This document shows positions 1 to 47,008 of a stretch of DNA of 47,008 nucleotides, piece after piece. Below the pieces are notes generated by a model. It saw only the letters and a program-made list of their open reading frames with translations, searched no databases and was not told the DNA's origin. A program made the position numbers and the translations under genes. Position 1 is the stretch's first letter, and each line of letters starts with the position of its first letter. Source of the DNA: Vicinamibacterales bacterium. Lineage in GTDB: Bacteria; Acidobacteriota; Vicinamibacteria; Vicinamibacterales; 2-12-FULL-66-21. The stretch is taken from contig DASSPH010000021.1 of the NCBI GenBank assembly GCA_035699745.1, positions 1-47,008 on the forward strand. The letters run 5' to 3'.

Positions 1-612
1 CTCGAGGCGCTGCAGGCCGAGGGCGGCTATCTCGCCACTGCCGACGAGAAGCGCAAGCTCGAGGCGGTGATGTGGGACGCCGAGGGGCATCGCCGGATCG
101 AGACCGTCGCGCGCGCCGCCGGCGTGATCGCCGCGAAGGCCGGTGTTCAGCTCCCCGAGGGCAAGAGCTTCATCATCGTCAAGGAAGATCAGATCGGGAA
201 GGCGCACCGCTTCTCGGGGGAGAAGCTGTCGCCGGTGCTGGCCATCTTCAAGTACAGCGGCTTCGACGAGGCGCTGTCGATGGTGTCGCGGATCTTCGAG
301 GTCGGCGGCAAAGGGCACTCGGTCGGGATCGCCTCGTTCGACGACGAACACATTCACCGGCTGGCGTCGATGGCGCCGGTCAGCCGCATCATGGTGCGGC
401 AGCCGAACGTGCGCGGCAACGCCGGGTCGTTCACCAACGGCATGCCGCAGACGGCGAGCCTCGGGTGCGGCACCTGGGGCGGCAACATCACCAGCGAGAA
501 TCTCAGCGTCAAGCACTACATGAACACGACGTGGGTGAGCCGCCCGATCCCGGAAGACAAGCCGGACGAGCGGGAGATCCTCGGCGAGTTCTACGGGTCG
601 GAGATTTTCTGA
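1..612 (+). CDS. Acylating aldehyde dehydrogenase, C-terminal part (5' end outside window)
   Basis: The frame is open from base 1 and gives 203 codons before TGA. The product is the C-terminal 40-45% of a CoA-acylating aldehyde dehydrogenase, an enzyme that oxidises an aldehyde to acyl-CoA with NAD(P)+. It aligns end to end, at roughly 60% identity by eye, with the complete 466-residue enzyme encoded at 6641-8041. Shared blocks are FDDEHIH, APVSRIMVRQ, FTNGMP, a GCGxWGGN motif, KHYMN and TWVSRPI. The closing GCGxWGGN...TWVSRP block resembles the sulfoacetaldehyde dehydrogenase (SauS) type as I recall it. The catalytic Cys lies upstream, outside the window, so activity cannot be judged. It faces the minus-strand operon that carries its paralogue, so a second related catabolic set may extend to the left. 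Family call is confident; substrate is unknown. Confidence 0.85.
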   Translation, partial: LEALQAEGGYLATADEKRKLEAVMWDAEGHRRIETVARAAGVIAAKAGVQLPEGKSFIIVKEDQIGKAHRFSGEKLSPVLAIFKYSGFDEALSMVSRIFEVGGKGHSVGIASFDDEHIHRLASMAPVSRIMVRQPNVRGNAGSFTNGMPQTASLGCGTWGGNITSENLSVKHYMNTTWVSRPIPEDKPDEREILGEFYGSEIF

Positions 613-618
613 CGCGGT

Positions 619-660
619 AGGTCTCGGCTTCCAGCTTCCGGCTTCCAGCTGTCGGCTACT
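619..660. repeat. Heptamer array, GGCTTCC type, overlapping a stop codon
   Basis: Between the two converging genes lie tandem 7-base units: GGCTTCC (626-632), AGCTTCC (633-639), GGCTTCC (640-646), AGCTGTC (647-653) and GGCTACT (654-660). The last unit contains the TAG stop codon (complement of 656-658) of the minus-strand VWFA gene. No transcription terminator of the stem plus T-run kind is visible. It is one of several locus-specific short-period arrays in this window. Confidence 0.7.
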
Positions 661-1579
661 TCGTTCGGGTCGGTCCTCGCACGGTGAGGCCGGCGCGGCC
701 GGCTTCGACCTCGATGCCGCCGTCCGACAGCGGATCCGCGTCGTACGACACCACGAACTGCCGGGTCAATTCCTCGGCGATGCGCTCCAGCGCCGCGAAC
801 ATGCCGCCGGTGCGCTGAAACGACACGTGGATGCCGCCCGACTGGCGCGTCCCCTCGGTGTACATCCGATCCCGATCGAGCCCGCTGATTTGTCCTTCGA
901 GATCGAGCTTGCGGCCGCCGGAGGTCGAGCCCGCGGGGATCGTCGAGGTGTTCCATCCCGCCAGCGTCGCGGCATACAGCACGCTCGACCCGGCCCGCAG
1001 TTGTTCCAGCACGCCTTCGACCGTCACCGTGCTCGGCTGCGCTCCGTCGGTGCACAGCACGACGATCGCCCGGCGCCCCTCGCGCGACCGCTGGTCGCGG
1101 GCAATCTCGAGCACCGCCTGGACGATGTCGCCGGGCTCGACGCTGCGCGGCGGCAGGCCGTTGATGGCGCGGGCGAACGGCACGATCTCGGCGGTGTAGT
1201 CGATGCGCCGCTCCGATCGCTTGCCGACGGTGTACAACGCCACCGTCCCGGCCTGGTAGACGTGATCGAAGAAGTTCGCGACCGCGCGTCGGACGTCGTC
1301 GTCCGGCGCGAGCCGCTCCTCCACCGCCACCGCGACCTGCAGCGAGGCGCGCGACGGCTCGACGCGGATGATCGGCCGGACGCGGCCGCGTTCGCGGATG
1401 ACGATGTCGCCGGCGGTCAGCCCCGCCAGCGGCGCGCCGTCGGCGCCGCGCGCCGTCACGTAGATCGTCTTGCGAGTGGACTGCGCGTGGACCGGGATCG
1501 TGGCGGCGGCAATCAGCAGAACGATCCCGCTCGCGGCCGCCAGCGTCACGGCGGTGAGCACGCCGGGCAGCGTGCGCAC
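656..1579 (-). CDS. VWFA-related exported protein with degenerate metal site
   Basis: A 307-residue protein with an N-terminal hydrophobic signal segment ending near VHAQS, so it is probably exported. The body has the fold pattern of the VWFA-related family common in acidobacteria: a short N-terminal beta domain (TVYVTARGADGAPL-like, GDIVIRERG) followed by a von Willebrand factor A-like domain. Where the family has a DxSxS metal site this protein reads VAVEERLAPDD, so metal-dependent adhesion is doubtful. A second conserved strand, RRAIVVLCTDG, is retained. Near the C-terminus is FVVSYD, which recalls the YxVgY-type end of the family. The start is GTG at 1579, one base after the stop codon of the TPR gene, so the two genes are co-transcribed. 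Its function is unknown. Confidence 0.75.
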   Translation of the reverse strand: MRTLPGVLTAVTLAAASGIVLLIAAATIPVHAQSTRKTIYVTARGADGAPLAGLTAGDIVIRERGRVRPIIRVEPSRASLQVAVAVEERLAPDDDVRRAVANFFDHVYQAGTVALYTVGKRSERRIDYTAEIVPFARAINGLPPRSVEPGDIVQAVLEIARDQRSREGRRAIVVLCTDGAQPSTVTVEGVLEQLRAGSSVLYAATLAGWNTSTIPAGSTSGGRKLDLEGQISGLDRDRMYTEGTRQSGGIHVSFQRTGGMFAALERIAEELTRQFVVSYDADPLSDGGIEVEAGRAGLTVRGPTRTK

Positions 1580-1580
1580 G

Positions 1581-3494
1581 TCAGGCCAGCCCGACGTGAC
1601 GGAGGATGGCCTGCATGCGCGGGTGGTGCCGCTCCGCCTCGAACCGCGGGTCGACCTTCAGCGCGAGGACGTCGAAGGCGCGGTCTTCGCAGCTCCGGTC
1701 GAGCCACGTGAACCCCAGTTCCGGCTGGCCGAGCGCGAAGCGCACGGCGGCGAATTCGATCGGCGAGACGTAGCGCTGCGCCGCGATCGCCTCCAGCCTG
1801 CGCAGCGAGGTCAGCGCCAGCGGCTTGCGGCCGGCCAGCGCCATCGCGCGGGCGAGGCCGGCCAGCATGCGCGGGCTGTGCGGCGACAGATCGATGGCGC
1901 GCTGGAACGCCGCGATCGCCTCGTCGAGATCCTTGCGCTGCTCCTGGATCACGCCGAGCGCCCAGTAGGCGGGGGAGAAGTGCGGGTTCAGCTCGATGGT
2001 GTGGTCGCACTGTTCGAGCGCCGCTTCGTAGTCCCGCCGGTAGGCGTGGATCAGCGCCAGGTCGCGGGCGACGATCGACGACACGGGATCGAGCGACTGT
2101 GCGATGCGCATCTCCTCCAGCGCCTCGTCCAGCCGTCCGAGCGGCACGAGGCAGGACATCGCGTACCAGTGATGCGCGGTGGCGTAGCGCGGGTCGAAGG
2201 AGATCGCCCGCTGGAACTCGCGTTCGGCGCCGTGCCAGTCCCAGTCCTGCGTCGCCTTGACGTGGGCGAGCGACGTCCGCCCTTCGGCGCACGTGCCGTC
2301 GAGCATCACCGCGGACGCCGCGCTCGACGCCGCCTGCGCCCAGACCAGCGACGGCGGCCGGACGCCGTAGTGCGCCAGCAGCGAATGCGCGTCCGCCAGG
2401 CCGCTGTGGGCCAGCGCGAACTGCGCGTCCTCGACGATCGCCTTCTCGAAGAAGTCGAGCGCCTTGTGGAGCCCCTCGTCGGTGCGCTGGTTCAGGTGAT
2501 ACCGCCCCTGCAGGTACAGGTTGCGTGCCGCCAGGTTCTCCGCCGGACGCCGGGCGCCGCGGCGCTGCCCCGCGTCGAGCAGCCGCGGCTCGAGCTTCTT
2601 GACCACCGCGTCGGCGACGAGCTCCTGCGCCGCGAAGGGATCGCCGAGCGGCGCATCCACCGACTCCGACCACAGGTACGACGCGGTCGCCGTGTCGACC
2701 AGGTGCACCGTCGCCCGGACGCGGTCGCCGGAGCGTCGAACGCCGCCGGTGAGCACCATCGCCGCGTGCGTCGGCGGATCGCTCGGCTGGATGGCCAGCA
2801 CGCGGAGCGCTTCGAGCTTGGCCAGGCTGTGGATGATCTCCAGACGCAGGCCGTCGCAGAAGTACGCCAGATCGTGCGCCGGGCTCTGGTCCGCCAGCGG
2901 CTGGACGGCGATGGTGTTCTGGCCGGCGAGGGTCGGCGACATCGATCGCCGCCCGCCGCCCGACGCATCGCGATGCTTGAAGACCGGCGCGTAACCGCCC
3001 TTCGGCAGCTCGATCAGGATCGCGTCGGCGCCCCCTTCCTCCCGGTAGTAGCGCACCAGCCGCGCCCGCAGCCGCCGCGCCTGCACGCGGACGATCGGGT
3101 CGGCGCGCGGATCGAACGACGAGTCCTTGTCGAACACCTGCACGCCGATGACGTATTCCTTCAGCTGATCGCCGCGGCCGGCGAGCGACTCGGAGACGAT
3201 GAAGTTGAGGAACCGCTTGAGGCGATCGACCTGACGGAACGTGACGCTGGTCAGCACGCGCTCGAGGTGCCCCTCGACCTTGCTCGGGACAGTCGCGCCG
3301 CTGTCGAGGTGCGGCTGGCGGCCGCCGGAATCGGGCTCGGACGTCACCTGCGCCGGCAGCGCCGCGGTCCTGATCGGGATGATGTTCGGGCCAGCGCCGT
3401 CGTCCCGCCGCGCGCCTCTGGCCGGCCGCTCGCGGGGCGGCCGCGCTCCGCTGCGCCCTCGTTCGCCCGCCGGTTCCGTCCGGTACTTCGACAT
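1581..3494 (-). CDS. Winged-helix/TPR regulator-like protein (TolB-like middle domain)
   Basis: A 637-residue protein in three parts. Residues 1-75 are low complexity. About 75-170 is a helical, basic segment with DRLKRFLNFIV, EYVIGVQVF, RVQARRLRARL and LPKGGYAPVF, the N-terminal module often seen in acidobacterial proteins labelled adenylate cyclase or TPR regulator; it may bind DNA or nucleotides. About 190-300 (IAVQPLADQS, VLTGGVRRSGDRVRATVHLVD) resembles the TolB-like/FlgO-type domain found in such regulators. From about 320 on are TPR repeats, for example RAISFDPRYATAHHWYA and TIELNPHFSPAYWALG. No transmembrane segment is evident. ATG starts 9 bases after the MFS transporter stop, so it belongs to the catabolic operon and could control it. 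No catalytic cyclase domain is visible. Confidence 0.75.
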   Translation of the reverse strand: MSKYRTEPAGERGRSGARPPRERPARGARRDDGAGPNIIPIRTAALPAQVTSEPDSGGRQPHLDSGATVPSKVEGHLERVLTSVTFRQVDRLKRFLNFIVSESLAGRGDQLKEYVIGVQVFDKDSSFDPRADPIVRVQARRLRARLVRYYREEGGADAILIELPKGGYAPVFKHRDASGGGRRSMSPTLAGQNTIAVQPLADQSPAHDLAYFCDGLRLEIIHSLAKLEALRVLAIQPSDPPTHAAMVLTGGVRRSGDRVRATVHLVDTATASYLWSESVDAPLGDPFAAQELVADAVVKKLEPRLLDAGQRRGARRPAENLAARNLYLQGRYHLNQRTDEGLHKALDFFEKAIVEDAQFALAHSGLADAHSLLAHYGVRPPSLVWAQAASSAASAVMLDGTCAEGRTSLAHVKATQDWDWHGAEREFQRAISFDPRYATAHHWYAMSCLVPLGRLDEALEEMRIAQSLDPVSSIVARDLALIHAYRRDYEAALEQCDHTIELNPHFSPAYWALGVIQEQRKDLDEAIAAFQRAIDLSPHSPRMLAGLARAMALAGRKPLALTSLRRLEAIAAQRYVSPIEFAAVRFALGQPELGFTWLDRSCEDRAFDVLALKVDPRFEAERHHPRMQAILRHVGLA

Positions 3495-3503
3495 GAGAGA
3501 CGG

Positions 3504-4814
3504 CTAGTCGGTCTCGACGTCGAGACGGTGAATGTCGCCGAGGATCACGCTGTAGGCCAGCGCGCCCATCAGCGCGACAACGGCGATGTAGGCCAGCGGG
3601 CCGAAGAACGAGCCGGTCGCCTGATACGCGGCGCCGACGACGATCGGCGTCACGATGCCGGCAAGGTTGGTCGTGAAGTTGAACAGCCCTCCGGTCAGGC
3701 CGATCAGCTTCTTCGGGGCGATGTCCGAGACCACCGTCCACCCGAGGTTCGTCATTCCCTGGCCGAAGAACGCGATCGACATGATCACGATCACCAGCGC
3801 GTTGTTGTCGGCCGGAACGTAGTTGGCGAGGATGATGGTCGACGCCAGCAGCATGCCCGAGACGATGGGCAGCTTGCGCGCCAGATTCGCCGACCCGGTG
3901 CGCTTGAGGATCGTGTCCGACACCATGCCGCCGAGCACGACGCCGATCGCCGCCGCGATGTACGGCACCGAGGTCATGAACCCGGCCTTGATGAACGTCA
4001 TGCCGCGCGCGGTGACCAGATACGTAGGAAACCAGGTCAGGAAGAAGACCAGCGTCGAGTTGCCGCCGAACTGGCCGATCGACGCGCCGACCACCTGGCG
4101 GTGCTTGAGCAGCGCCGCGATGTGCCGCCACCTGAAGACGACAGGCTGCCCTTTGTACTCGCCGCCGCCGCCCGCCTCGATGTAGTCGAGCTCCGCCTGG
4201 TTCACGGTCTTGTGCTCGCTGGGATTGCGGTAGAGCGCCCACCACACGAACGCGAACACGATGCCGATGCTGCCGACGATGAGGAAGAGGCCGCGCCAGC
4301 CGAACTGCTGCGTGATCCAGAACAGCGGCACGCTGAGAAAGCCGAGCCCGAAGTTCATGCCCACCGAGTAGACGGAGTTGGCGCGCGCCCGCTCGTGCTG
4401 CGGAAACCAGGTCGCCAGCACGCGGCTGTTCGCCGGGAAGCACGGCGCTTCGAAGATGCCGATGCCGATGCGCGTCAGCACCAGGCCGGCCAGCGAGCTC
4501 ACCACCCCCATCAGCCCGGTGAAGAACGACCACAGCCCGATCGAGATGAAATAGGTGAACCGCGTGCCGAACTTGTCGAGGAAGATGCCGCCGGGAATCT
4601 GCAGGAAGGCATAGCTCCAGGAAAACGCGGAGAACACCAGCCCCATCTGCGTCGGCGTGAGCCCCAGATCCCTCGACAGATGCGGGGCGGCAACGCTCAG
4701 CACCGTTCGATCGAGATAGTTGATCGCCGTGCCGATCGCGACGAGCGCGAGGATGGGCACCCAGCGGACGCTGGTCCGTTTCTCCACCTCGACCAACGGT
4801 GTGACATCAGTCAT
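3504..4814 (-). CDS. MFS transporter of the anion:cation symporter type
   Basis: A 436-residue polytopic protein with about twelve hydrophobic segments. The first segments read GTAINYLDRTVLSVAAPHL and WSYAFLQIPGGIFLDKFG, the classic loop 2-3 motif of MFS carriers for organic anions such as hexuronates, galactonate, tartrate, phthalate or sulfoacetate (SauU). A cytoplasmic central loop follows around residue 200. It probably brings the substrate of the neighbouring enzymes across the inner membrane by H+ or Na+ symport. The gene lies 39 bases after the ThDP enzyme and 9 bases before the TPR gene on the same strand. The substrate cannot be read from the sequence; the enzymes around it point to a short organic acid or sulfonate. 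Confidence 0.85.
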   Translation of the reverse strand: MTDVTPLVEVEKRTSVRWVPILALVAIGTAINYLDRTVLSVAAPHLSRDLGLTPTQMGLVFSAFSWSYAFLQIPGGIFLDKFGTRFTYFISIGLWSFFTGLMGVVSSLAGLVLTRIGIGIFEAPCFPANSRVLATWFPQHERARANSVYSVGMNFGLGFLSVPLFWITQQFGWRGLFLIVGSIGIVFAFVWWALYRNPSEHKTVNQAELDYIEAGGGGEYKGQPVVFRWRHIAALLKHRQVVGASIGQFGGNSTLVFFLTWFPTYLVTARGMTFIKAGFMTSVPYIAAAIGVVLGGMVSDTILKRTGSANLARKLPIVSGMLLASTIILANYVPADNNALVIVIMSIAFFGQGMTNLGWTVVSDIAPKKLIGLTGGLFNFTTNLAGIVTPIVVGAAYQATGSFFGPLAYIAVVALMGALAYSVILGDIHRLDVETD

Positions 4815-4853
4815 TCGGCATTCGCCGCTCGGCTCGCGCTCTTCAGCGACCTG

Positions 4854-6623
4854 TCAGCTGCCCTTCCGGTAAACGCAGTTGATATCCCAGTGCCCCGGCG
4901 TCGGCGTCGGGGCGTTTTCCATCGGCGCCTGGATCACCGTCGGACGCCCGGAGGCGAGCGCCGAGGCCAGCGCGGGTCCGAGCTCGTCGGCCGAGCGGAT
5001 GAACACGCCGTCGGCACCGTAGCCCTTCGCGATCTGCGCGAAGTCGGTGCGATAGCGCGCGCCGTCGGCTTCGAACAGGCAGCCGAACTCCCATCCGTAA
5101 TGCATGTTGGTGAGTCCGGCGATGGTGCCGAACGCGGCGTTGTCCATCACCAGCCAGACGACGCCGAGCCCCGCCTCCATCGCGGTGGCGACGACCGACG
5201 GATTGCTGCCGAACGCGCCGTCGCCGACGAGCGCCACCACGGCGCGGTCCGGCTGCGCGAGCTTCACCCCCAGCGCCGCCGCGGGACCGAATCCCATGGT
5301 CGCCAGACCGCTCGGCGTGATGAACGTGCCCGGCACGGTGATGGGGAACTGCTGCCCGACGCCGTTCTTGTTCCAGCCGACGTCGGTGACGATGTAGCCG
5401 TCCTCGGGCACCGCCTTGCGCAGCTCGCTGAGGATGCGCTCCGGCCGCATCGGAAACTGCGCCGAGCTGTACTGGTCGGCCCAGTTCGCGGCAAACGCCC
5501 GGCGCCCCTGGGCGATGTCCAGCCGCAGCGAGCCGCGGTTCCGGTGCTTGACTCCCCTGGCGGCCTCGCCCAGCGCGGCGAGCGCCAGCTTCGCGTCGGC
5601 CACGACGCCCAGCTCGGTGGGGAAGTTGCGTCCGATCTCGGCGACATCCGCGTCGATGTGTATGAGCCGCGCCGGCGGGATGCTGAACGTGAAGCGCGGG
5701 TCCCACGAACTGGAGTTCGCCTCGGCGAACCGCGTCCCGATCGCCAGGATCAGATCCGCGGTGCGGCACTTCTCGTTGGCGATCGGCGTGCCCCAGAACC
5801 CGGTCATGCCGAGCAGCAGCGGGTGGTCTTCGCGGACGACCCCCTTGCCCATCAACGAGTGGGCGATGGGCAGCTCCAGCGCCTCGGCGAGCGCGGCGAG
5901 CTCGGCGGAGGCGCGCGCCGACAGCACGCCGCCGCCGGCATACAACACCGGACGCTCGGCCTCCGCGAGCGCCGCGACGATGCGCTCCGCGGTCGCCGGA
6001 TCGATCGACGGGCGCGCAATCTCGGCGGGGACCTTGGCGAACGCGTCCACCGGCAGGCTGCTCGAGAACACGTCCATTGGCACGTCCACCAGCACCGGGC
6101 CCGGGCGCCCCGTCTGCGCCAGGTGGAAGGCGCGCTCGACGATGCGCGGCAGATCGCGCGCCTGCTCGACGCGGTACACGCGCTTACAGAACGGGCGGTA
6201 GATCTGGTACTGATCGGCGTCCTGATGCAGGTTCACTTCCTGGTGCGGATGCCGGCCGTGGAAGTACGACTGCACGTCGCCGGCGATCACGACCATCGGG
6301 ATCGAATCGAGCGCCGCGTTGGCGACGCCGGTGGCGGCGTTGGTCAGCCCGGGCCCGAGATGAGTCAGCAGGACGCCCGGTTTGCCGGCGGCGCGGGCGT
6401 AGCCGTCCGCGGCGTGCGCCGCCACCTGCTCGTGCCGCGTGCTGACGTAGCGGATCCGGCTCCGGCCCAGCGCGTCCAGCATGCCGATCACGGTGTGCCC
6501 CGTGAGCCCGAACACCACTTCGACGCCCAGCCGCTCCAGGTAGTCGGCGAGCAGATAGGCCGCGATGCGCGTTTCCGTCGTCGTCGGCAGCGGCTCCGGG
6601 ATGACGTGGATGGCTGTGCTCAT
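4854..6623 (-). CDS. Thiamine diphosphate-dependent enzyme, acetolactate-synthase-like
   Basis: A 589-residue protein with the three-domain plan of the ThDP decarboxylase/carboligase family. The N-terminal Pyr domain contains the catalytic Glu65 (STRHEQ). The central domain is the Rossmann-like region around VLYAGGGVLSA. The C-terminal PP domain carries the ThDP/Mg motif GDG at 467-469 with D494-N495 about 25 residues later. It would decarboxylate a 2-oxo acid to an aldehyde or join it to a second carbonyl. The ATG at 6623 was chosen because it lies 17 bases after the aldehyde dehydrogenase stop; a longer frame to 6722 would overlap that gene by 82 bases. Next to an acylating aldehyde dehydrogenase, a decarboxylase role (oxo acid to aldehyde to acyl-CoA) is the simplest reading. 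An Xsc-type sulfoacetaldehyde acetyltransferase is less likely: no phosphotransacetylase gene is nearby and the Pyr-domain sequence does not look like Xsc. Confidence 0.85.
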   Translation of the reverse strand: MSTAIHVIPEPLPTTTETRIAAYLLADYLERLGVEVVFGLTGHTVIGMLDALGRSRIRYVSTRHEQVAAHAADGYARAAGKPGVLLTHLGPGLTNAATGVANAALDSIPMVVIAGDVQSYFHGRHPHQEVNLHQDADQYQIYRPFCKRVYRVEQARDLPRIVERAFHLAQTGRPGPVLVDVPMDVFSSSLPVDAFAKVPAEIARPSIDPATAERIVAALAEAERPVLYAGGGVLSARASAELAALAEALELPIAHSLMGKGVVREDHPLLLGMTGFWGTPIANEKCRTADLILAIGTRFAEANSSSWDPRFTFSIPPARLIHIDADVAEIGRNFPTELGVVADAKLALAALGEAARGVKHRNRGSLRLDIAQGRRAFAANWADQYSSAQFPMRPERILSELRKAVPEDGYIVTDVGWNKNGVGQQFPITVPGTFITPSGLATMGFGPAAALGVKLAQPDRAVVALVGDGAFGSNPSVVATAMEAGLGVVWLVMDNAAFGTIAGLTNMHYGWEFGCLFEADGARYRTDFAQIAKGYGADGVFIRSADELGPALASALASGRPTVIQAPMENAPTPTPGHWDINCVYRKGS

Positions 6624-6640
6624 GGTGTGCCCCGCGGGGT

Positions 6641-8041
6641 TCAGAAGACTTCCGAGTTGTAGAACTCTCCGAACAGCTCCTGTTCGGACGGGCGGTCCTC
6701 CGCGATCGGACGGCTCACCCACGTGACGTTCATGTAGTGCTTCAGCGAGATGTTCTCGTTGGTGATGTTGCCGCCCCAGACGCCGCAGCCCATGCTCGAC
6801 GTCATCGGCATGCCGTTGGTGAAGGTGCCGGCATTCGAGCTGGACTGGACCTGCCGCACCATGATCCGGCTGACCGGCGCCGTCATGGCGAGCTGATGGA
6901 TGTGCTCGTCGTCGAACGAGTAGATGCCGCAGGAATGGCCGCGCCCGCCGGTCTCGAAGATCCGGCGGACCATGTCGAGCGCCATGTCCCAGCCGTGATA
7001 CTCGAAGATCGACAGCACCACGCCGAGCTTCTCGGTCGAGAACGGATGCCCCTTCCCGATCAGCCGCTCGGGGACGATGAAGAAGGTCTTGCCGGCCGGC
7101 AGATCGATGCCGGCCTTCGCGGCGACGACGTCCGCGCCGCGCGCGATCGTGTCGGCGGTGCGGCGCCCCTCCGCGTCCCAGTACGCGGCCTGCAGCCTCC
7201 GCTTCTCGTCGTCGCCGACCAGATAGCCGCCCTCCTTCTGCAGCTGGTCGAGGAACGCGTCATGGATCCGCGAATCGACGAGGAGGTTGCCGTCCGCCGA
7301 GCAGCCCGAGCCGTTGTCGTTGGTCTTGCTGATCCGCGTGTTGCGCGCCGCTTCCTCGACGTCCGCGGTCTCGTCGATCACCATGGTGGCGTTGCCGGCG
7401 CCGACGCCGTAGGCCGGCTTGCCGGATCCGTACGCGGCGCGGACCATGGCGGGCCCGCCGGTGGCGATCGTCAGGTCGCATTGGGCCATCAGCTCGTTGG
7501 CCAGCGGAATGCTCGGCCGCTCGACGACCTGGAGCACGTCGTCGGGCACGCCGAGCCGGTGCAGCGCGGCGCGCATGATGCGCACGGTCTCGATGGTGGT
7601 CCTGCGGCTGGACGGATGGGGCGAGAAGATCACCGCGTCCTTGCATTTGATCGCGTAGATGGCGATGCCCACGGGAGTGACATAGGGGCTGGTCACCGGA
7701 ATCAGCGCCGCGATCACGCCGGCAGGCTTCGCATACTTCACGATGCCGCGGACGGGATCCTCTTCGATGATCCCCATGCTCTTCTGGCGCAGCGCGTCGC
7801 GCAGGATGCCCTGGACCTTGGCCCGCCGGGTCGGCTCGCGGCGGCCCATGCCGCTCTCGTCGACGCTCATGTTCGCCAGCCGGGTGGCCGTCGCCTCGTT
7901 GCCGCCGGCCCAGGCGACCGCGCGGCAGATGCGATCCACCGTCGCCTGATCGTAGTGCTCGACGGCGCGCATCGCGGCCCGCGCCCGCCCGACCAGCTCG
8001 GTGACGACGTCGATCTCTTCTGCGGTAATCGTGCGAGCCAT
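6641..8041 (-). CDS. CoA-acylating aldehyde dehydrogenase, SauS-like
   Basis: A complete 466-residue acylating aldehyde dehydrogenase. The probable nucleophile is Cys247 in NDNGSGCSADGN. The nucleotide-binding part includes PVTSPYVTP and KDAVIFSPHPSS, and GSGKPAYGVGAGNATMVID precedes the catalytic segment. The C-terminus has the GCGVWGGN and TWVSRPI blocks. The length of about 465 residues and the lack of an alcohol dehydrogenase domain fit single-domain acylating enzymes such as sulfoacetaldehyde dehydrogenase, not AdhE. ATG at 8041 follows the citryl-CoA-lyase-like stop by one base, indicating translational coupling. It probably converts the aldehyde made by the ThDP enzyme into an acyl-CoA. 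The gene at 1-612 is a paralogue on the opposite strand. No microcompartment-targeting extension or shell genes are seen. Confidence 0.88.
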   Translation of the reverse strand: MARTITAEEIDVVTELVGRARAAMRAVEHYDQATVDRICRAVAWAGGNEATATRLANMSVDESGMGRREPTRRAKVQGILRDALRQKSMGIIEEDPVRGIVKYAKPAGVIAALIPVTSPYVTPVGIAIYAIKCKDAVIFSPHPSSRRTTIETVRIMRAALHRLGVPDDVLQVVERPSIPLANELMAQCDLTIATGGPAMVRAAYGSGKPAYGVGAGNATMVIDETADVEEAARNTRISKTNDNGSGCSADGNLLVDSRIHDAFLDQLQKEGGYLVGDDEKRRLQAAYWDAEGRRTADTIARGADVVAAKAGIDLPAGKTFFIVPERLIGKGHPFSTEKLGVVLSIFEYHGWDMALDMVRRIFETGGRGHSCGIYSFDDEHIHQLAMTAPVSRIMVRQVQSSSNAGTFTNGMPMTSSMGCGVWGGNITNENISLKHYMNVTWVSRPIAEDRPSEQELFGEFYNSEVF

Positions 8042-8042
8042 C

Positions 8043-8837
8043 TTATGTCCCGGGGGCGTCGTTCGTTCGCGGCGCAGGCGACGCGAGCGGCGGGCCGTCG
8101 TATTCGACCGGGACCTTGATCCGCATCGGCCGCTCGCGCTCGTATTCTTCCGCCACTTCCGCGGTCAGCCCGGCGACGCGGCCGACGATGAAGAGGAAGC
8201 GCCCCGCCGGCGGCGCGAAGCCCATGTCGTGGAGGATCGCGGCGAGGGCGCCGTCGATGTTCATCGGCAGCGGCTTGATCCGCGCCCGCGCCTCCGCTTC
8301 GAGCGCCTCCATGAACGCCACCCCGTCGCCGGCCACACCTTCGGCGCGCGCCATGTCGAACAGCACCTTGACGCGCGGATCGGTCGTGTGGACCCGGTGG
8401 CCGAGTCCCGGGAGCCGCTTCTTCCCGGCGATCGCTCGATCGACCGTGTCCTTCGCCGCCTGCTCCGGCGTGCGCCCCTCGGCTGTCGCGGCGCGCAGGC
8501 CGTCGGCGATGAGCTGCATCGTATTCGACCCGGCGCCGCCGTGGTCGTCGCCGATGGCGAGGATGCCGGCCGCGACCGCCGACGAGATCGACGACCGGTT
8601 CCCGGACGCGGCCAGCCGCGCCGTCGCGCAGGACGGGGCGCCGGCGCCGTGGTCGGCGACGCCAATCAGCAGCGCGTCGAGCAGCCGGCGCTCCCCCGGG
8701 GTAGGCAGCCGGCCCAGGTGGAGCAGCATGATGGCGTCGGTGAAGGTCGCCCCCGTCATCAGGGTGGTGACGGCGTGCCCCCGGATCCAAATGTTTGTCG
8801 CGTCAGAGGTTGCGATTGCCGTCCGCCACGGTTCCAT
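8043..8837 (-). CDS. Citryl-CoA lyase-like / short citrate synthase-family protein
   Basis: A 264-residue protein of the citrate synthase superfamily, far shorter than the 370-430 residues of citrate synthase and matching the citryl-CoA lyase size class. Candidate active-site residues are His63 (VADHGAGAPS), His147 (PGLGHRVH) and Asp195 (MNIDGALAAIL), which correspond to the His-His-Asp pattern of the superfamily. Such enzymes cleave or form a C-C bond between an acyl-CoA and an oxo acid. It is the first gene of a six-gene minus-strand operon and is followed after one base by the acylating aldehyde dehydrogenase. GGAGG lies 5 bases before the ATG, and TATAAT lies 11 bases before it. It could cleave a hydroxyacyl-CoA made in the pathway or condense the acyl-CoA product; the sequence does not decide the direction or substrate. 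Confidence 0.8.
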   Translation of the reverse strand: MEPWRTAIATSDATNIWIRGHAVTTLMTGATFTDAIMLLHLGRLPTPGERRLLDALLIGVADHGAGAPSCATARLAASGNRSSISSAVAAGILAIGDDHGGAGSNTMQLIADGLRAATAEGRTPEQAAKDTVDRAIAGKKRLPGLGHRVHTTDPRVKVLFDMARAEGVAGDGVAFMEALEAEARARIKPLPMNIDGALAAILHDMGFAPPAGRFLFIVGRVAGLTAEVAEEYERERPMRIKVPVEYDGPPLASPAPRTNDAPGT

Positions 8838-8997
8838 GAAGGCCTCCGATTATACCGGTCATATCATCAGTACGAGTTTGTAACGGTATCGCCACCGTAA
8901 CGGCATGGCACGCGGACGGCGAGGGTGCTACCGTCCCCCTGCGTCATGCCTGCCATCCGGCGCAGGCATACCTCGGGAACAACTGGAGGTTGTCGAC
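8838..8997. promoter_or_regulatory. Divergent control region, catabolic operon / TonB receptor
   Basis: These 160 bases separate two divergent genes. On the minus strand TATAAT (complement of 8849-8854) lies just upstream of the operon's first gene. At 8883-8898 ACGGT and ACCGT face each other across 6 bases, and GTAACGG occurs twice (8880-8886, 8897-8903), an operator-like arrangement. At 8946-8952 and 8963-8969 ATGCCTG/CAGGCAT form a perfect 7-bp hairpin with a 10-base loop in the expected leader of the receptor gene. GGAGG precedes the receptor ATG. No clear -10 box was found for the receptor. Confidence 0.45.
8849..8854 (-). promoter_or_regulatory. Putative -10 box TATAAT, 11 bases before the operon start codon
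   Basis: The complement reads TATAAT followed by 11 bases and the ATG at 8837. Initiation 6-7 bases downstream would leave a leader of about 5 bases, with the GGAGG lying at or just before the start point. The same box-to-ATG spacing recurs at 27620-27625. No convincing -35 hexamer was seen at 17 bases. Confidence 0.45.
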
Positions 8998-11900
8998 ATG
9001 TCGTTGTGGCGGACATTGATCATTGGGGCCGTCGGCGCGGCGCTCGTCTGTGTCGCCGGCGCCCGCGCGGGCTGGGCGCAGGCGGTCGCCGGATCGCAGG
9101 TCTCCGGCGTCGTGCGTGACTCGAGCGGCGGCGTGCTGCCGGGCGTCGAGGTCACCATCACCAAGACGGACACCGGCACGCCGCGCACGGTCTTCACCGG
9201 TCCCGACGGGTCGTACGTGTTTCCCAACCTTCCCGTCGGGCCGTACCGGCTCAGGGTGACCCTGCAGGGCTTCAACGCCTACGTACAGGAGAACATCGTC
9301 CTCCAGGTCAACACCAACCCGACGATCGACGTCACCCTGACGGTCGGCAACGTCGGCGAGCAGGTGACGGTGACGGCGGAGACCGCCACCGTGGAAACGC
9401 GATCCACCGGCGTCGGGCAGGTCATCGACAACCAGCAGGTCACCGAGATCCCGCTGAACGGCCGCCAGGCGACCGAATTGATCTTCCTCTCGGGGCTGGC
9501 GACGACGGCGCCGTCCGGCGATCTCAACACCAACAAGAACTATCCGACGGTGACCATCTCGGTCGCGGGCGGCCAGGCGAACGGCATCACCTATATCATG
9601 GACGGCGGCACGCACAACGACCCGTTCAACAACCTGAACCTGCCGACGCCGTTTCCGGACGCGTTGCAGGAATTCAAGGTCGAGACGAGCTCGCTGCCGG
9701 CGCGCTACGGCCACCACGCCGCGTCGGCGGTCAACCTGGTCACCAAGTCGGGGACGAATTCGTATCGCGGCAACGTGTTCGAGTTCATCCGCGACTACCA
9801 CTTCAATGCCCGCAATTTCTTCGCGCCGACCCGGGACAGCCTGAAGCGCAACCAGTTCGGCGGCACCTTCGGCGGCCCGGTGCTGCGCGACCGGATGTTC
9901 TTCTTCGCCGGCTACCAGGGACGCGTCGAGAAGAGCAACCCGCCGACCACGGTGAGCTTCGTGCCCACGGCGAAGATGCTCGCCGGCGACTTCACGGAAG
10001 TGGCGGGGGCGGGCTGCACGCCGCGGACGCTGTCGGCGGCGGCGGGATTCGTCAACAACCGCATCGATCCGGCGCTGTTCAGCCCCATCGCGCTGCGCTT
10101 CCTCGAGCACGTGCCGGTGTCGACGGATCCCTGCGGGCGGCTGCAGTACGGCATTCCCAACAACAACACCGAGCACCAGACGCTGGCGCGGACCGACTAC
10201 ACCGTCAACGCCAACCAGGGAGTCTTCGCGCGCTATCTCTACGCGGTCTACGACAACCCGGCGACCTACGACGGCAAGAACGCGCTGACGCTGAGCCGCA
10301 CCGGGCAGAACAACCAGGTGCACTCGGTCGTCGCCGGGCACAACTGGGTGCTGTCGCCGACGTTCATCAACGCGTTCCACGTCACCTACAACAAGACCAT
10401 CAACGATCGGCCGATGCCCGAGTACTTCTCGCCGGCGGATCTCGGGAGCGCGGTCTACAGCCCGCAGCCCGGCTACATGGGCGTGAGCGTCACCAACGGC
10501 TTCAACATCGGCACCGGCGGCACCAATCCCGGCTACTTCAACTCCGACAGCGTCCAGCTCGCCAACGACATCGACCTCGTCCGCGGGCGGCATCAGCTGT
10601 CCTTCGGCGGCAACTGGATCCGGACGAAGATCGAGACGGTGAACAACCGTCCGACCAACGGACAGTTCACCTTCAACGGCCAGGTGGCCGGGCTGGGGCT
10701 CGCCGATTTCCTGCTGGGGCGGGTCAGCAACTTCGTGCAGGGGAATCCGGTCTACGACTTCGACGAGAACGGCTACATCGGCGCCTACGTGCAGGACGAG
10801 TGGCGGCCGCGGCCCAACCTGACGGTGAACGTCGGGCTGCGCTGGGAGCCCTACCTCGCGATCAAGAACTCGCTCGGCTACGTCAGCAACTTCGACGAAG
10901 CGCGGTTCGACGCCGGGATCCGCAGCCAGGTCTATCCGCAGGCCCCCCCGGGGCTGTACTTCCCGGGCGATCCGGGATTCCCGGGCACCGCGGCGATGAA
11001 CAACAAGCTGAATCAGTTCGCCCCCCGCGCCGGCATCGTCTGGCAGGTGAACGAGAAGACCGCGATCCGCGGCGGCTGGGGACGCTTCTACGACACCCCG
11101 CACCTGTTCTTCAACACGCGCTTCGCGAACAATCCGCCGTGGGGCGCGCAGATCACGCTGACCAGTCCGGCCGGCGGCTTCGCCAATCCGTATCTGACCT
11201 ATCCGGGCGGCAATCCCTTCCCGGCGCTCGCCACCGGCTGGAAGACGCAGGCGTTTCCGACCGCCGGCGTCTACGTCAACGCGCCGCTGGACACCGAGCC
11301 GACGTCGCTGCAGCAGTGGAACGTCGGCGCGCAGCGCCAGGTCGGCGACTGGCTCCTGACCGGCAGCTATCTCGGCAACCATTCCAGCCATCTCTGGAGA
11401 GCGACCGAGTTGAACTACGCGGTCTACTCGCCGGGCGCGACCACCGGCACCACCAACGCGCGCCGCCGGCTGGTGCTCAAGAACCCGGCGTTCGGCGCGT
11501 TCTACGGCACGATCGGCCAGCTCGATGACACCGGCGAAGCGACGTATCACGGGATGCTGCTGTCGGCGCAGCGCCGGCTGCGCAGCGGTCTCAGCGCGCT
11601 GACCAACTACACGCTCTCGAAGTGCATGAGCGATCCGGCGACGACGGAGATCACCGGTCCGACGATTACCGACCCGACCAATCCGGATCTCGACTACTCC
11701 TACTGCGATTCGGACCGGCGGCACGTGCTCAACGTCTCGCTGGTGGCGCGGATGCCGAAGTTCGCCAACGCGGTCACCAACGCCATCCTCGGCGACTGGC
11801 AGATCGCTCCGCTGCTGCGCTGGCAGAGCGGCAGCCGGTTCAGCGTGACGACCGGCGTCGACAACGCCCTGTCGGGACTGGGCGGCCAGCGCGCCGTGCA

Positions 11901-12222
11901 GCTGCTGGAGAACGTATTCGGCGACAAGTCGGTGAGCAACTATCTCAACAACAGCGCCTTCGCCCCGCCGGCGCAGGGCACCTACAGCACGCTCAAGCCG
12001 AATGCCTTCGTCGGACCGTCGCAGTTCCAGAACGACCTGGCGCTGACGCGGACGTTCCGCGTCGCGGATCGCGGCCTGCAGTTCCGCTGGGAAGTGTTCA
12101 ACGTGCTGAACAAGGCGAACTTCAACAACCCGACCTCGGCGCTCAACAGCACGAACTTCGGCCGCATCCTCACCGCCGGACAGCCGCGGATCATGCAGTT
12201 CGCGCTGAAGTTCGATTTTTAG
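8998..12222 (+). CDS. TonB-dependent receptor-like outer-membrane protein, Oar type
   Basis: A 1074-residue outer-membrane protein. The N-terminus is a signal peptide (ending near GWAQA), followed at about 30-115 by a carboxypeptidase-regulatory-like beta-sandwich (VSGVVRDSSGGVLPGVEV, GPDGSYVFPNLPVGPYRL). A plug-like region follows (IPLNGRQATELIFLSG, YIMDGGTHNDPFN, ARYGHHAASAVNLVTKSGTN). The long beta-barrel ends in MQFALKFDF with the terminal Phe typical of BamA substrates. This layout is that of the Oar-like receptors that are very numerous in acidobacteria; their substrates are mostly unknown. The ATG at 8998 was chosen because GGAGG precedes it at a good distance and the signal peptide begins there; the frame is open upstream to 8905 without a ribosome site. 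It diverges from the catabolic operon and might admit the same substrate, which is inference. Confidence 0.88.
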   Translation: MSLWRTLIIGAVGAALVCVAGARAGWAQAVAGSQVSGVVRDSSGGVLPGVEVTITKTDTGTPRTVFTGPDGSYVFPNLPVGPYRLRVTLQGFNAYVQENIVLQVNTNPTIDVTLTVGNVGEQVTVTAETATVETRSTGVGQVIDNQQVTEIPLNGRQATELIFLSGLATTAPSGDLNTNKNYPTVTISVAGGQANGITYIMDGGTHNDPFNNLNLPTPFPDALQEFKVETSSLPARYGHHAASAVNLVTKSGTNSYRGNVFEFIRDYHFNARNFFAPTRDSLKRNQFGGTFGGPVLRDRMFFFAGYQGRVEKSNPPTTVSFVPTAKMLAGDFTEVAGAGCTPRTLSAAAGFVNNRIDPALFSPIALRFLEHVPVSTDPCGRLQYGIPNNNTEHQTLARTDYTVNANQGVFARYLYAVYDNPATYDGKNALTLSRTGQNNQVHSVVAGHNWVLSPTFINAFHVTYNKTINDRPMPEYFSPADLGSAVYSPQPGYMGVSVTNGFNIGTGGTNPGYFNSDSVQLANDIDLVRGRHQLSFGGNWIRTKIETVNNRPTNGQFTFNGQVAGLGLADFLLGRVSNFVQGNPVYDFDENGYIGAYVQDEWRPRPNLTVNVGLRWEPYLAIKNSLGYVSNFDEARFDAGIRSQVYPQAPPGLYFPGDPGFPGTAAMNNKLNQFAPRAGIVWQVNEKTAIRGGWGRFYDTPHLFFNTRFANNPPWGAQITLTSPAGGFANPYLTYPGGNPFPALATGWKTQAFPTAGVYVNAPLDTEPTSLQQWNVGAQRQVGDWLLTGSYLGNHSSHLWRATELNYAVYSPGATTGTTNARRRLVLKNPAFGAFYGTIGQLDDTGEATYHGMLLSAQRRLRSGLSALTNYTLSKCMSDPATTEITGPTITDPTNPDLDYSYCDSDRRHVLNVSLVARMPKFANAVTNAILGDWQIAPLLRWQSGSRFSVTTGVDNALSGLGGQRAVQLLENVFGDKSVSNYLNNSAFAPPAQGTYSTLKPNAFVGPSQFQNDLALTRTFRVADRGLQFRWEVFNVLNKANFNNPTSALNSTNFGRILTAGQPRIMQFALKFDF

Positions 12223-12232
12223 AAAGGGCTTC

Positions 12233-12409
12233 GCTGCAGAACGGAGGGGACGGAGGGAACGGTTTTTTACAGAACGGAGCAACGGAGGCAACGGAGGTGA
12301 ACGGAGGCGAATTGGTTTTTTGGCAAAAACTACCAGCCTCCGTTCTCCTCCGTTGCCTCCGTTGCTCCGTTTTGTAAAAACCGTTCCCTCCGTAACCTCC
12401 GTTTGCCGC
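12233..12409. repeat. 177-base inverted repeat built of ACGGAGG units
   Basis: The arms 12233-12308 and 12336-12409 are reverse complements over about 73-76 bases with only about five mismatches and two one-base bulges; 12273-12297 and 12347-12371 match perfectly over 25 bases. The arms are themselves tandem ACGGAGG units separated by 2-3 bases. The 27-base centre also has facing T and A runs. No gene lies inside. It begins 11 bases after the TonB receptor stop and ends at the base before the putative -10 box of the ThuA gene. As RNA it would form an extremely stable hairpin, so it may act as a terminator, but it lacks the compact GC stem plus U-tract form. Confidence 0.85.
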
Positions 12410-12415
12410 TACGCT
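12410..12415 (+). promoter_or_regulatory. Possible -10 box TACGCT, 6 bases before the ThuA ATG
   Basis: TACGCT lies six bases before the ATG at 12422, and no Shine-Dalgarno sequence is present between or just upstream. If used, transcription would start at about the start codon. The match to TATAAT is weak, so support rests on the recurring arrangement in this window. Confidence 0.3.
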
Positions 12416-12421
12416 AATCTC

Positions 12422-13318
12422 ATGACCCGAATCCTGGTAGGACTCATGGCCGGCGCCCTGTCGTTCGCACAGGCGCAGGCGCCGCCGACGCCGCCTCCCG
12501 CGAATCAACAGCAAACCGCGGCGGGGCAGGGGCGCGGACAAGGGCGCGGACGCGGGCCGGTGGGGCCGCAGCGCAAGCGTCTGCTCGCATGGGCCGACAC
12601 CCGCAACGGCCAGGCGCAGCACGAGTCGATCGGCCATGCCTTGTCGGTGATCGAGCGTTTGGGCTACGAGTCGGGCCAGTGGGACACCTTCATCCGGACC
12701 GACTCCGCCATCATCTCCAGGGCTCCGAAGAAGACCGATGGATCGCCGGCGAGCGGCGGGCCCAACCTCGGGAACGTCGACGCCATCTTCTTCATGGGGC
12801 ACCGCGAAGTGCCGCTGGAGGAGCCGCAGAAGGCGGAGCTGCTGGAGTTCGTTCGCGGCGGGAAGGGATTCGTCGCCGCCCACGTCGGGCTGACGGCCCT
12901 CGAGTCCTGGCCCGAGTTCGGCGAGATGCTCGGCGGCCAGTTCGATCAGCACCCCATCGTCGGCCCCGGCACCATCGTCAACGAAGGTCCGGCCTTTCCG
13001 GCGACGAGGCACTTCCCGGCGACGTTTCCGTTCTCGGACGAGTTCTACCAGCCGAAGAATCTCTCGCGCGAGAAGGTCGACGTGCTGCTGCGGCTCGACC
13101 TCTCGAACGTGCCGCCGAATCCCAATCTGCGCCTGAACGGAGACTATCCGCTCGCGTGGGCGAAGATGTACGGCAAGGGGCGCGTGTTCTACGGGTCGTT
13201 CGCGCACGCGGCGGAGACCTGGGACATCCGCAACGTGCAGCAGATGTATTTCGAAGCGATCCGCTGGGCGCTGGGGCTCACCGAGGGGACGCCGTCGCCG
13301 CATCCGCTCCCGAAGTAA
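12422..13318 (+). CDS. ThuA-like domain exported protein
   Basis: A 298-residue protein. It begins with a signal peptide (MTRILVGLMAGALSFAQAQA), then a Pro/Gln/Gly/Arg low-complexity linker at about 20-50 (GQGRGQGRGRGPVGPQ). The remainder is a ThuA-like, glutamine amidotransferase-fold domain: RLLAWADTRNGQAQHESIGH, VDAIFFMGHREVPLEEPQK, GGKGFVAAHVGLTAL, GGQFDQHP and RVFYGSFAHAAETW. Such domains are found in sugar-related or hydrolase contexts in acidobacteria and planctomycetes; biochemical roles are poorly known. ATG 12422 was chosen because it opens the signal peptide; a longer frame would read through the inverted repeat. No Shine-Dalgarno site is seen, so it is possibly leaderless. Its stop is 11 bases before the adenylate kinase start. 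Confidence 0.8.
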   Translation: MTRILVGLMAGALSFAQAQAPPTPPPANQQQTAAGQGRGQGRGRGPVGPQRKRLLAWADTRNGQAQHESIGHALSVIERLGYESGQWDTFIRTDSAIISRAPKKTDGSPASGGPNLGNVDAIFFMGHREVPLEEPQKAELLEFVRGGKGFVAAHVGLTALESWPEFGEMLGGQFDQHPIVGPGTIVNEGPAFPATRHFPATFPFSDEFYQPKNLSREKVDVLLRLDLSNVPPNPNLRLNGDYPLAWAKMYGKGRVFYGSFAHAAETWDIRNVQQMYFEAIRWALGLTEGTPSPHPLPK

Positions 13319-13329
13319 ACTCTTGTTCG

Positions 13330-13971
13330 GTGATCGTGATGCTGATGGGGCCGCCGGGCTCCGGGAAGGGGACGCAGGCGGTCCGCGTCGCTGAACGATA
13401 CGCTCTGCCGCACGTTTCGACCGGCGACGCGCTGCGCGCGGCGGTGAAGGCCGGGACGCCCATCGGCCGCGCAGTCGCCACCGTCATGGCCGCCGGGCAA
13501 CTGGTCGGCGACGACCTGATCACCGGCATCGTCCGCGAGCGGCTCGCCGCGCCGGATGCGCGCGGCGGCTGCATTCTCGACGGCTATCCCCGCACGGTGG
13601 CCCAGGCCGCCGTCCTCGACACGATGGTCGATCCGGCCGCCCTGATCGTCGCGCACCTGGTCGCCGACGACGAGGAGATCGTACGGCGCCTGGCGTCGCG
13701 GCGCGTCTGCGACGCGTGCGCGTTGACGCAATCGGTGTCGCCCGACGCCGATCCGGACCGCGAAGCGTGTCCGTACTGCGGCGGGAATCTCAGCCGCCGT
13801 CCGGACGACCATCCGGAGACCGTACGCCGCCGGCTGGCCACGTACGCGTCACTGGCAGGACCATTGATCGAGTACTACCGCGGGCGCCCGACGTTCGCGA
13901 CCATCGACGGCCTGCAGCTGCCCGATCGCGTCACCCGCGATCTGTGCGCCCATATCGATCGCTGCCGCTGA
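13330..13971 (+). CDS. adk: Adenylate kinase with zinc-type lid
   Basis: About 213 residues, the usual bacterial length. It converts ATP + AMP to 2 ADP in the cytoplasm. The P-loop is GPPGSGKGT at residues 7-15; the AMP site is in HVSTGDALRAAV; LDGYPRTVAQA follows the expected pattern. The lid carries two CxxC pairs (CDAC and CPYC), so it probably binds a structural zinc. The conserved Arg cluster RRPDDHPETVRRRL follows the lid. Start choice is uncertain between GTG 13330, GTG 13336 and ATG 13339; 13330 is preferred for length. TAAACT, overlapping the ThuA stop, could be a -10 box 8 bases upstream. Adk genes usually sit in a ribosomal-protein operon near secY, so this location next to a ThuA gene is atypical and it may be a second copy. 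It converges with the VWFA gene, 12 bases apart. Confidence 0.9.
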   Translation: MIVMLMGPPGSGKGTQAVRVAERYALPHVSTGDALRAAVKAGTPIGRAVATVMAAGQLVGDDLITGIVRERLAAPDARGGCILDGYPRTVAQAAVLDTMVDPAALIVAHLVADDEEIVRRLASRRVCDACALTQSVSPDADPDREACPYCGGNLSRRPDDHPETVRRRLATYASLAGPLIEYYRGRPTFATIDGLQLPDRVTRDLCAHIDRCR

Positions 13972-13983
13972 CGGCCGCGGGCC

Positions 13984-15753
13984 TTACTTTCGCAGCGTCC
14001 GGACGACCTTGCCGACCGGCTTGCCGTCCAGGCTGACTACCGCGCGCATCAGGTAGTCTCCGGGCGGCAGTGTGGCGATGGCGAAGCCGCCGAACGCGAT
14101 CCGCATGTCTTCGGCGCGCCCCGGGCTGACGGTGGTCTGGGCGACGGCGAGCGCGTTGCCCTCCGCGGTCTGCGCGACGTCGAGATCGACCGTGACGCTG
14201 CCGCCCTTCGGCACGCCGTAGATCTCGATCATGCCGATGGCGATGGCTTCGCTGGCGAAATCGAGGCGCGGTGCGAACCCGCCGCCCTGCTGCTGCGTCC
14301 CGAGCACGAGCGCACTCAGTTTCAGCGGATCGGCGCGGGGGACCTCCGCCTTCAGTTCGTAGTCGGCGGTGCCGCCCCGGCCGGCGCCGTCGACGGCGGC
14401 GACCCGCATCCGATAGGTGCCGGCCGGAGCCGTGAGCGCCGCGAGCACCGGGCGCTTGGCGAGGTCGTTCTTCTCCGCCGACCACTGTTTCTTCAGGGTC
14501 CCCTTCTCGTCGAAGAGTCCGACGCTCGCCGCGGCGAGGCCGGCGTCCGCCTCGATGGCTTCGAACAGCGCCACCACCATGACGTCGTCGCCCGCCGGAT
14601 TGCGCGAGGCGTAGGCGGCGGCGCGCAGCGGCAGGTCGTAGTGCGACGCGCCGGAGCGCAGCATGTCTTTCGGCGCCGGGGCCTTCGACGCGCCCTTGGG
14701 GATCTGGATCGAGGGCCGCGCCCGCAGCCTCACCTTGTCGCGGGTGGCGCGCATCTCGACGCGCATCGGCTGACCGCTGCGGTCGGACGCGTCCGGCTCG
14801 AACCCGGCGACATAGTAGGCGCTCGTCTCCCGAAGCAGCCGCGCGATCGACGGCTGCACGCTGCCGGTGAGGCGCGTGAACTCGGCGCCGGTGACGCCGG
14901 CGAGGCTCTCGAATCCGGCGTCCTGCGTCGACGAACGATTCACCATCCCTTCGGTGATGTGGAACAAGTAGAGATCGGCGCGGGCGGATCCGGCGAGATT
15001 GCCGATGTTCTGGAAGTCGTCAGGCAGGATCGGGCAGACGTCGTTGGTCGCCGCCGCGCTGTTCAGCGATCCGATGGCGATCTGCTTCACCTTCGGCGGG
15101 CTCATGCCGCCCGAGAAGATCACGATGGTCGTCGGCGTGCCGCCGGTGATCGCGAGCATCGATCCGAGCGCCGCGAGCACGCGCGTCGTCCGGCACTGGG
15201 CGTCGCTCTCGGTCTCGCCGGTGGGCGCGCGGCCGGTCAAGGCGTCGACCGCGAGCCGCACCTTCATCGGATCCGCGCCGGGACGCATGTTCAGCTGTCC
15301 CTGCGGCGTGAGGACGCCGATGCGATCCGCCGGCCCCATCTCCGACGCGATCAGCCGCACCGCCTCGCGCACCTGCGCTTCGCGCCCGGGGGAGATCGAA
15401 TCGTCGTCGATGAGGATGTGGATGGTGCGGCCGTTCACGCCGACGGCGTTGGTGGCATAGGCCGGCGGCAGCGCGCCGCCGCCCCTGGTCTCGCCGCTCG
15501 CCCGAAACAGGCTCAGCGACTGCACGGTCCGCGCCTTGCCGTTCACCTTCAGCGAGATCTCGTCGGGCTTGAGGTCAACGACCGGGACGCCGTCCTCGCC
15601 GAGCGCACGGAAGTCGAGCTTCGCGGTGCCCGCCGCCTGCGCCGCGGCGTTCGCGGGCAGCAGGGCGACGACCGCGCCGGCGATCAGCGAGCGGGCGATT
15701 CGCAGCGCCCGACCGCCTCCGCGCGGCCGGCGGACGTCATCCCGCCGGCTCAC
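13984..15753 (-). CDS. VWFA-related exported protein
   Basis: A 589-residue protein with an N-terminal signal segment (IARSLIAGAVVALLPANAAA) and a short beta domain (VPVVDLKPDEISLKVNGK), then a VWA-like domain with a recognisable DxSxS metal site (ILIDDDSISPG), unlike the shorter paralogue at 656-1579. TIVIFSGGMSPP is the second conserved strand. SAYYVAGFEP at about residue 310 is the closing strand of the family. The C-terminal 250 residues form beta-rich domains with no assigned function. GTG 15753 overlaps the TGA of the S9 peptidase by 4 bases (GTGA), so the genes are translationally coupled. It is the last gene of the P1-S9-VWFA run. Function is unknown; export and protein binding are plausible. 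Confidence 0.78.
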   Translation of the reverse strand: MSRRDDVRRPRGGGRALRIARSLIAGAVVALLPANAAAQAAGTAKLDFRALGEDGVPVVDLKPDEISLKVNGKARTVQSLSLFRASGETRGGGALPPAYATNAVGVNGRTIHILIDDDSISPGREAQVREAVRLIASEMGPADRIGVLTPQGQLNMRPGADPMKVRLAVDALTGRAPTGETESDAQCRTTRVLAALGSMLAITGGTPTTIVIFSGGMSPPKVKQIAIGSLNSAAATNDVCPILPDDFQNIGNLAGSARADLYLFHITEGMVNRSSTQDAGFESLAGVTGAEFTRLTGSVQPSIARLLRETSAYYVAGFEPDASDRSGQPMRVEMRATRDKVRLRARPSIQIPKGASKAPAPKDMLRSGASHYDLPLRAAAYASRNPAGDDVMVVALFEAIEADAGLAAASVGLFDEKGTLKKQWSAEKNDLAKRPVLAALTAPAGTYRMRVAAVDGAGRGGTADYELKAEVPRADPLKLSALVLGTQQQGGGFAPRLDFASEAIAIGMIEIYGVPKGGSVTVDLDVAQTAEGNALAVAQTTVSPGRAEDMRIAFGGFAIATLPPGDYLMRAVVSLDGKPVGKVVRTLRK

Positions 15754-18700
15754 CGCATCCCGCCCTGCGGCTGCGAAGTCGACGTGGAGGCCGGCTTCTT
15801 CTTGAAGAGCGGCGCGACGTCGCGCCTGCCGCGCTCCTGATACGGCACGCCGCGATCCATCCAGTCGGGACGCGGCTTGCCGAGCAGGTAGTGATCGAAG
15901 AACTCGTCCATGTGCACGGTCCAGTACTTCATGTTGCTGCGGTCGCGGAGGCCGTGCCGCTCACCGTTGAAGGTGAACATGTAGGCCTCCTTTCCGAGCC
16001 GCCGCATCGCGCTGATCCACTCGATCCCCTGCTCCCACGGCACCGCGTCGTCTTCGTCGTTGTGAATCGTGAGGTACGGCGTCTGCACTTTCTTGACCCA
16101 GAAGATGGGAGAGTTCTCGATGAACTGCAGCGGCGCATCCCACGGCGGCGCGCCGATGCGCGACTGCGTCTTCTCGTACTGGAACGCGCGCGACATCCCG
16201 GTGCCCCAGCGGATGCCGCCGTAGGCGCTGATCATGTTGGAGACCGATGCGCCCGCTTCCACCGCGGCGAACAGGTTCGTCTTCGTCACCAGATAGGTGA
16301 TCTGGTAGCCGCCCCACGAGTGCCCCTGAATGCCGACGCGCTTCGGATCGATGAACCCCATCGCCAGCACGGTGTTGACCGCCGGAATGACGCACTTCTC
16401 GGCGCTCTGCCCCGGATACCCGGTCTCGTAGACGATGTCGGGCCGCAGGACGACGTAGCCGTTGCTGACGTAGCGCGGAATGTTGATGCTGGTGCCGACG
16501 TTCGGCGCGGAGTAGCTGTGCAGCCCCTGGGTCAGCTCTTCGTAGATGTAGACCATCAGCGGGTACTTCTTCGCCGGATCGAAGTTCTCCGGCCTGGTCA
16601 GGATCGCGCGCAGCTGCTTGCCGTCGGCGTTGACGTACTCGATCAGCTCCGAGCGCCCCATGATGTAGTTCGCCTGCTGCGGGTTGACGTCCGACACCTT
16701 CTTCATGTCCTTGAACGTGGTGTCGCTGACCCACAGATCGGGGAACTCCTCGGTGCGCGACAGCGTGAAGGCGACGGTGTCGGCCTTGGCGGCCTTGGCC
16801 AGCGGGCCGAACGACTTGTCGAGCATCACGACTTTCTCCGGCGCCGCGGTCGTCGTCAGGCTGCTGATGCGGTAATAGCCGGAGGCGCGGGTACGCTCGT
16901 TGACCGTGGACAGCAGCAGCGGCTTGTTCGCCGGCACCGCCTGCTCCTCGGGGTCGAGCGGGCGATAGCGGAAGACCAGCTCCTGCCTGCGTCCTTCGCC
17001 GCCGGTGACCAGCCGCGCGCCGGACCCGTCCGGCTTCACTTCCCAGATGTCGTACTTGTCGTAGAGAAGGACCGACTTGTCGTCCGCCGTCCAGCCGCCG
17101 GTGCCATAGGCGCCGGGCAGGTCGGGGGTGTTGTTCTCCTGCTGGAACCTGGCCTGGATCTTCTCGGTGAGGTTGACGCGCGCGCCGTCGGCGGCGCGGT
17201 AGGTCAGCCAGTGGCCGGTCTTCTCGTCGAAGTGCAGCACGTACTTGCCCGCCGGCGACAGCGTCGCGGCGTTGCCCCAGTGCTCCAGCACCTTCTTCGG
17301 CCGGCCGGTCTTCACGTCGAGCAGGTAGATGTCGCTGTAGGACTGATCCCACGACATCTCCTGCCGGTACGGCAGGTCCGACGTGCCGAGGAGCTGCGCC
17401 GGATCGTCGCCGACGCTGACGTTCGGCAGCTCGTTGGTGGCAAGCTGGACGAATCGCTTGTCGGCGAGATGGACGACCGCGCGATAGGCGCGCTCGCGCT
17501 CCTGCTGTTCCCGGATGCGCTGCATCGGCTGGGTCCACGGATCCTTGTGGCTCCAGATGTCGACCTTCACCGGCTCCGGCGTCTTCTCGTTCGGATCGCG
17601 CGGTGCCGGCGGCGGATCGCCGGTGCCGAGATACAGCCGCGCCCCGTCCTTCGAGAACCGCGGCGCGGCGAACTCGCTGACGACCATCCCTTTCAACATG
17701 CCCGCGGTGGACGCGGACACGAGTTCCGCGGCGGAGGCGCCGGCTCCCTGCCCGGCGCCCGCCGACGCCGGAACCTTCCAGTAGTAGAGGCGATACGGCG
17801 AGACCTTCTGCGCGTAGTCGGCCTGATCGCTGAGGAACGCGAGCTGCGTCCCGGCTTCGTCGAAGACGAGGCTCTTGTAGTGACCGCGCCCGGTGAGCAG
17901 CGTGCGCAGCGTGCCATCGGCGGTGCGGCGCGCGAACGCGCCGTCCTTCGCCGCGTCGCTGGACGACACCGCATACGCGATCCAGTCGCCGTTGCGGTTC
18001 CACTCGTACTCGCTCACCTCGGCGATCGTCACTTCGTCGCCGGTGGTCAGACTACGGATGATCAGATCGGCGCCCGGATCTTTCCGCTTCGCGCCTGGCG
18101 CGCCCGCCGCGCCCTGCGCAGCTCCCGCGCCCCGCGCACCCGGCGCGCCTCCCGCACCTCCGCGTCCCGCCGCGCCGCCGCGTCCGGCGCCGCGTCCGCC
18201 GCCGCCGTTACCACCGAGCCCTTTGTGATACGCCACCCACGTCGACGATTTCTCGGGCAGGCTGAAGCTGCCGACCTTCTCGAACGTCTTGACCTGTCCG
18301 TCCGCCAGCGTGAGGATGCCCATCCCGGTGCGCGGCTCGCGGGCGCGCCCGTTGCCCCGCCCCGCCTGCCCTGCGCCTGGAGAAGAGGCGCGTCCGCTCT
18401 GGCCTTCACCGCCAGGCGTCTCCGCGGCGGCCGCCGCGGCCTCGCGCTCCTCGTCGGCGCGCGGCTGCGCGATCGTGAAGACCACGAATTTCGCATCCGG
18501 CGTGAACGCCGGCGACGTGCCGCGCGCGTGCCGGAACTCCTGGCCGCTGCGGAGGTTCCGCACGATCAGCTCGCCGTCGTCGCCAGGCGCGGTGGTCGCA
18601 TACGCGAGCCACTGCCCGTCGTCCGACAGCCGCGTGCCCTGGATCGATTTCCAGGAATCCACCACGTCGTAGGTGAGGGGACGCTTGGCCGAGGCCGGCG

Positions 18701-18824
18701 GCTGCCCCTCGACGCTCGGCGCAGCGCCGAGCCGGTCGAGGGGTTGTGCGGTGAGCGACCATTGCAGCGCGAGCAGCGCGCCCGCAAGCGTGAGAGCCGT
18801 CCGGCCATGCAGCCGCAGACGCAT
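15750..18824 (-). CDS. Exported S9-family prolyl-oligopeptidase-like peptidase
   Basis: A 1024-residue secreted serine peptidase. A signal peptide occupies about residues 1-28. A long beta-propeller-like region contains repeats such as GTSPAFTPDAKFVVFT and IYLLDVKTG. The C-terminal alpha/beta-hydrolase domain has Ser836 in GHSWGGY, Asp925 in NDEDDAVPW and His957 in GERHGL as the catalytic triad. About 50 residues of Gly/Ala/Arg low complexity (GRGAGRGGAAGRGGAG and similar) interrupt the propeller. ATG 18824 was preferred to 18869 because AGGAGG lies six bases upstream and the signal peptide begins there. TAAAAT (complement of 18868-18873) could be a -10 box. It lies 66 bases after the P1 peptidase, so both may digest peptides in the periplasm. 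Confidence 0.9.
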   Translation of the reverse strand: MRLRLHGRTALTLAGALLALQWSLTAQPLDRLGAAPSVEGQPPASAKRPLTYDVVDSWKSIQGTRLSDDGQWLAYATTAPGDDGELIVRNLRSGQEFRHARGTSPAFTPDAKFVVFTIAQPRADEEREAAAAAAETPGGEGQSGRASSPGAGQAGRGNGRAREPRTGMGILTLADGQVKTFEKVGSFSLPEKSSTWVAYHKGLGGNGGGGRGAGRGGAAGRGGAGGAPGARGAGAAQGAAGAPGAKRKDPGADLIIRSLTTGDEVTIAEVSEYEWNRNGDWIAYAVSSSDAAKDGAFARRTADGTLRTLLTGRGHYKSLVFDEAGTQLAFLSDQADYAQKVSPYRLYYWKVPASAGAGQGAGASAAELVSASTAGMLKGMVVSEFAAPRFSKDGARLYLGTGDPPPAPRDPNEKTPEPVKVDIWSHKDPWTQPMQRIREQQERERAYRAVVHLADKRFVQLATNELPNVSVGDDPAQLLGTSDLPYRQEMSWDQSYSDIYLLDVKTGRPKKVLEHWGNAATLSPAGKYVLHFDEKTGHWLTYRAADGARVNLTEKIQARFQQENNTPDLPGAYGTGGWTADDKSVLLYDKYDIWEVKPDGSGARLVTGGEGRRQELVFRYRPLDPEEQAVPANKPLLLSTVNERTRASGYYRISSLTTTAAPEKVVMLDKSFGPLAKAAKADTVAFTLSRTEEFPDLWVSDTTFKDMKKVSDVNPQQANYIMGRSELIEYVNADGKQLRAILTRPENFDPAKKYPLMVYIYEELTQGLHSYSAPNVGTSINIPRYVSNGYVVLRPDIVYETGYPGQSAEKCVIPAVNTVLAMGFIDPKRVGIQGHSWGGYQITYLVTKTNLFAAVEAGASVSNMISAYGGIRWGTGMSRAFQYEKTQSRIGAPPWDAPLQFIENSPIFWVKKVQTPYLTIHNDEDDAVPWEQGIEWISAMRRLGKEAYMFTFNGERHGLRDRSNMKYWTVHMDEFFDHYLLGKPRPDWMDRGVPYQERGRRDVAPLFKKKPASTSTSQPQGGMR

Positions 18825-18890
18825 GAGAACCTCCTGAAGACAAGCCCGGAAGCGACGAAGCGCGGTCATTTTACGCCAGGGCGCGCCGGG

Positions 18891-20048
18891 TCAGGGTGCG
18901 CCGCGGCCGTATTTCTTCAGCAGCGCGCGCAGTGCGTCGATGGGAATGGCGCGAACGGTGCGGCCTCCGCCGGTGACGTCGGTGGCCTTCAGCAGCGAGT
19001 TGTCGAGCGCCTCTTCCGTCGCGTCGAGAACTGCCTCGAACAGCCCCGACACCGCATCGGTTGGCAGGACGGTCCGGCTCTGCGGCGCCGTCCCGCCGGC
19101 GACGCGCTGCGACGGGTGGGTCGAGAACGCGATGGCGAAGTCGCCGCTGCCATTCGAGTAGGTGGAACCGGTCCGCGCCATCGCGAAAATCGCGCGCGCC
19201 GCCAGCCGCTGCAGGTTCCGCGCGTCGAGCGGCGCATCCGTGGCGACGACGATCATGCACGAGCCGTCGGCATCGGGCGATCGGGCGATCGGGTGATCGG
19301 GCGATCGGCCCGGCCGTTCCGCGCGCGGCGTGAGTTCCTTCCACACCGGCACCCCATCGATGACCAGCTTGCCGCCGTAGTTGCTCTGCACCAGCACGCC
19401 GACGGTCCAGCTTCCGCCGGCGCCGCTCCCCTGCGGCACCACGCGCGACGACGTGCCGATGCCGCCCTTCCAGCCGAACGCAATCGTGCCGGCGCCGGCG
19501 CCCACGGCCCCCTCGTCGACGGCGCCCCCCTTCGCATTCGCGACCGCCGCCGTGACGTGCTCGCGGGTCACGTGCTGGCCGCGAATGTCGTTCAGGCCGC
19601 CGTCGTTGGTTTCGCCGACCAGCGCGTTGACCGATCGCACGTTCTCGTTGCCGGACTGGCTCGTCGTCCAGCGCACGACGGCATCGACGGCGGTTCCGAC
19701 CGACAGCGTGTTGGTGAGCACGATCGGCGATTCGATGGTGCCCAGCTCCTGCACCTGCGTCGACCCGGCGAGCTTGCCGAACGCGTTGCCGACGAACACC
19801 GCGCCGGCGACCTTGTCCTGAAAGAGGTTGCCGCCGTGCGGCAGGATCGCGGTGACGCCGGTGCGGACCGATTCACCCTGAACGATCGTGACGTGGCCGA
19901 CGCGGACGCCCTCGACGTCGGTGATCGCGTTGAGCGGCCCCGGCGAGAGGGAGCCGGGGGCGATGCCGAGGTCACGGGCGCGCGGCCTGTCTGGTTGCTG
20001 AAACACGGCGAACATGCCGACTGCCACCATGATGGAAAGCCAGCGCAT
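18891..20048 (-). CDS. P1/S58 family peptidase (DmpA-like) with repeat-derived insert
   Basis: A 385-residue exported member of the DmpA/L-aminopeptidase D-esterase family. These enzymes cleave themselves before a Ser or Thr that then serves as nucleophile. Here the site is Gly262-Ser263 in DADGSCMIVVATDAP. Other family blocks are ITDVEGVRVGH, TAILPHGGNLF, GKLAGSTQVQELG, VGETNDGGLNDIRG and GAVGAGAGT. The N-terminus is a short signal segment. Residues 247-260 are encoded by an octamer array (19271-19310), so the end of the alpha subunit is an insertion of repeat DNA that kept the frame. TAGAAT lies nine bases before the ATG. It heads a minus-strand run with the S9 peptidase and the VWFA protein. 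The family call is firm; substrates are not known. Confidence 0.88.
   Translation of the reverse strand: MRWLSIMVAVGMFAVFQQPDRPRARDLGIAPGSLSPGPLNAITDVEGVRVGHVTIVQGESVRTGVTAILPHGGNLFQDKVAGAVFVGNAFGKLAGSTQVQELGTIESPIVLTNTLSVGTAVDAVVRWTTSQSGNENVRSVNALVGETNDGGLNDIRGQHVTREHVTAAVANAKGGAVDEGAVGAGAGTIAFGWKGGIGTSSRVVPQGSGAGGSWTVGVLVQSNYGGKLVIDGVPVWKELTPRAERPGRSPDHPIARSPDADGSCMIVVATDAPLDARNLQRLAARAIFAMARTGSTYSNGSGDFAIAFSTHPSQRVAGGTAPQSRTVLPTDAVSGLFEAVLDATEEALDNSLLKATDVTGGGRTVRAIPIDALRALLKKYGRGAP
19271..19310. repeat. Octamer array (GATCGGGC) inside a coding region
   Basis: Five 8-base units: CATCGGGC, GATCGGGC, GATCGGGT, GATCGGGC, GATCGGCC. They lie in the P1 peptidase gene and encode residues 247-260 on the minus strand, ending two residues before the autocleavage site. 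The frame is kept. Confidence 0.8.
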
Positions 20049-20057
20049 TGGGGCTGC

Positions 20058-20063
20058 ATTCTA
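20058..20063 (-). promoter_or_regulatory. Putative -10 box TAGAAT, 9 bases before the P1 peptidase ATG
   Basis: The complement of 20058-20063 is TAGAAT; the ATG follows after nine bases, giving a leader of only about 2-3 bases. The -35 position (20081-20086) falls on the first CGAAGG unit of the neighbouring array. Confidence 0.5.
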
Positions 20064-20077
20064 CTGCTGTCCCGCTT

Positions 20078-20172
20078 AATCGAAGGAGTCGAAGGACGGC
20101 GAAGGAGCCGAAGGAGCCTCCCGCCGGCGTTCGAAGGAATCGAAGGTCGAAGGGCGAAGGAGTCGAAGGTTC
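20078..20172. repeat. CGAAGG array, left
   Basis: About nine CGAAGG units separated mostly by 3-4 bases (AGT, ACGG, AGC), giving a 9-10-base period, with a less regular centre near 20119-20130. It ends about three bases before the stop of the GxxExxY gene. The same unit appears in reverse orientation at 20689-20832. Confidence 0.85.
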
Positions 20173-20175
20173 GGG

Positions 20176-20577
20176 TTACTTCCTCGGGAAATCGGGATGG
20201 AAGATGCGCTTGATTCCGTGTCGGAGGACGGCGGCGTTGAAGTTCATCAGTAGCCCAACCATGATTCCGGAGAGACTCAGGTAGGTTCTTACCTGAGCGA
20301 AATGAATCGGCTCCAGGCTCGCGACCGACTTGATCTCGATCAGCAGTTTGTCCTCCACGACCAGGTCGATGATGTAGGCGCGGGGAACGACCTTGCCTTC
20401 GTACTCGACGTTCAGCGGCCGTTCGAAATCAACCTTGAGCCCTTCCTTCTCGAGCGCCCACAACATCGGCAGGTGATAGGCGTTCTCGAGGAGACCGCAA
20501 CCGAATTTCCGGTGCACCCCGATTCCCACGCCGATGACCTTTTCCGATAACCCGCCGGTTCCATCATCGATCAGCAT
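20176..20577 (-). CDS. GxxExxY family protein, PD-(D/E)XK nuclease-like
   Basis: A 133-residue protein, close to the roughly 125-130 residues of the GxxExxY family. The naming motif is G28-L-L-E31-N-A-Y34, preceded by VIGVGIGVHRKFG. The nuclease-like core is Asp71 in YIIDLVVED followed by E81-I-K83 (LLIEIKS), the D...ExK pattern of PD-(D/E)XK enzymes. The C-terminus, QVRTYLSLSGIMVGLLMNFN, is also typical. The family is widespread and multi-copy in many environmental bacteria, with unproven function; DNA or RNA cleavage is suggested by the fold only. It stands alone between two inverted CGAAGG/CCTTCG arrays. No Shine-Dalgarno site or -10 box is clear upstream. Base composition looks a little less GC-rich than the neighbours, judged by eye. 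Confidence 0.88.
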   Translation of the reverse strand: MLIDDGTGGLSEKVIGVGIGVHRKFGCGLLENAYHLPMLWALEKEGLKVDFERPLNVEYEGKVVPRAYIIDLVVEDKLLIEIKSVASLEPIHFAQVRTYLSLSGIMVGLLMNFNAAVLRHGIKRIFHPDFPRK

Positions 20578-20688
20578 GCCGATCGACGATGCAAGATCAG
20601 ATGCCTGCGGAATTGCGCCTGTTTTCGCAAGACGGCTACAGGGAATTCAAATTACTGCGATACCGCGACAGCGTCCAGATCGCAGAAA
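20578..20688. other. Gene-free stretch upstream of the GxxExxY gene
   Basis: It lies between the start of the GxxExxY gene and the right-hand array. Composition is visibly less GC-rich (for example GAATTCAAATTACTG near 20643). No open frame, clear promoter or hairpin was recognised. It would hold the promoter of the GxxExxY gene. Confidence 0.4.
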
Positions 20689-20832
20689 GCTCCTTCGCCC
20701 CCTTCGCCCGTCGACCGTTCCCCTTCGACGCTTCGCCCTTCGATTCTTCGCCCTTCGACCTTCGAACCTTCGACGACGAAGCCGCCGTTCCTTCGAGCTC
20801 CTTCGCCTCCTTCGCCTCCTTCGAAGCTTCGA
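20689..20832. repeat. CCTTCG array, right (inverted partner of 20078-20172)
   Basis: About sixteen CCTTCG-like units, with 9-base period at the end (CCTTCGCCT repeated near 20800-20819) and more degenerate units in the middle. Orientation is opposite to the left array, so transcripts across both could pair. It ends at the outer inverted repeat. Confidence 0.85.
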
Positions 20833-20961
20833 TTAAGAGGACAGGTCGTACTGCACCAGAGTGAGATCGACGCCGACGAGCAGTTGACCGGCGTAGATGA
20901 AGCCGGGGGTGTTGGCGAGTGTCCGGCCCCCGAACCGCAAGTCTTGCCGCACCTGACGCAT
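20833..20961 (-). pseudogene. Possible 3' remnant of an unidentified gene
   Basis: A 42-codon minus-strand frame from ATG 20961, open further back to about 21025 without a start, ends in TAA (20833-20835). The translation (FGGRTLANTPGFIYAG, then QLLVGVDLTLVQYDLSS) has coding-like codon use with G or C at most third positions. No upstream part survives before the efflux gene. The stop codon lies within the right terminal repeat of the candidate element. I do not recognise the protein. It may be chance; support is weak. Confidence 0.25.
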
Positions 20962-20988
20962 ATGGCGCGTTCTGACGGGCTGGCGCGG

Positions 20989-21005
20989 CCGGAAGTTCCT
21001 TCCGG
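20989..21005. promoter_or_regulatory. Perfect 7-bp inverted repeat upstream of efflux genes
   Basis: CCGGAAG (20989-20995) and CTTCCGG (20999-21005) face each other across three bases, 58 bases before the efflux adaptor ATG. It could be a repressor operator or a small hairpin. No TetR- or MarR-type regulator gene is nearby. TACAGT near 21020-21025 is a possible -10 box downstream of it. Confidence 0.35.
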
Positions 21006-21062
21006 TAAACGTTTTTCGCGGTACAGTCGTTCAGGTACACAACCATTTCTCTGTCAGATCGA

Positions 21063-22427
21063 ATGCCACGCCAATTGCCGAAAACTCTCGTCTTTTCGCT
21101 ACTTTGTCTCTCCTTCCTGGCCTGTTCGGGCGAGAAGGCCGACACCGGAGGCAGCCCCGCGGCGGCCCAGGCGCCGGGGGGTGGAGCGCCGCCGGCGGGC
21201 GGCCGCGCCGGGGGCCGGAGGGGCGGGGGCGGGCCGGTGCCCGTCGTCACCGTAAAGGCGCAGGCGAAATCGGTTCCCGTCAACATTCCGGCGGTGGGCA
21301 CCGTGGAGCCGGTGACAACCGTCCAGGTGCGGGCGCAGGTCACCGGGCAGCTCAGCGCGGTGCACTTCTCCGAGGGGCAGGACGTCAGGAAAGGGCAGCT
21401 CCTCTTCACCATCGATCCCCGGCCGTTCGAGACCGCGCTGCAGCAGGCCGAAGCGGTGCTCGCGCGGGACAGCGCGACGGCGAGGAATGCGGCGCAGCAG
21501 AAGGAGCGCTACGAGGATCTGTTCAAGCGCGGATTGATTCCGCGCGACCAGTACGAAACACAGACGGCGAGCGCCGCCGCCCTGCAGGCGACGCTCGAAG
21601 CGGATCGCGCCGCCGTCGACAACGCCAAACTGAACCTGAACTACACGCGGATCGCCGCGCCGATGTCCGGTCGCACCGGCGCGCTCGGCATTCACGTCGG
21701 TGATCTCGTCCGCGCCAACGACACGACCCCGCTCGTCGTGATCAACCAGGTATCGCCGATCTACGTGTCGTTCTCGGTGCCCGGCCGCTATCTCGGCGAG
21801 ATCCGCCGTTTCCAGGCGCAGAAGCCGCTCGCGGTCGAAGCGCGGGGCCAGGCGCCGCTCGCGCCCGGCGCCCAGGCGCCGCCGCCGCCGACGCCGGCGC
21901 CGTTCGGCCAGGAGGTCGCGCCGGGCCAGGGCGCCACCATGCCGGTCAAGCCCGGTCTGGTGGAGCAGGGCCGCGTCACCTTCATCGACAACACGGTCGA
22001 CGCCGCGACGGGGACGATCAAGATGAAGGCGACGTTCGACAACCGCGACCAGGGGTTGTGGCCGGGCCTGTTCGTGCAGGTCACGCTCAGCCTCACCGCC
22101 GAAGACAACGTCATCGTCGTTCCCGCCGCGGCGGTCCAGCCGTCCGCATCGGGGCAGTTCGTCTACGTCATCAAGCCGGATCGGACCGCGGAAGTGCGGC
22201 CGGTCGCGGTCGCCCGCCAGTTCGGCGAGGAGATGATCATCGCCCGCGGCCTTGCCGCCGGCGAGGAAGTCGTCACGGACGGCCAGTTGCGGCTGACGCC
22301 CGGAGCGCAGGTCTCGATCGCGCAGCGCGGCGGCGGCCCGAATCCCGAGGAGGGGGTTCCGGATCGCGCGCGCGGCGGCCGCCGCGGGCAGGGCCCGGGA
22401 CAGAGACGGGGCGGGGACTCACAATGA
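21063..22427 (+). CDS. RND efflux periplasmic adaptor (membrane fusion lipoprotein)
   Basis: A 454-residue adaptor linking an RND pump to an outer-membrane channel. A lipoprotein signal ends at Cys21 (SFLAC). A Gly/Ala/Arg-rich linker covers about 30-60. The lipoyl-like half-motifs are VQVRAQVTGQLSAVHFSEG and LNYTRIAAPMSGRTG, flanking a coiled-coil hairpin (AVLARDSATARNAAQQKERY). Beta-barrel and membrane-proximal domains follow (VTFIDNTVDAATGTIKMKA, VVPAAAVQP). A Pro/Ala-rich insert of about 30 residues lies near 260-290, and the C-terminus is Gly/Arg-rich. The stop overlaps the pump start by 4 bases (ATGA). No outer-membrane factor gene is present here, so the pump must use one encoded elsewhere. 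Confidence 0.9.
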   Translation: MPRQLPKTLVFSLLCLSFLACSGEKADTGGSPAAAQAPGGGAPPAGGRAGGRRGGGGPVPVVTVKAQAKSVPVNIPAVGTVEPVTTVQVRAQVTGQLSAVHFSEGQDVRKGQLLFTIDPRPFETALQQAEAVLARDSATARNAAQQKERYEDLFKRGLIPRDQYETQTASAAALQATLEADRAAVDNAKLNLNYTRIAAPMSGRTGALGIHVGDLVRANDTTPLVVINQVSPIYVSFSVPGRYLGEIRRFQAQKPLAVEARGQAPLAPGAQAPPPPTPAPFGQEVAPGQGATMPVKPGLVEQGRVTFIDNTVDAATGTIKMKATFDNRDQGLWPGLFVQVTLSLTAEDNVIVVPAAAVQPSASGQFVYVIKPDRTAEVRPVAVARQFGEEMIIARGLAAGEEVVTDGQLRLTPGAQVSIAQRGGGPNPEEGVPDRARGGRRGQGPGQRRGGDSQ

Positions 22428-25400
22428 ACATCGCCGAAGCCTTCATCAAGCGGCCCGTCGCGACTACGCTGCTCGTCCTGACGATTCTCATTTTCGGCGT
22501 GATGGGCTACGTGCGGCTGCCGGTCGCGGACCTTCCGACCGTCGACTTTCCCGTCATCAACGTGAACGCGAACCTGCCGGGCGCCAACCCGAGCACGATG
22601 GCCTCGTCGATCGCGACCCCGCTCGAGAAACAGTTCGCGACCATTTCCGGCATTACCGCCATCAGCTCGCGGAGCAGCCAGGGCAACACCAACATCTCGC
22701 TGACGTTCGATCTGGACCGCGACATCGACGCCGCCGCGCAGGACGTGCAGACGGCGATCTCGAGATCGTCGCGCAACCTGCCGGAAGGCATGCCGTCGCC
22801 GCCGTCGTACAACAAGAGCAACCCGACCGACTTTCCGGTGCTGTTCCTGACGCTGGCGTCGGAGACGCTGCCACTGGCGCAGGTCAACCGCTACGCCGAA
22901 ACGGTCCTGGCGCAGCGGCTGTCGATGGTGAGCGGCGTGGCGCAGGTCAACGTCTTCGGCGCCCAGAAGTACGCGGTGCGGATCGATCTCGATCCGACGC
23001 AGCTGGCGGCGCGGCAGATCGGCATCGACGAGGTGTCGCGCGCGGTGAACGGCTCGAACGTCAACCGGCCGACCGGCACCCTCTACGGCCCCAACCGCAA
23101 CTACGTCGTGCAGTCGACCGGGCAGCTGCTGTCGGCGGACCAGTACCGGCCGATCGTCGTCGCCTACCGCAACGGCAACCCGGTGCGGCTCGAGGAAGTG
23201 GCGCGCGTCTACGACGGGGTCGAGAACCCGCGGAACGCGAGCTGGTACAACGGCAAGCCGGCGCTCTACCTCGGAATCCAGCGTCAGCCCGGCACCAACA
23301 CGGTCGAAGTCGTCGACCGTGTCAAGGCACTGCTGCCCGAGCTGCAGGCGCAGCTGCCCGGATCGGTTCAGCTCTTCATCCGCAGCGACCGCTCGCTCTC
23401 GATCCGCGAGTCGGTCCACGACGTGAAGCTCACGCTCGGGCTCACCGTGTTTCTCGTCGTCCTGGTCATCTTCCTGTTCCTGCGGAATGTGTCGGCGACG
23501 ATCATCCCCAGCCTCGCGCTGCCGTTCTCGATCATCGGCACCTTCGCGGTCATGTGGTCGCTCGACTACAGCCTCAACAACCTGACGCTGATGGCGCTGA
23601 CGCTGTCGGTCGGGTTCGTCGTCGACGACGCCATCGTCATGCTGGAGAACATCGTCCGGCACATGGAGATGGGGAAGACCCGGATGCAGGCGGCGCTCGA
23701 CGGGTCGAAGGAGATCGCCTTCACGATCGTGTCGATGACGGTGTCGCTCGCCGCCGTGTTCATTCCGATCCTCTTCATGGGCGGCATCGTCGGCCGGCTG
23801 ATGGAGGAATTCGCGGTCACCATCGGCGTCGCGATTCTGATCTCCGGCCTGGTCTCGCTGACGCTGACGCCGATGCTGTGCAGCCGCTTCCTGAAGCCGC
23901 TCCACGCCGGGCATCACGGGCGGATGTACAACGCGATCGAGCGGATCTTCGACGCGTCGCTGAGGAGCTACGCCTGGTCGTTGCGGCAGACCATCCGCTT
24001 CAGGAGCGCGACGATGTTCGTCTCGGGCCTGCTGGTGCTCGGCACCGTCTACCTGTTCGACGTCGTGCCGAAGGGCTTCATCCCCAGCGTCGACACCGGC
24101 CAGATCAACGGCAGCGTCGAGTTCGCCCAGGGCGTCGGCTACGAGTCCACGGTGGTCCGCATGGGCCAGCTGATGGACATCCTGAAGAGCGACCCGAATG
24201 TGGCGGCGTTCACCGCCGACTCGGGCGGCGGCCGCATGAACGTCGACCTCAAGCCGCGGCAGGAGCGCGACAGGACGGCGGACCAGATCATCGAGGAGCT
24301 GCGTCCGAAGCTGAACCGCGTCCCCGGCGTCCGCGTCACGCTCACCAATCCGCCGGCGATCCGTATCGGCGGCGGTCCGGGGGGAGGACGCGGCGGCGGC
24401 GGCGCGTATCAAATCGCGCTGCAGAATCCCGACACCGAGGAGCTGTATCGCGTGGCGCCGGAGTTCGAGGCGAACCTGCGCGAGATCGCCGGCCTGCAGG
24501 ACGTCACCTCGGACCTGCAGCTGCGCACGCCCCAGTTGAGCGTCGATCTCGATCGCGAGCAGATCGCGGCGCTCGGGCTGACGGTCGATCAGGTGCAATC
24601 GGCGCTGTCGTCGGCGTACAGCTCGCGGCAGATTTCACAGATCTACGCGCCCGACGACGAGTATCAGGTATTGATGCAGGTGTCCCCCGAGTTCCAGCAG
24701 GATCCGGCGGCGCTCTCGATGCTCTACGTCCAGGGCGCCGGCGGGCGGTTGATTCCGCTGTCGGCGGTCGTCACCACGCGCCAGACCGTCGGTCCGCAAT
24801 CGATCAACCACATCGGCCAGTTGCCGTCGGTCACGCTGTCGTTCAACCTGCAGCCGGGCGTCGCGCTCGGCGACGCGCTGGGGCGCGTGCAGCAGATGGC
24901 GCGCGAGACGCTGCCGGCCAGCGTCACCGCGACGCCGCAGGGCACCGCGCAGGCGTTCGAGGAATCGATGCGCGGCCTCGGCTGGATTCTCGCGCTGGCG
25001 ATCTTCGTCATCTACGTCGTGCTGGGGATCCTGTACGAGAGCTTCATCCATCCGCTCACGATTCTCTCGGGTCTGCCGGCGGCCGGCTTCGGCGCGCTGC
25101 TGACGCTGCTGCTGTTCAAGGCGGACCTCGACATCTACGCCTTCGTCGGCGTCATCATGCTGGTCGGTCTGGTCAAGAAGAACGGCATCATGATGATCGA
25201 CTTCGCGATCGAGTCGCGCAAGGAGAAGGAGATCTCCGCGGCGGACGCGATCTACGAAGCCTGCCTGGTGCGCTTCCGCCCGATCATGATGACGACGATG
25301 GCGGCGCTGCTCGGCACGCTGCCGATCGCGCTCGGCTGGGGGGCCGGCGGCGAATCGCGCCGTCCGCTGGGCCTCGCCGTGGTCGGCGGCCTGCTCGTCT

Positions 25401-25528
25401 CGCAGACCCTGACGCTCTACATCACGCCGGTCTTCTACATCTACATGGAGAAGATCCAGGAGTGGCTGACGCGCCGCAGGACCGCGAAGCAGCCGGTGCT
25501 GGAAGGCGCCGGCGCCGCGGCGAAGTAG
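22424..25528 (+). CDS. RND multidrug efflux permease, HAE1 type
   Basis: A 1034-residue inner-membrane pump of the AcrB/MexB class, full length. The N-terminal segment is FIKRPVATTLLVLTILIFG. The proton-relay acidic pair is in VGFVVDDAIVMLEN (TM4) and the TM10 lysine is in GLVKKNGIMMIDF. The porter subdomains repeat in the two halves; the second half has a Gly-rich loop (GGGPGGGRGGGG). It exports hydrophobic compounds from the periplasm or membrane using the proton gradient. The ATG at 22424 overlaps the adaptor TGA, and the adaptor-pump pair is a standard operon. It ends 5 bases before the convergent dUTPase stop. The substrate is not readable. Confidence 0.95.
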   Translation: MNIAEAFIKRPVATTLLVLTILIFGVMGYVRLPVADLPTVDFPVINVNANLPGANPSTMASSIATPLEKQFATISGITAISSRSSQGNTNISLTFDLDRDIDAAAQDVQTAISRSSRNLPEGMPSPPSYNKSNPTDFPVLFLTLASETLPLAQVNRYAETVLAQRLSMVSGVAQVNVFGAQKYAVRIDLDPTQLAARQIGIDEVSRAVNGSNVNRPTGTLYGPNRNYVVQSTGQLLSADQYRPIVVAYRNGNPVRLEEVARVYDGVENPRNASWYNGKPALYLGIQRQPGTNTVEVVDRVKALLPELQAQLPGSVQLFIRSDRSLSIRESVHDVKLTLGLTVFLVVLVIFLFLRNVSATIIPSLALPFSIIGTFAVMWSLDYSLNNLTLMALTLSVGFVVDDAIVMLENIVRHMEMGKTRMQAALDGSKEIAFTIVSMTVSLAAVFIPILFMGGIVGRLMEEFAVTIGVAILISGLVSLTLTPMLCSRFLKPLHAGHHGRMYNAIERIFDASLRSYAWSLRQTIRFRSATMFVSGLLVLGTVYLFDVVPKGFIPSVDTGQINGSVEFAQGVGYESTVVRMGQLMDILKSDPNVAAFTADSGGGRMNVDLKPRQERDRTADQIIEELRPKLNRVPGVRVTLTNPPAIRIGGGPGGGRGGGGAYQIALQNPDTEELYRVAPEFEANLREIAGLQDVTSDLQLRTPQLSVDLDREQIAALGLTVDQVQSALSSAYSSRQISQIYAPDDEYQVLMQVSPEFQQDPAALSMLYVQGAGGRLIPLSAVVTTRQTVGPQSINHIGQLPSVTLSFNLQPGVALGDALGRVQQMARETLPASVTATPQGTAQAFEESMRGLGWILALAIFVIYVVLGILYESFIHPLTILSGLPAAGFGALLTLLLFKADLDIYAFVGVIMLVGLVKKNGIMMIDFAIESRKEKEISAADAIYEACLVRFRPIMMTTMAALLGTLPIALGWGAGGESRRPLGLAVVGGLLVSQTLTLYITPVFYIYMEKIQEWLTRRRTAKQPVLEGAGAAAK

Positions 25529-25533
25529 AGCCG

Positions 25534-25971
25534 CTATCCGCCGGTCGCGCCGAATCCGCCGCGCGATCCCTCGCGCAGGTCCGACTCGCTCTCGTTCCAC
25601 TGCGCGCGCATCACCGGGATGAACAGCCCCTGGGCGATGCGATCCCCTTTGCTCACCCGCACCGTTTCGCGCGTGAAGTTCAGCACCTGGATCTTCACTT
25701 CGTCGGCCGGCCCGCAATAATCCTCGTCGACGACGCCGACGCCGTTGGCGACGAGGAGGCCGCGCTTCAGCGGCGTGCTGCTGCGCGCGAAGATGCCGAG
25801 GAAGTGCCCGGCCGGGGCGCGGATCACGAGGCCGGTGGGAATCAGCGCGATGGCATTCGGCGGGACGTCGACGTCGCGGCTTGCCGCGAGGTCGAAGCCG
25901 GCGGCGCCGGGCGACTGGTATCCGGGAAGCGGAACGGACGGATCGAGACGGCGGATGCTGACGGGAATCAT
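25534..25971 (-). CDS. dut: dUTP diphosphatase
   Basis: A 145-residue trimeric dUTPase, which hydrolyses dUTP to dUMP and pyrophosphate and keeps uracil out of DNA. All five family motifs are present in order: GAAGFDLAA, ARSSTPLKRG, NGVGVVDEDYCGP, KGDRIAQGLF and RGGFGATGG. The ATG at 25971 lies 11 bases after the stop of the polytopic membrane protein, so the two are likely co-transcribed from the TATAAT box at 27620-27625. Length and motif spacing are normal. It converges on the RND pump gene. Confidence 0.95.
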   Translation of the reverse strand: MIPVSIRRLDPSVPLPGYQSPGAAGFDLAASRDVDVPPNAIALIPTGLVIRAPAGHFLGIFARSSTPLKRGLLVANGVGVVDEDYCGPADEVKIQVLNFTRETVRVSKGDRIAQGLFIPVMRAQWNESESDLREGSRGGFGATGG

Positions 25972-25982
25972 CAGCCGCCACT

Positions 25983-27608
25983 CTATCGCAGTCGATAGAG
26001 CCGGATGCCGCCGGGGTGGATCGCCATCAGCTCGAAATCCGGGCGCTTCTCGAGCACCGGCAGCACTGCCATGTGATCGCGGTGGAACGCCTCGAGGTGG
26101 ACGACCACGTGCGTCACCCCCGCCTTCTTCATCGCGTCGATCGCCCAGTCCTGCGGAAAGTACCAGAACGCGTCCGCGTACTGCTGGTAGGTGTCCGGCG
26201 TGTAGCCGCTGTACCCGTTCATCAGCGGCCGCCAGTGCGCCGTCGATGCGAGCACGTAGTGGGAGTTCTGGAAGATCGCCCAGCGCGGGAAGAACGGCTG
26301 TTCGGCGAGGACCACGCGTCCGGGTTCGTCGGCGAGCAGCTTGTAGATGCCGGGGATGCCCTTGAACGGCGTGTAGGTGAACGGCGCCCGCATCGCCTCG
26401 GCGTTGACCAGGAGGACCGCGACCACCGCGATCCACGTCCGTGGTTTCCACAACGCGAGCCCGATCCCGCCAAGCATCGCCATCGCGAGCAGGAAGAGGT
26501 TGCCGAATCGTGCCGCGGCCCGCAGGCCCTGCATCGGCGGGAAGACGTGGAACAGCCAGCCGTAGAGCGGCGTGGCGGTGCCGAGCGAGAGCACCACGCC
26601 GGCCGCGCCGATCGCCATCAGCATCAGGATGCGGGCGCGAAGCGCCGCGCCGAGGCCCCGACGCGGCGAAGGCGGGCGCGTGAACGCCGCAATCACCCCG
26701 ATGATCGCCAGCACGACGAGCGTCACGCCGGGGAAGAAGCTGTCGACGTCGTTCTGGAAGAAGCGCTGGCTCCAGGTGGAGAAGTGGATGCGCCCCGCGC
26801 TGGCGAGGTAGCCGAGCGGCGTGGCGGAATATTCGTGAATGAGATCGAGCGAGCGCACCATGTGCTGCTCGCGGGCGGCGCGGCGATAGGGCAGGTAGAT
26901 CGGGAGGACGGCAATCGCGGTGACGACCGCTCCGGCGGCGAGGGCGGGCAGGACCGCCCGCGCCCGCGGCAGCCATTCGGCGGCGCGAACCGAGAGCGCA
27001 ACGCCGAGCGCCACGCAGGCGAAGACCACCAGGTAGCCCGAGGTGTAGGCCATCAGCGTCATCGCCGCGGCCAGCCCCAGCGCAGCGCGGTATGAACCGC
27101 CCGCGATCGCGCGATCCATCGCCAGCAGCGCCAGCGGCAGACCGTAGATGTGAATGCCCTGGATGTGCGCCAGCCGCGTGAGCGTGTGCGTGTTGAACGC
27201 GAACGCCGATCCGGCGAGCAGGCCCGCCGCCATGCTGCCGGTCCATGCCTCGACGGTCACGCAGGCGGCGAAGGCGGTGAGGGCGAAGCCGAGGATCAGG
27301 ATGAGGTTGTGGACCAGGACCGGCGACGCGCCCGTCCACGCCAGCGGCGCTCCCATCAGCGCCGGCGCGATCAACGGCTCGGAAAAGGCGAGCGCGTCGT
27401 GCGCCGGATAGAAGATGTTCGCTTCGAAGAGGTTCGCGGGATCGCGCGGCAGCTGGTGCGCGACCCACGCCATGATCCAGGCGTTCAGCTCCGCGTCGGC
27501 ATTGTGGTTCAGGGAATGCCGGCCGGGCGCCAGCGCCATCGGCCAGGTGTGCGCCACGGCGAGTAGCAGACAGAGGACGAATGCCGCGGAGCGGCGCGAG
27601 CGGAGCAT
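25983..27608 (-). CDS. Polytopic membrane protein, GT-C/YfhO-like
   Basis: A 541-residue protein with about ten to twelve hydrophobic segments and an extended C-terminal soluble part from about residue 390. The first periplasmic loop contains HNADAELNAWIMAWVAHQL, with an acidic pair such as GT-C glycosyltransferases carry after the first membrane segment, and FYPAHDALAFSEPLIAP. The end (GVTHVVVHLEAFHRDH, ELMAIHPGGIRLYRL) resembles the soluble tail of YfhO-like or mannosyltransferase-like proteins of acidobacteria. A role in sugar transfer from a lipid carrier is possible but unproven. TATAAT occurs 11 bases before its ATG, with no strong Shine-Dalgarno site. dUTPase follows after 11 bases. 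Confidence 0.7.
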   Translation of the reverse strand: MLRSRRSAAFVLCLLLAVAHTWPMALAPGRHSLNHNADAELNAWIMAWVAHQLPRDPANLFEANIFYPAHDALAFSEPLIAPALMGAPLAWTGASPVLVHNLILILGFALTAFAACVTVEAWTGSMAAGLLAGSAFAFNTHTLTRLAHIQGIHIYGLPLALLAMDRAIAGGSYRAALGLAAAMTLMAYTSGYLVVFACVALGVALSVRAAEWLPRARAVLPALAAGAVVTAIAVLPIYLPYRRAAREQHMVRSLDLIHEYSATPLGYLASAGRIHFSTWSQRFFQNDVDSFFPGVTLVVLAIIGVIAAFTRPPSPRRGLGAALRARILMLMAIGAAGVVLSLGTATPLYGWLFHVFPPMQGLRAAARFGNLFLLAMAMLGGIGLALWKPRTWIAVVAVLLVNAEAMRAPFTYTPFKGIPGIYKLLADEPGRVVLAEQPFFPRWAIFQNSHYVLASTAHWRPLMNGYSGYTPDTYQQYADAFWYFPQDWAIDAMKKAGVTHVVVHLEAFHRDHMAVLPVLEKRPDFELMAIHPGGIRLYRLR

Positions 27609-27619
27609 CCCGGAGGCCG

Positions 27620-27625
27620 ATTATA
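27620..27625 (-). promoter_or_regulatory. Putative -10 box TATAAT before the membrane protein / dut operon
   Basis: The complement of 27620-27625 is TATAAT, followed by 11 bases (cggcctccggg) and the ATG. Spacing equals that at 8849-8854. A leader of about 5 bases is expected. Confidence 0.5.
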
Positions 27626-27685
27626 CGCAGGCCTTCCGCTGGTCCGGGAAATGCAAGAGCCCCCGATGTCTCTGGAGGTTCCGTT

Positions 27686-28264
27686 ATGCGTTCAGCTCTC
27701 ATCGCCGCGGTCTCAGCCGCAGCGCTCCTCGTCGCCGCCGCGTCGCCGTCGGCCCAGTCGAATATGGCGAAACCAGAAAAGTTCACCGCGTTCGCCGTCG
27801 ACATCAGCAACACCGCGCCTCGCGCGAATGCCTCGGTGGTCGACATCCAGATCAACCGCTGGTCGACCGACGCCGAGCGCGACCAGCTGCTGCAGGTCTT
27901 TCGCGAGAAGGGACAGGACGGGCTGCTCGCCGCGCTGCAGAAGCTGCCGGTGGTCGGCGGAATCCGCACGCCCGGGTCGCTCAACTACGACATTCACTTC
28001 GCGCGGCAGCGTCCCGGCGCGGACGGCGGACGCGAGATCTTCCTGATGACCGATCGCTACATCGGCGCCTGGGAGGCCATGAACCGTCCGCGGACGATCG
28101 ACTATCCGTTCACGCTGATCCAGCTGCAGCTGGACAAGGCGGGCCGCGGCGTCGGCAAGGCGTCGATCGCCACTCAGATCACCCAGGATCCGGACGGGAC
28201 GATCGTGCTCGAGAATTTCTCGTCGCAGCCGGTGATGCTCAATGATGTGAGGCCGGTGAAGTAG
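27686..28264 (+). CDS. Secreted protein of unknown function
   Basis: A 192-residue protein with a clear signal peptide (residues 1-24, ending near SPSAQ). The mature part is soluble, without cysteines, and contains INRWSTDAERDQLL, a QLQLDKAGRGVGKASIA segment and a repeated beta pattern. I do not recognise a named family; similar short secreted proteins occur singly in acidobacteria. GGAGG at 27674-27678 lies seven bases before the ATG, which fixes the start; an upstream extension would contain no signal peptide. It is divergent from the membrane protein/dut pair and is followed by a heptamer array that separates it from udk. Confidence 0.7.
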   Translation: MRSALIAAVSAAALLVAAASPSAQSNMAKPEKFTAFAVDISNTAPRANASVVDIQINRWSTDAERDQLLQVFREKGQDGLLAALQKLPVVGGIRTPGSLNYDIHFARQRPGADGGREIFLMTDRYIGAWEAMNRPRTIDYPFTLIQLQLDKAGRGVGKASIATQITQDPDGTIVLENFSSQPVMLNDVRPVK

Positions 28265-28271
28265 GCGGGGG

Positions 28272-28345
28272 GCGAGGTTCGAGGATCGAGGTTCGAGGAT
28301 CGAGGGTCGAGGGTCGAGGGTCGAGGGTCGAGGGTCGAGGTTCGG
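28272..28345. repeat. Heptamer array TCGAGGN upstream of udk
   Basis: Nine consecutive 7-base units of TCGAGGN (28279-28341), preceded by a degenerate one (GCGAGGT, 28272-28278). The array ends directly at the TAGAAT box of udk (28346). The same unit lies in inverted orientation downstream of udk (28988-29036); the two share a 16-base block, GGGGCGAGGTTCGAGG, as an inverted repeat. Confidence 0.9.
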
Positions 28346-28351
28346 TAGAAT
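28346..28351 (+). promoter_or_regulatory. Putative -10 box TAGAAT, 6 bases before the udk GTG
   Basis: TAGAAT is followed by six bases and GTG 28358. Transcription starting 6-7 bases downstream would begin at the start codon itself, so a leaderless mRNA is expected. The whole -35 region lies within the TCGAGGN array. Confidence 0.55.
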
Positions 28352-28357
28352 CGGAGC

Positions 28358-28981
28358 GTGGCTCCGCTGATTATCGGCGTCGCTGGAGGATCCGGTTCGG
28401 GGAAGACGACCGTCGTTCGTCGCATCCTCGAGGCGCTGGGGGACTCTCGGGTGCCGGTCCTCGAGCACGATCGCTATTACCGCGACCGTAACGATCTCCG
28501 GCTCGAGGAGCGGGCGTCGCTGAACTACGACCACCCGGATTCGCTGGAGACGGACCTGATGGTCCGCCACGTTCACGACCTGCGCGCCGGACGGCCGGTC
28601 GAGGTGCCGGTCTACGACTTCGCCCGGCACGCGCGCGTCGAGCAGACGGAGACCATCGCCCCCGGCCGCGCGCTGATCGTGGAAGGCATCCTGATCTACA
28701 CGGACCCGGCGCTCAGAAAGGTGATGGACGTGAAGGTCTTCGTCGATACCGACGACGACATCCGCTTCATCCGCCGCCTGCAGCGCGACCTGGCCGAACG
28801 CGGGCGAACCGTGCAATCGGTGATCGACCAGTATCTCGGGACAGTCAAGCCGATGCACCTGGAGTTCGTCGAGCCGAGCAAGCGCTACGCCGACATCATC
28901 ATCCCGCAGGGCGGCCACAACGCCGTCGCGATCGAGATGCTGTTGCGGCTGATCCGCGGCCTCGCCTCCGAGCCCCGCTGA
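28358..28981 (+). CDS. udk: Uridine kinase
   Basis: A 207-residue cytoplasmic kinase that phosphorylates uridine and cytidine in pyrimidine salvage. The P-loop is GVAGGSGSGKTT; the acceptor-site segment is VLEHDRYYRD; NYDHPDSLETDLM, PVYDFARHAR and VEGILIYTDP are the usual uridine kinase blocks, and RFIRRLQRDLAERGR is the lid. Length equals the bacterial Udk. The start is GTG with no Shine-Dalgarno site but with TAGAAT six bases upstream, consistent with leaderless translation. The gene is enclosed by inverted heptamer arrays. It converges with the ADOP permease. Confidence 0.93.
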   Translation: MAPLIIGVAGGSGSGKTTVVRRILEALGDSRVPVLEHDRYYRDRNDLRLEERASLNYDHPDSLETDLMVRHVHDLRAGRPVEVPVYDFARHARVEQTETIAPGRALIVEGILIYTDPALRKVMDVKVFVDTDDDIRFIRRLQRDLAERGRTVQSVIDQYLGTVKPMHLEFVEPSKRYADIIIPQGGHNAVAIEMLLRLIRGLASEPR

Positions 28982-28987
28982 CCCGCC

Positions 28988-29036
28988 CCTCGCCCCTCGC
29001 CGCTCGAACCTCGAACCTCGCCCCTCGCTACTCGGC
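28988..29036. repeat. Heptamer array CCTCGNN overlapping the permease stop codon
   Basis: Seven 7-base units: CCTCGCC, CCTCGCC, GCTCGAA, CCTCGAA, CCTCGCC, CCTCGCT, ACTCGGC. The TAG stop of the minus-strand permease (29028-29030) lies within units six and seven, so the array has replaced or grown into the last codons. It is the inverted partner of the array at 28272-28345. Confidence 0.88.
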
Positions 29037-31460
29037 CTTCAACGCAACCATCGGATCGATCGTAGCGGCCCGTCGCGCCGGCAGGTAACCGGCGAGCAGC
29101 GCCGATCCGATCAGCACCGCCGCGAAGCCGGCGAGCACCCGCACATCCCCGGACGCAATGCCGAGCAGCGCCGACTCCAGCACGCGGCTCAGCGCCAGCG
29201 ACAGCCCGATCCCGATCGCCGCGCCGATGACCGTCAGCCGCAGCGCCTGCCCGACGGTGAGCCGGATGATGTTGCGCGGCGTCGCCCCCAGCGCGATGCG
29301 CAGGCCGATCTCGTGCCGGCGCTGCGCCACCAGGTAGGCGATCACCGCGTAGAGGCCCACCGCCGCGAGGAACAGCGCCAGCGTGCCGAACACGGTCATG
29401 ATCGCGGACAGGTACTGGAGTCCGATCGTTCGTTCGTGCAGCACCTGGCGCATCGCGGCCATCTCGAACACCGGCTGCGCCGGGTCGACGCGGAGCAGCG
29501 CCTGCCGGACCGCGCCCGCCACGCTCATCGGATCCCCGGCGGTGCGCGCGGCAATGCCGAAATAGTCGATCGGGACCTGCGCGATCGGCCGGTAGATCGT
29601 CGGCACGTTCCGCCGGTTGAACCAGTCCTGGATGACGTCGCCGGAGACGCCGACGACGGTCAGCCATGCGCCGGTCCGCGCGCGCTGCGGACCGTAACGG
29701 ACGCGCAGCCGCCGTCCGATCGGATCCTCCCCCGGCCAGAACTTCGCCGCCATCGACTCGCTGACGATGGCCACCGGCGCGGCGCCATCGCGATCGGCGT
29801 CGGTGAAGGGGCGGCCGCGCGTCACCGGGATGGCCATCGTCTCGAAGTGGCGCCCGCTGACGAGCCGGTTGTCGACGGTCGGCAGGTTGCGGGGATCCTC
29901 CGCGGGACGGCCGTCGATCTCGATGGCGGCCGAGGAATTCGATCCGCTCGCCGGCAGCGCGTTCGCGACCGTCACCGCCTCCACGCCGGGCACCGCCGCG
30001 ACGGCGTCGATCGCGCGCTCGACGAACCGCCGCTTCGCCCCGTCGTCGGGGTAGGTCCGCTCGGGCAGGAGCAGTTTCATCGTCAGCAGGCCGTCCGGGT
30101 CGTAGCCCTGCGGACCGTAGAGCAGCCGCTTGGTGCCGAGCACGCCCAGGCCTGCGGCCACGAGCAGCGGCAGCGCGATCGACAGCTCGGCGATCACGAT
30201 CGCCCGGCGGAGCAGTTGCCGGCCGGTCGCGGTGCGTCCGCCTTCCTTCAGCGCGTCCGAGACTCGCGCGTGCGCGGCCTGCAGCGCCGGCAGGATGCCG
30301 AAGATGCACGCCGTCAGCAGGGCGAGCCCCAGGGTGAAGGCGAGCAGCCGCAGGTCCGGGCCGAGCGTTTCGAATCCCGGCACGAAGCGCAGGATCCGCG
30401 CCGGCATCGCGATCCGCATCAGGTACAGGCAGATCCAGGCGAACCCGAGCGCCGGCGGCACGGCGAGCAGCGAGAGCAGCATGCTCTCGGTCAGCAGTTC
30501 GCGGACGATTCGCGTCCGGCTCGCGCCGAGCGCCAGCCGCACCGCGATCTCCCGGCGCCGCTCCGCGGCGCGCGCGAGCATCAGGTTGGCGATGTTGGCG
30601 CACGCGATCAGCAGCACGACGAACGCGGATGCCTGCCACAGCGACAGCATCGGCCCCGAGCCTTCGTCCAGCATCCCCTGCGTCAGCGTGTAGAGGCGCA
30701 CCCCGTGGTCGCGGTTCGCCTCGGGATAGTCGCGTGCGAGCCGCGCCGCGATCACCTTCATCTGCGTATCGACCGCCTCGAACGTCATGCCCGGTCGAAC
30801 CCGGCCGATCACGGTGAGGTAGCGGCTGTCGCGCCTTGGCGCCTCCTTCGGATCGAAGGCCAACGGCGCCCACACTTCCGCGCCGTCGGGAAAGCCGAAG
30901 CGCGGCGGCGCGACGCCGACGATCTGGTGCGGATCGCCGTCGATCAGCATGCTCCTGCCGAGGACCGCGGGATCGCCGTCGAAGCGGCGCTTCCACAGCG
31001 CGTCGCTGAGGACGACGACGTGATGGCGGCCGAAGGTTTCGTCGTCACGAACGAAACCGCGGCCGAGCGCGGGGCGGACGCCCAGCGCGTCGAAGAACTC
31101 CGCGGAGACCTGCGCCCCCTGCAGCCGCTCCGGGTCGTCCCGCTCGACGACGTTGGCGTCCCACCAGACCATCGCGGTCATGTGCGTGACGGTGTCGGCG
31201 GAGCGGCGCCAGTCGAGGAAGTTGGCCGGCGAGGTCGTCTCGCGCCGGTACTGCAGCCGCGGCCCGGTCTCGGCGATCATCACGACGTTGTCGGGGTCGA
31301 TCGCCGGGAACGGCCGCAGCACGAGACGATCGATCAGGTTGAAGATCGCCGCATTGGCGCCGAGTCCGAGGGCCAGGGTCGCCGCGACCGTCAGCGTCAG
31401 CAGCGGCCGCTTGAACAGCGCGCGCCAGGCGTGGGTGACGTCCTTGATGAAGATGCGCAT
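29028..31460 (-). CDS. ADOP-type duplicated orphan permease (MacB/FtsX-like)
   Basis: An 810-residue inner-membrane protein with two tandem MacB-type halves: an N-terminal membrane segment (LLTLTVAATLALGLGANAA), a large periplasmic core (VVVLSDALWKRRFDGDP), then FtsX-like membrane domains with RRREIAVRLALGASRTR and, in the second half, RRHEIGLRIALGATPRN. This is the acidobacterial duplicated orphan permease layout; no ATP-binding partner is encoded next to it. Such proteins are thought to belong to ABC-type mechanotransmission or efflux systems. ATG 31460 is preferred over 31493 because the hydrophobic N-terminus starts there and a short GAGAGG site precedes it. It follows the M19 dipeptidase by 40 bases. 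Its last codons lie in a heptamer array. Confidence 0.9.
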   Translation of the reverse strand: MRIFIKDVTHAWRALFKRPLLTLTVAATLALGLGANAAIFNLIDRLVLRPFPAIDPDNVVMIAETGPRLQYRRETTSPANFLDWRRSADTVTHMTAMVWWDANVVERDDPERLQGAQVSAEFFDALGVRPALGRGFVRDDETFGRHHVVVLSDALWKRRFDGDPAVLGRSMLIDGDPHQIVGVAPPRFGFPDGAEVWAPLAFDPKEAPRRDSRYLTVIGRVRPGMTFEAVDTQMKVIAARLARDYPEANRDHGVRLYTLTQGMLDEGSGPMLSLWQASAFVVLLIACANIANLMLARAAERRREIAVRLALGASRTRIVRELLTESMLLSLLAVPPALGFAWICLYLMRIAMPARILRFVPGFETLGPDLRLLAFTLGLALLTACIFGILPALQAAHARVSDALKEGGRTATGRQLLRRAIVIAELSIALPLLVAAGLGVLGTKRLLYGPQGYDPDGLLTMKLLLPERTYPDDGAKRRFVERAIDAVAAVPGVEAVTVANALPASGSNSSAAIEIDGRPAEDPRNLPTVDNRLVSGRHFETMAIPVTRGRPFTDADRDGAAPVAIVSESMAAKFWPGEDPIGRRLRVRYGPQRARTGAWLTVVGVSGDVIQDWFNRRNVPTIYRPIAQVPIDYFGIAARTAGDPMSVAGAVRQALLRVDPAQPVFEMAAMRQVLHERTIGLQYLSAIMTVFGTLALFLAAVGLYAVIAYLVAQRRHEIGLRIALGATPRNIIRLTVGQALRLTVIGAAIGIGLSLALSRVLESALLGIASGDVRVLAGFAAVLIGSALLAGYLPARRAATIDPMVALKAE

Positions 31461-31500
31461 GAAGCCTCTCGGGCGTTCCCCCGCCCCGGGCAAACCGGCG

Positions 31501-32862
31501 CTACCGCCGGGGCTGCTTTGCGACCCGCTGCACCTCGTCGAGGACGCGGAGCAGGTTGCCGCTCCACAGCTTCTCGATCTGCGCTTCGGTGTAGCCGCGG
31601 CGGACGAGCTCCACGGTGACGTTGAACGTTTCGTCCGCGCCGTTCCAGCCGTCCACGCCGCCGCCGCCGTCGAAGTCCGACGAGATGCCGACGTGGTCGA
31701 TGCCGATCAGTTTCACGGCGTAATCGATGTGGTCGACGAAGTCCTTCACCGTGGCGCGCGCGGGGGGCGGGAACTTCGCGTTGATATCGGCGAGCCTGGC
31801 CTGCAGCGCCGCGCGTTGTTCGTCGGTCAACGCCGCCAGGGCGCCGCCGCGGCCCGGGGCGGCTGCCGCACCGCGCCCGCCCTGAGGCGTGGCGCACGGA
31901 TTTGCCGCGCTTCCGGCGCCGCGCCCGGCTCCGCGGCCGCCGCCGCCGAGCGGCGTGTTCTCCGGGAGCGCGAACTCCTTCCGCAGTCCGGCCAGCGCGG
32001 CGGCGCGCTCCGGTGAATCGGCCGCCACCTTCACGTAGCTGTTGAACGCCACGGTCTGCATGACGCCGCCGTTCTTCTTCAGCGCCAGCAGCTGCTCGTC
32101 GTCGAGGTTGCGGCTGTGATTCGCGAGCTTGCGCACCGAGGAGTGCGAGGCGATGATCGGCGCTTTGGTCAGCGCCAGCGTCTGCATCATCGACTCCTTC
32201 GAGGGATGCGACACGTCGATCATGATGCCGACGCGGTTCAGCTCCGCGATCGCCTGCCGGCCCAGCGGAGAGAGGCCGTTCCACTTCCAGCCCTGCGTCT
32301 CGCCGGTGTTCGAGTCCGACAACTGACTGTGGCCGTTGTGGGCGAGCGACAGATAGCGCGCGCCGCGATCGTGGAACTCCTTGATGCGCCCCAGGTCCTC
32401 ACCCAGCGAATAGCCGTTCTCGACGCCGATGAAGGCGACCTTCCGTCCCGACTGGTAGATCCGCCGCGCATCCGCGGAGGTCAAGGCCAGGCCGATCTTG
32501 TCGGGCGCGATCTGTTCGGTCAGCCGGTGGATCGCGTCGAACTTCTCGATCGCCTGGCGGTAGGCGCTGGCGTAGCCCTCGGGGGTCAGCTCTCCCTGTC
32601 CGACGTAGACGATGAAGAACGCGGCGTCGAGGCCGCCCTTGATCATCTTCGGCAGGTTGACCTGGTTGCCGAGGTCCTGCGTGTAGTTGCACTCCCTGGT
32701 GAAGTTCGACGCGTTGATGTCGGCGTGGGTGTCGAGCGTCATCACCCGCTCGTGGATCGCCCGTGCCTTCGCCGTCAGGGCATCGTCCTGCGCCGCCAGC
32801 CCGGCCGACGCGAGAGACGCGGCCAGCGCCGCCGCCCAGAGCCCTTTGGACCAGTGCCTCAT
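31501..32862 (-). CDS. Exported M19 family dipeptidase
   Basis: A 453-residue membrane-dipeptidase-like zinc enzyme with a signal peptide (ending near AGLAAQ). Metal-site candidates in family order are DTHADIN (His and Asp), GVENGYSLGED (bridging Glu), LAHNGHSQ and DVSHPS (His), IASHSSVR, and HVGISSDFDG (Asp). Between about 315 and 360 is a Gly/Ala/Arg low-complexity insert (GGGGRGAGRGAGSAAN and following) not found in classical enzymes. It would hydrolyse dipeptides in the periplasm. GGAGG lies upstream of ATG 32862, and TATCAT (complement of 32882-32887) is a possible -10 box 19 bases before it. The ADOP permease follows on the same strand. Confidence 0.9.
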   Translation of the reverse strand: MRHWSKGLWAAALAASLASAGLAAQDDALTAKARAIHERVMTLDTHADINASNFTRECNYTQDLGNQVNLPKMIKGGLDAAFFIVYVGQGELTPEGYASAYRQAIEKFDAIHRLTEQIAPDKIGLALTSADARRIYQSGRKVAFIGVENGYSLGEDLGRIKEFHDRGARYLSLAHNGHSQLSDSNTGETQGWKWNGLSPLGRQAIAELNRVGIMIDVSHPSKESMMQTLALTKAPIIASHSSVRKLANHSRNLDDEQLLALKKNGGVMQTVAFNSYVKVAADSPERAAALAGLRKEFALPENTPLGGGGRGAGRGAGSAANPCATPQGGRGAAAAPGRGGALAALTDEQRAALQARLADINAKFPPPARATVKDFVDHIDYAVKLIGIDHVGISSDFDGGGGVDGWNGADETFNVTVELVRRGYTEAQIEKLWSGNLLRVLDEVQRVAKQPRR

Positions 32863-32881
32863 CCGTTCCTCCGTTCGCCGA

Positions 32882-32897
32882 ATGATAGCGCTAGAAT
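32882..32897. promoter_or_regulatory. Back-to-back -10 boxes of the dipeptidase and molybdenum hydroxylase genes
   Basis: The complement of 32882-32887 is TATCAT for the minus-strand dipeptidase; 32892-32897 is TAGAAT for the plus-strand iron-sulfur subunit, seven bases before its ATG. Only four bases (GCGC) separate the boxes. Polymerases bound at the two would clash, so the genes may be reciprocally expressed. No good -35 hexamers were found. Confidence 0.45.
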
Positions 32898-32904
32898 TCG
32901 ACGC

Positions 32905-33381
32905 ATGCGTTACCGGCTCCGGATCAATGGAACGGACCGCGAGGTGGAGGCCGAGCCCGGCGACAACCTGCTCGCCCTCCTGCGCGGCGACTTCGGCCTC
33001 ACCGGGAGCAAATTCGGCTGCGGCGAAGGGCAGTGCGGCGCGTGCACCGTGCTGCTCGACGGCGCTGCCGCACGCTCCTGCGTCACGCGCGTGGCGTCGA
33101 TCGGCGCCAAGGCGATCACCACCATCGAAGGGCTGGCGCCGGCGGGAGGATCGGGCGGCACGCTTCACCCCGTCCAGCAGGCGTTCCTCGAGACGGAGGC
33201 CTTTCAATGCGGCTACTGCACGTCCGGGATGATCATGGCGGCGGCCGGTCTGCTGAAGACGAATCCGCGCCCGAGCGAACAGGACATCGCGCGTCTGATG
33301 GATCGCAACGTCTGCCGGTGCGGGGAGTATCCGCGGATCGTCAAGGCGGTGAGGCTCGCCGCCGAGCGGGTGCGCGCATGA
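32905..33381 (+). CDS. [2Fe-2S] subunit of molybdenum hydroxylase, IorA-like
   Basis: A 158-residue electron-transfer subunit of the xanthine dehydrogenase family. The plant-ferredoxin-type cluster is bound by Cys39, Cys44, Cys47 and Cys59; the second cluster by Cys102, Cys105, Cys137 and Cys139 (QCGYC, NVCRCG). All eight ligands are present and the length is normal. It passes electrons from the molybdenum site of its partner to an outside acceptor. The ATG lies seven bases after TAGAAT, without a Shine-Dalgarno site. The stop overlaps the partner's ATG (ATGA, 33378-33381), so the subunits are made together. No FAD subunit gene is present, as in isoquinoline 1-oxidoreductase-type enzymes. Confidence 0.93.
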   Translation: MRYRLRINGTDREVEAEPGDNLLALLRGDFGLTGSKFGCGEGQCGACTVLLDGAAARSCVTRVASIGAKAITTIEGLAPAGGSGGTLHPVQQAFLETEAFQCGYCTSGMIMAAAGLLKTNPRPSEQDIARLMDRNVCRCGEYPRIVKAVRLAAERVRA

Positions 33382-35519
33382 TCGACGACGAACTCGAGGT
33401 CGAGCGCTACGAGCTGAGCGAATCGCGGCGCTACGTGTTCGCGCTGGAGCGCCGCACTTTCATCAAGCTGTTCGGCGGCGGACTGGCGGTGATGGTCGCC
33501 TCCGACGCGCTGGCGCAGCAGGAATCGGGGCGCGCCCGCCCGCAGGGCCGCGCCGACGTGCCGCAGGTGGCCGCATGGATTCACATCGACGAGGCCGGCC
33601 GCGTCCGTGTCTGCACCGGCAAGACGGAGATCGGCCAGAACATCCGCACCTCGCTGGCGCAGACGGTGGCCGATGAACTGCGCGTCCCGCTGGCCGCGAT
33701 CGAGATGGTCATGGCCGACACGTCGCGCGTGCCGTTCGATCAGGGGACGTTCGGTTCGCTGAGCACGCCGCGCATGGCGCCGCAGCTCGCGCGAGCCGCG
33801 GCGACGGCGCGCGAACTGCTGATCGATCAGGCGGCGGCCCGGCTGCAGCTCGATCGCTCATTGCTGAACGCGCGCGACGGCCGGGTCGTCGCGCCCGACG
33901 GCCGCACGCTCGCGTACGCGGACGTGACGAAGGGGCAGGCGCTCGCCGGGACCATCCCCGCCGCCCCTCCGATCGAGCCGCGCGCGAAGTGGAACGTGCG
34001 CGGCACGCCGGTGAAGAAGGTGAACGGCGCCGACTTCGTCACCGGCCGGCATCAGTTCACGCCGGACATGACGCGGCCCGGCATGTTGTACGGCCGCGTC
34101 GTGCGGCCCGACGGTTACGGCGGCACCGTGGCGGCGATCGACGATGCCCGCGCCCGCGCCATGCCGGGCGTCACGGTGATCCGCGATGGCGAATTCATCG
34201 GCGTGGTGGCGCCGAACGAGCGCGCCGCGGCGCGGGCGGCGGGCGCCGTGGCCGTGACCTGGAAGGTGCCGGACGGCCAGCCGTCGTCCGAGACCATCTA
34301 TGACTATCTGAAGACGCAGGTCGAGCGCAGCGTGCCGGCGGCGGTCGAGACGCTCGCAATGCCGCAGGGGGCCCGCGTCTTCGCGGCGACGTATCGCGTT
34401 CCCTACATCGCGCACGTGCCGCTCGAGCCGCGCGCGGCGGTCGCCGAATGGCAAGGGGAATCGCTGACGGTGTGGACGGGGACGCAGCGGCCGTTCGGCG
34501 TGCGCACCGAGCTCGCCGAAGCGTTCAGGATTCCCGAAGCGCGCGTGCGCGTGATCGTGCCCGACACGGGATCGGCGTACGGCGGCAAACACACCGGCGA
34601 GGCGGCGATCGAGGCGGCGCGTCTCGCGAAGGCGGCCGGCGCGCCGGTGAAGCTGGTGTGGACGCGCGGCGAGGAGTTCAGCTGGGCCTACTTCCGGCCC
34701 GCCGGCGTGATCGACATCAAGAGCGCAGTCGGCGCCGACGGCCGCATCCTCGCCTGGGCGTTCGACAACTGGAACTCGGGGAACGCCGGCATCCAGACGC
34801 CGTACGACATCGCGTCGAAATCGATCGTGTTCCATCCGTCGCGGACGCCGCTGCGGCAGGGATCGTACCGGGCGCTGGCGGCGACCGCCAATCATTACGC
34901 GCGCGAGATGCACATGGACGAGATGGCGCGCGCGCTCGGCATCGATCCGCTCGACTTCCGCCTGCGCCATCTGAACGACGAGCGGATGCGCGCGGTCCTC
35001 ACGGCCGTGGCCGTCAGGATCGGCTGGCGCAGACGCGCCGCCTCGGGCAGCGTGCTGATCCCGCGCGAGGAGCGGGACGCGGCCGCGCGCGGTCGAGCGC
35101 TCGGCATCGCATGCGGCACCGAGAAAGGGGGCTACGTCGCGACCGCGGCGGACGTGTCGCGGCTGGGCGACGGGTTCAAGGTCGATCGCCTGGTCGTCGC
35201 CTTCGAGTGCGGCGCCATCGTCAATCCCGACGGGCTCCTGCATCAGGTGGAAGGGGCGGTCGTCCAGGCGCTCGGCGGCGCGCTGTTCGAGGCGGTGGAC
35301 TTCGCCGACGGACGGCTGCGCAACGGCAGCATGGAGCAGTATCGCGTTCCCCGGTTCAAGGACGTGCCGCGTATCGAAACGCTGCTCATCGACCGTCCCG
35401 ACCTGCCGTCGGCGGGCGCCGGCGAAGCGCCGCTCATCGCCGTCGCGCCGGCGATCGGCTCGGCCGTCCGCGCATTCGGGCGAGTGGACACGGCGCTTCC
35501 CGTGCGGCTGCTGACGTAG
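33378..35519 (+). CDS. Molybdopterin-binding large subunit, IorB-like, with Tat signal
   Basis: A 713-residue catalytic subunit of the aldehyde oxidase/xanthine dehydrogenase family, of the IorB branch. The N-terminus carries a twin-arginine signal (ERRTFIKLFGGG, then a hydrophobic stretch ending DALAQ) at about residue 30, so the folded enzyme is exported with its partner. Family blocks include KTEIGQNIRTSLAQTVADEL, FGSLSTPRMAPQLA, YGGKHTGEAAIEAARLA, PLRQGSYRALAATANHY and, near the end, GAGEAPLIAVAPAIG with the likely catalytic Glu. It hydroxylates an aldehyde or N-heterocycle using water; the electrons probably go to a cytochrome or membrane acceptor. The substrate is unknown. The start overlaps the iron-sulfur gene by four bases. 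A maturation chaperone gene is not seen nearby. Confidence 0.9.
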   Translation: MIDDELEVERYELSESRRYVFALERRTFIKLFGGGLAVMVASDALAQQESGRARPQGRADVPQVAAWIHIDEAGRVRVCTGKTEIGQNIRTSLAQTVADELRVPLAAIEMVMADTSRVPFDQGTFGSLSTPRMAPQLARAAATARELLIDQAAARLQLDRSLLNARDGRVVAPDGRTLAYADVTKGQALAGTIPAAPPIEPRAKWNVRGTPVKKVNGADFVTGRHQFTPDMTRPGMLYGRVVRPDGYGGTVAAIDDARARAMPGVTVIRDGEFIGVVAPNERAAARAAGAVAVTWKVPDGQPSSETIYDYLKTQVERSVPAAVETLAMPQGARVFAATYRVPYIAHVPLEPRAAVAEWQGESLTVWTGTQRPFGVRTELAEAFRIPEARVRVIVPDTGSAYGGKHTGEAAIEAARLAKAAGAPVKLVWTRGEEFSWAYFRPAGVIDIKSAVGADGRILAWAFDNWNSGNAGIQTPYDIASKSIVFHPSRTPLRQGSYRALAATANHYAREMHMDEMARALGIDPLDFRLRHLNDERMRAVLTAVAVRIGWRRRAASGSVLIPREERDAAARGRALGIACGTEKGGYVATAADVSRLGDGFKVDRLVVAFECGAIVNPDGLLHQVEGAVVQALGGALFEAVDFADGRLRNGSMEQYRVPRFKDVPRIETLLIDRPDLPSAGAGEAPLIAVAPAIGSAVRAFGRVDTALPVRLLT

Positions 35520-35520
35520 C

Positions 35521-35550
35521 GGGATCGCGGATCGGGGATCGGGGGACCGG
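35521..35550. repeat. Heptamer array GGGATCG
   Basis: Units GGGATCG, CGGATCG, GGGATCG, GGGGACC at 35521-35548, starting one base after the IorB-like stop. The same unit type in the same orientation occurs at 37921-37955, so the two flank the large VWA gene as direct repeats. Confidence 0.75.
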
Positions 35551-35618
35551 AATTGTGACGAAAGTGTGGCCGCGAACGCGGAAGAAGCTGATCTTCCCCC
35601 GTCGTCGTCTTAGAGCGA

Positions 35619-35624
35619 TAGAAT
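35619..35624 (+). promoter_or_regulatory. Putative -10 box TAGAAT before the VWA/MoxR cluster
   Basis: TAGAAT is followed by 12 bases and GTG 35637. It would start transcription of a seven-gene cluster with a leader of about 5-6 bases. No Shine-Dalgarno sequence precedes the GTG. Confidence 0.5.
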
Positions 35625-35636
35625 CGCCCCAACACC

Positions 35637-37919
35637 GTGTTCGAAAAGCTGTTCCAGTTTCTGTTCGAGTATCGGCCCCACGTCTTCCAGCAGGGTGACT
35701 TCCGGTTCGCCCCGCCGGCGGGCGCGCCGGTGGCGGCGCTGGTCATCGCCGCCGCGCTCGCGATTGCCTTCGTCAGCTACCGCCTGATTCAGTCGCGCGT
35801 CCAGTGGCGCGAGCGCGCGGTGCTCGGAGCGCTGAGGATCGCCGCGCTCGGTCTCATTCTCTTCTGCATCTTCCGGCCGGTGCTGATCGTGAAGGCGGCG
35901 GTCACGCAGCAGAACGTGGTCGGCATCCTGATCGACGACTCGCGGAGCATGCAGCTGCCGGCGACGAACCAGGCCGCCGGCTCGCGTGCCGATCTCGTGC
36001 GCTCCACCTTCGCGAATCCGGACAGCGCGGTGATCAAGGCGCTCTCCGATCGCTTTCTCATCCGTACGTTTCGCTTCTCCTCGTCGACGGCGCGCGTCGC
36101 CACCCCCGGCGACCTGACGTTCACCGGCACGCAGACGCGCCTGGCGAACGCGATCGAGAGCGCGCGGCAGGAGCTGGCCGGGCTGCCGGTGTCCGGGCTG
36201 GTGCTCGTGACCGACGGCGCCGACACGACCGACGCCACCGTGGCGGACGCGCTGCTGGCGTCGAAGGCGGAGGCGCTGCCCGTGTTCACCGTGGGCGTGG
36301 GGCAGGAGACGCTGTCGCACGACATTCAGGTCGGCCGCGTGTCGACGCCGCGGACGGCGCTCAAGGGCACGTCATTGCTGGTCGACGCGGTGCTGACGCA
36401 GACGGGCTACGCGGGGCAGACCGTCACGCTCGACGTCGAGGACGAAGGGCGCATCGTCGGGTCGCAGCCGGTCCGGCTGCCGGCGGACGGCGATCCGGTG
36501 TCGGTCCGCGTGCGCTTCACCGCCACCGAGGCGGGACCGCGCATCTTCCGGCTGCGCGTCGCGCCGCAGCCCGGCGAGGTCGTCACCCAGAACAATCAAC
36601 GCGACGTGCAGATCGACATCCGCGATCGCAAGGAGCGCATCCTCTATTTCGAGGGAGAGCCGCGCTTCGAGATGAAGTTCGCGCGGCAGGCGATCAAGGA
36701 CGATCCCAACCTCGAGCTGGTCACCCTGCAGCGGACGGCCGAGAACAAGTACCTGCGCCTCGACATCGACGCCGCCGGCGTCGAACTCGCGGCCGGGTTT
36801 CCGAAGACGCGCGAAGAGCTGTTCGCCTATCGCGGGCTGGTGCTCGGCAGCATCGAGGCGAGCGCGTTCTCGGCCGATCAGCTCCGCATGATCGCCGAAT
36901 ACGTCGACGTCCGCGGCGGCGGACTGCTGTTCCTGGGCGGTCCGCGCGCGTTCGCGGAAGGCGGCTACGCCGGCACGCCGGTCGAAGACGTGATGCCGGT
37001 GCTGCTCGGGCGATCGGCCGGCGCGTTCGCGGCGCTGAAAATCCAGCCGACCCGCGCCGGCCAGGCGCACGCGGTGACCCAGCTCGGCGACACCGAACAG
37101 GCGTCGGCGGATCGCTGGAAGTCGATGCCGTCGCTGAGCACCGTGAACCAGATCGAGGCGCTCAAGCCGGGCGCCACGGCGCTGCTCGCCGGACTCGACG
37201 AGCGCCGCCGCGAGCGGGTCGTCCTGGCGTTCGAGCGCTACGGTCGCGGCAAGTCGATCGCCTTCCCCGTGCAGGACTCGTGGCACTGGCAGATGGACGC
37301 GGCGATTCGCGTCGAGGATCAGACGCACGAGAACTTCTGGCGGCAGCTGCTGCGCTGGCTGGTGGACGGCGTCCCCGACGCGGTCGAGGTGCGGACGCTG
37401 ACCGATCGCGTCGAGCCCGGACAGCCCGTCGCCCTCACCGCCGACGTCGTCGATCCGCGCTTCGTCGAGTTGAATGACGCGAACGTGGTCGCGCACGTCA
37501 CGTCGCCGTCGGGGAAGAAGACCGCGGTCTCGCTGCAGTGGACCGGCGAGCGCAGCGGGCAGTATCGCGCCGCCTTCGACACCGCCGAGCCGGGCTGGTA
37601 CCAGGCCACGCTGGACGCGACGCGCGAAGGCAAGAGCGTGGGAGGCGCCGTCGCGCACGTGCGCGCCGTGCCCGACGATGCGGAGTACTTCGATGCGGCG
37701 ATGCACGCGCCGCTGCTGAAGCGCATCGCCCAGGATACCGGCGGGCGCTTCTATCCCGCGGACGCGACCTCGACGCTCGCCGACGATCTGAAGTATTCGG
37801 GGCGCGGCGTGACGGCGGTGGAAGAACGCGAGCTGTGGCACATGCCGGCGCTGCTCATCGCGCTGGTCTGTGTGATTTGCGCCGAGTGGGGGCTGCGGCG
37901 CTATTGGAGGCTCGCGTGA
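35637..37919 (+). CDS. Large VWA membrane protein, first gene of MoxR/Bat-type cluster
   Basis: A 760-residue protein. Two N-terminal membrane segments lie at about 28-48 and 62-85. The VWA domain has the metal site IDDSRSM and TDGADTTD. Beta-sandwich domains follow, then about 340-480 is a glutamine-amidotransferase-like fold (VDVRGGGLLFLGGPRAFAEG). A final membrane segment (LLIALVCVICAEWG) is near the C-terminus. Similar proteins accompany MoxR, DUF58 and BatA-like genes in acidobacteria and planctomycetes. The VWA domain should face the periplasm if the two N-terminal segments act as a hairpin; this is inferred. GTG start; the stop overlaps the next GTG by four bases. Function is not established. 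Confidence 0.8.
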   Translation: MFEKLFQFLFEYRPHVFQQGDFRFAPPAGAPVAALVIAAALAIAFVSYRLIQSRVQWRERAVLGALRIAALGLILFCIFRPVLIVKAAVTQQNVVGILIDDSRSMQLPATNQAAGSRADLVRSTFANPDSAVIKALSDRFLIRTFRFSSSTARVATPGDLTFTGTQTRLANAIESARQELAGLPVSGLVLVTDGADTTDATVADALLASKAEALPVFTVGVGQETLSHDIQVGRVSTPRTALKGTSLLVDAVLTQTGYAGQTVTLDVEDEGRIVGSQPVRLPADGDPVSVRVRFTATEAGPRIFRLRVAPQPGEVVTQNNQRDVQIDIRDRKERILYFEGEPRFEMKFARQAIKDDPNLELVTLQRTAENKYLRLDIDAAGVELAAGFPKTREELFAYRGLVLGSIEASAFSADQLRMIAEYVDVRGGGLLFLGGPRAFAEGGYAGTPVEDVMPVLLGRSAGAFAALKIQPTRAGQAHAVTQLGDTEQASADRWKSMPSLSTVNQIEALKPGATALLAGLDERRRERVVLAFERYGRGKSIAFPVQDSWHWQMDAAIRVEDQTHENFWRQLLRWLVDGVPDAVEVRTLTDRVEPGQPVALTADVVDPRFVELNDANVVAHVTSPSGKKTAVSLQWTGERSGQYRAAFDTAEPGWYQATLDATREGKSVGGAVAHVRAVPDDAEYFDAAMHAPLLKRIAQDTGGRFYPADATSTLADDLKYSGRGVTAVEERELWHMPALLIALVCVICAEWGLRRYWRLA

Positions 37920-38902
37920 CGGGGATCGGGCGCCGGGGACCGGGGATCGGGACGCTGCTGCCGTTCCTGTGCGTGCTGTTCGGCCTGTCCGCGATGGCGT
38001 CGGCGCAGAGCACGCATGCGGTGATCGTCGTCGGGCTTGCCGGCGATCCGGAGCACGGCGAGCTGTTCAAGAAGTGGGGGACGTCGCTTGCCGAGGCGGC
38101 GACCGGCAAGCTGAACGTTCCGAAGGAGAACGTGGTGCTGCTGACCGACGCCGCGGCGACGCGCGAGGCGGTCACGAAGGCCCTGACCGACGTCGCGTCC
38201 AGGGCCGGAGAACAGGACACCGTCGTGATCGTCCTGTTCGGGCACGGCACCTATGCCGGCAAGGTGGCAAAGTTCAACCTGACCGGCCCCGACATGTCGG
38301 CGCAGGATTTCGCGCCGCTGCTGGCGAAGATGAAATCGAAGCGGGTGGTCTTCGCCAACACCACCAGCGCGAGCGGCCCGTTCGTCGAAGCGCTGTCGGG
38401 ACCGGGGCGGGTCATCGTGTCGGCGACGCGGACCGGCGCCGAGATGTTCGCCACGCTGTTCGGCGGCCCGTTCGTCGAGGCGTTCTCGAACGAAGCGGCC
38501 GACGCGGATCGCGACGGCAAGGTGTCGATCCTGGAGGCGTTCGAGCACGCCAGGCGCGCGGTGGCGGCGTCGTATCAGCGTGAAGGGCTGCTGCCGACCG
38601 AGCACGCGCTGCTCGACGACAACGGCGACAAGGAAGGCAGCCTCGAGCCGGGCCGGCAGGCGAAGGACGGCCAGTCGGCGGCGGTGCTGGCGATCGGCTC
38701 GATGCGGCGGCAGGCGGCTCCCGCGAACGAGAAACTGCGCGCGCTGTACGCCGAGCGCGACGCGATCGAGCGGCGCATCGAGTCGCTGAAGCTGCTGAAG
38801 AGCGGGATGGATCCGGCCAAGTACGCGGCGGAGCTGGAGAAGCTCGCGACCGACCTCGCGTTGAAGAGCCGCGAGATTCGCGCCGCGGAGGGGGGCAAGT
38901 GA
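37916..38902 (+). CDS. Caspase-like (C13/C14-fold) exported protein lacking the catalytic Cys
   Basis: A 328-residue protein. GTG 37916 overlaps the preceding stop (GTGA) and has GGAGG upstream. A signal peptide follows a repeat-encoded n-region (MTGIGRRGPGIG). The body has the caspase/legumain pattern: strand VIVLFGHGTYAG supplies the His, but the following strand reads VVFANTTSASG, where active enzymes have Cys before xSG. The mature protein has no cysteine at all, so it cannot be a cysteine peptidase. DADRDGKVSILE is a complete EF-hand-type calcium loop. The C-terminal 80 residues are helical and probably coiled coil. It is followed by the DUF4159 gene with overlap. A binding or scaffold role is likelier than proteolysis. 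Confidence 0.78.
   Translation: MTGIGRRGPGIGTLLPFLCVLFGLSAMASAQSTHAVIVVGLAGDPEHGELFKKWGTSLAEAATGKLNVPKENVVLLTDAAATREAVTKALTDVASRAGEQDTVVIVLFGHGTYAGKVAKFNLTGPDMSAQDFAPLLAKMKSKRVVFANTTSASGPFVEALSGPGRVIVSATRTGAEMFATLFGGPFVEAFSNEAADADRDGKVSILEAFEHARRAVAASYQREGLLPTEHALLDDNGDKEGSLEPGRQAKDGQSAAVLAIGSMRRQAAPANEKLRALYAERDAIERRIESLKLLKSGMDPAKYAAELEKLATDLALKSREIRAAEGGK
37921..37955. repeat. Heptamer array inside the 5' end of the caspase-like gene
   Basis: Five 7-base units: GGGGATC, GGGCGCC, GGGGACC, GGGGATC, GGGACGC. They start two bases after the GTG start codon and encode the n-region of the signal peptide. The unit matches the array at 35521-35550. Confidence 0.75.
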
Positions 38903-39732
38903 GAGCAGCCCTGTTGACCATCGCGCTGGCCGCGGCGACGACCGCGGCGGTCGCCGGCGTCGCGGCCTCGGCGCCGCCGCGGTTCGCCGACCAGCCGCCG
39001 CGCTCGCTGGAAGGACAGACGCGCTCGTTCGGGCAGCTCGACGTGCAGGGCAACACGCCCTACGACGGGCGGTTCGTCTTCGTGCGCCTGCGCTACAGCT
39101 ATGGCTTCGGCGGGTTCGGCCGCCGCGGCGGCGGGCCGCCGTGGTCGCACGACTATCCGCGCGGCGAGGTCCACTTCACGAAGATCCTGAACGAGATCAG
39201 CTACGTGCGGGCGCGCCCCGACGGTTCGAACATCCTCGGCCTCGACGATCCGGAGCTGTTCAACTATCCGATCGCCTATATGGCGGAACCGGGGTTCTGG
39301 ACGCTGACCGACAAGGAAGCGGAGAACTTCCGCGCCTACCTGAAGAAGGGCGGCTTCATCATCTTCGACGACTTCCGCGAGCCCGAAGGGCACTGGGACA
39401 ACCTGCAGCAGCAGATGCGGCGGGTGCTGCCCGACGCGCGGTGGATCGAGATCGACGACGGCTCGCATCCGGTGTGGCATTCGTTCTTCGAGATTGCCGA
39501 CCCCAAGGCGCTCGCCGCGCACCCGACCTACGCCGGGATGGGGCTGCAGCTGACCTACTGGGGCATCTTCGAGGACAACGATCCGAAGAAGCGGCTGCTC
39601 GCGATCGCCAACGTCAACGGCGATCTCAGCGAGTACTGGGAGTTCTCCGACACCGGGTTCGCCCCGGTCGACCTGAACAACGAAGCGTACAAGTACGGCA
39701 TCAACTACGTCATCTACGGGCTTACGCATTAA
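38899..39732 (+). CDS. DUF4159 domain exported protein
   Basis: A 277-residue protein with a signal peptide (about 1-25) and a DUF4159-type domain: FVFVRLRYSYGFG near 53, PRGEVHFTKILNEIS, YPIAYMAEPGFW, AYLKKGGFIIFDDFREPEG and SHPVWHSFFEI. The domain has a glutamine-amidotransferase-like fold. It is repeatedly found with MoxR, DUF58, BatA and DUF4175 genes; its function is unknown. GTG 38899 overlaps the previous TGA, with GGAGGGGGG just upstream. The next gene, the MoxR ATPase, starts 13 bases after its stop. Confidence 0.85.
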   Translation: MRAALLTIALAAATTAAVAGVAASAPPRFADQPPRSLEGQTRSFGQLDVQGNTPYDGRFVFVRLRYSYGFGGFGRRGGGPPWSHDYPRGEVHFTKILNEISYVRARPDGSNILGLDDPELFNYPIAYMAEPGFWTLTDKEAENFRAYLKKGGFIIFDDFREPEGHWDNLQQQMRRVLPDARWIEIDDGSHPVWHSFFEIADPKALAAHPTYAGMGLQLTYWGIFEDNDPKKRLLAIANVNGDLSEYWEFSDTGFAPVDLNNEAYKYGINYVIYGLTH

Positions 39733-39745
39733 TTGGAGGCAGCCT

Positions 39746-40780
39746 TTGGCTCTCGTGACCAACACCGTCGACCTGGATTCGCCCGATGACGTCGCGCTCG
39801 CGGACCGGATGAAGTCCGGCCGCGACCGCATCATTGCCGAGCTGCGCAAGGCGATCGTCGGCCAGGAGGAGGTCGTCAACCAGGTGCTGCTGACGCTGTT
39901 CACCGGCGGCAACAGCCTGATCGTCGGCGTGCCCGGGCTGGCGAAGACGCTGCTGATCTTCACGATGGCGCGCGTCCTGGAGCTGAAGTTCTCGCGCATC
40001 CAGTTCACGCCCGACCTGATGCCGTCCGACATCACCGGCACGGACCTGATTCAGGAAGACCCGACGACCGGACGGCGCGAGATGGTGTTCGCGCCCGGGC
40101 CGATCTTCGCCAACATCGTCCTGGCCGACGAGATCAACCGCACGCCGCCGAAGACCCAGTCGGCGCTGCTCGAAGCGATGCAGGAGCATCGCGTCACGAT
40201 CCAGGGGCGGACCTATTCGCTCGAGGAGCCGTTCTATGTCTTCGCGACGCAGAACCCGATCGAGCTCGAAGGCACGTATCCGCTGCCCGAAGCGCAGCTC
40301 GACCGCTTCATGTTCCACATCGTCATCGACCATCCGCCGATCGACGAAGAGTTCGAGGTCGTCCGCTCCACCACCTCGCTGCGCGACATCACCTTCGAGC
40401 GTCCGGTCAGCGGGCAGGACCTGATTGCGTTCCAGCGCCTGGTGCGCCGCGTGCCGGCCGCGGAGCCGGTGATCCGCTACGCGCTCGACATCGTGCGCGC
40501 CAGCCGGCCCAAATCGCCGACCGCGCCCGACACCATCAGGAAGTGGGCGGCATTCGGCGCCAGCGTCCGCGCCGCGCAGCACCTGGTGCTCGGCGGCAAG
40601 GCCCGCGCGCTGACCAGCGGCCGGTATCACGTGAACTTCGAAGACATCCGCGCCCTGGCGCATCCCGTCCTCCGCCACCGCGTCCTGACCAATTTCCACG
40701 CGCAGTCGGAAGGGGTGACCAGCGACGTGCTGGTGGATCGGCTGCTGGAAGCGGTGCCGATGCCGAAGTCCGGTATGTAA
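39746..40780 (+). CDS. MoxR-family AAA+ ATPase
   Basis: A 344-residue cytoplasmic AAA+ ATPase of the MoxR family. Walker A is GVPGLAKTLLI, Walker B is VLADEINRTPPKTQSALLEA, followed by VFATQNPIELEGTYPLPEAQ, with sensor and arginine-finger segments. MoxR proteins act as chaperone-like motors on VWA proteins, helping metal insertion or complex assembly; here the DUF58, BatA-like and large VWA proteins are natural partners. The start is TTG at 39746, seven bases after GGAGG (39734-39738); GTG 39755 is an alternative but lies further from the ribosome site. It is followed after 22 bases by the DUF58 gene. Confidence 0.93.
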   Translation: MALVTNTVDLDSPDDVALADRMKSGRDRIIAELRKAIVGQEEVVNQVLLTLFTGGNSLIVGVPGLAKTLLIFTMARVLELKFSRIQFTPDLMPSDITGTDLIQEDPTTGRREMVFAPGPIFANIVLADEINRTPPKTQSALLEAMQEHRVTIQGRTYSLEEPFYVFATQNPIELEGTYPLPEAQLDRFMFHIVIDHPPIDEEFEVVRSTTSLRDITFERPVSGQDLIAFQRLVRRVPAAEPVIRYALDIVRASRPKSPTAPDTIRKWAAFGASVRAAQHLVLGGKARALTSGRYHVNFEDIRALAHPVLRHRVLTNFHAQSEGVTSDVLVDRLLEAVPMPKSGM

Positions 40781-40802
40781 GGGCGCCGCAGGTATTCAGC
40801 GC

Positions 40803-41726
40803 ATGCGTAACGAACTTCAGGCGGGCGGGCTGACCGGGGCGCGGTTCGTGGACCCCGTGGTCCTCGCACGCGTCGGCAACCTCGAGCTGGTGTCGCGCGC
40901 GGTGGTGGACGGGTTCATCAACGGCATGCACCGCTCGCCGTATTTCGGCGCCTCCGTCGATTTCGCCGAGCACCGCGGCTACACCCCGGGCGACGACATC
41001 CGCCGCGTCGACTGGAAGCTGTTCGGGCGGACCGACCGCTTCTATATAAAGGAGTACGAGGCGGACACCAACGCCAACTTCGCGGTGCTGCTCGACGTGT
41101 CGAAATCGATGGGGTTCGGCAGCCGCGGCATCACCAAGCTGGAATACGGGCAGATCCTCGCCGGCTGCCTCACCTACCTGGTTCACCGGCAGCGCGATCG
41201 CGTCGGCTTCGCGGCCTTCGACGAGGACATCGTCGAATTCGTCCCCCCCTCGGCGAAGCACATGGACGTCACGCTGCACGTGCTCGATCGGCTGAAGCCC
41301 TCGAAGCCGGGACAACTCGCGCCGCCGATGAAGAAGCTGGCCGAGCACTACGCCCGCCGCGGCGTGCTGGTGATCGTGTCCGACTTCTACGAGGAGCCGC
41401 AGGCGGTGCTCGAGGCGATTGCCCCGCTGCGGTTCCGCGGGCACGACATCATCGCCTTCCACGTGCTCGATCCGGCGGAGGTCGAATTCAACTACGACCA
41501 GGCGTCCGCCTTCGAGGACCTGGAGAGCGGCGAACAGATTCCGATCGTCCCAGAAGCGCTCGCCGAGCAGTACCGCACGCTCATCCGCGAGCACTCCGAG
41601 GCGCTGCGCTCGAAGTTCTCCGAGCTGCGCATCGACTACGCGCTGCTGAACACCGCGACTCCTCTCGACCAGGCGCTCTTCACCTATCTCTCCATGCGGG
41701 AGCAACTCAGCCGGGTGAAAAGGTGA
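40803..41726 (+). CDS. DUF58 / VWA-like protein, MoxR partner
   Basis: A 307-residue cytoplasmic protein with the DUF58 signature FAEHRGYTPGDDIRRVDWK at about 54-72, followed by YIKEYEADTNANFAVLLDVS. The VWA metal site is DVSKSM. No membrane segment is present. DUF58 proteins are almost always encoded next to MoxR ATPases. Its ATG lies 22 bases after the MoxR stop. A 124-base spacer with an inverted repeat separates it from the BatA-like gene, the only sizeable gap within the cluster. Confidence 0.9.
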   Translation: MRNELQAGGLTGARFVDPVVLARVGNLELVSRAVVDGFINGMHRSPYFGASVDFAEHRGYTPGDDIRRVDWKLFGRTDRFYIKEYEADTNANFAVLLDVSKSMGFGSRGITKLEYGQILAGCLTYLVHRQRDRVGFAAFDEDIVEFVPPSAKHMDVTLHVLDRLKPSKPGQLAPPMKKLAEHYARRGVLVIVSDFYEEPQAVLEAIAPLRFRGHDIIAFHVLDPAEVEFNYDQASAFEDLESGEQIPIVPEALAEQYRTLIREHSEALRSKFSELRIDYALLNTATPLDQALFTYLSMREQLSRVKR

Positions 41727-41850
41727 CAACGACATTGGCGATTGGGCATCGCCGTCAATCGGCACTCCCCAATCCGTCGATCGCCACTCGGCACCCGGCA
41801 AGTCGTCGATCGCCAATCGCCAATCGGCGATCGACAGTTGGCGAGCGCGT
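41727..41850. repeat. Inverted and direct repeats between DUF58 and BatA-like genes
   Basis: ATTGGCGATTGG (41734-41745) pairs perfectly with 41813-41824. A separate 10-bp stem is formed by 41805-41814 and 41826-41835 (centred on TCGATCGCC/GGCGATCGA), so two alternative foldings compete. TCGATCGCC also occurs at 41777-41785, and the stretches 41759-41786 and 41788-41815 are imperfect direct repeats. It lies inside the cluster, so in the transcript it could act as an attenuator or processing site. Confidence 0.75.
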
Positions 41851-43917
41851 ATGGGCTTCGTAGCGCCTTTCGTCCTGGCGGGTCTGGCGGCGCTCGCCAT
41901 TCCCGTGCTGATCCATCTGATCCAGCGCGAGCGGAAGCGCGTGGTCGAATTCCCGTCGCTGATGTTCCTGCGCCGGATCCCCTACCAGTCGGTGCGGCGC
42001 CGCCGCATCCGCGACTGGACGCTGCTCGCGATGCGGCTTGCCGCGCTGGCGCTGATCGTCATGGCGTTCGCGCGGCCGTTCTTCAAGCGTGATTCGCTGG
42101 CGGCGGCGACGCAGCAGGGTGCGCGCGAGGCCGTGATCCTCGTCGACCGTTCGTACAGCATGGAGTACGGCGATCGCTGGCAGCGCGCCCGCACCGCCGC
42201 GCGCGACGCCATCAACGGGCTCGGCGCCGGCGATCGCGCGTCCCTGGTGTTCTTCTCGTCCGGCGCGGAGGTCGCGGTGCGGTCCTCCGCCGATCGCGGC
42301 CGTCTCGACGCCGGCCTCGCCGCCGCCGCGACCGGACCGGGCGCCACCCGGTTCGCCCCGGCGCTCAAGCTCGCCGCGAGCCTGCTCGCCGAGTCGGCCC
42401 TCCCGCGCCGCGAGATCATTCTCATCAGCGACTTTCAGCGCCGCGGCTGGGAACAGACCCCTGGACGCGACGACGTCAAGCTGCCGGAGCGGACGACGCT
42501 GACGCCGATCGACGTCGCGTCCGGCGAGACCTCGAACCTGTCGGTCACGCCCGTGTCGCTCCAGCGCTCGCGGTTCGAGAACCACGATCGCATTGCCGTC
42601 ACCGCCGGGCTGGTGAACCACAGCGGCAGCGCGGTGAGCAGCGTGCCGGTGTCGCTCGACGTCGACGGCAAGTCGATTCAGTCGCTTCCGGCGAACGTCG
42701 CGCCCGGCGGATCGAGCAGCGTGACGTTCGCGCCGTTCACCGTCGCGTCGCGCAACATGCGCGGCACGATCCGCCTGCCGGACGACGGCCTGAAGCGCGA
42801 CAACGTCTTCCACTTCGTCGTCTCTCCGTCCGAACCCGTGCGGGTGTTCGCCGTCGGACGCGCGGGCGCCGAACGGCAGTCGCTGTACCTCGCGCGCGCG
42901 CTGTCGATCGGCGAGGCGCCGCGCGTCGAGCTGGTCGCGCGCACGCCGGCCTCCTTCTCCGACGCGGACGCGCGGCAGGCGGCGGTGGTCATCCTGAACG
43001 ACGTGCAGACGCCCGACGATCTCGCCGATCGTCTCGCGCGGTTCGTTCGCGACGGCGGCGGGCTCCTGATTGCCGCCGGGCCGCAGGCCACCTGGCCCGC
43101 GCGTCTCTCGGACGTCGTCCCCGCGCTGCCGGGGGAGCTGATCGATCGCACCACCGCCGCCCCGTCGCGGCTCGGCGCGCTCGAGTACAGCCACCCGGTG
43201 TTCGAGCTGTTCCGCGCGCCGCGGAGCGGGGATTTCGCGGCCGCCCGGTTCTACGGCTATCGCGCGACGGGGCCGTCGACGGGCCAGGTGCTGGCCCGCT
43301 TCGACGACGGCACGCCGGCGCTTCTCGAGCGGAAAACCGGGGCGGGACGGGTGTTGATGTGGACGTCGTCGCTGGACCTCGACTGGAGCGACATGCCGGT
43401 CAAACCGGTATTCCTGCCGTTCGTCCACACCCTGACGAAATACCTGGCGGATTATGCCGAGGCGCCTGCATCATTGACGGTAGGGCAGGTGATTCCGGCG
43501 CCACGGCCGGCGCCGGGGCGGGCGGCTGCGGCGAACCGCGGCGGCACGGTGGCGATTGCTCCCTCCGGGGCGCGCGTCTCGGTCGAGACCGAGGACGGCG
43601 CGCTCGAACTGGCGGAGCAGGGGTTCTACGACGTGCGGACGCAGGGCGCGGGAGCCGATACGGCCACCGCGCTGGCGGCCAACGTCGATCTCAGCGAATC
43701 GGATCTGGCGCCGCTCGATCCGCGCGAGCTGGCGGCCGCCGTGGCAGGGCGGCCCCCGGGTGACGTCGCCGGGCTGAGCGGACCGCGGCCCAGTGACGAG
43801 GCGCAGGCGCAGGCCCAGCGGCTGTGGTGGTATCTGCTCGTGGCGGGCGGCCTGCTGCTCGCCGGCGAGACGCTTCTCTCCAATCGTCTTTCGCAGAACG
43901 GTGCGAGGGTGTCATGA
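41851..43917 (+). CDS. BatA-like VWA membrane protein
   Basis: A 688-residue protein. The N-terminus is the double-membrane-segment BatA-type module: FVLAGLAALAIPVLIHLIQR, then VEFPSLMFLRRIPYQSVRRR and a second segment near 58-72. The VWA domain has VILVDRSYSMEYG as metal site. CARDB-like beta domains and a glutamine-amidotransferase-like region (VRDGGGLLIAAGPQA) follow, with a last membrane segment near 655-670. It resembles the large VWA protein at 35637 in layout. The ATG is preceded by no strong ribosome site. The stop overlaps the DUF4175 start (ATGA). Confidence 0.87.
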   Translation: MGFVAPFVLAGLAALAIPVLIHLIQRERKRVVEFPSLMFLRRIPYQSVRRRRIRDWTLLAMRLAALALIVMAFARPFFKRDSLAAATQQGAREAVILVDRSYSMEYGDRWQRARTAARDAINGLGAGDRASLVFFSSGAEVAVRSSADRGRLDAGLAAAATGPGATRFAPALKLAASLLAESALPRREIILISDFQRRGWEQTPGRDDVKLPERTTLTPIDVASGETSNLSVTPVSLQRSRFENHDRIAVTAGLVNHSGSAVSSVPVSLDVDGKSIQSLPANVAPGGSSSVTFAPFTVASRNMRGTIRLPDDGLKRDNVFHFVVSPSEPVRVFAVGRAGAERQSLYLARALSIGEAPRVELVARTPASFSDADARQAAVVILNDVQTPDDLADRLARFVRDGGGLLIAAGPQATWPARLSDVVPALPGELIDRTTAAPSRLGALEYSHPVFELFRAPRSGDFAAARFYGYRATGPSTGQVLARFDDGTPALLERKTGAGRVLMWTSSLDLDWSDMPVKPVFLPFVHTLTKYLADYAEAPASLTVGQVIPAPRPAPGRAAAANRGGTVAIAPSGARVSVETEDGALELAEQGFYDVRTQGAGADTATALAANVDLSESDLAPLDPRELAAAVAGRPPGDVAGLSGPRPSDEAQAQAQRLWWYLLVAGGLLLAGETLLSNRLSQNGARVS

Positions 43918-46900
43918 CGCAGCATATCGACGGTCGCTCGGACCTGGTCGCAGTCATCCATGAAGTGCGCCGGCGCTGGCGCATGAAGCTCGCGCTGCGC
44001 GGCGCCGCCATCGGGGCGGGCTGCCTGGCGCTCGCGCTGGTGCTGTCGGCGGTGACGCTGCAGTGGATGCGGTTCACGGCCGAATCGATCCTGGCGTTCC
44101 GGATCGCGCTGGCGGCGGTCGTGGCGCTGCTCGCCTACGTCTTCCTGGCCCGGCCGTTGATGCGCCGCGTGACCGACGAGCAGGTGGCGATGTACCTGGA
44201 AGAGCACGAGCCCTCGATGGAGGCGGCGATCATCAGCGCCGTCGAAGCGGAGCGCTCCGGGCTGTCGAAGGAATCGCCGGTGCTGGTCCGCAAGCTCGTG
44301 CAGACGGCGGTCGAGAAGGTGCAGGCGATCGAGTACGGGCGGCGGGTCGAGCGGGATCCGTTCAAGCGGTATTCGGGCGCGCTGGGCGCCGTGCTCGCCA
44401 TCGCGGCGGCCATCTTCCTGCTCGGTCCCGCCTACATGCGGCACGCGCTGTCGGCGCTGCTGGTGATCTCGCGCAGCGTCGAAGCGGCGGCGCCGTACCG
44501 GATCGAGGTCACGCCGGGCCACTCGACGATCCCGCGCGGCGCCGACCAGGCGATCGCGGCGACGCTGATCGGCTTCCAGTCGGACCAGGCCGTGCTGATG
44601 GTCCGCAAGTCGTCGACCGCGGCGTTCGAACGCGTGCCGCTGATCCGCGCCGCCGAAGAGAAGGACGTCAAGTACGAGGCGACCCTCTTCGACGTCGCCG
44701 CGCCGCTCGAGTATTTCGTCGAGGCGGTCGGCGTCCGCTCGCCGGTCTACACCCTGAAGGTCGCCGACATGCCGTACGTCCAGAAGCTCGAACTGGAGTA
44801 CCGCTTCCCGTCCTACACCGGACTGCCGCCGCGCAAGATCGAGGACGGCGGCGACATCGCGGTGCTCCGCGGCACCGAGATCCGCGTCCGCGCCACGCCG
44901 ACGATGGCGGCGGGCGGCGGCGCGATCGTGATCGACGACAAGACGCAGATCCCGATGACCGTCGGCGCCGACGGCGCGCTGACGGCGTCGTTCACCGTCG
45001 ATCACGACGGGTTCTATCGCATCGACCTCGAGCCGGCCGGCGGGCCGCGCGTTCCCGGCTCGCCGAAATACTCGATCGACGTGCTCACCGATCAGCCGCC
45101 GACGGTGTCGTTCACCAAGCCGGGCCGCGATACCTCCGCGTCGCCGATCGAGGAAGTGTTCCTCGAGGCGAAGGCCGACGACGACTACGGCGTGAAGACG
45201 CTGGATCTCGTCTACAGCGTGAACGGCGGCCCGGAGAAGACGGTCAAGCTGTTCGACGGCACCACGCGGATGCCCACCGTGTCCGCCGGCCACACGCTCT
45301 ACTTCGAAGAGCTGAACGTGAAGCCGGGAGACTCGGTGTCGTACTACGCGCGCGTCGGCGACAACGGCACGGTCGGCGGTTCGCAGCGGGCGCTGAGCGA
45401 CATCTACTTCGTCCGCGTGCGTCCGTTGACCAAGGACTTCCGCAAGGCGGAATCGCAGGGCGGCGGCGGTGGCGGCGGGCAGCAGGGCAACCAGGTCGGC
45501 AAGCTGTCGGAGCAGCAGCGGCAGATCATCTCGGCGACGTTCAACATTCAGCGCGAGCGCAAGACCGCCGGGGGGGACAAGACCCGCGAGAGCGCGGTGG
45601 TCGTCGGGCTGATGCAGCAGCGGCTGCGCGATCAGGTGGCGGAGCTGCTGACCAACCTGTCGGCGCGCGTCGGCAACGTCGAGAGCTTCAAGAAGATCAC
45701 CGAGTTCCTCAAGCAGAGCGTGCCGGAGATGCAGACCGCGGAAGCGAAGCTGAAGGCGGCCGCGCCGGACCAGGCGCTGCCGCCCGAGCACCGCGCGCTC
45801 GAGTTCCTGCAGAAGGCCGAAGAGGAGTACGAGCTCCAGGTGAGCGCCGGCCAGCAGCAGGGGGGCGGCGGTGGCGGCGGCGGGCAGCAGATGGCCGAGG
45901 AGCTCGCCGATCTGTTCGAGCTCGAAGTCGACAAGATGGCCAATCAGTACGAGACGGCGCAGCGCGCCTCGCAGCAGCAGGCCGATCAGAAGATCGACGA
46001 GCTCGCCGAAAAGCTGAAGGAGCTCGCCCGCCGGCAGGAGCAGGAGGCGGAGCGTCAGCGCCGGCGCGCCGCGCAGGGACAGGGGCAGGGCGGCGGCGAC
46101 GCGCAGCGCGCACTGGCGGAGCAGGCCGAAGAGGCGGCGCGCCAGCTCGAACGCCTCGCACGCGAGGAGAATCGTCCGCAGCTGCAGCAGACCGCACGCC
46201 AGCTGCAGCAGGCGGCGGATGCCATGCGCCAGGCGGCCGCGAACGGCGATCCCAACGCCGCCGCGGCGGCGGCGCAGGCGATGGAGCAGTTGAAGCAGGC
46301 CGAGCGGCAGCTGCAGCAGTCGCAGTCGGCGCGCACCGGCCGCGACGTCGAGGACGCGCTGCGCCGGGCCGAGGCGATGGCGCGCGAGCAGCAGCAGATC
46401 CAGGAGGACGTCGCCCGCCTCGATCAGCAGGGGGGCGCCGGCCGCCAGGAGAAGTCCCAGCAGATCAGCCAGCGCAAGAACGAGCTGGCCGGGAAGGTCG
46501 ATCAGCTCGAGAAGCAGCTCGATCGCACCGCCGGGGACATGTTCCGCAACGAGCGCGATGCCTCACGCAAGCTGACCGAGGCCGCCAACGGCATCCGTGA
46601 CAAGCGGATCGAGGACAAGATCCGCTATTCGGATTCGATGCTGCGCGGCGGCAGCCAGACGTCCGACGTCGCGGCGTTCGATCGCGACATTCAGAACAAC
46701 CTCAACGATCTGCGGAACAAGATCGCCGAGGCGGCGTCTGCGGTGGGCAACACCAAGCCGGACCCGAACGCGCAGGCGCTCGACCGGGCTCGCCAGCTCG
46801 CGCAGGGTATGCAGTCGCTCGGCGAACGGATGCGCGGCCAGGACGGGCAGCAGCAACAGCAGCCGGGCGCCCGGGGCTCGCAGAACCGCCAGAACCAGCA

Positions 46901-47008
46901 AGGGCAGCAGGGCGAACAGAACCAGCAAGGCCAGCAAGGCCAGCAGGGCCAGCAGGGTCAGCGAGGCCAGCAGGGTCAGCAAGGCCAGCAGGGTCAGCAA
47001 GGCCAGCA
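43914..47008 (+). CDS. DUF4175-type membrane protein with Gln/Gly repeat tail (3' end outside window)
   Basis: The frame from ATG 43914 is open to the last base: 1031 codons without a stop. The start overlaps the BatA-like TGA. Three membrane segments lie near 28-47, 60-80 and 160-180. A beta-rich region follows (VQKLELEYRFPSYTGLPPRK, FLEAKADDDYGVKTLDLVY), as in DUF4175 proteins. From about residue 510 the protein is long, charged, helical coiled coil (EKLKELARRQEQEAERQRR, RQLQQAADAMRQAA) interrupted by poly-Gly/Gln patches. From about 980 it becomes tandem Gln-Gln-Gly, still running at the edge. DUF4175 genes are regular neighbours of MoxR/DUF58/BatA. A long extracytoplasmic rod anchored in the membrane is a reasonable inference. 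Confidence 0.87.
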   Translation, partial: MTQHIDGRSDLVAVIHEVRRRWRMKLALRGAAIGAGCLALALVLSAVTLQWMRFTAESILAFRIALAAVVALLAYVFLARPLMRRVTDEQVAMYLEEHEPSMEAAIISAVEAERSGLSKESPVLVRKLVQTAVEKVQAIEYGRRVERDPFKRYSGALGAVLAIAAAIFLLGPAYMRHALSALLVISRSVEAAAPYRIEVTPGHSTIPRGADQAIAATLIGFQSDQAVLMVRKSSTAAFERVPLIRAAEEKDVKYEATLFDVAAPLEYFVEAVGVRSPVYTLKVADMPYVQKLELEYRFPSYTGLPPRKIEDGGDIAVLRGTEIRVRATPTMAAGGGAIVIDDKTQIPMTVGADGALTASFTVDHDGFYRIDLEPAGGPRVPGSPKYSIDVLTDQPPTVSFTKPGRDTSASPIEEVFLEAKADDDYGVKTLDLVYSVNGGPEKTVKLFDGTTRMPTVSAGHTLYFEELNVKPGDSVSYYARVGDNGTVGGSQRALSDIYFVRVRPLTKDFRKAESQGGGGGGGQQGNQVGKLSEQQRQIISATFNIQRERKTAGGDKTRESAVVVGLMQQRLRDQVAELLTNLSARVGNVESFKKITEFLKQSVPEMQTAEAKLKAAAPDQALPPEHRALEFLQKAEEEYELQVSAGQQQGGGGGGGGQQMAEELADLFELEVDKMANQYETAQRASQQQADQKIDELAEKLKELARRQEQEAERQRRRAAQGQGQGGGDAQRALAEQAEEAARQLERLAREENRPQLQQTARQLQQAADAMRQAAANGDPNAAAAAAQAMEQLKQAERQLQQSQSARTGRDVEDALRRAEAMAREQQQIQEDVARLDQQGGAGRQEKSQQISQRKNELAGKVDQLEKQLDRTAGDMFRNERDASRKLTEAANGIRDKRIEDKIRYSDSMLRGGSQTSDVAAFDRDIQNNLNDLRNKIAEAASAVGNTKPDPNAQALDRARQLAQGMQSLGERMRGQDGQQQQQPGARGSQNRQNQQGQQGEQNQQGQQGQQGQQGQRGQQGQQGQQGQQGQ
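46896..47008 (+). repeat. Nonanucleotide repeat CAGCARGGY coding for Gln-Gln-Gly
   Basis: Twelve 9-base units and a partial one, in the reading frame of the DUF4175 gene, run to the window edge. Variants are GAACAGAAC (46914) and CAGCGAGGC (46959). Because the unit is three codons, copy-number change keeps the frame. Confidence 0.9.

Follow-up and report, generated by a model that had tools for sequence, protein, structure and literature searches.

A GxxExxY nuclease gene between facing short-word arrays, probably part of a mobile palindromic DNA element

Among the described systems, the closest in design to the element studied here are REPINs and RAYTs. Excerpts of the relevant papers present REPINs as inverted doublets that fold into hairpins and whose spread is aided by RAYTs (PMC3116915, PMC3733652), HUH being the defining feature of the RAYT enzyme in the latter text (PMC3733652). 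Another system with a related layout is the 23S rRNA IVS, which according to an excerpt of one paper is excised from the RNA by RNase III (PMC4990558). The GxxExxY family, widespread, nuclease-like and often present in multiple copies (1 to 12 matches per genome in 20 genomes), has left few traces in the literature. Its name and PF13366 are scarce in open-licence PMC text, in which no link between GxxExxY and inverted arrays was found by title or abstract opening, and one excerpt mentions GxxExxY near a reverse transcriptase and gives no role (PMC8934634).

The window, i.e., the whole stretch of 47,008 nucleotides analyzed in this study, holds a GxxExxY gene enclosed by two arrays. With REPIN/RAYT systems, the design shares short inverted intergenic hairpins of which several copies are gene-less, a nuclease-type gene inside or beside some of them, and repeats that flank the gene; the inverted palindromes typical of REPINs have their counterpart in 12 gene-less inverted copies in the window's own genome. 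The two designs differ in the enzyme, which is PD-(D/E)XK (Cas4-like) for GxxExxY and an HUH tyrosine transposase for RAYT, and in the arms, which are built from about 4 to 10 short words here but from one REP of 20–40 bp in a REPIN. Like the 23S rRNA IVS, the element is a small open reading frame within complementary arms, a few hundred base pairs long and sporadic. Unlike the IVS, it lies between protein genes and outside rRNA, had no Rfam match at gathering score (neither in the window nor anywhere in 12 sources), encodes a PF13366 protein unrelated to the S23/IVP four-helix protein (PF05635), and bears no RNA-level signature. Gene-bearing and gene-less copies with shared inverted ends also recall MITE/IS pairs, but the ends consist of repeated words. 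As the earlier note on this DNA had stated, neither a transposase nor a target duplication was apparent: a scan of one gene of the element, the 133-aa one among shorter or overlapping ORFs, gave no DDE or HUH match, and no target-site duplication was visible by eye at the window element or across the panel of Flavobacterium sites described below. The design thus resembles REPIN/RAYT, and the combination of enzyme and arms matched no described family that we found.

The earlier note had described an 11-base inverted repeat, matching outer ends, and inverted CGAAGG/CCTTCG arrays around one gene, and all of these proved correct, save for a one-base difference in length between the outer spacers. 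The sequence CTTAATCGAAG at 20075–20085 and its exact reverse complement CTTCGATTAAG at 20827–20837 have no third site in the window. Outside them stand CTGTC (20067–20071) and GACAG (20840–20844); the left outer end with its spacer (20067–20074) is common to other copies in the genome, and the right outer end with its spacer spans 20838–20844. The left arm (20075–20169, plus strand) is made of approximately 10 CGAAGG units directed inward, with the array proper at 20080–20169 and a unit spacing of about 9 in the outer and about 7 in the inner part. The right arm (20691–20837, minus strand), which aligns to the left one in inverse orientation, is made of CCTTCG units with the array at approximately 20691–20824. 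Between the arms lie the gene itself (20176–20577, minus strand) and a spacer from its start codon to the right arm (20578–20690), which may represent the gene's 5' leader. Comparison of the left arm with the reverse complement of the right arm gave a complementarity score of 46.5, whereas the median was 9 and the maximum 25 for 447 pairs of segments taken at the same spacing from the rest of the window.

The encoded protein matched PF13366 (PDDEXK_3; E 1.3e-33, 116.2 bits, curated cut-off 22) and TIGR04256 (GxxExxY; E 4.3e-34, 117.4 bits, cut-off 35) and no further profile, which bears out its proposed identity as a GxxExxY nuclease-like protein. In an alignment of 25 sequences, the complete predicted PD-(D/E)XK residue set (E31, D71, E81, K83, and Q95) was invariant, and no invariant or near-invariant cysteine was present. 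The nearest fold to the AlphaFold model (mean pLDDT 94.8) was Cas4 SSO0001 (Foldseek E 8e-4; VIA Z 9.1, rmsd 3.7, 101 residues). LHK and lambda exonucleases had lower Foldseek ranks, and for the Hjc resolvase the Z was 6.5, structural Z values below 8 being not discriminating. A sequence search with E up to 1 returned no solved relatives. Q-x3-Y is a motif name in Cas4/RecB-like nucleases, and judged by the model, GxxExxY proteins appear to share with these enzymes the core fold and the motif order (D, ExK, then Q-x3-Y). The conserved cysteines of Cas4 hold an Fe-S cluster; GxxExxY proteins differ in their length of about 115–135 aa and in having no conserved Fe-S cysteines in the alignment. 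A role as a defense-system gene was also considered and rejected, as PADLOC gave no match for the window protein. Weak Cas4 matches were obtained with PADLOC for the locus L029 (E 1.9e-4 to 9.5e-3) and, once, for L232 (E 0.0025); PHROGs had no match for the window protein, L029, or L232.

The genome of the window contains three PF13366 genes, the window copy included. All three sit between inverted repeats, as the proposal of one unit had led one to ask, with a different short word for each. The second gene (L009) is found between inverted AACGGAGG arrays, and the third (L010) within a 34-base inverted repeat with CACGAAG/CACAAAG/CACCAAG-like words. Gene-less inverted CGAAGG copies were read at 12 places on 12 other contigs (L002, L003, L004, and L193–L201), their ends being similar to those of the window copy, and two CGAAGG places (L006 and L202) had essentially one arm. 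When the end sequence of the window element was sought elsewhere in the genome, as had been suggested, a strict pattern (CCTTCGATTA, 2–7 bases, GACA) gave 10 matches on 6 contigs, the left end in the window included, compared to 0 matches for the same pattern read backwards. According to the earlier note, the occurrence of genes and arrays independently of each other would speak against one unit. Half of this was seen: arrays without a gene are common, as the 12 copies show, whereas genes without recognizable arrays look rare. The arrays without a gene are read here as gene-less derivatives of the gene-bearing element. Short-period arrays as such are common in this genome. Another AACGGAGG hairpin was present at L203, one of four 20-kb stretches picked regardless of arrays, and the window itself has a separate inverted AACGGAGG array (12239–12400) without a PF13366 gene, the word of which matches the arms of the L009 copy. 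Folding of four hairpins as single-strand DNA (one from this genome, three from other loci) gave z values of -5.0 to -12.9.

For this genome and relatives of the same family and order, the left 500-bp flank of each gene was locally aligned with the reverse complement of the right flank. Loci were obtained from 31 of 44 listed GxxExxY matches, own genome included; one overlapping locus was left out, and 4 of 30 GxxExxY rows as well as 1 of 37 IVP rows were omitted because their flanks were too short. A score of at least 20 was reached by 19 of 26 GxxExxY loci (median 24), compared to none of 30 PIN-domain control genes of the relatives (median 11, highest 19.5). Among the 19, L022 owes its score to a long inverted repeat and not to a short-word array. 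Among the seven loci below 20, L020, L025, and L030 still have units, and L046 had no arrays by CRCNRAG count. Genes without recognizable arrays thus exist in the relatives (L046, L022), but they look rare.

The broad sample was collected by means of the peptide GPGLLES[AVI]Y and therefore represents one large subfamily; its 80 bacterial and archaeal loci are the best among at least 575. The 74 loci with enough flank span 16 phyla, among them Bacteroidota, Planctomycetota, Chloroflexota, Pseudomonadota, Cyanobacteriota, Spirochaetota, and the archaeal Methanobacteriota. Flank scores of at least 20 were found for 38 of these 74; among the controls, displaced places reached this value in 2 of 244 cases and cross-locus pairs in 11 of 582. 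Any of three automatic array criteria applied to 70 of the 80 loci (10/244 displaced controls), and at the remaining ten, units were visible by eye on at least one side. The link between gene and arrays is therefore close to obligate within the sampled subfamily. A chance palindrome or simple-repeat artifact was excluded, both by these counts and by the score of the window element relative to its control maximum. Orientation was counted at 77 loci, with 3 of the 80 left out: at least two CRCNRAG units on both sides and directed into the gene were present at 50 (1/125 controls), at least two on either side at 72, and two or more per side that point the other way at 11. At 31 of the 80 loci, one flank of the gene holds a complete hairpin, which was the sole qualifying criterion in ten. 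Of 8 matching records in the plasmid collection, six copies were viewed; in the one from Prevotella, the gene had no CRCNRAG units next to it, and the one from Treponema had only one inverted CACGGATTC-like pair.

Presence and absence of the unit could be followed at orthologous sites. In Flavobacterium seoulense (L182) and Flavobacterium sp. ENC (L186), the element occupies the same intergenic site, between what we take to be map and a methyltransferase gene. A panel of 61 sites was assembled from L182 and 60 further genomes of its genus; as the sites were picked from BLAST rows to cover the different states, the following proportions are not frequencies. The element was absent at 22 sites, with approximately 0–30 bp between the genes and no arrays. 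A type-1 gene, encoding an LGPGLLES-like protein between CRCRRAG-like arms, was present at 22 sites; 16 of these copies are open with an ATG, two are open without an ATG (G120 and G156), and four are cut or broken (G071, G083, G131, and G149). At 13 sites a type-2 gene was found (LGKGHSE-like protein, CACRRATT-like arms), in two cases (G113 and G075) adjoining an apparent type-1 remnant. Only scraps were seen at four sites (G108, G128, G132, and G140). At two of them, G108 and G132 (L340 and L341), a type-1 left-arm remnant is followed by a different hairpin (CTGCAAGGTTTTC...). The whole unit is thus present or absent together at an orthologous intergenic site, be it through gain or through loss.

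A comparable picture emerged at one intergenic site of another genus, that of G036 and its relatives. Gene-bearing units with different words were present in G036 and G040, gene-less hairpins of different words in G042, G026, and G043 (the last with an extra ORF), and a direct array in G045, while little was left in G046 and G041, both with unit fragments. Single sites of interest include Bacteroides finegoldii, in which a whole unit with matching ends lies between radA and the next gene, and Sphingomonas parapaucimobilis, in which a GxxExxY gene lies between fabD and fabG.

The repeat word was compared with the protein tree using 146 different proteins and their flanks, extracted by a pattern; proteins missed by the pattern (e.g., L009) are not counted. 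CRCNRAG is the core word in most sampled lineages and CRCNRAT in others. Accordingly, the word ending was classed for 128 of the 146 proteins (AG 109, AT 19), and the 18 without a clear word class were left out of the test. The window protein is one of these, because CGAAGG is not CRCNRAG; CGAAGG and the AACGGAGG word of its genome are related to CRCNRAG by resemblance only. On the protein tree, in which many forks are poorly resolved, word class changed 2 times compared to 18 in shuffles, with 0 of 500 shuffles as low. After reduction of the Flavobacterium site copies to two rows (99 rows, 6 AT), 3 changes were counted compared to 5.9, again with 0 of 500 as low. Word type is thus co-inherited with protein type, which is distinct from recognition of the word by the protein. 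Within Flavobacterium, 15 of 19 elements were parsed and four did not fit the pattern; arm complementarity of the 15 was 16.97 within and approximately 15.0 between species (p 0.010). In this genus, conservation is thus stronger for the word than for the arm pairing, as expected if a protein reads the word in DNA, or if arms that matched at birth have drifted since.

The architecture is not restricted to the nuclease family. In the same genomes (L012–L019 in the window's own genome, L048–L076 in relatives), 26 of 36 genes for the PF05635 (IVP four-helix) protein had flank scores of at least 20, with L061 and L066 among them as long inverted repeats. Their arms are mostly heptamers, with a period of 7 or 14 in 18 of 23 measured cases; among the measurable GxxExxY arms (10 from relatives and 22 from the broad sample), a period of 7 occurred in none and a period of 14 in one. 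As an unrelated family is similarly enclosed, the nuclease is not needed for the architecture and mobilization could come from elsewhere. This points to a wider class of palindromic elements with a small ORF and makes the nuclease less convincing as the sole explanation of the architecture. At L016, in the window's own genome, an IVP gene is enclosed by very large inverted arrays whose word is longer (GAGCGAAGCGACTC); the score there was 188.

Taking these results together, we consider the window unit to be probably the gene-bearing form of a palindromic DNA element that is mobile, pairs a Cas4/RecB-like nuclease with its arrays and has gene-less derivatives in the manner of REPIN/RAYT. The part of this reading that had already been proposed, namely that gene and arrays form one mobile unit, is very likely, and it is supported by the association at 70 of 80 loci, by the presence or absence of the whole unit at an orthologous site, and by the word following protein type. 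That the nuclease acts on its own arms is marginally favored over the opposite. In the mechanism we envisage, two short-word arrays facing each other around the gene of a small, putatively Cas4/RecB-like PD-(D/E)XK nuclease would be bound by this protein as DNA, in the form of a single-strand hairpin or a cruciform. The nuclease would cut at or near the element ends, and host replication or repair would finish excision or copying. Gene-less hairpins might be mobilized in trans, and old copies would decay through deletion. No movement, excision product, or target duplication was seen in the analyzed sequences. This counts against the reading, as do the similarly enclosed PF05635 genes, the loci with one-sided hairpins or oppositely oriented units, the Prevotella and Treponema copies, and the small difference in arm complementarity within and between Flavobacterium species.

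In an RNA helix, G-U mismatches should be better tolerated than A-C mismatches, and this bears on the suggestion of the earlier note that the arrays may be recognized as folded RNA. If the element acted at the RNA level like the 23S rRNA IVS, its transcript would fold on the arms and be processed, and the protein would act on RNA; the arms around a small ORF do resemble an IVS, and IVS-type PF05635 genes have similar array flanks. On the coding strand, however, the arms differed by 69 G-U and 70 A-C mismatches at 45 broad loci and by 30 and 41, respectively, at 20 loci of relatives, in a comparison that 3 tRNAs were too few to calibrate; for the IVP family, the counts were 40 and 39 (30 loci). 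Since the two kinds are equally common, there is no sign of arms kept as an RNA stem. An RNA hairpin held by selection is therefore not supported, nor is the folded-RNA version of the proposal, and the Rfam search of the 12 sources was without a match. We regard an RNA-level element as improbable, and the functional form is likely to be DNA.

Two further explanations were considered. One is homing: the nuclease would open a break in a gene-less hairpin or an empty intergenic site, and repair of this break would copy in the gene-bearing unit. Homing would fit the alternation of gene-less hairpins and gene-bearing units at the site of the G036 genus, as well as the two type-2 units next to an apparent type-1 remnant. 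It is nevertheless unlikely, given that the empty Flavobacterium sites of approximately 0–30 bp have no common target word by eye and that the loci differ widely in their surroundings. The abundance of short-period arrays in the window's genome would agree with arrays that are ordinary host intergenic repeats or terminators in which the gene lands, and a repeated DNA word also fits the role of operators regulating the gene. Under such an interpretation it is hard to see why the empty Flavobacterium sites have no arrays, why two protein types with different words occur at one site, and why word type follows the protein tree; furthermore, one would not expect operators to form matching arrays on either side of the gene. 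Host repeats or operators are accordingly as improbable as an RNA-level element. Under the favored reading of a mobile palindromic DNA element, the same gene-plus-inverted-arrays design in many bacterial phyla and archaea is probably an overlooked mobile DNA family.

A bolder version can be put forward only tentatively and is more doubtful than not: that these are a new class of prokaryotic mobile DNA, self-contained hairpin elements found across bacterial phyla and archaea, with a lone Cas4/RecB-like PD-(D/E)XK mobilizer that recognizes its own word as a DNA hairpin, with coevolution of protein and word and with gene-less copies moved in trans. If true, the large orphan GxxExxY family would gain its job. 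The near-obligate link to facing arrays in the sampled subfamily offers a concrete candidate substrate for the GxxExxY family, could add an enzyme class to the movers of short palindromic elements, and would account for intergenic hairpins of the CACAGAG, CACGAAG, and CGCAGAG type.

Some further observations concern the repeats themselves. At L121, L142, L167, and L171, complete hairpins with approximately 4 units per arm are found beside rather than around the GxxExxY gene, and the two halves of the L171 hairpin are oriented the other way. In the L108–L186 set, TTNACC...GGTNAA was often seen by eye immediately beyond the first unit, which hints that these elements share an end or a target word. 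Finally, the window carries a GGGTCGA heptamer array at 28269–28344 and its approximate inverse at 28984–29034, which flank a gene that is presumably uridine-kinase-like.
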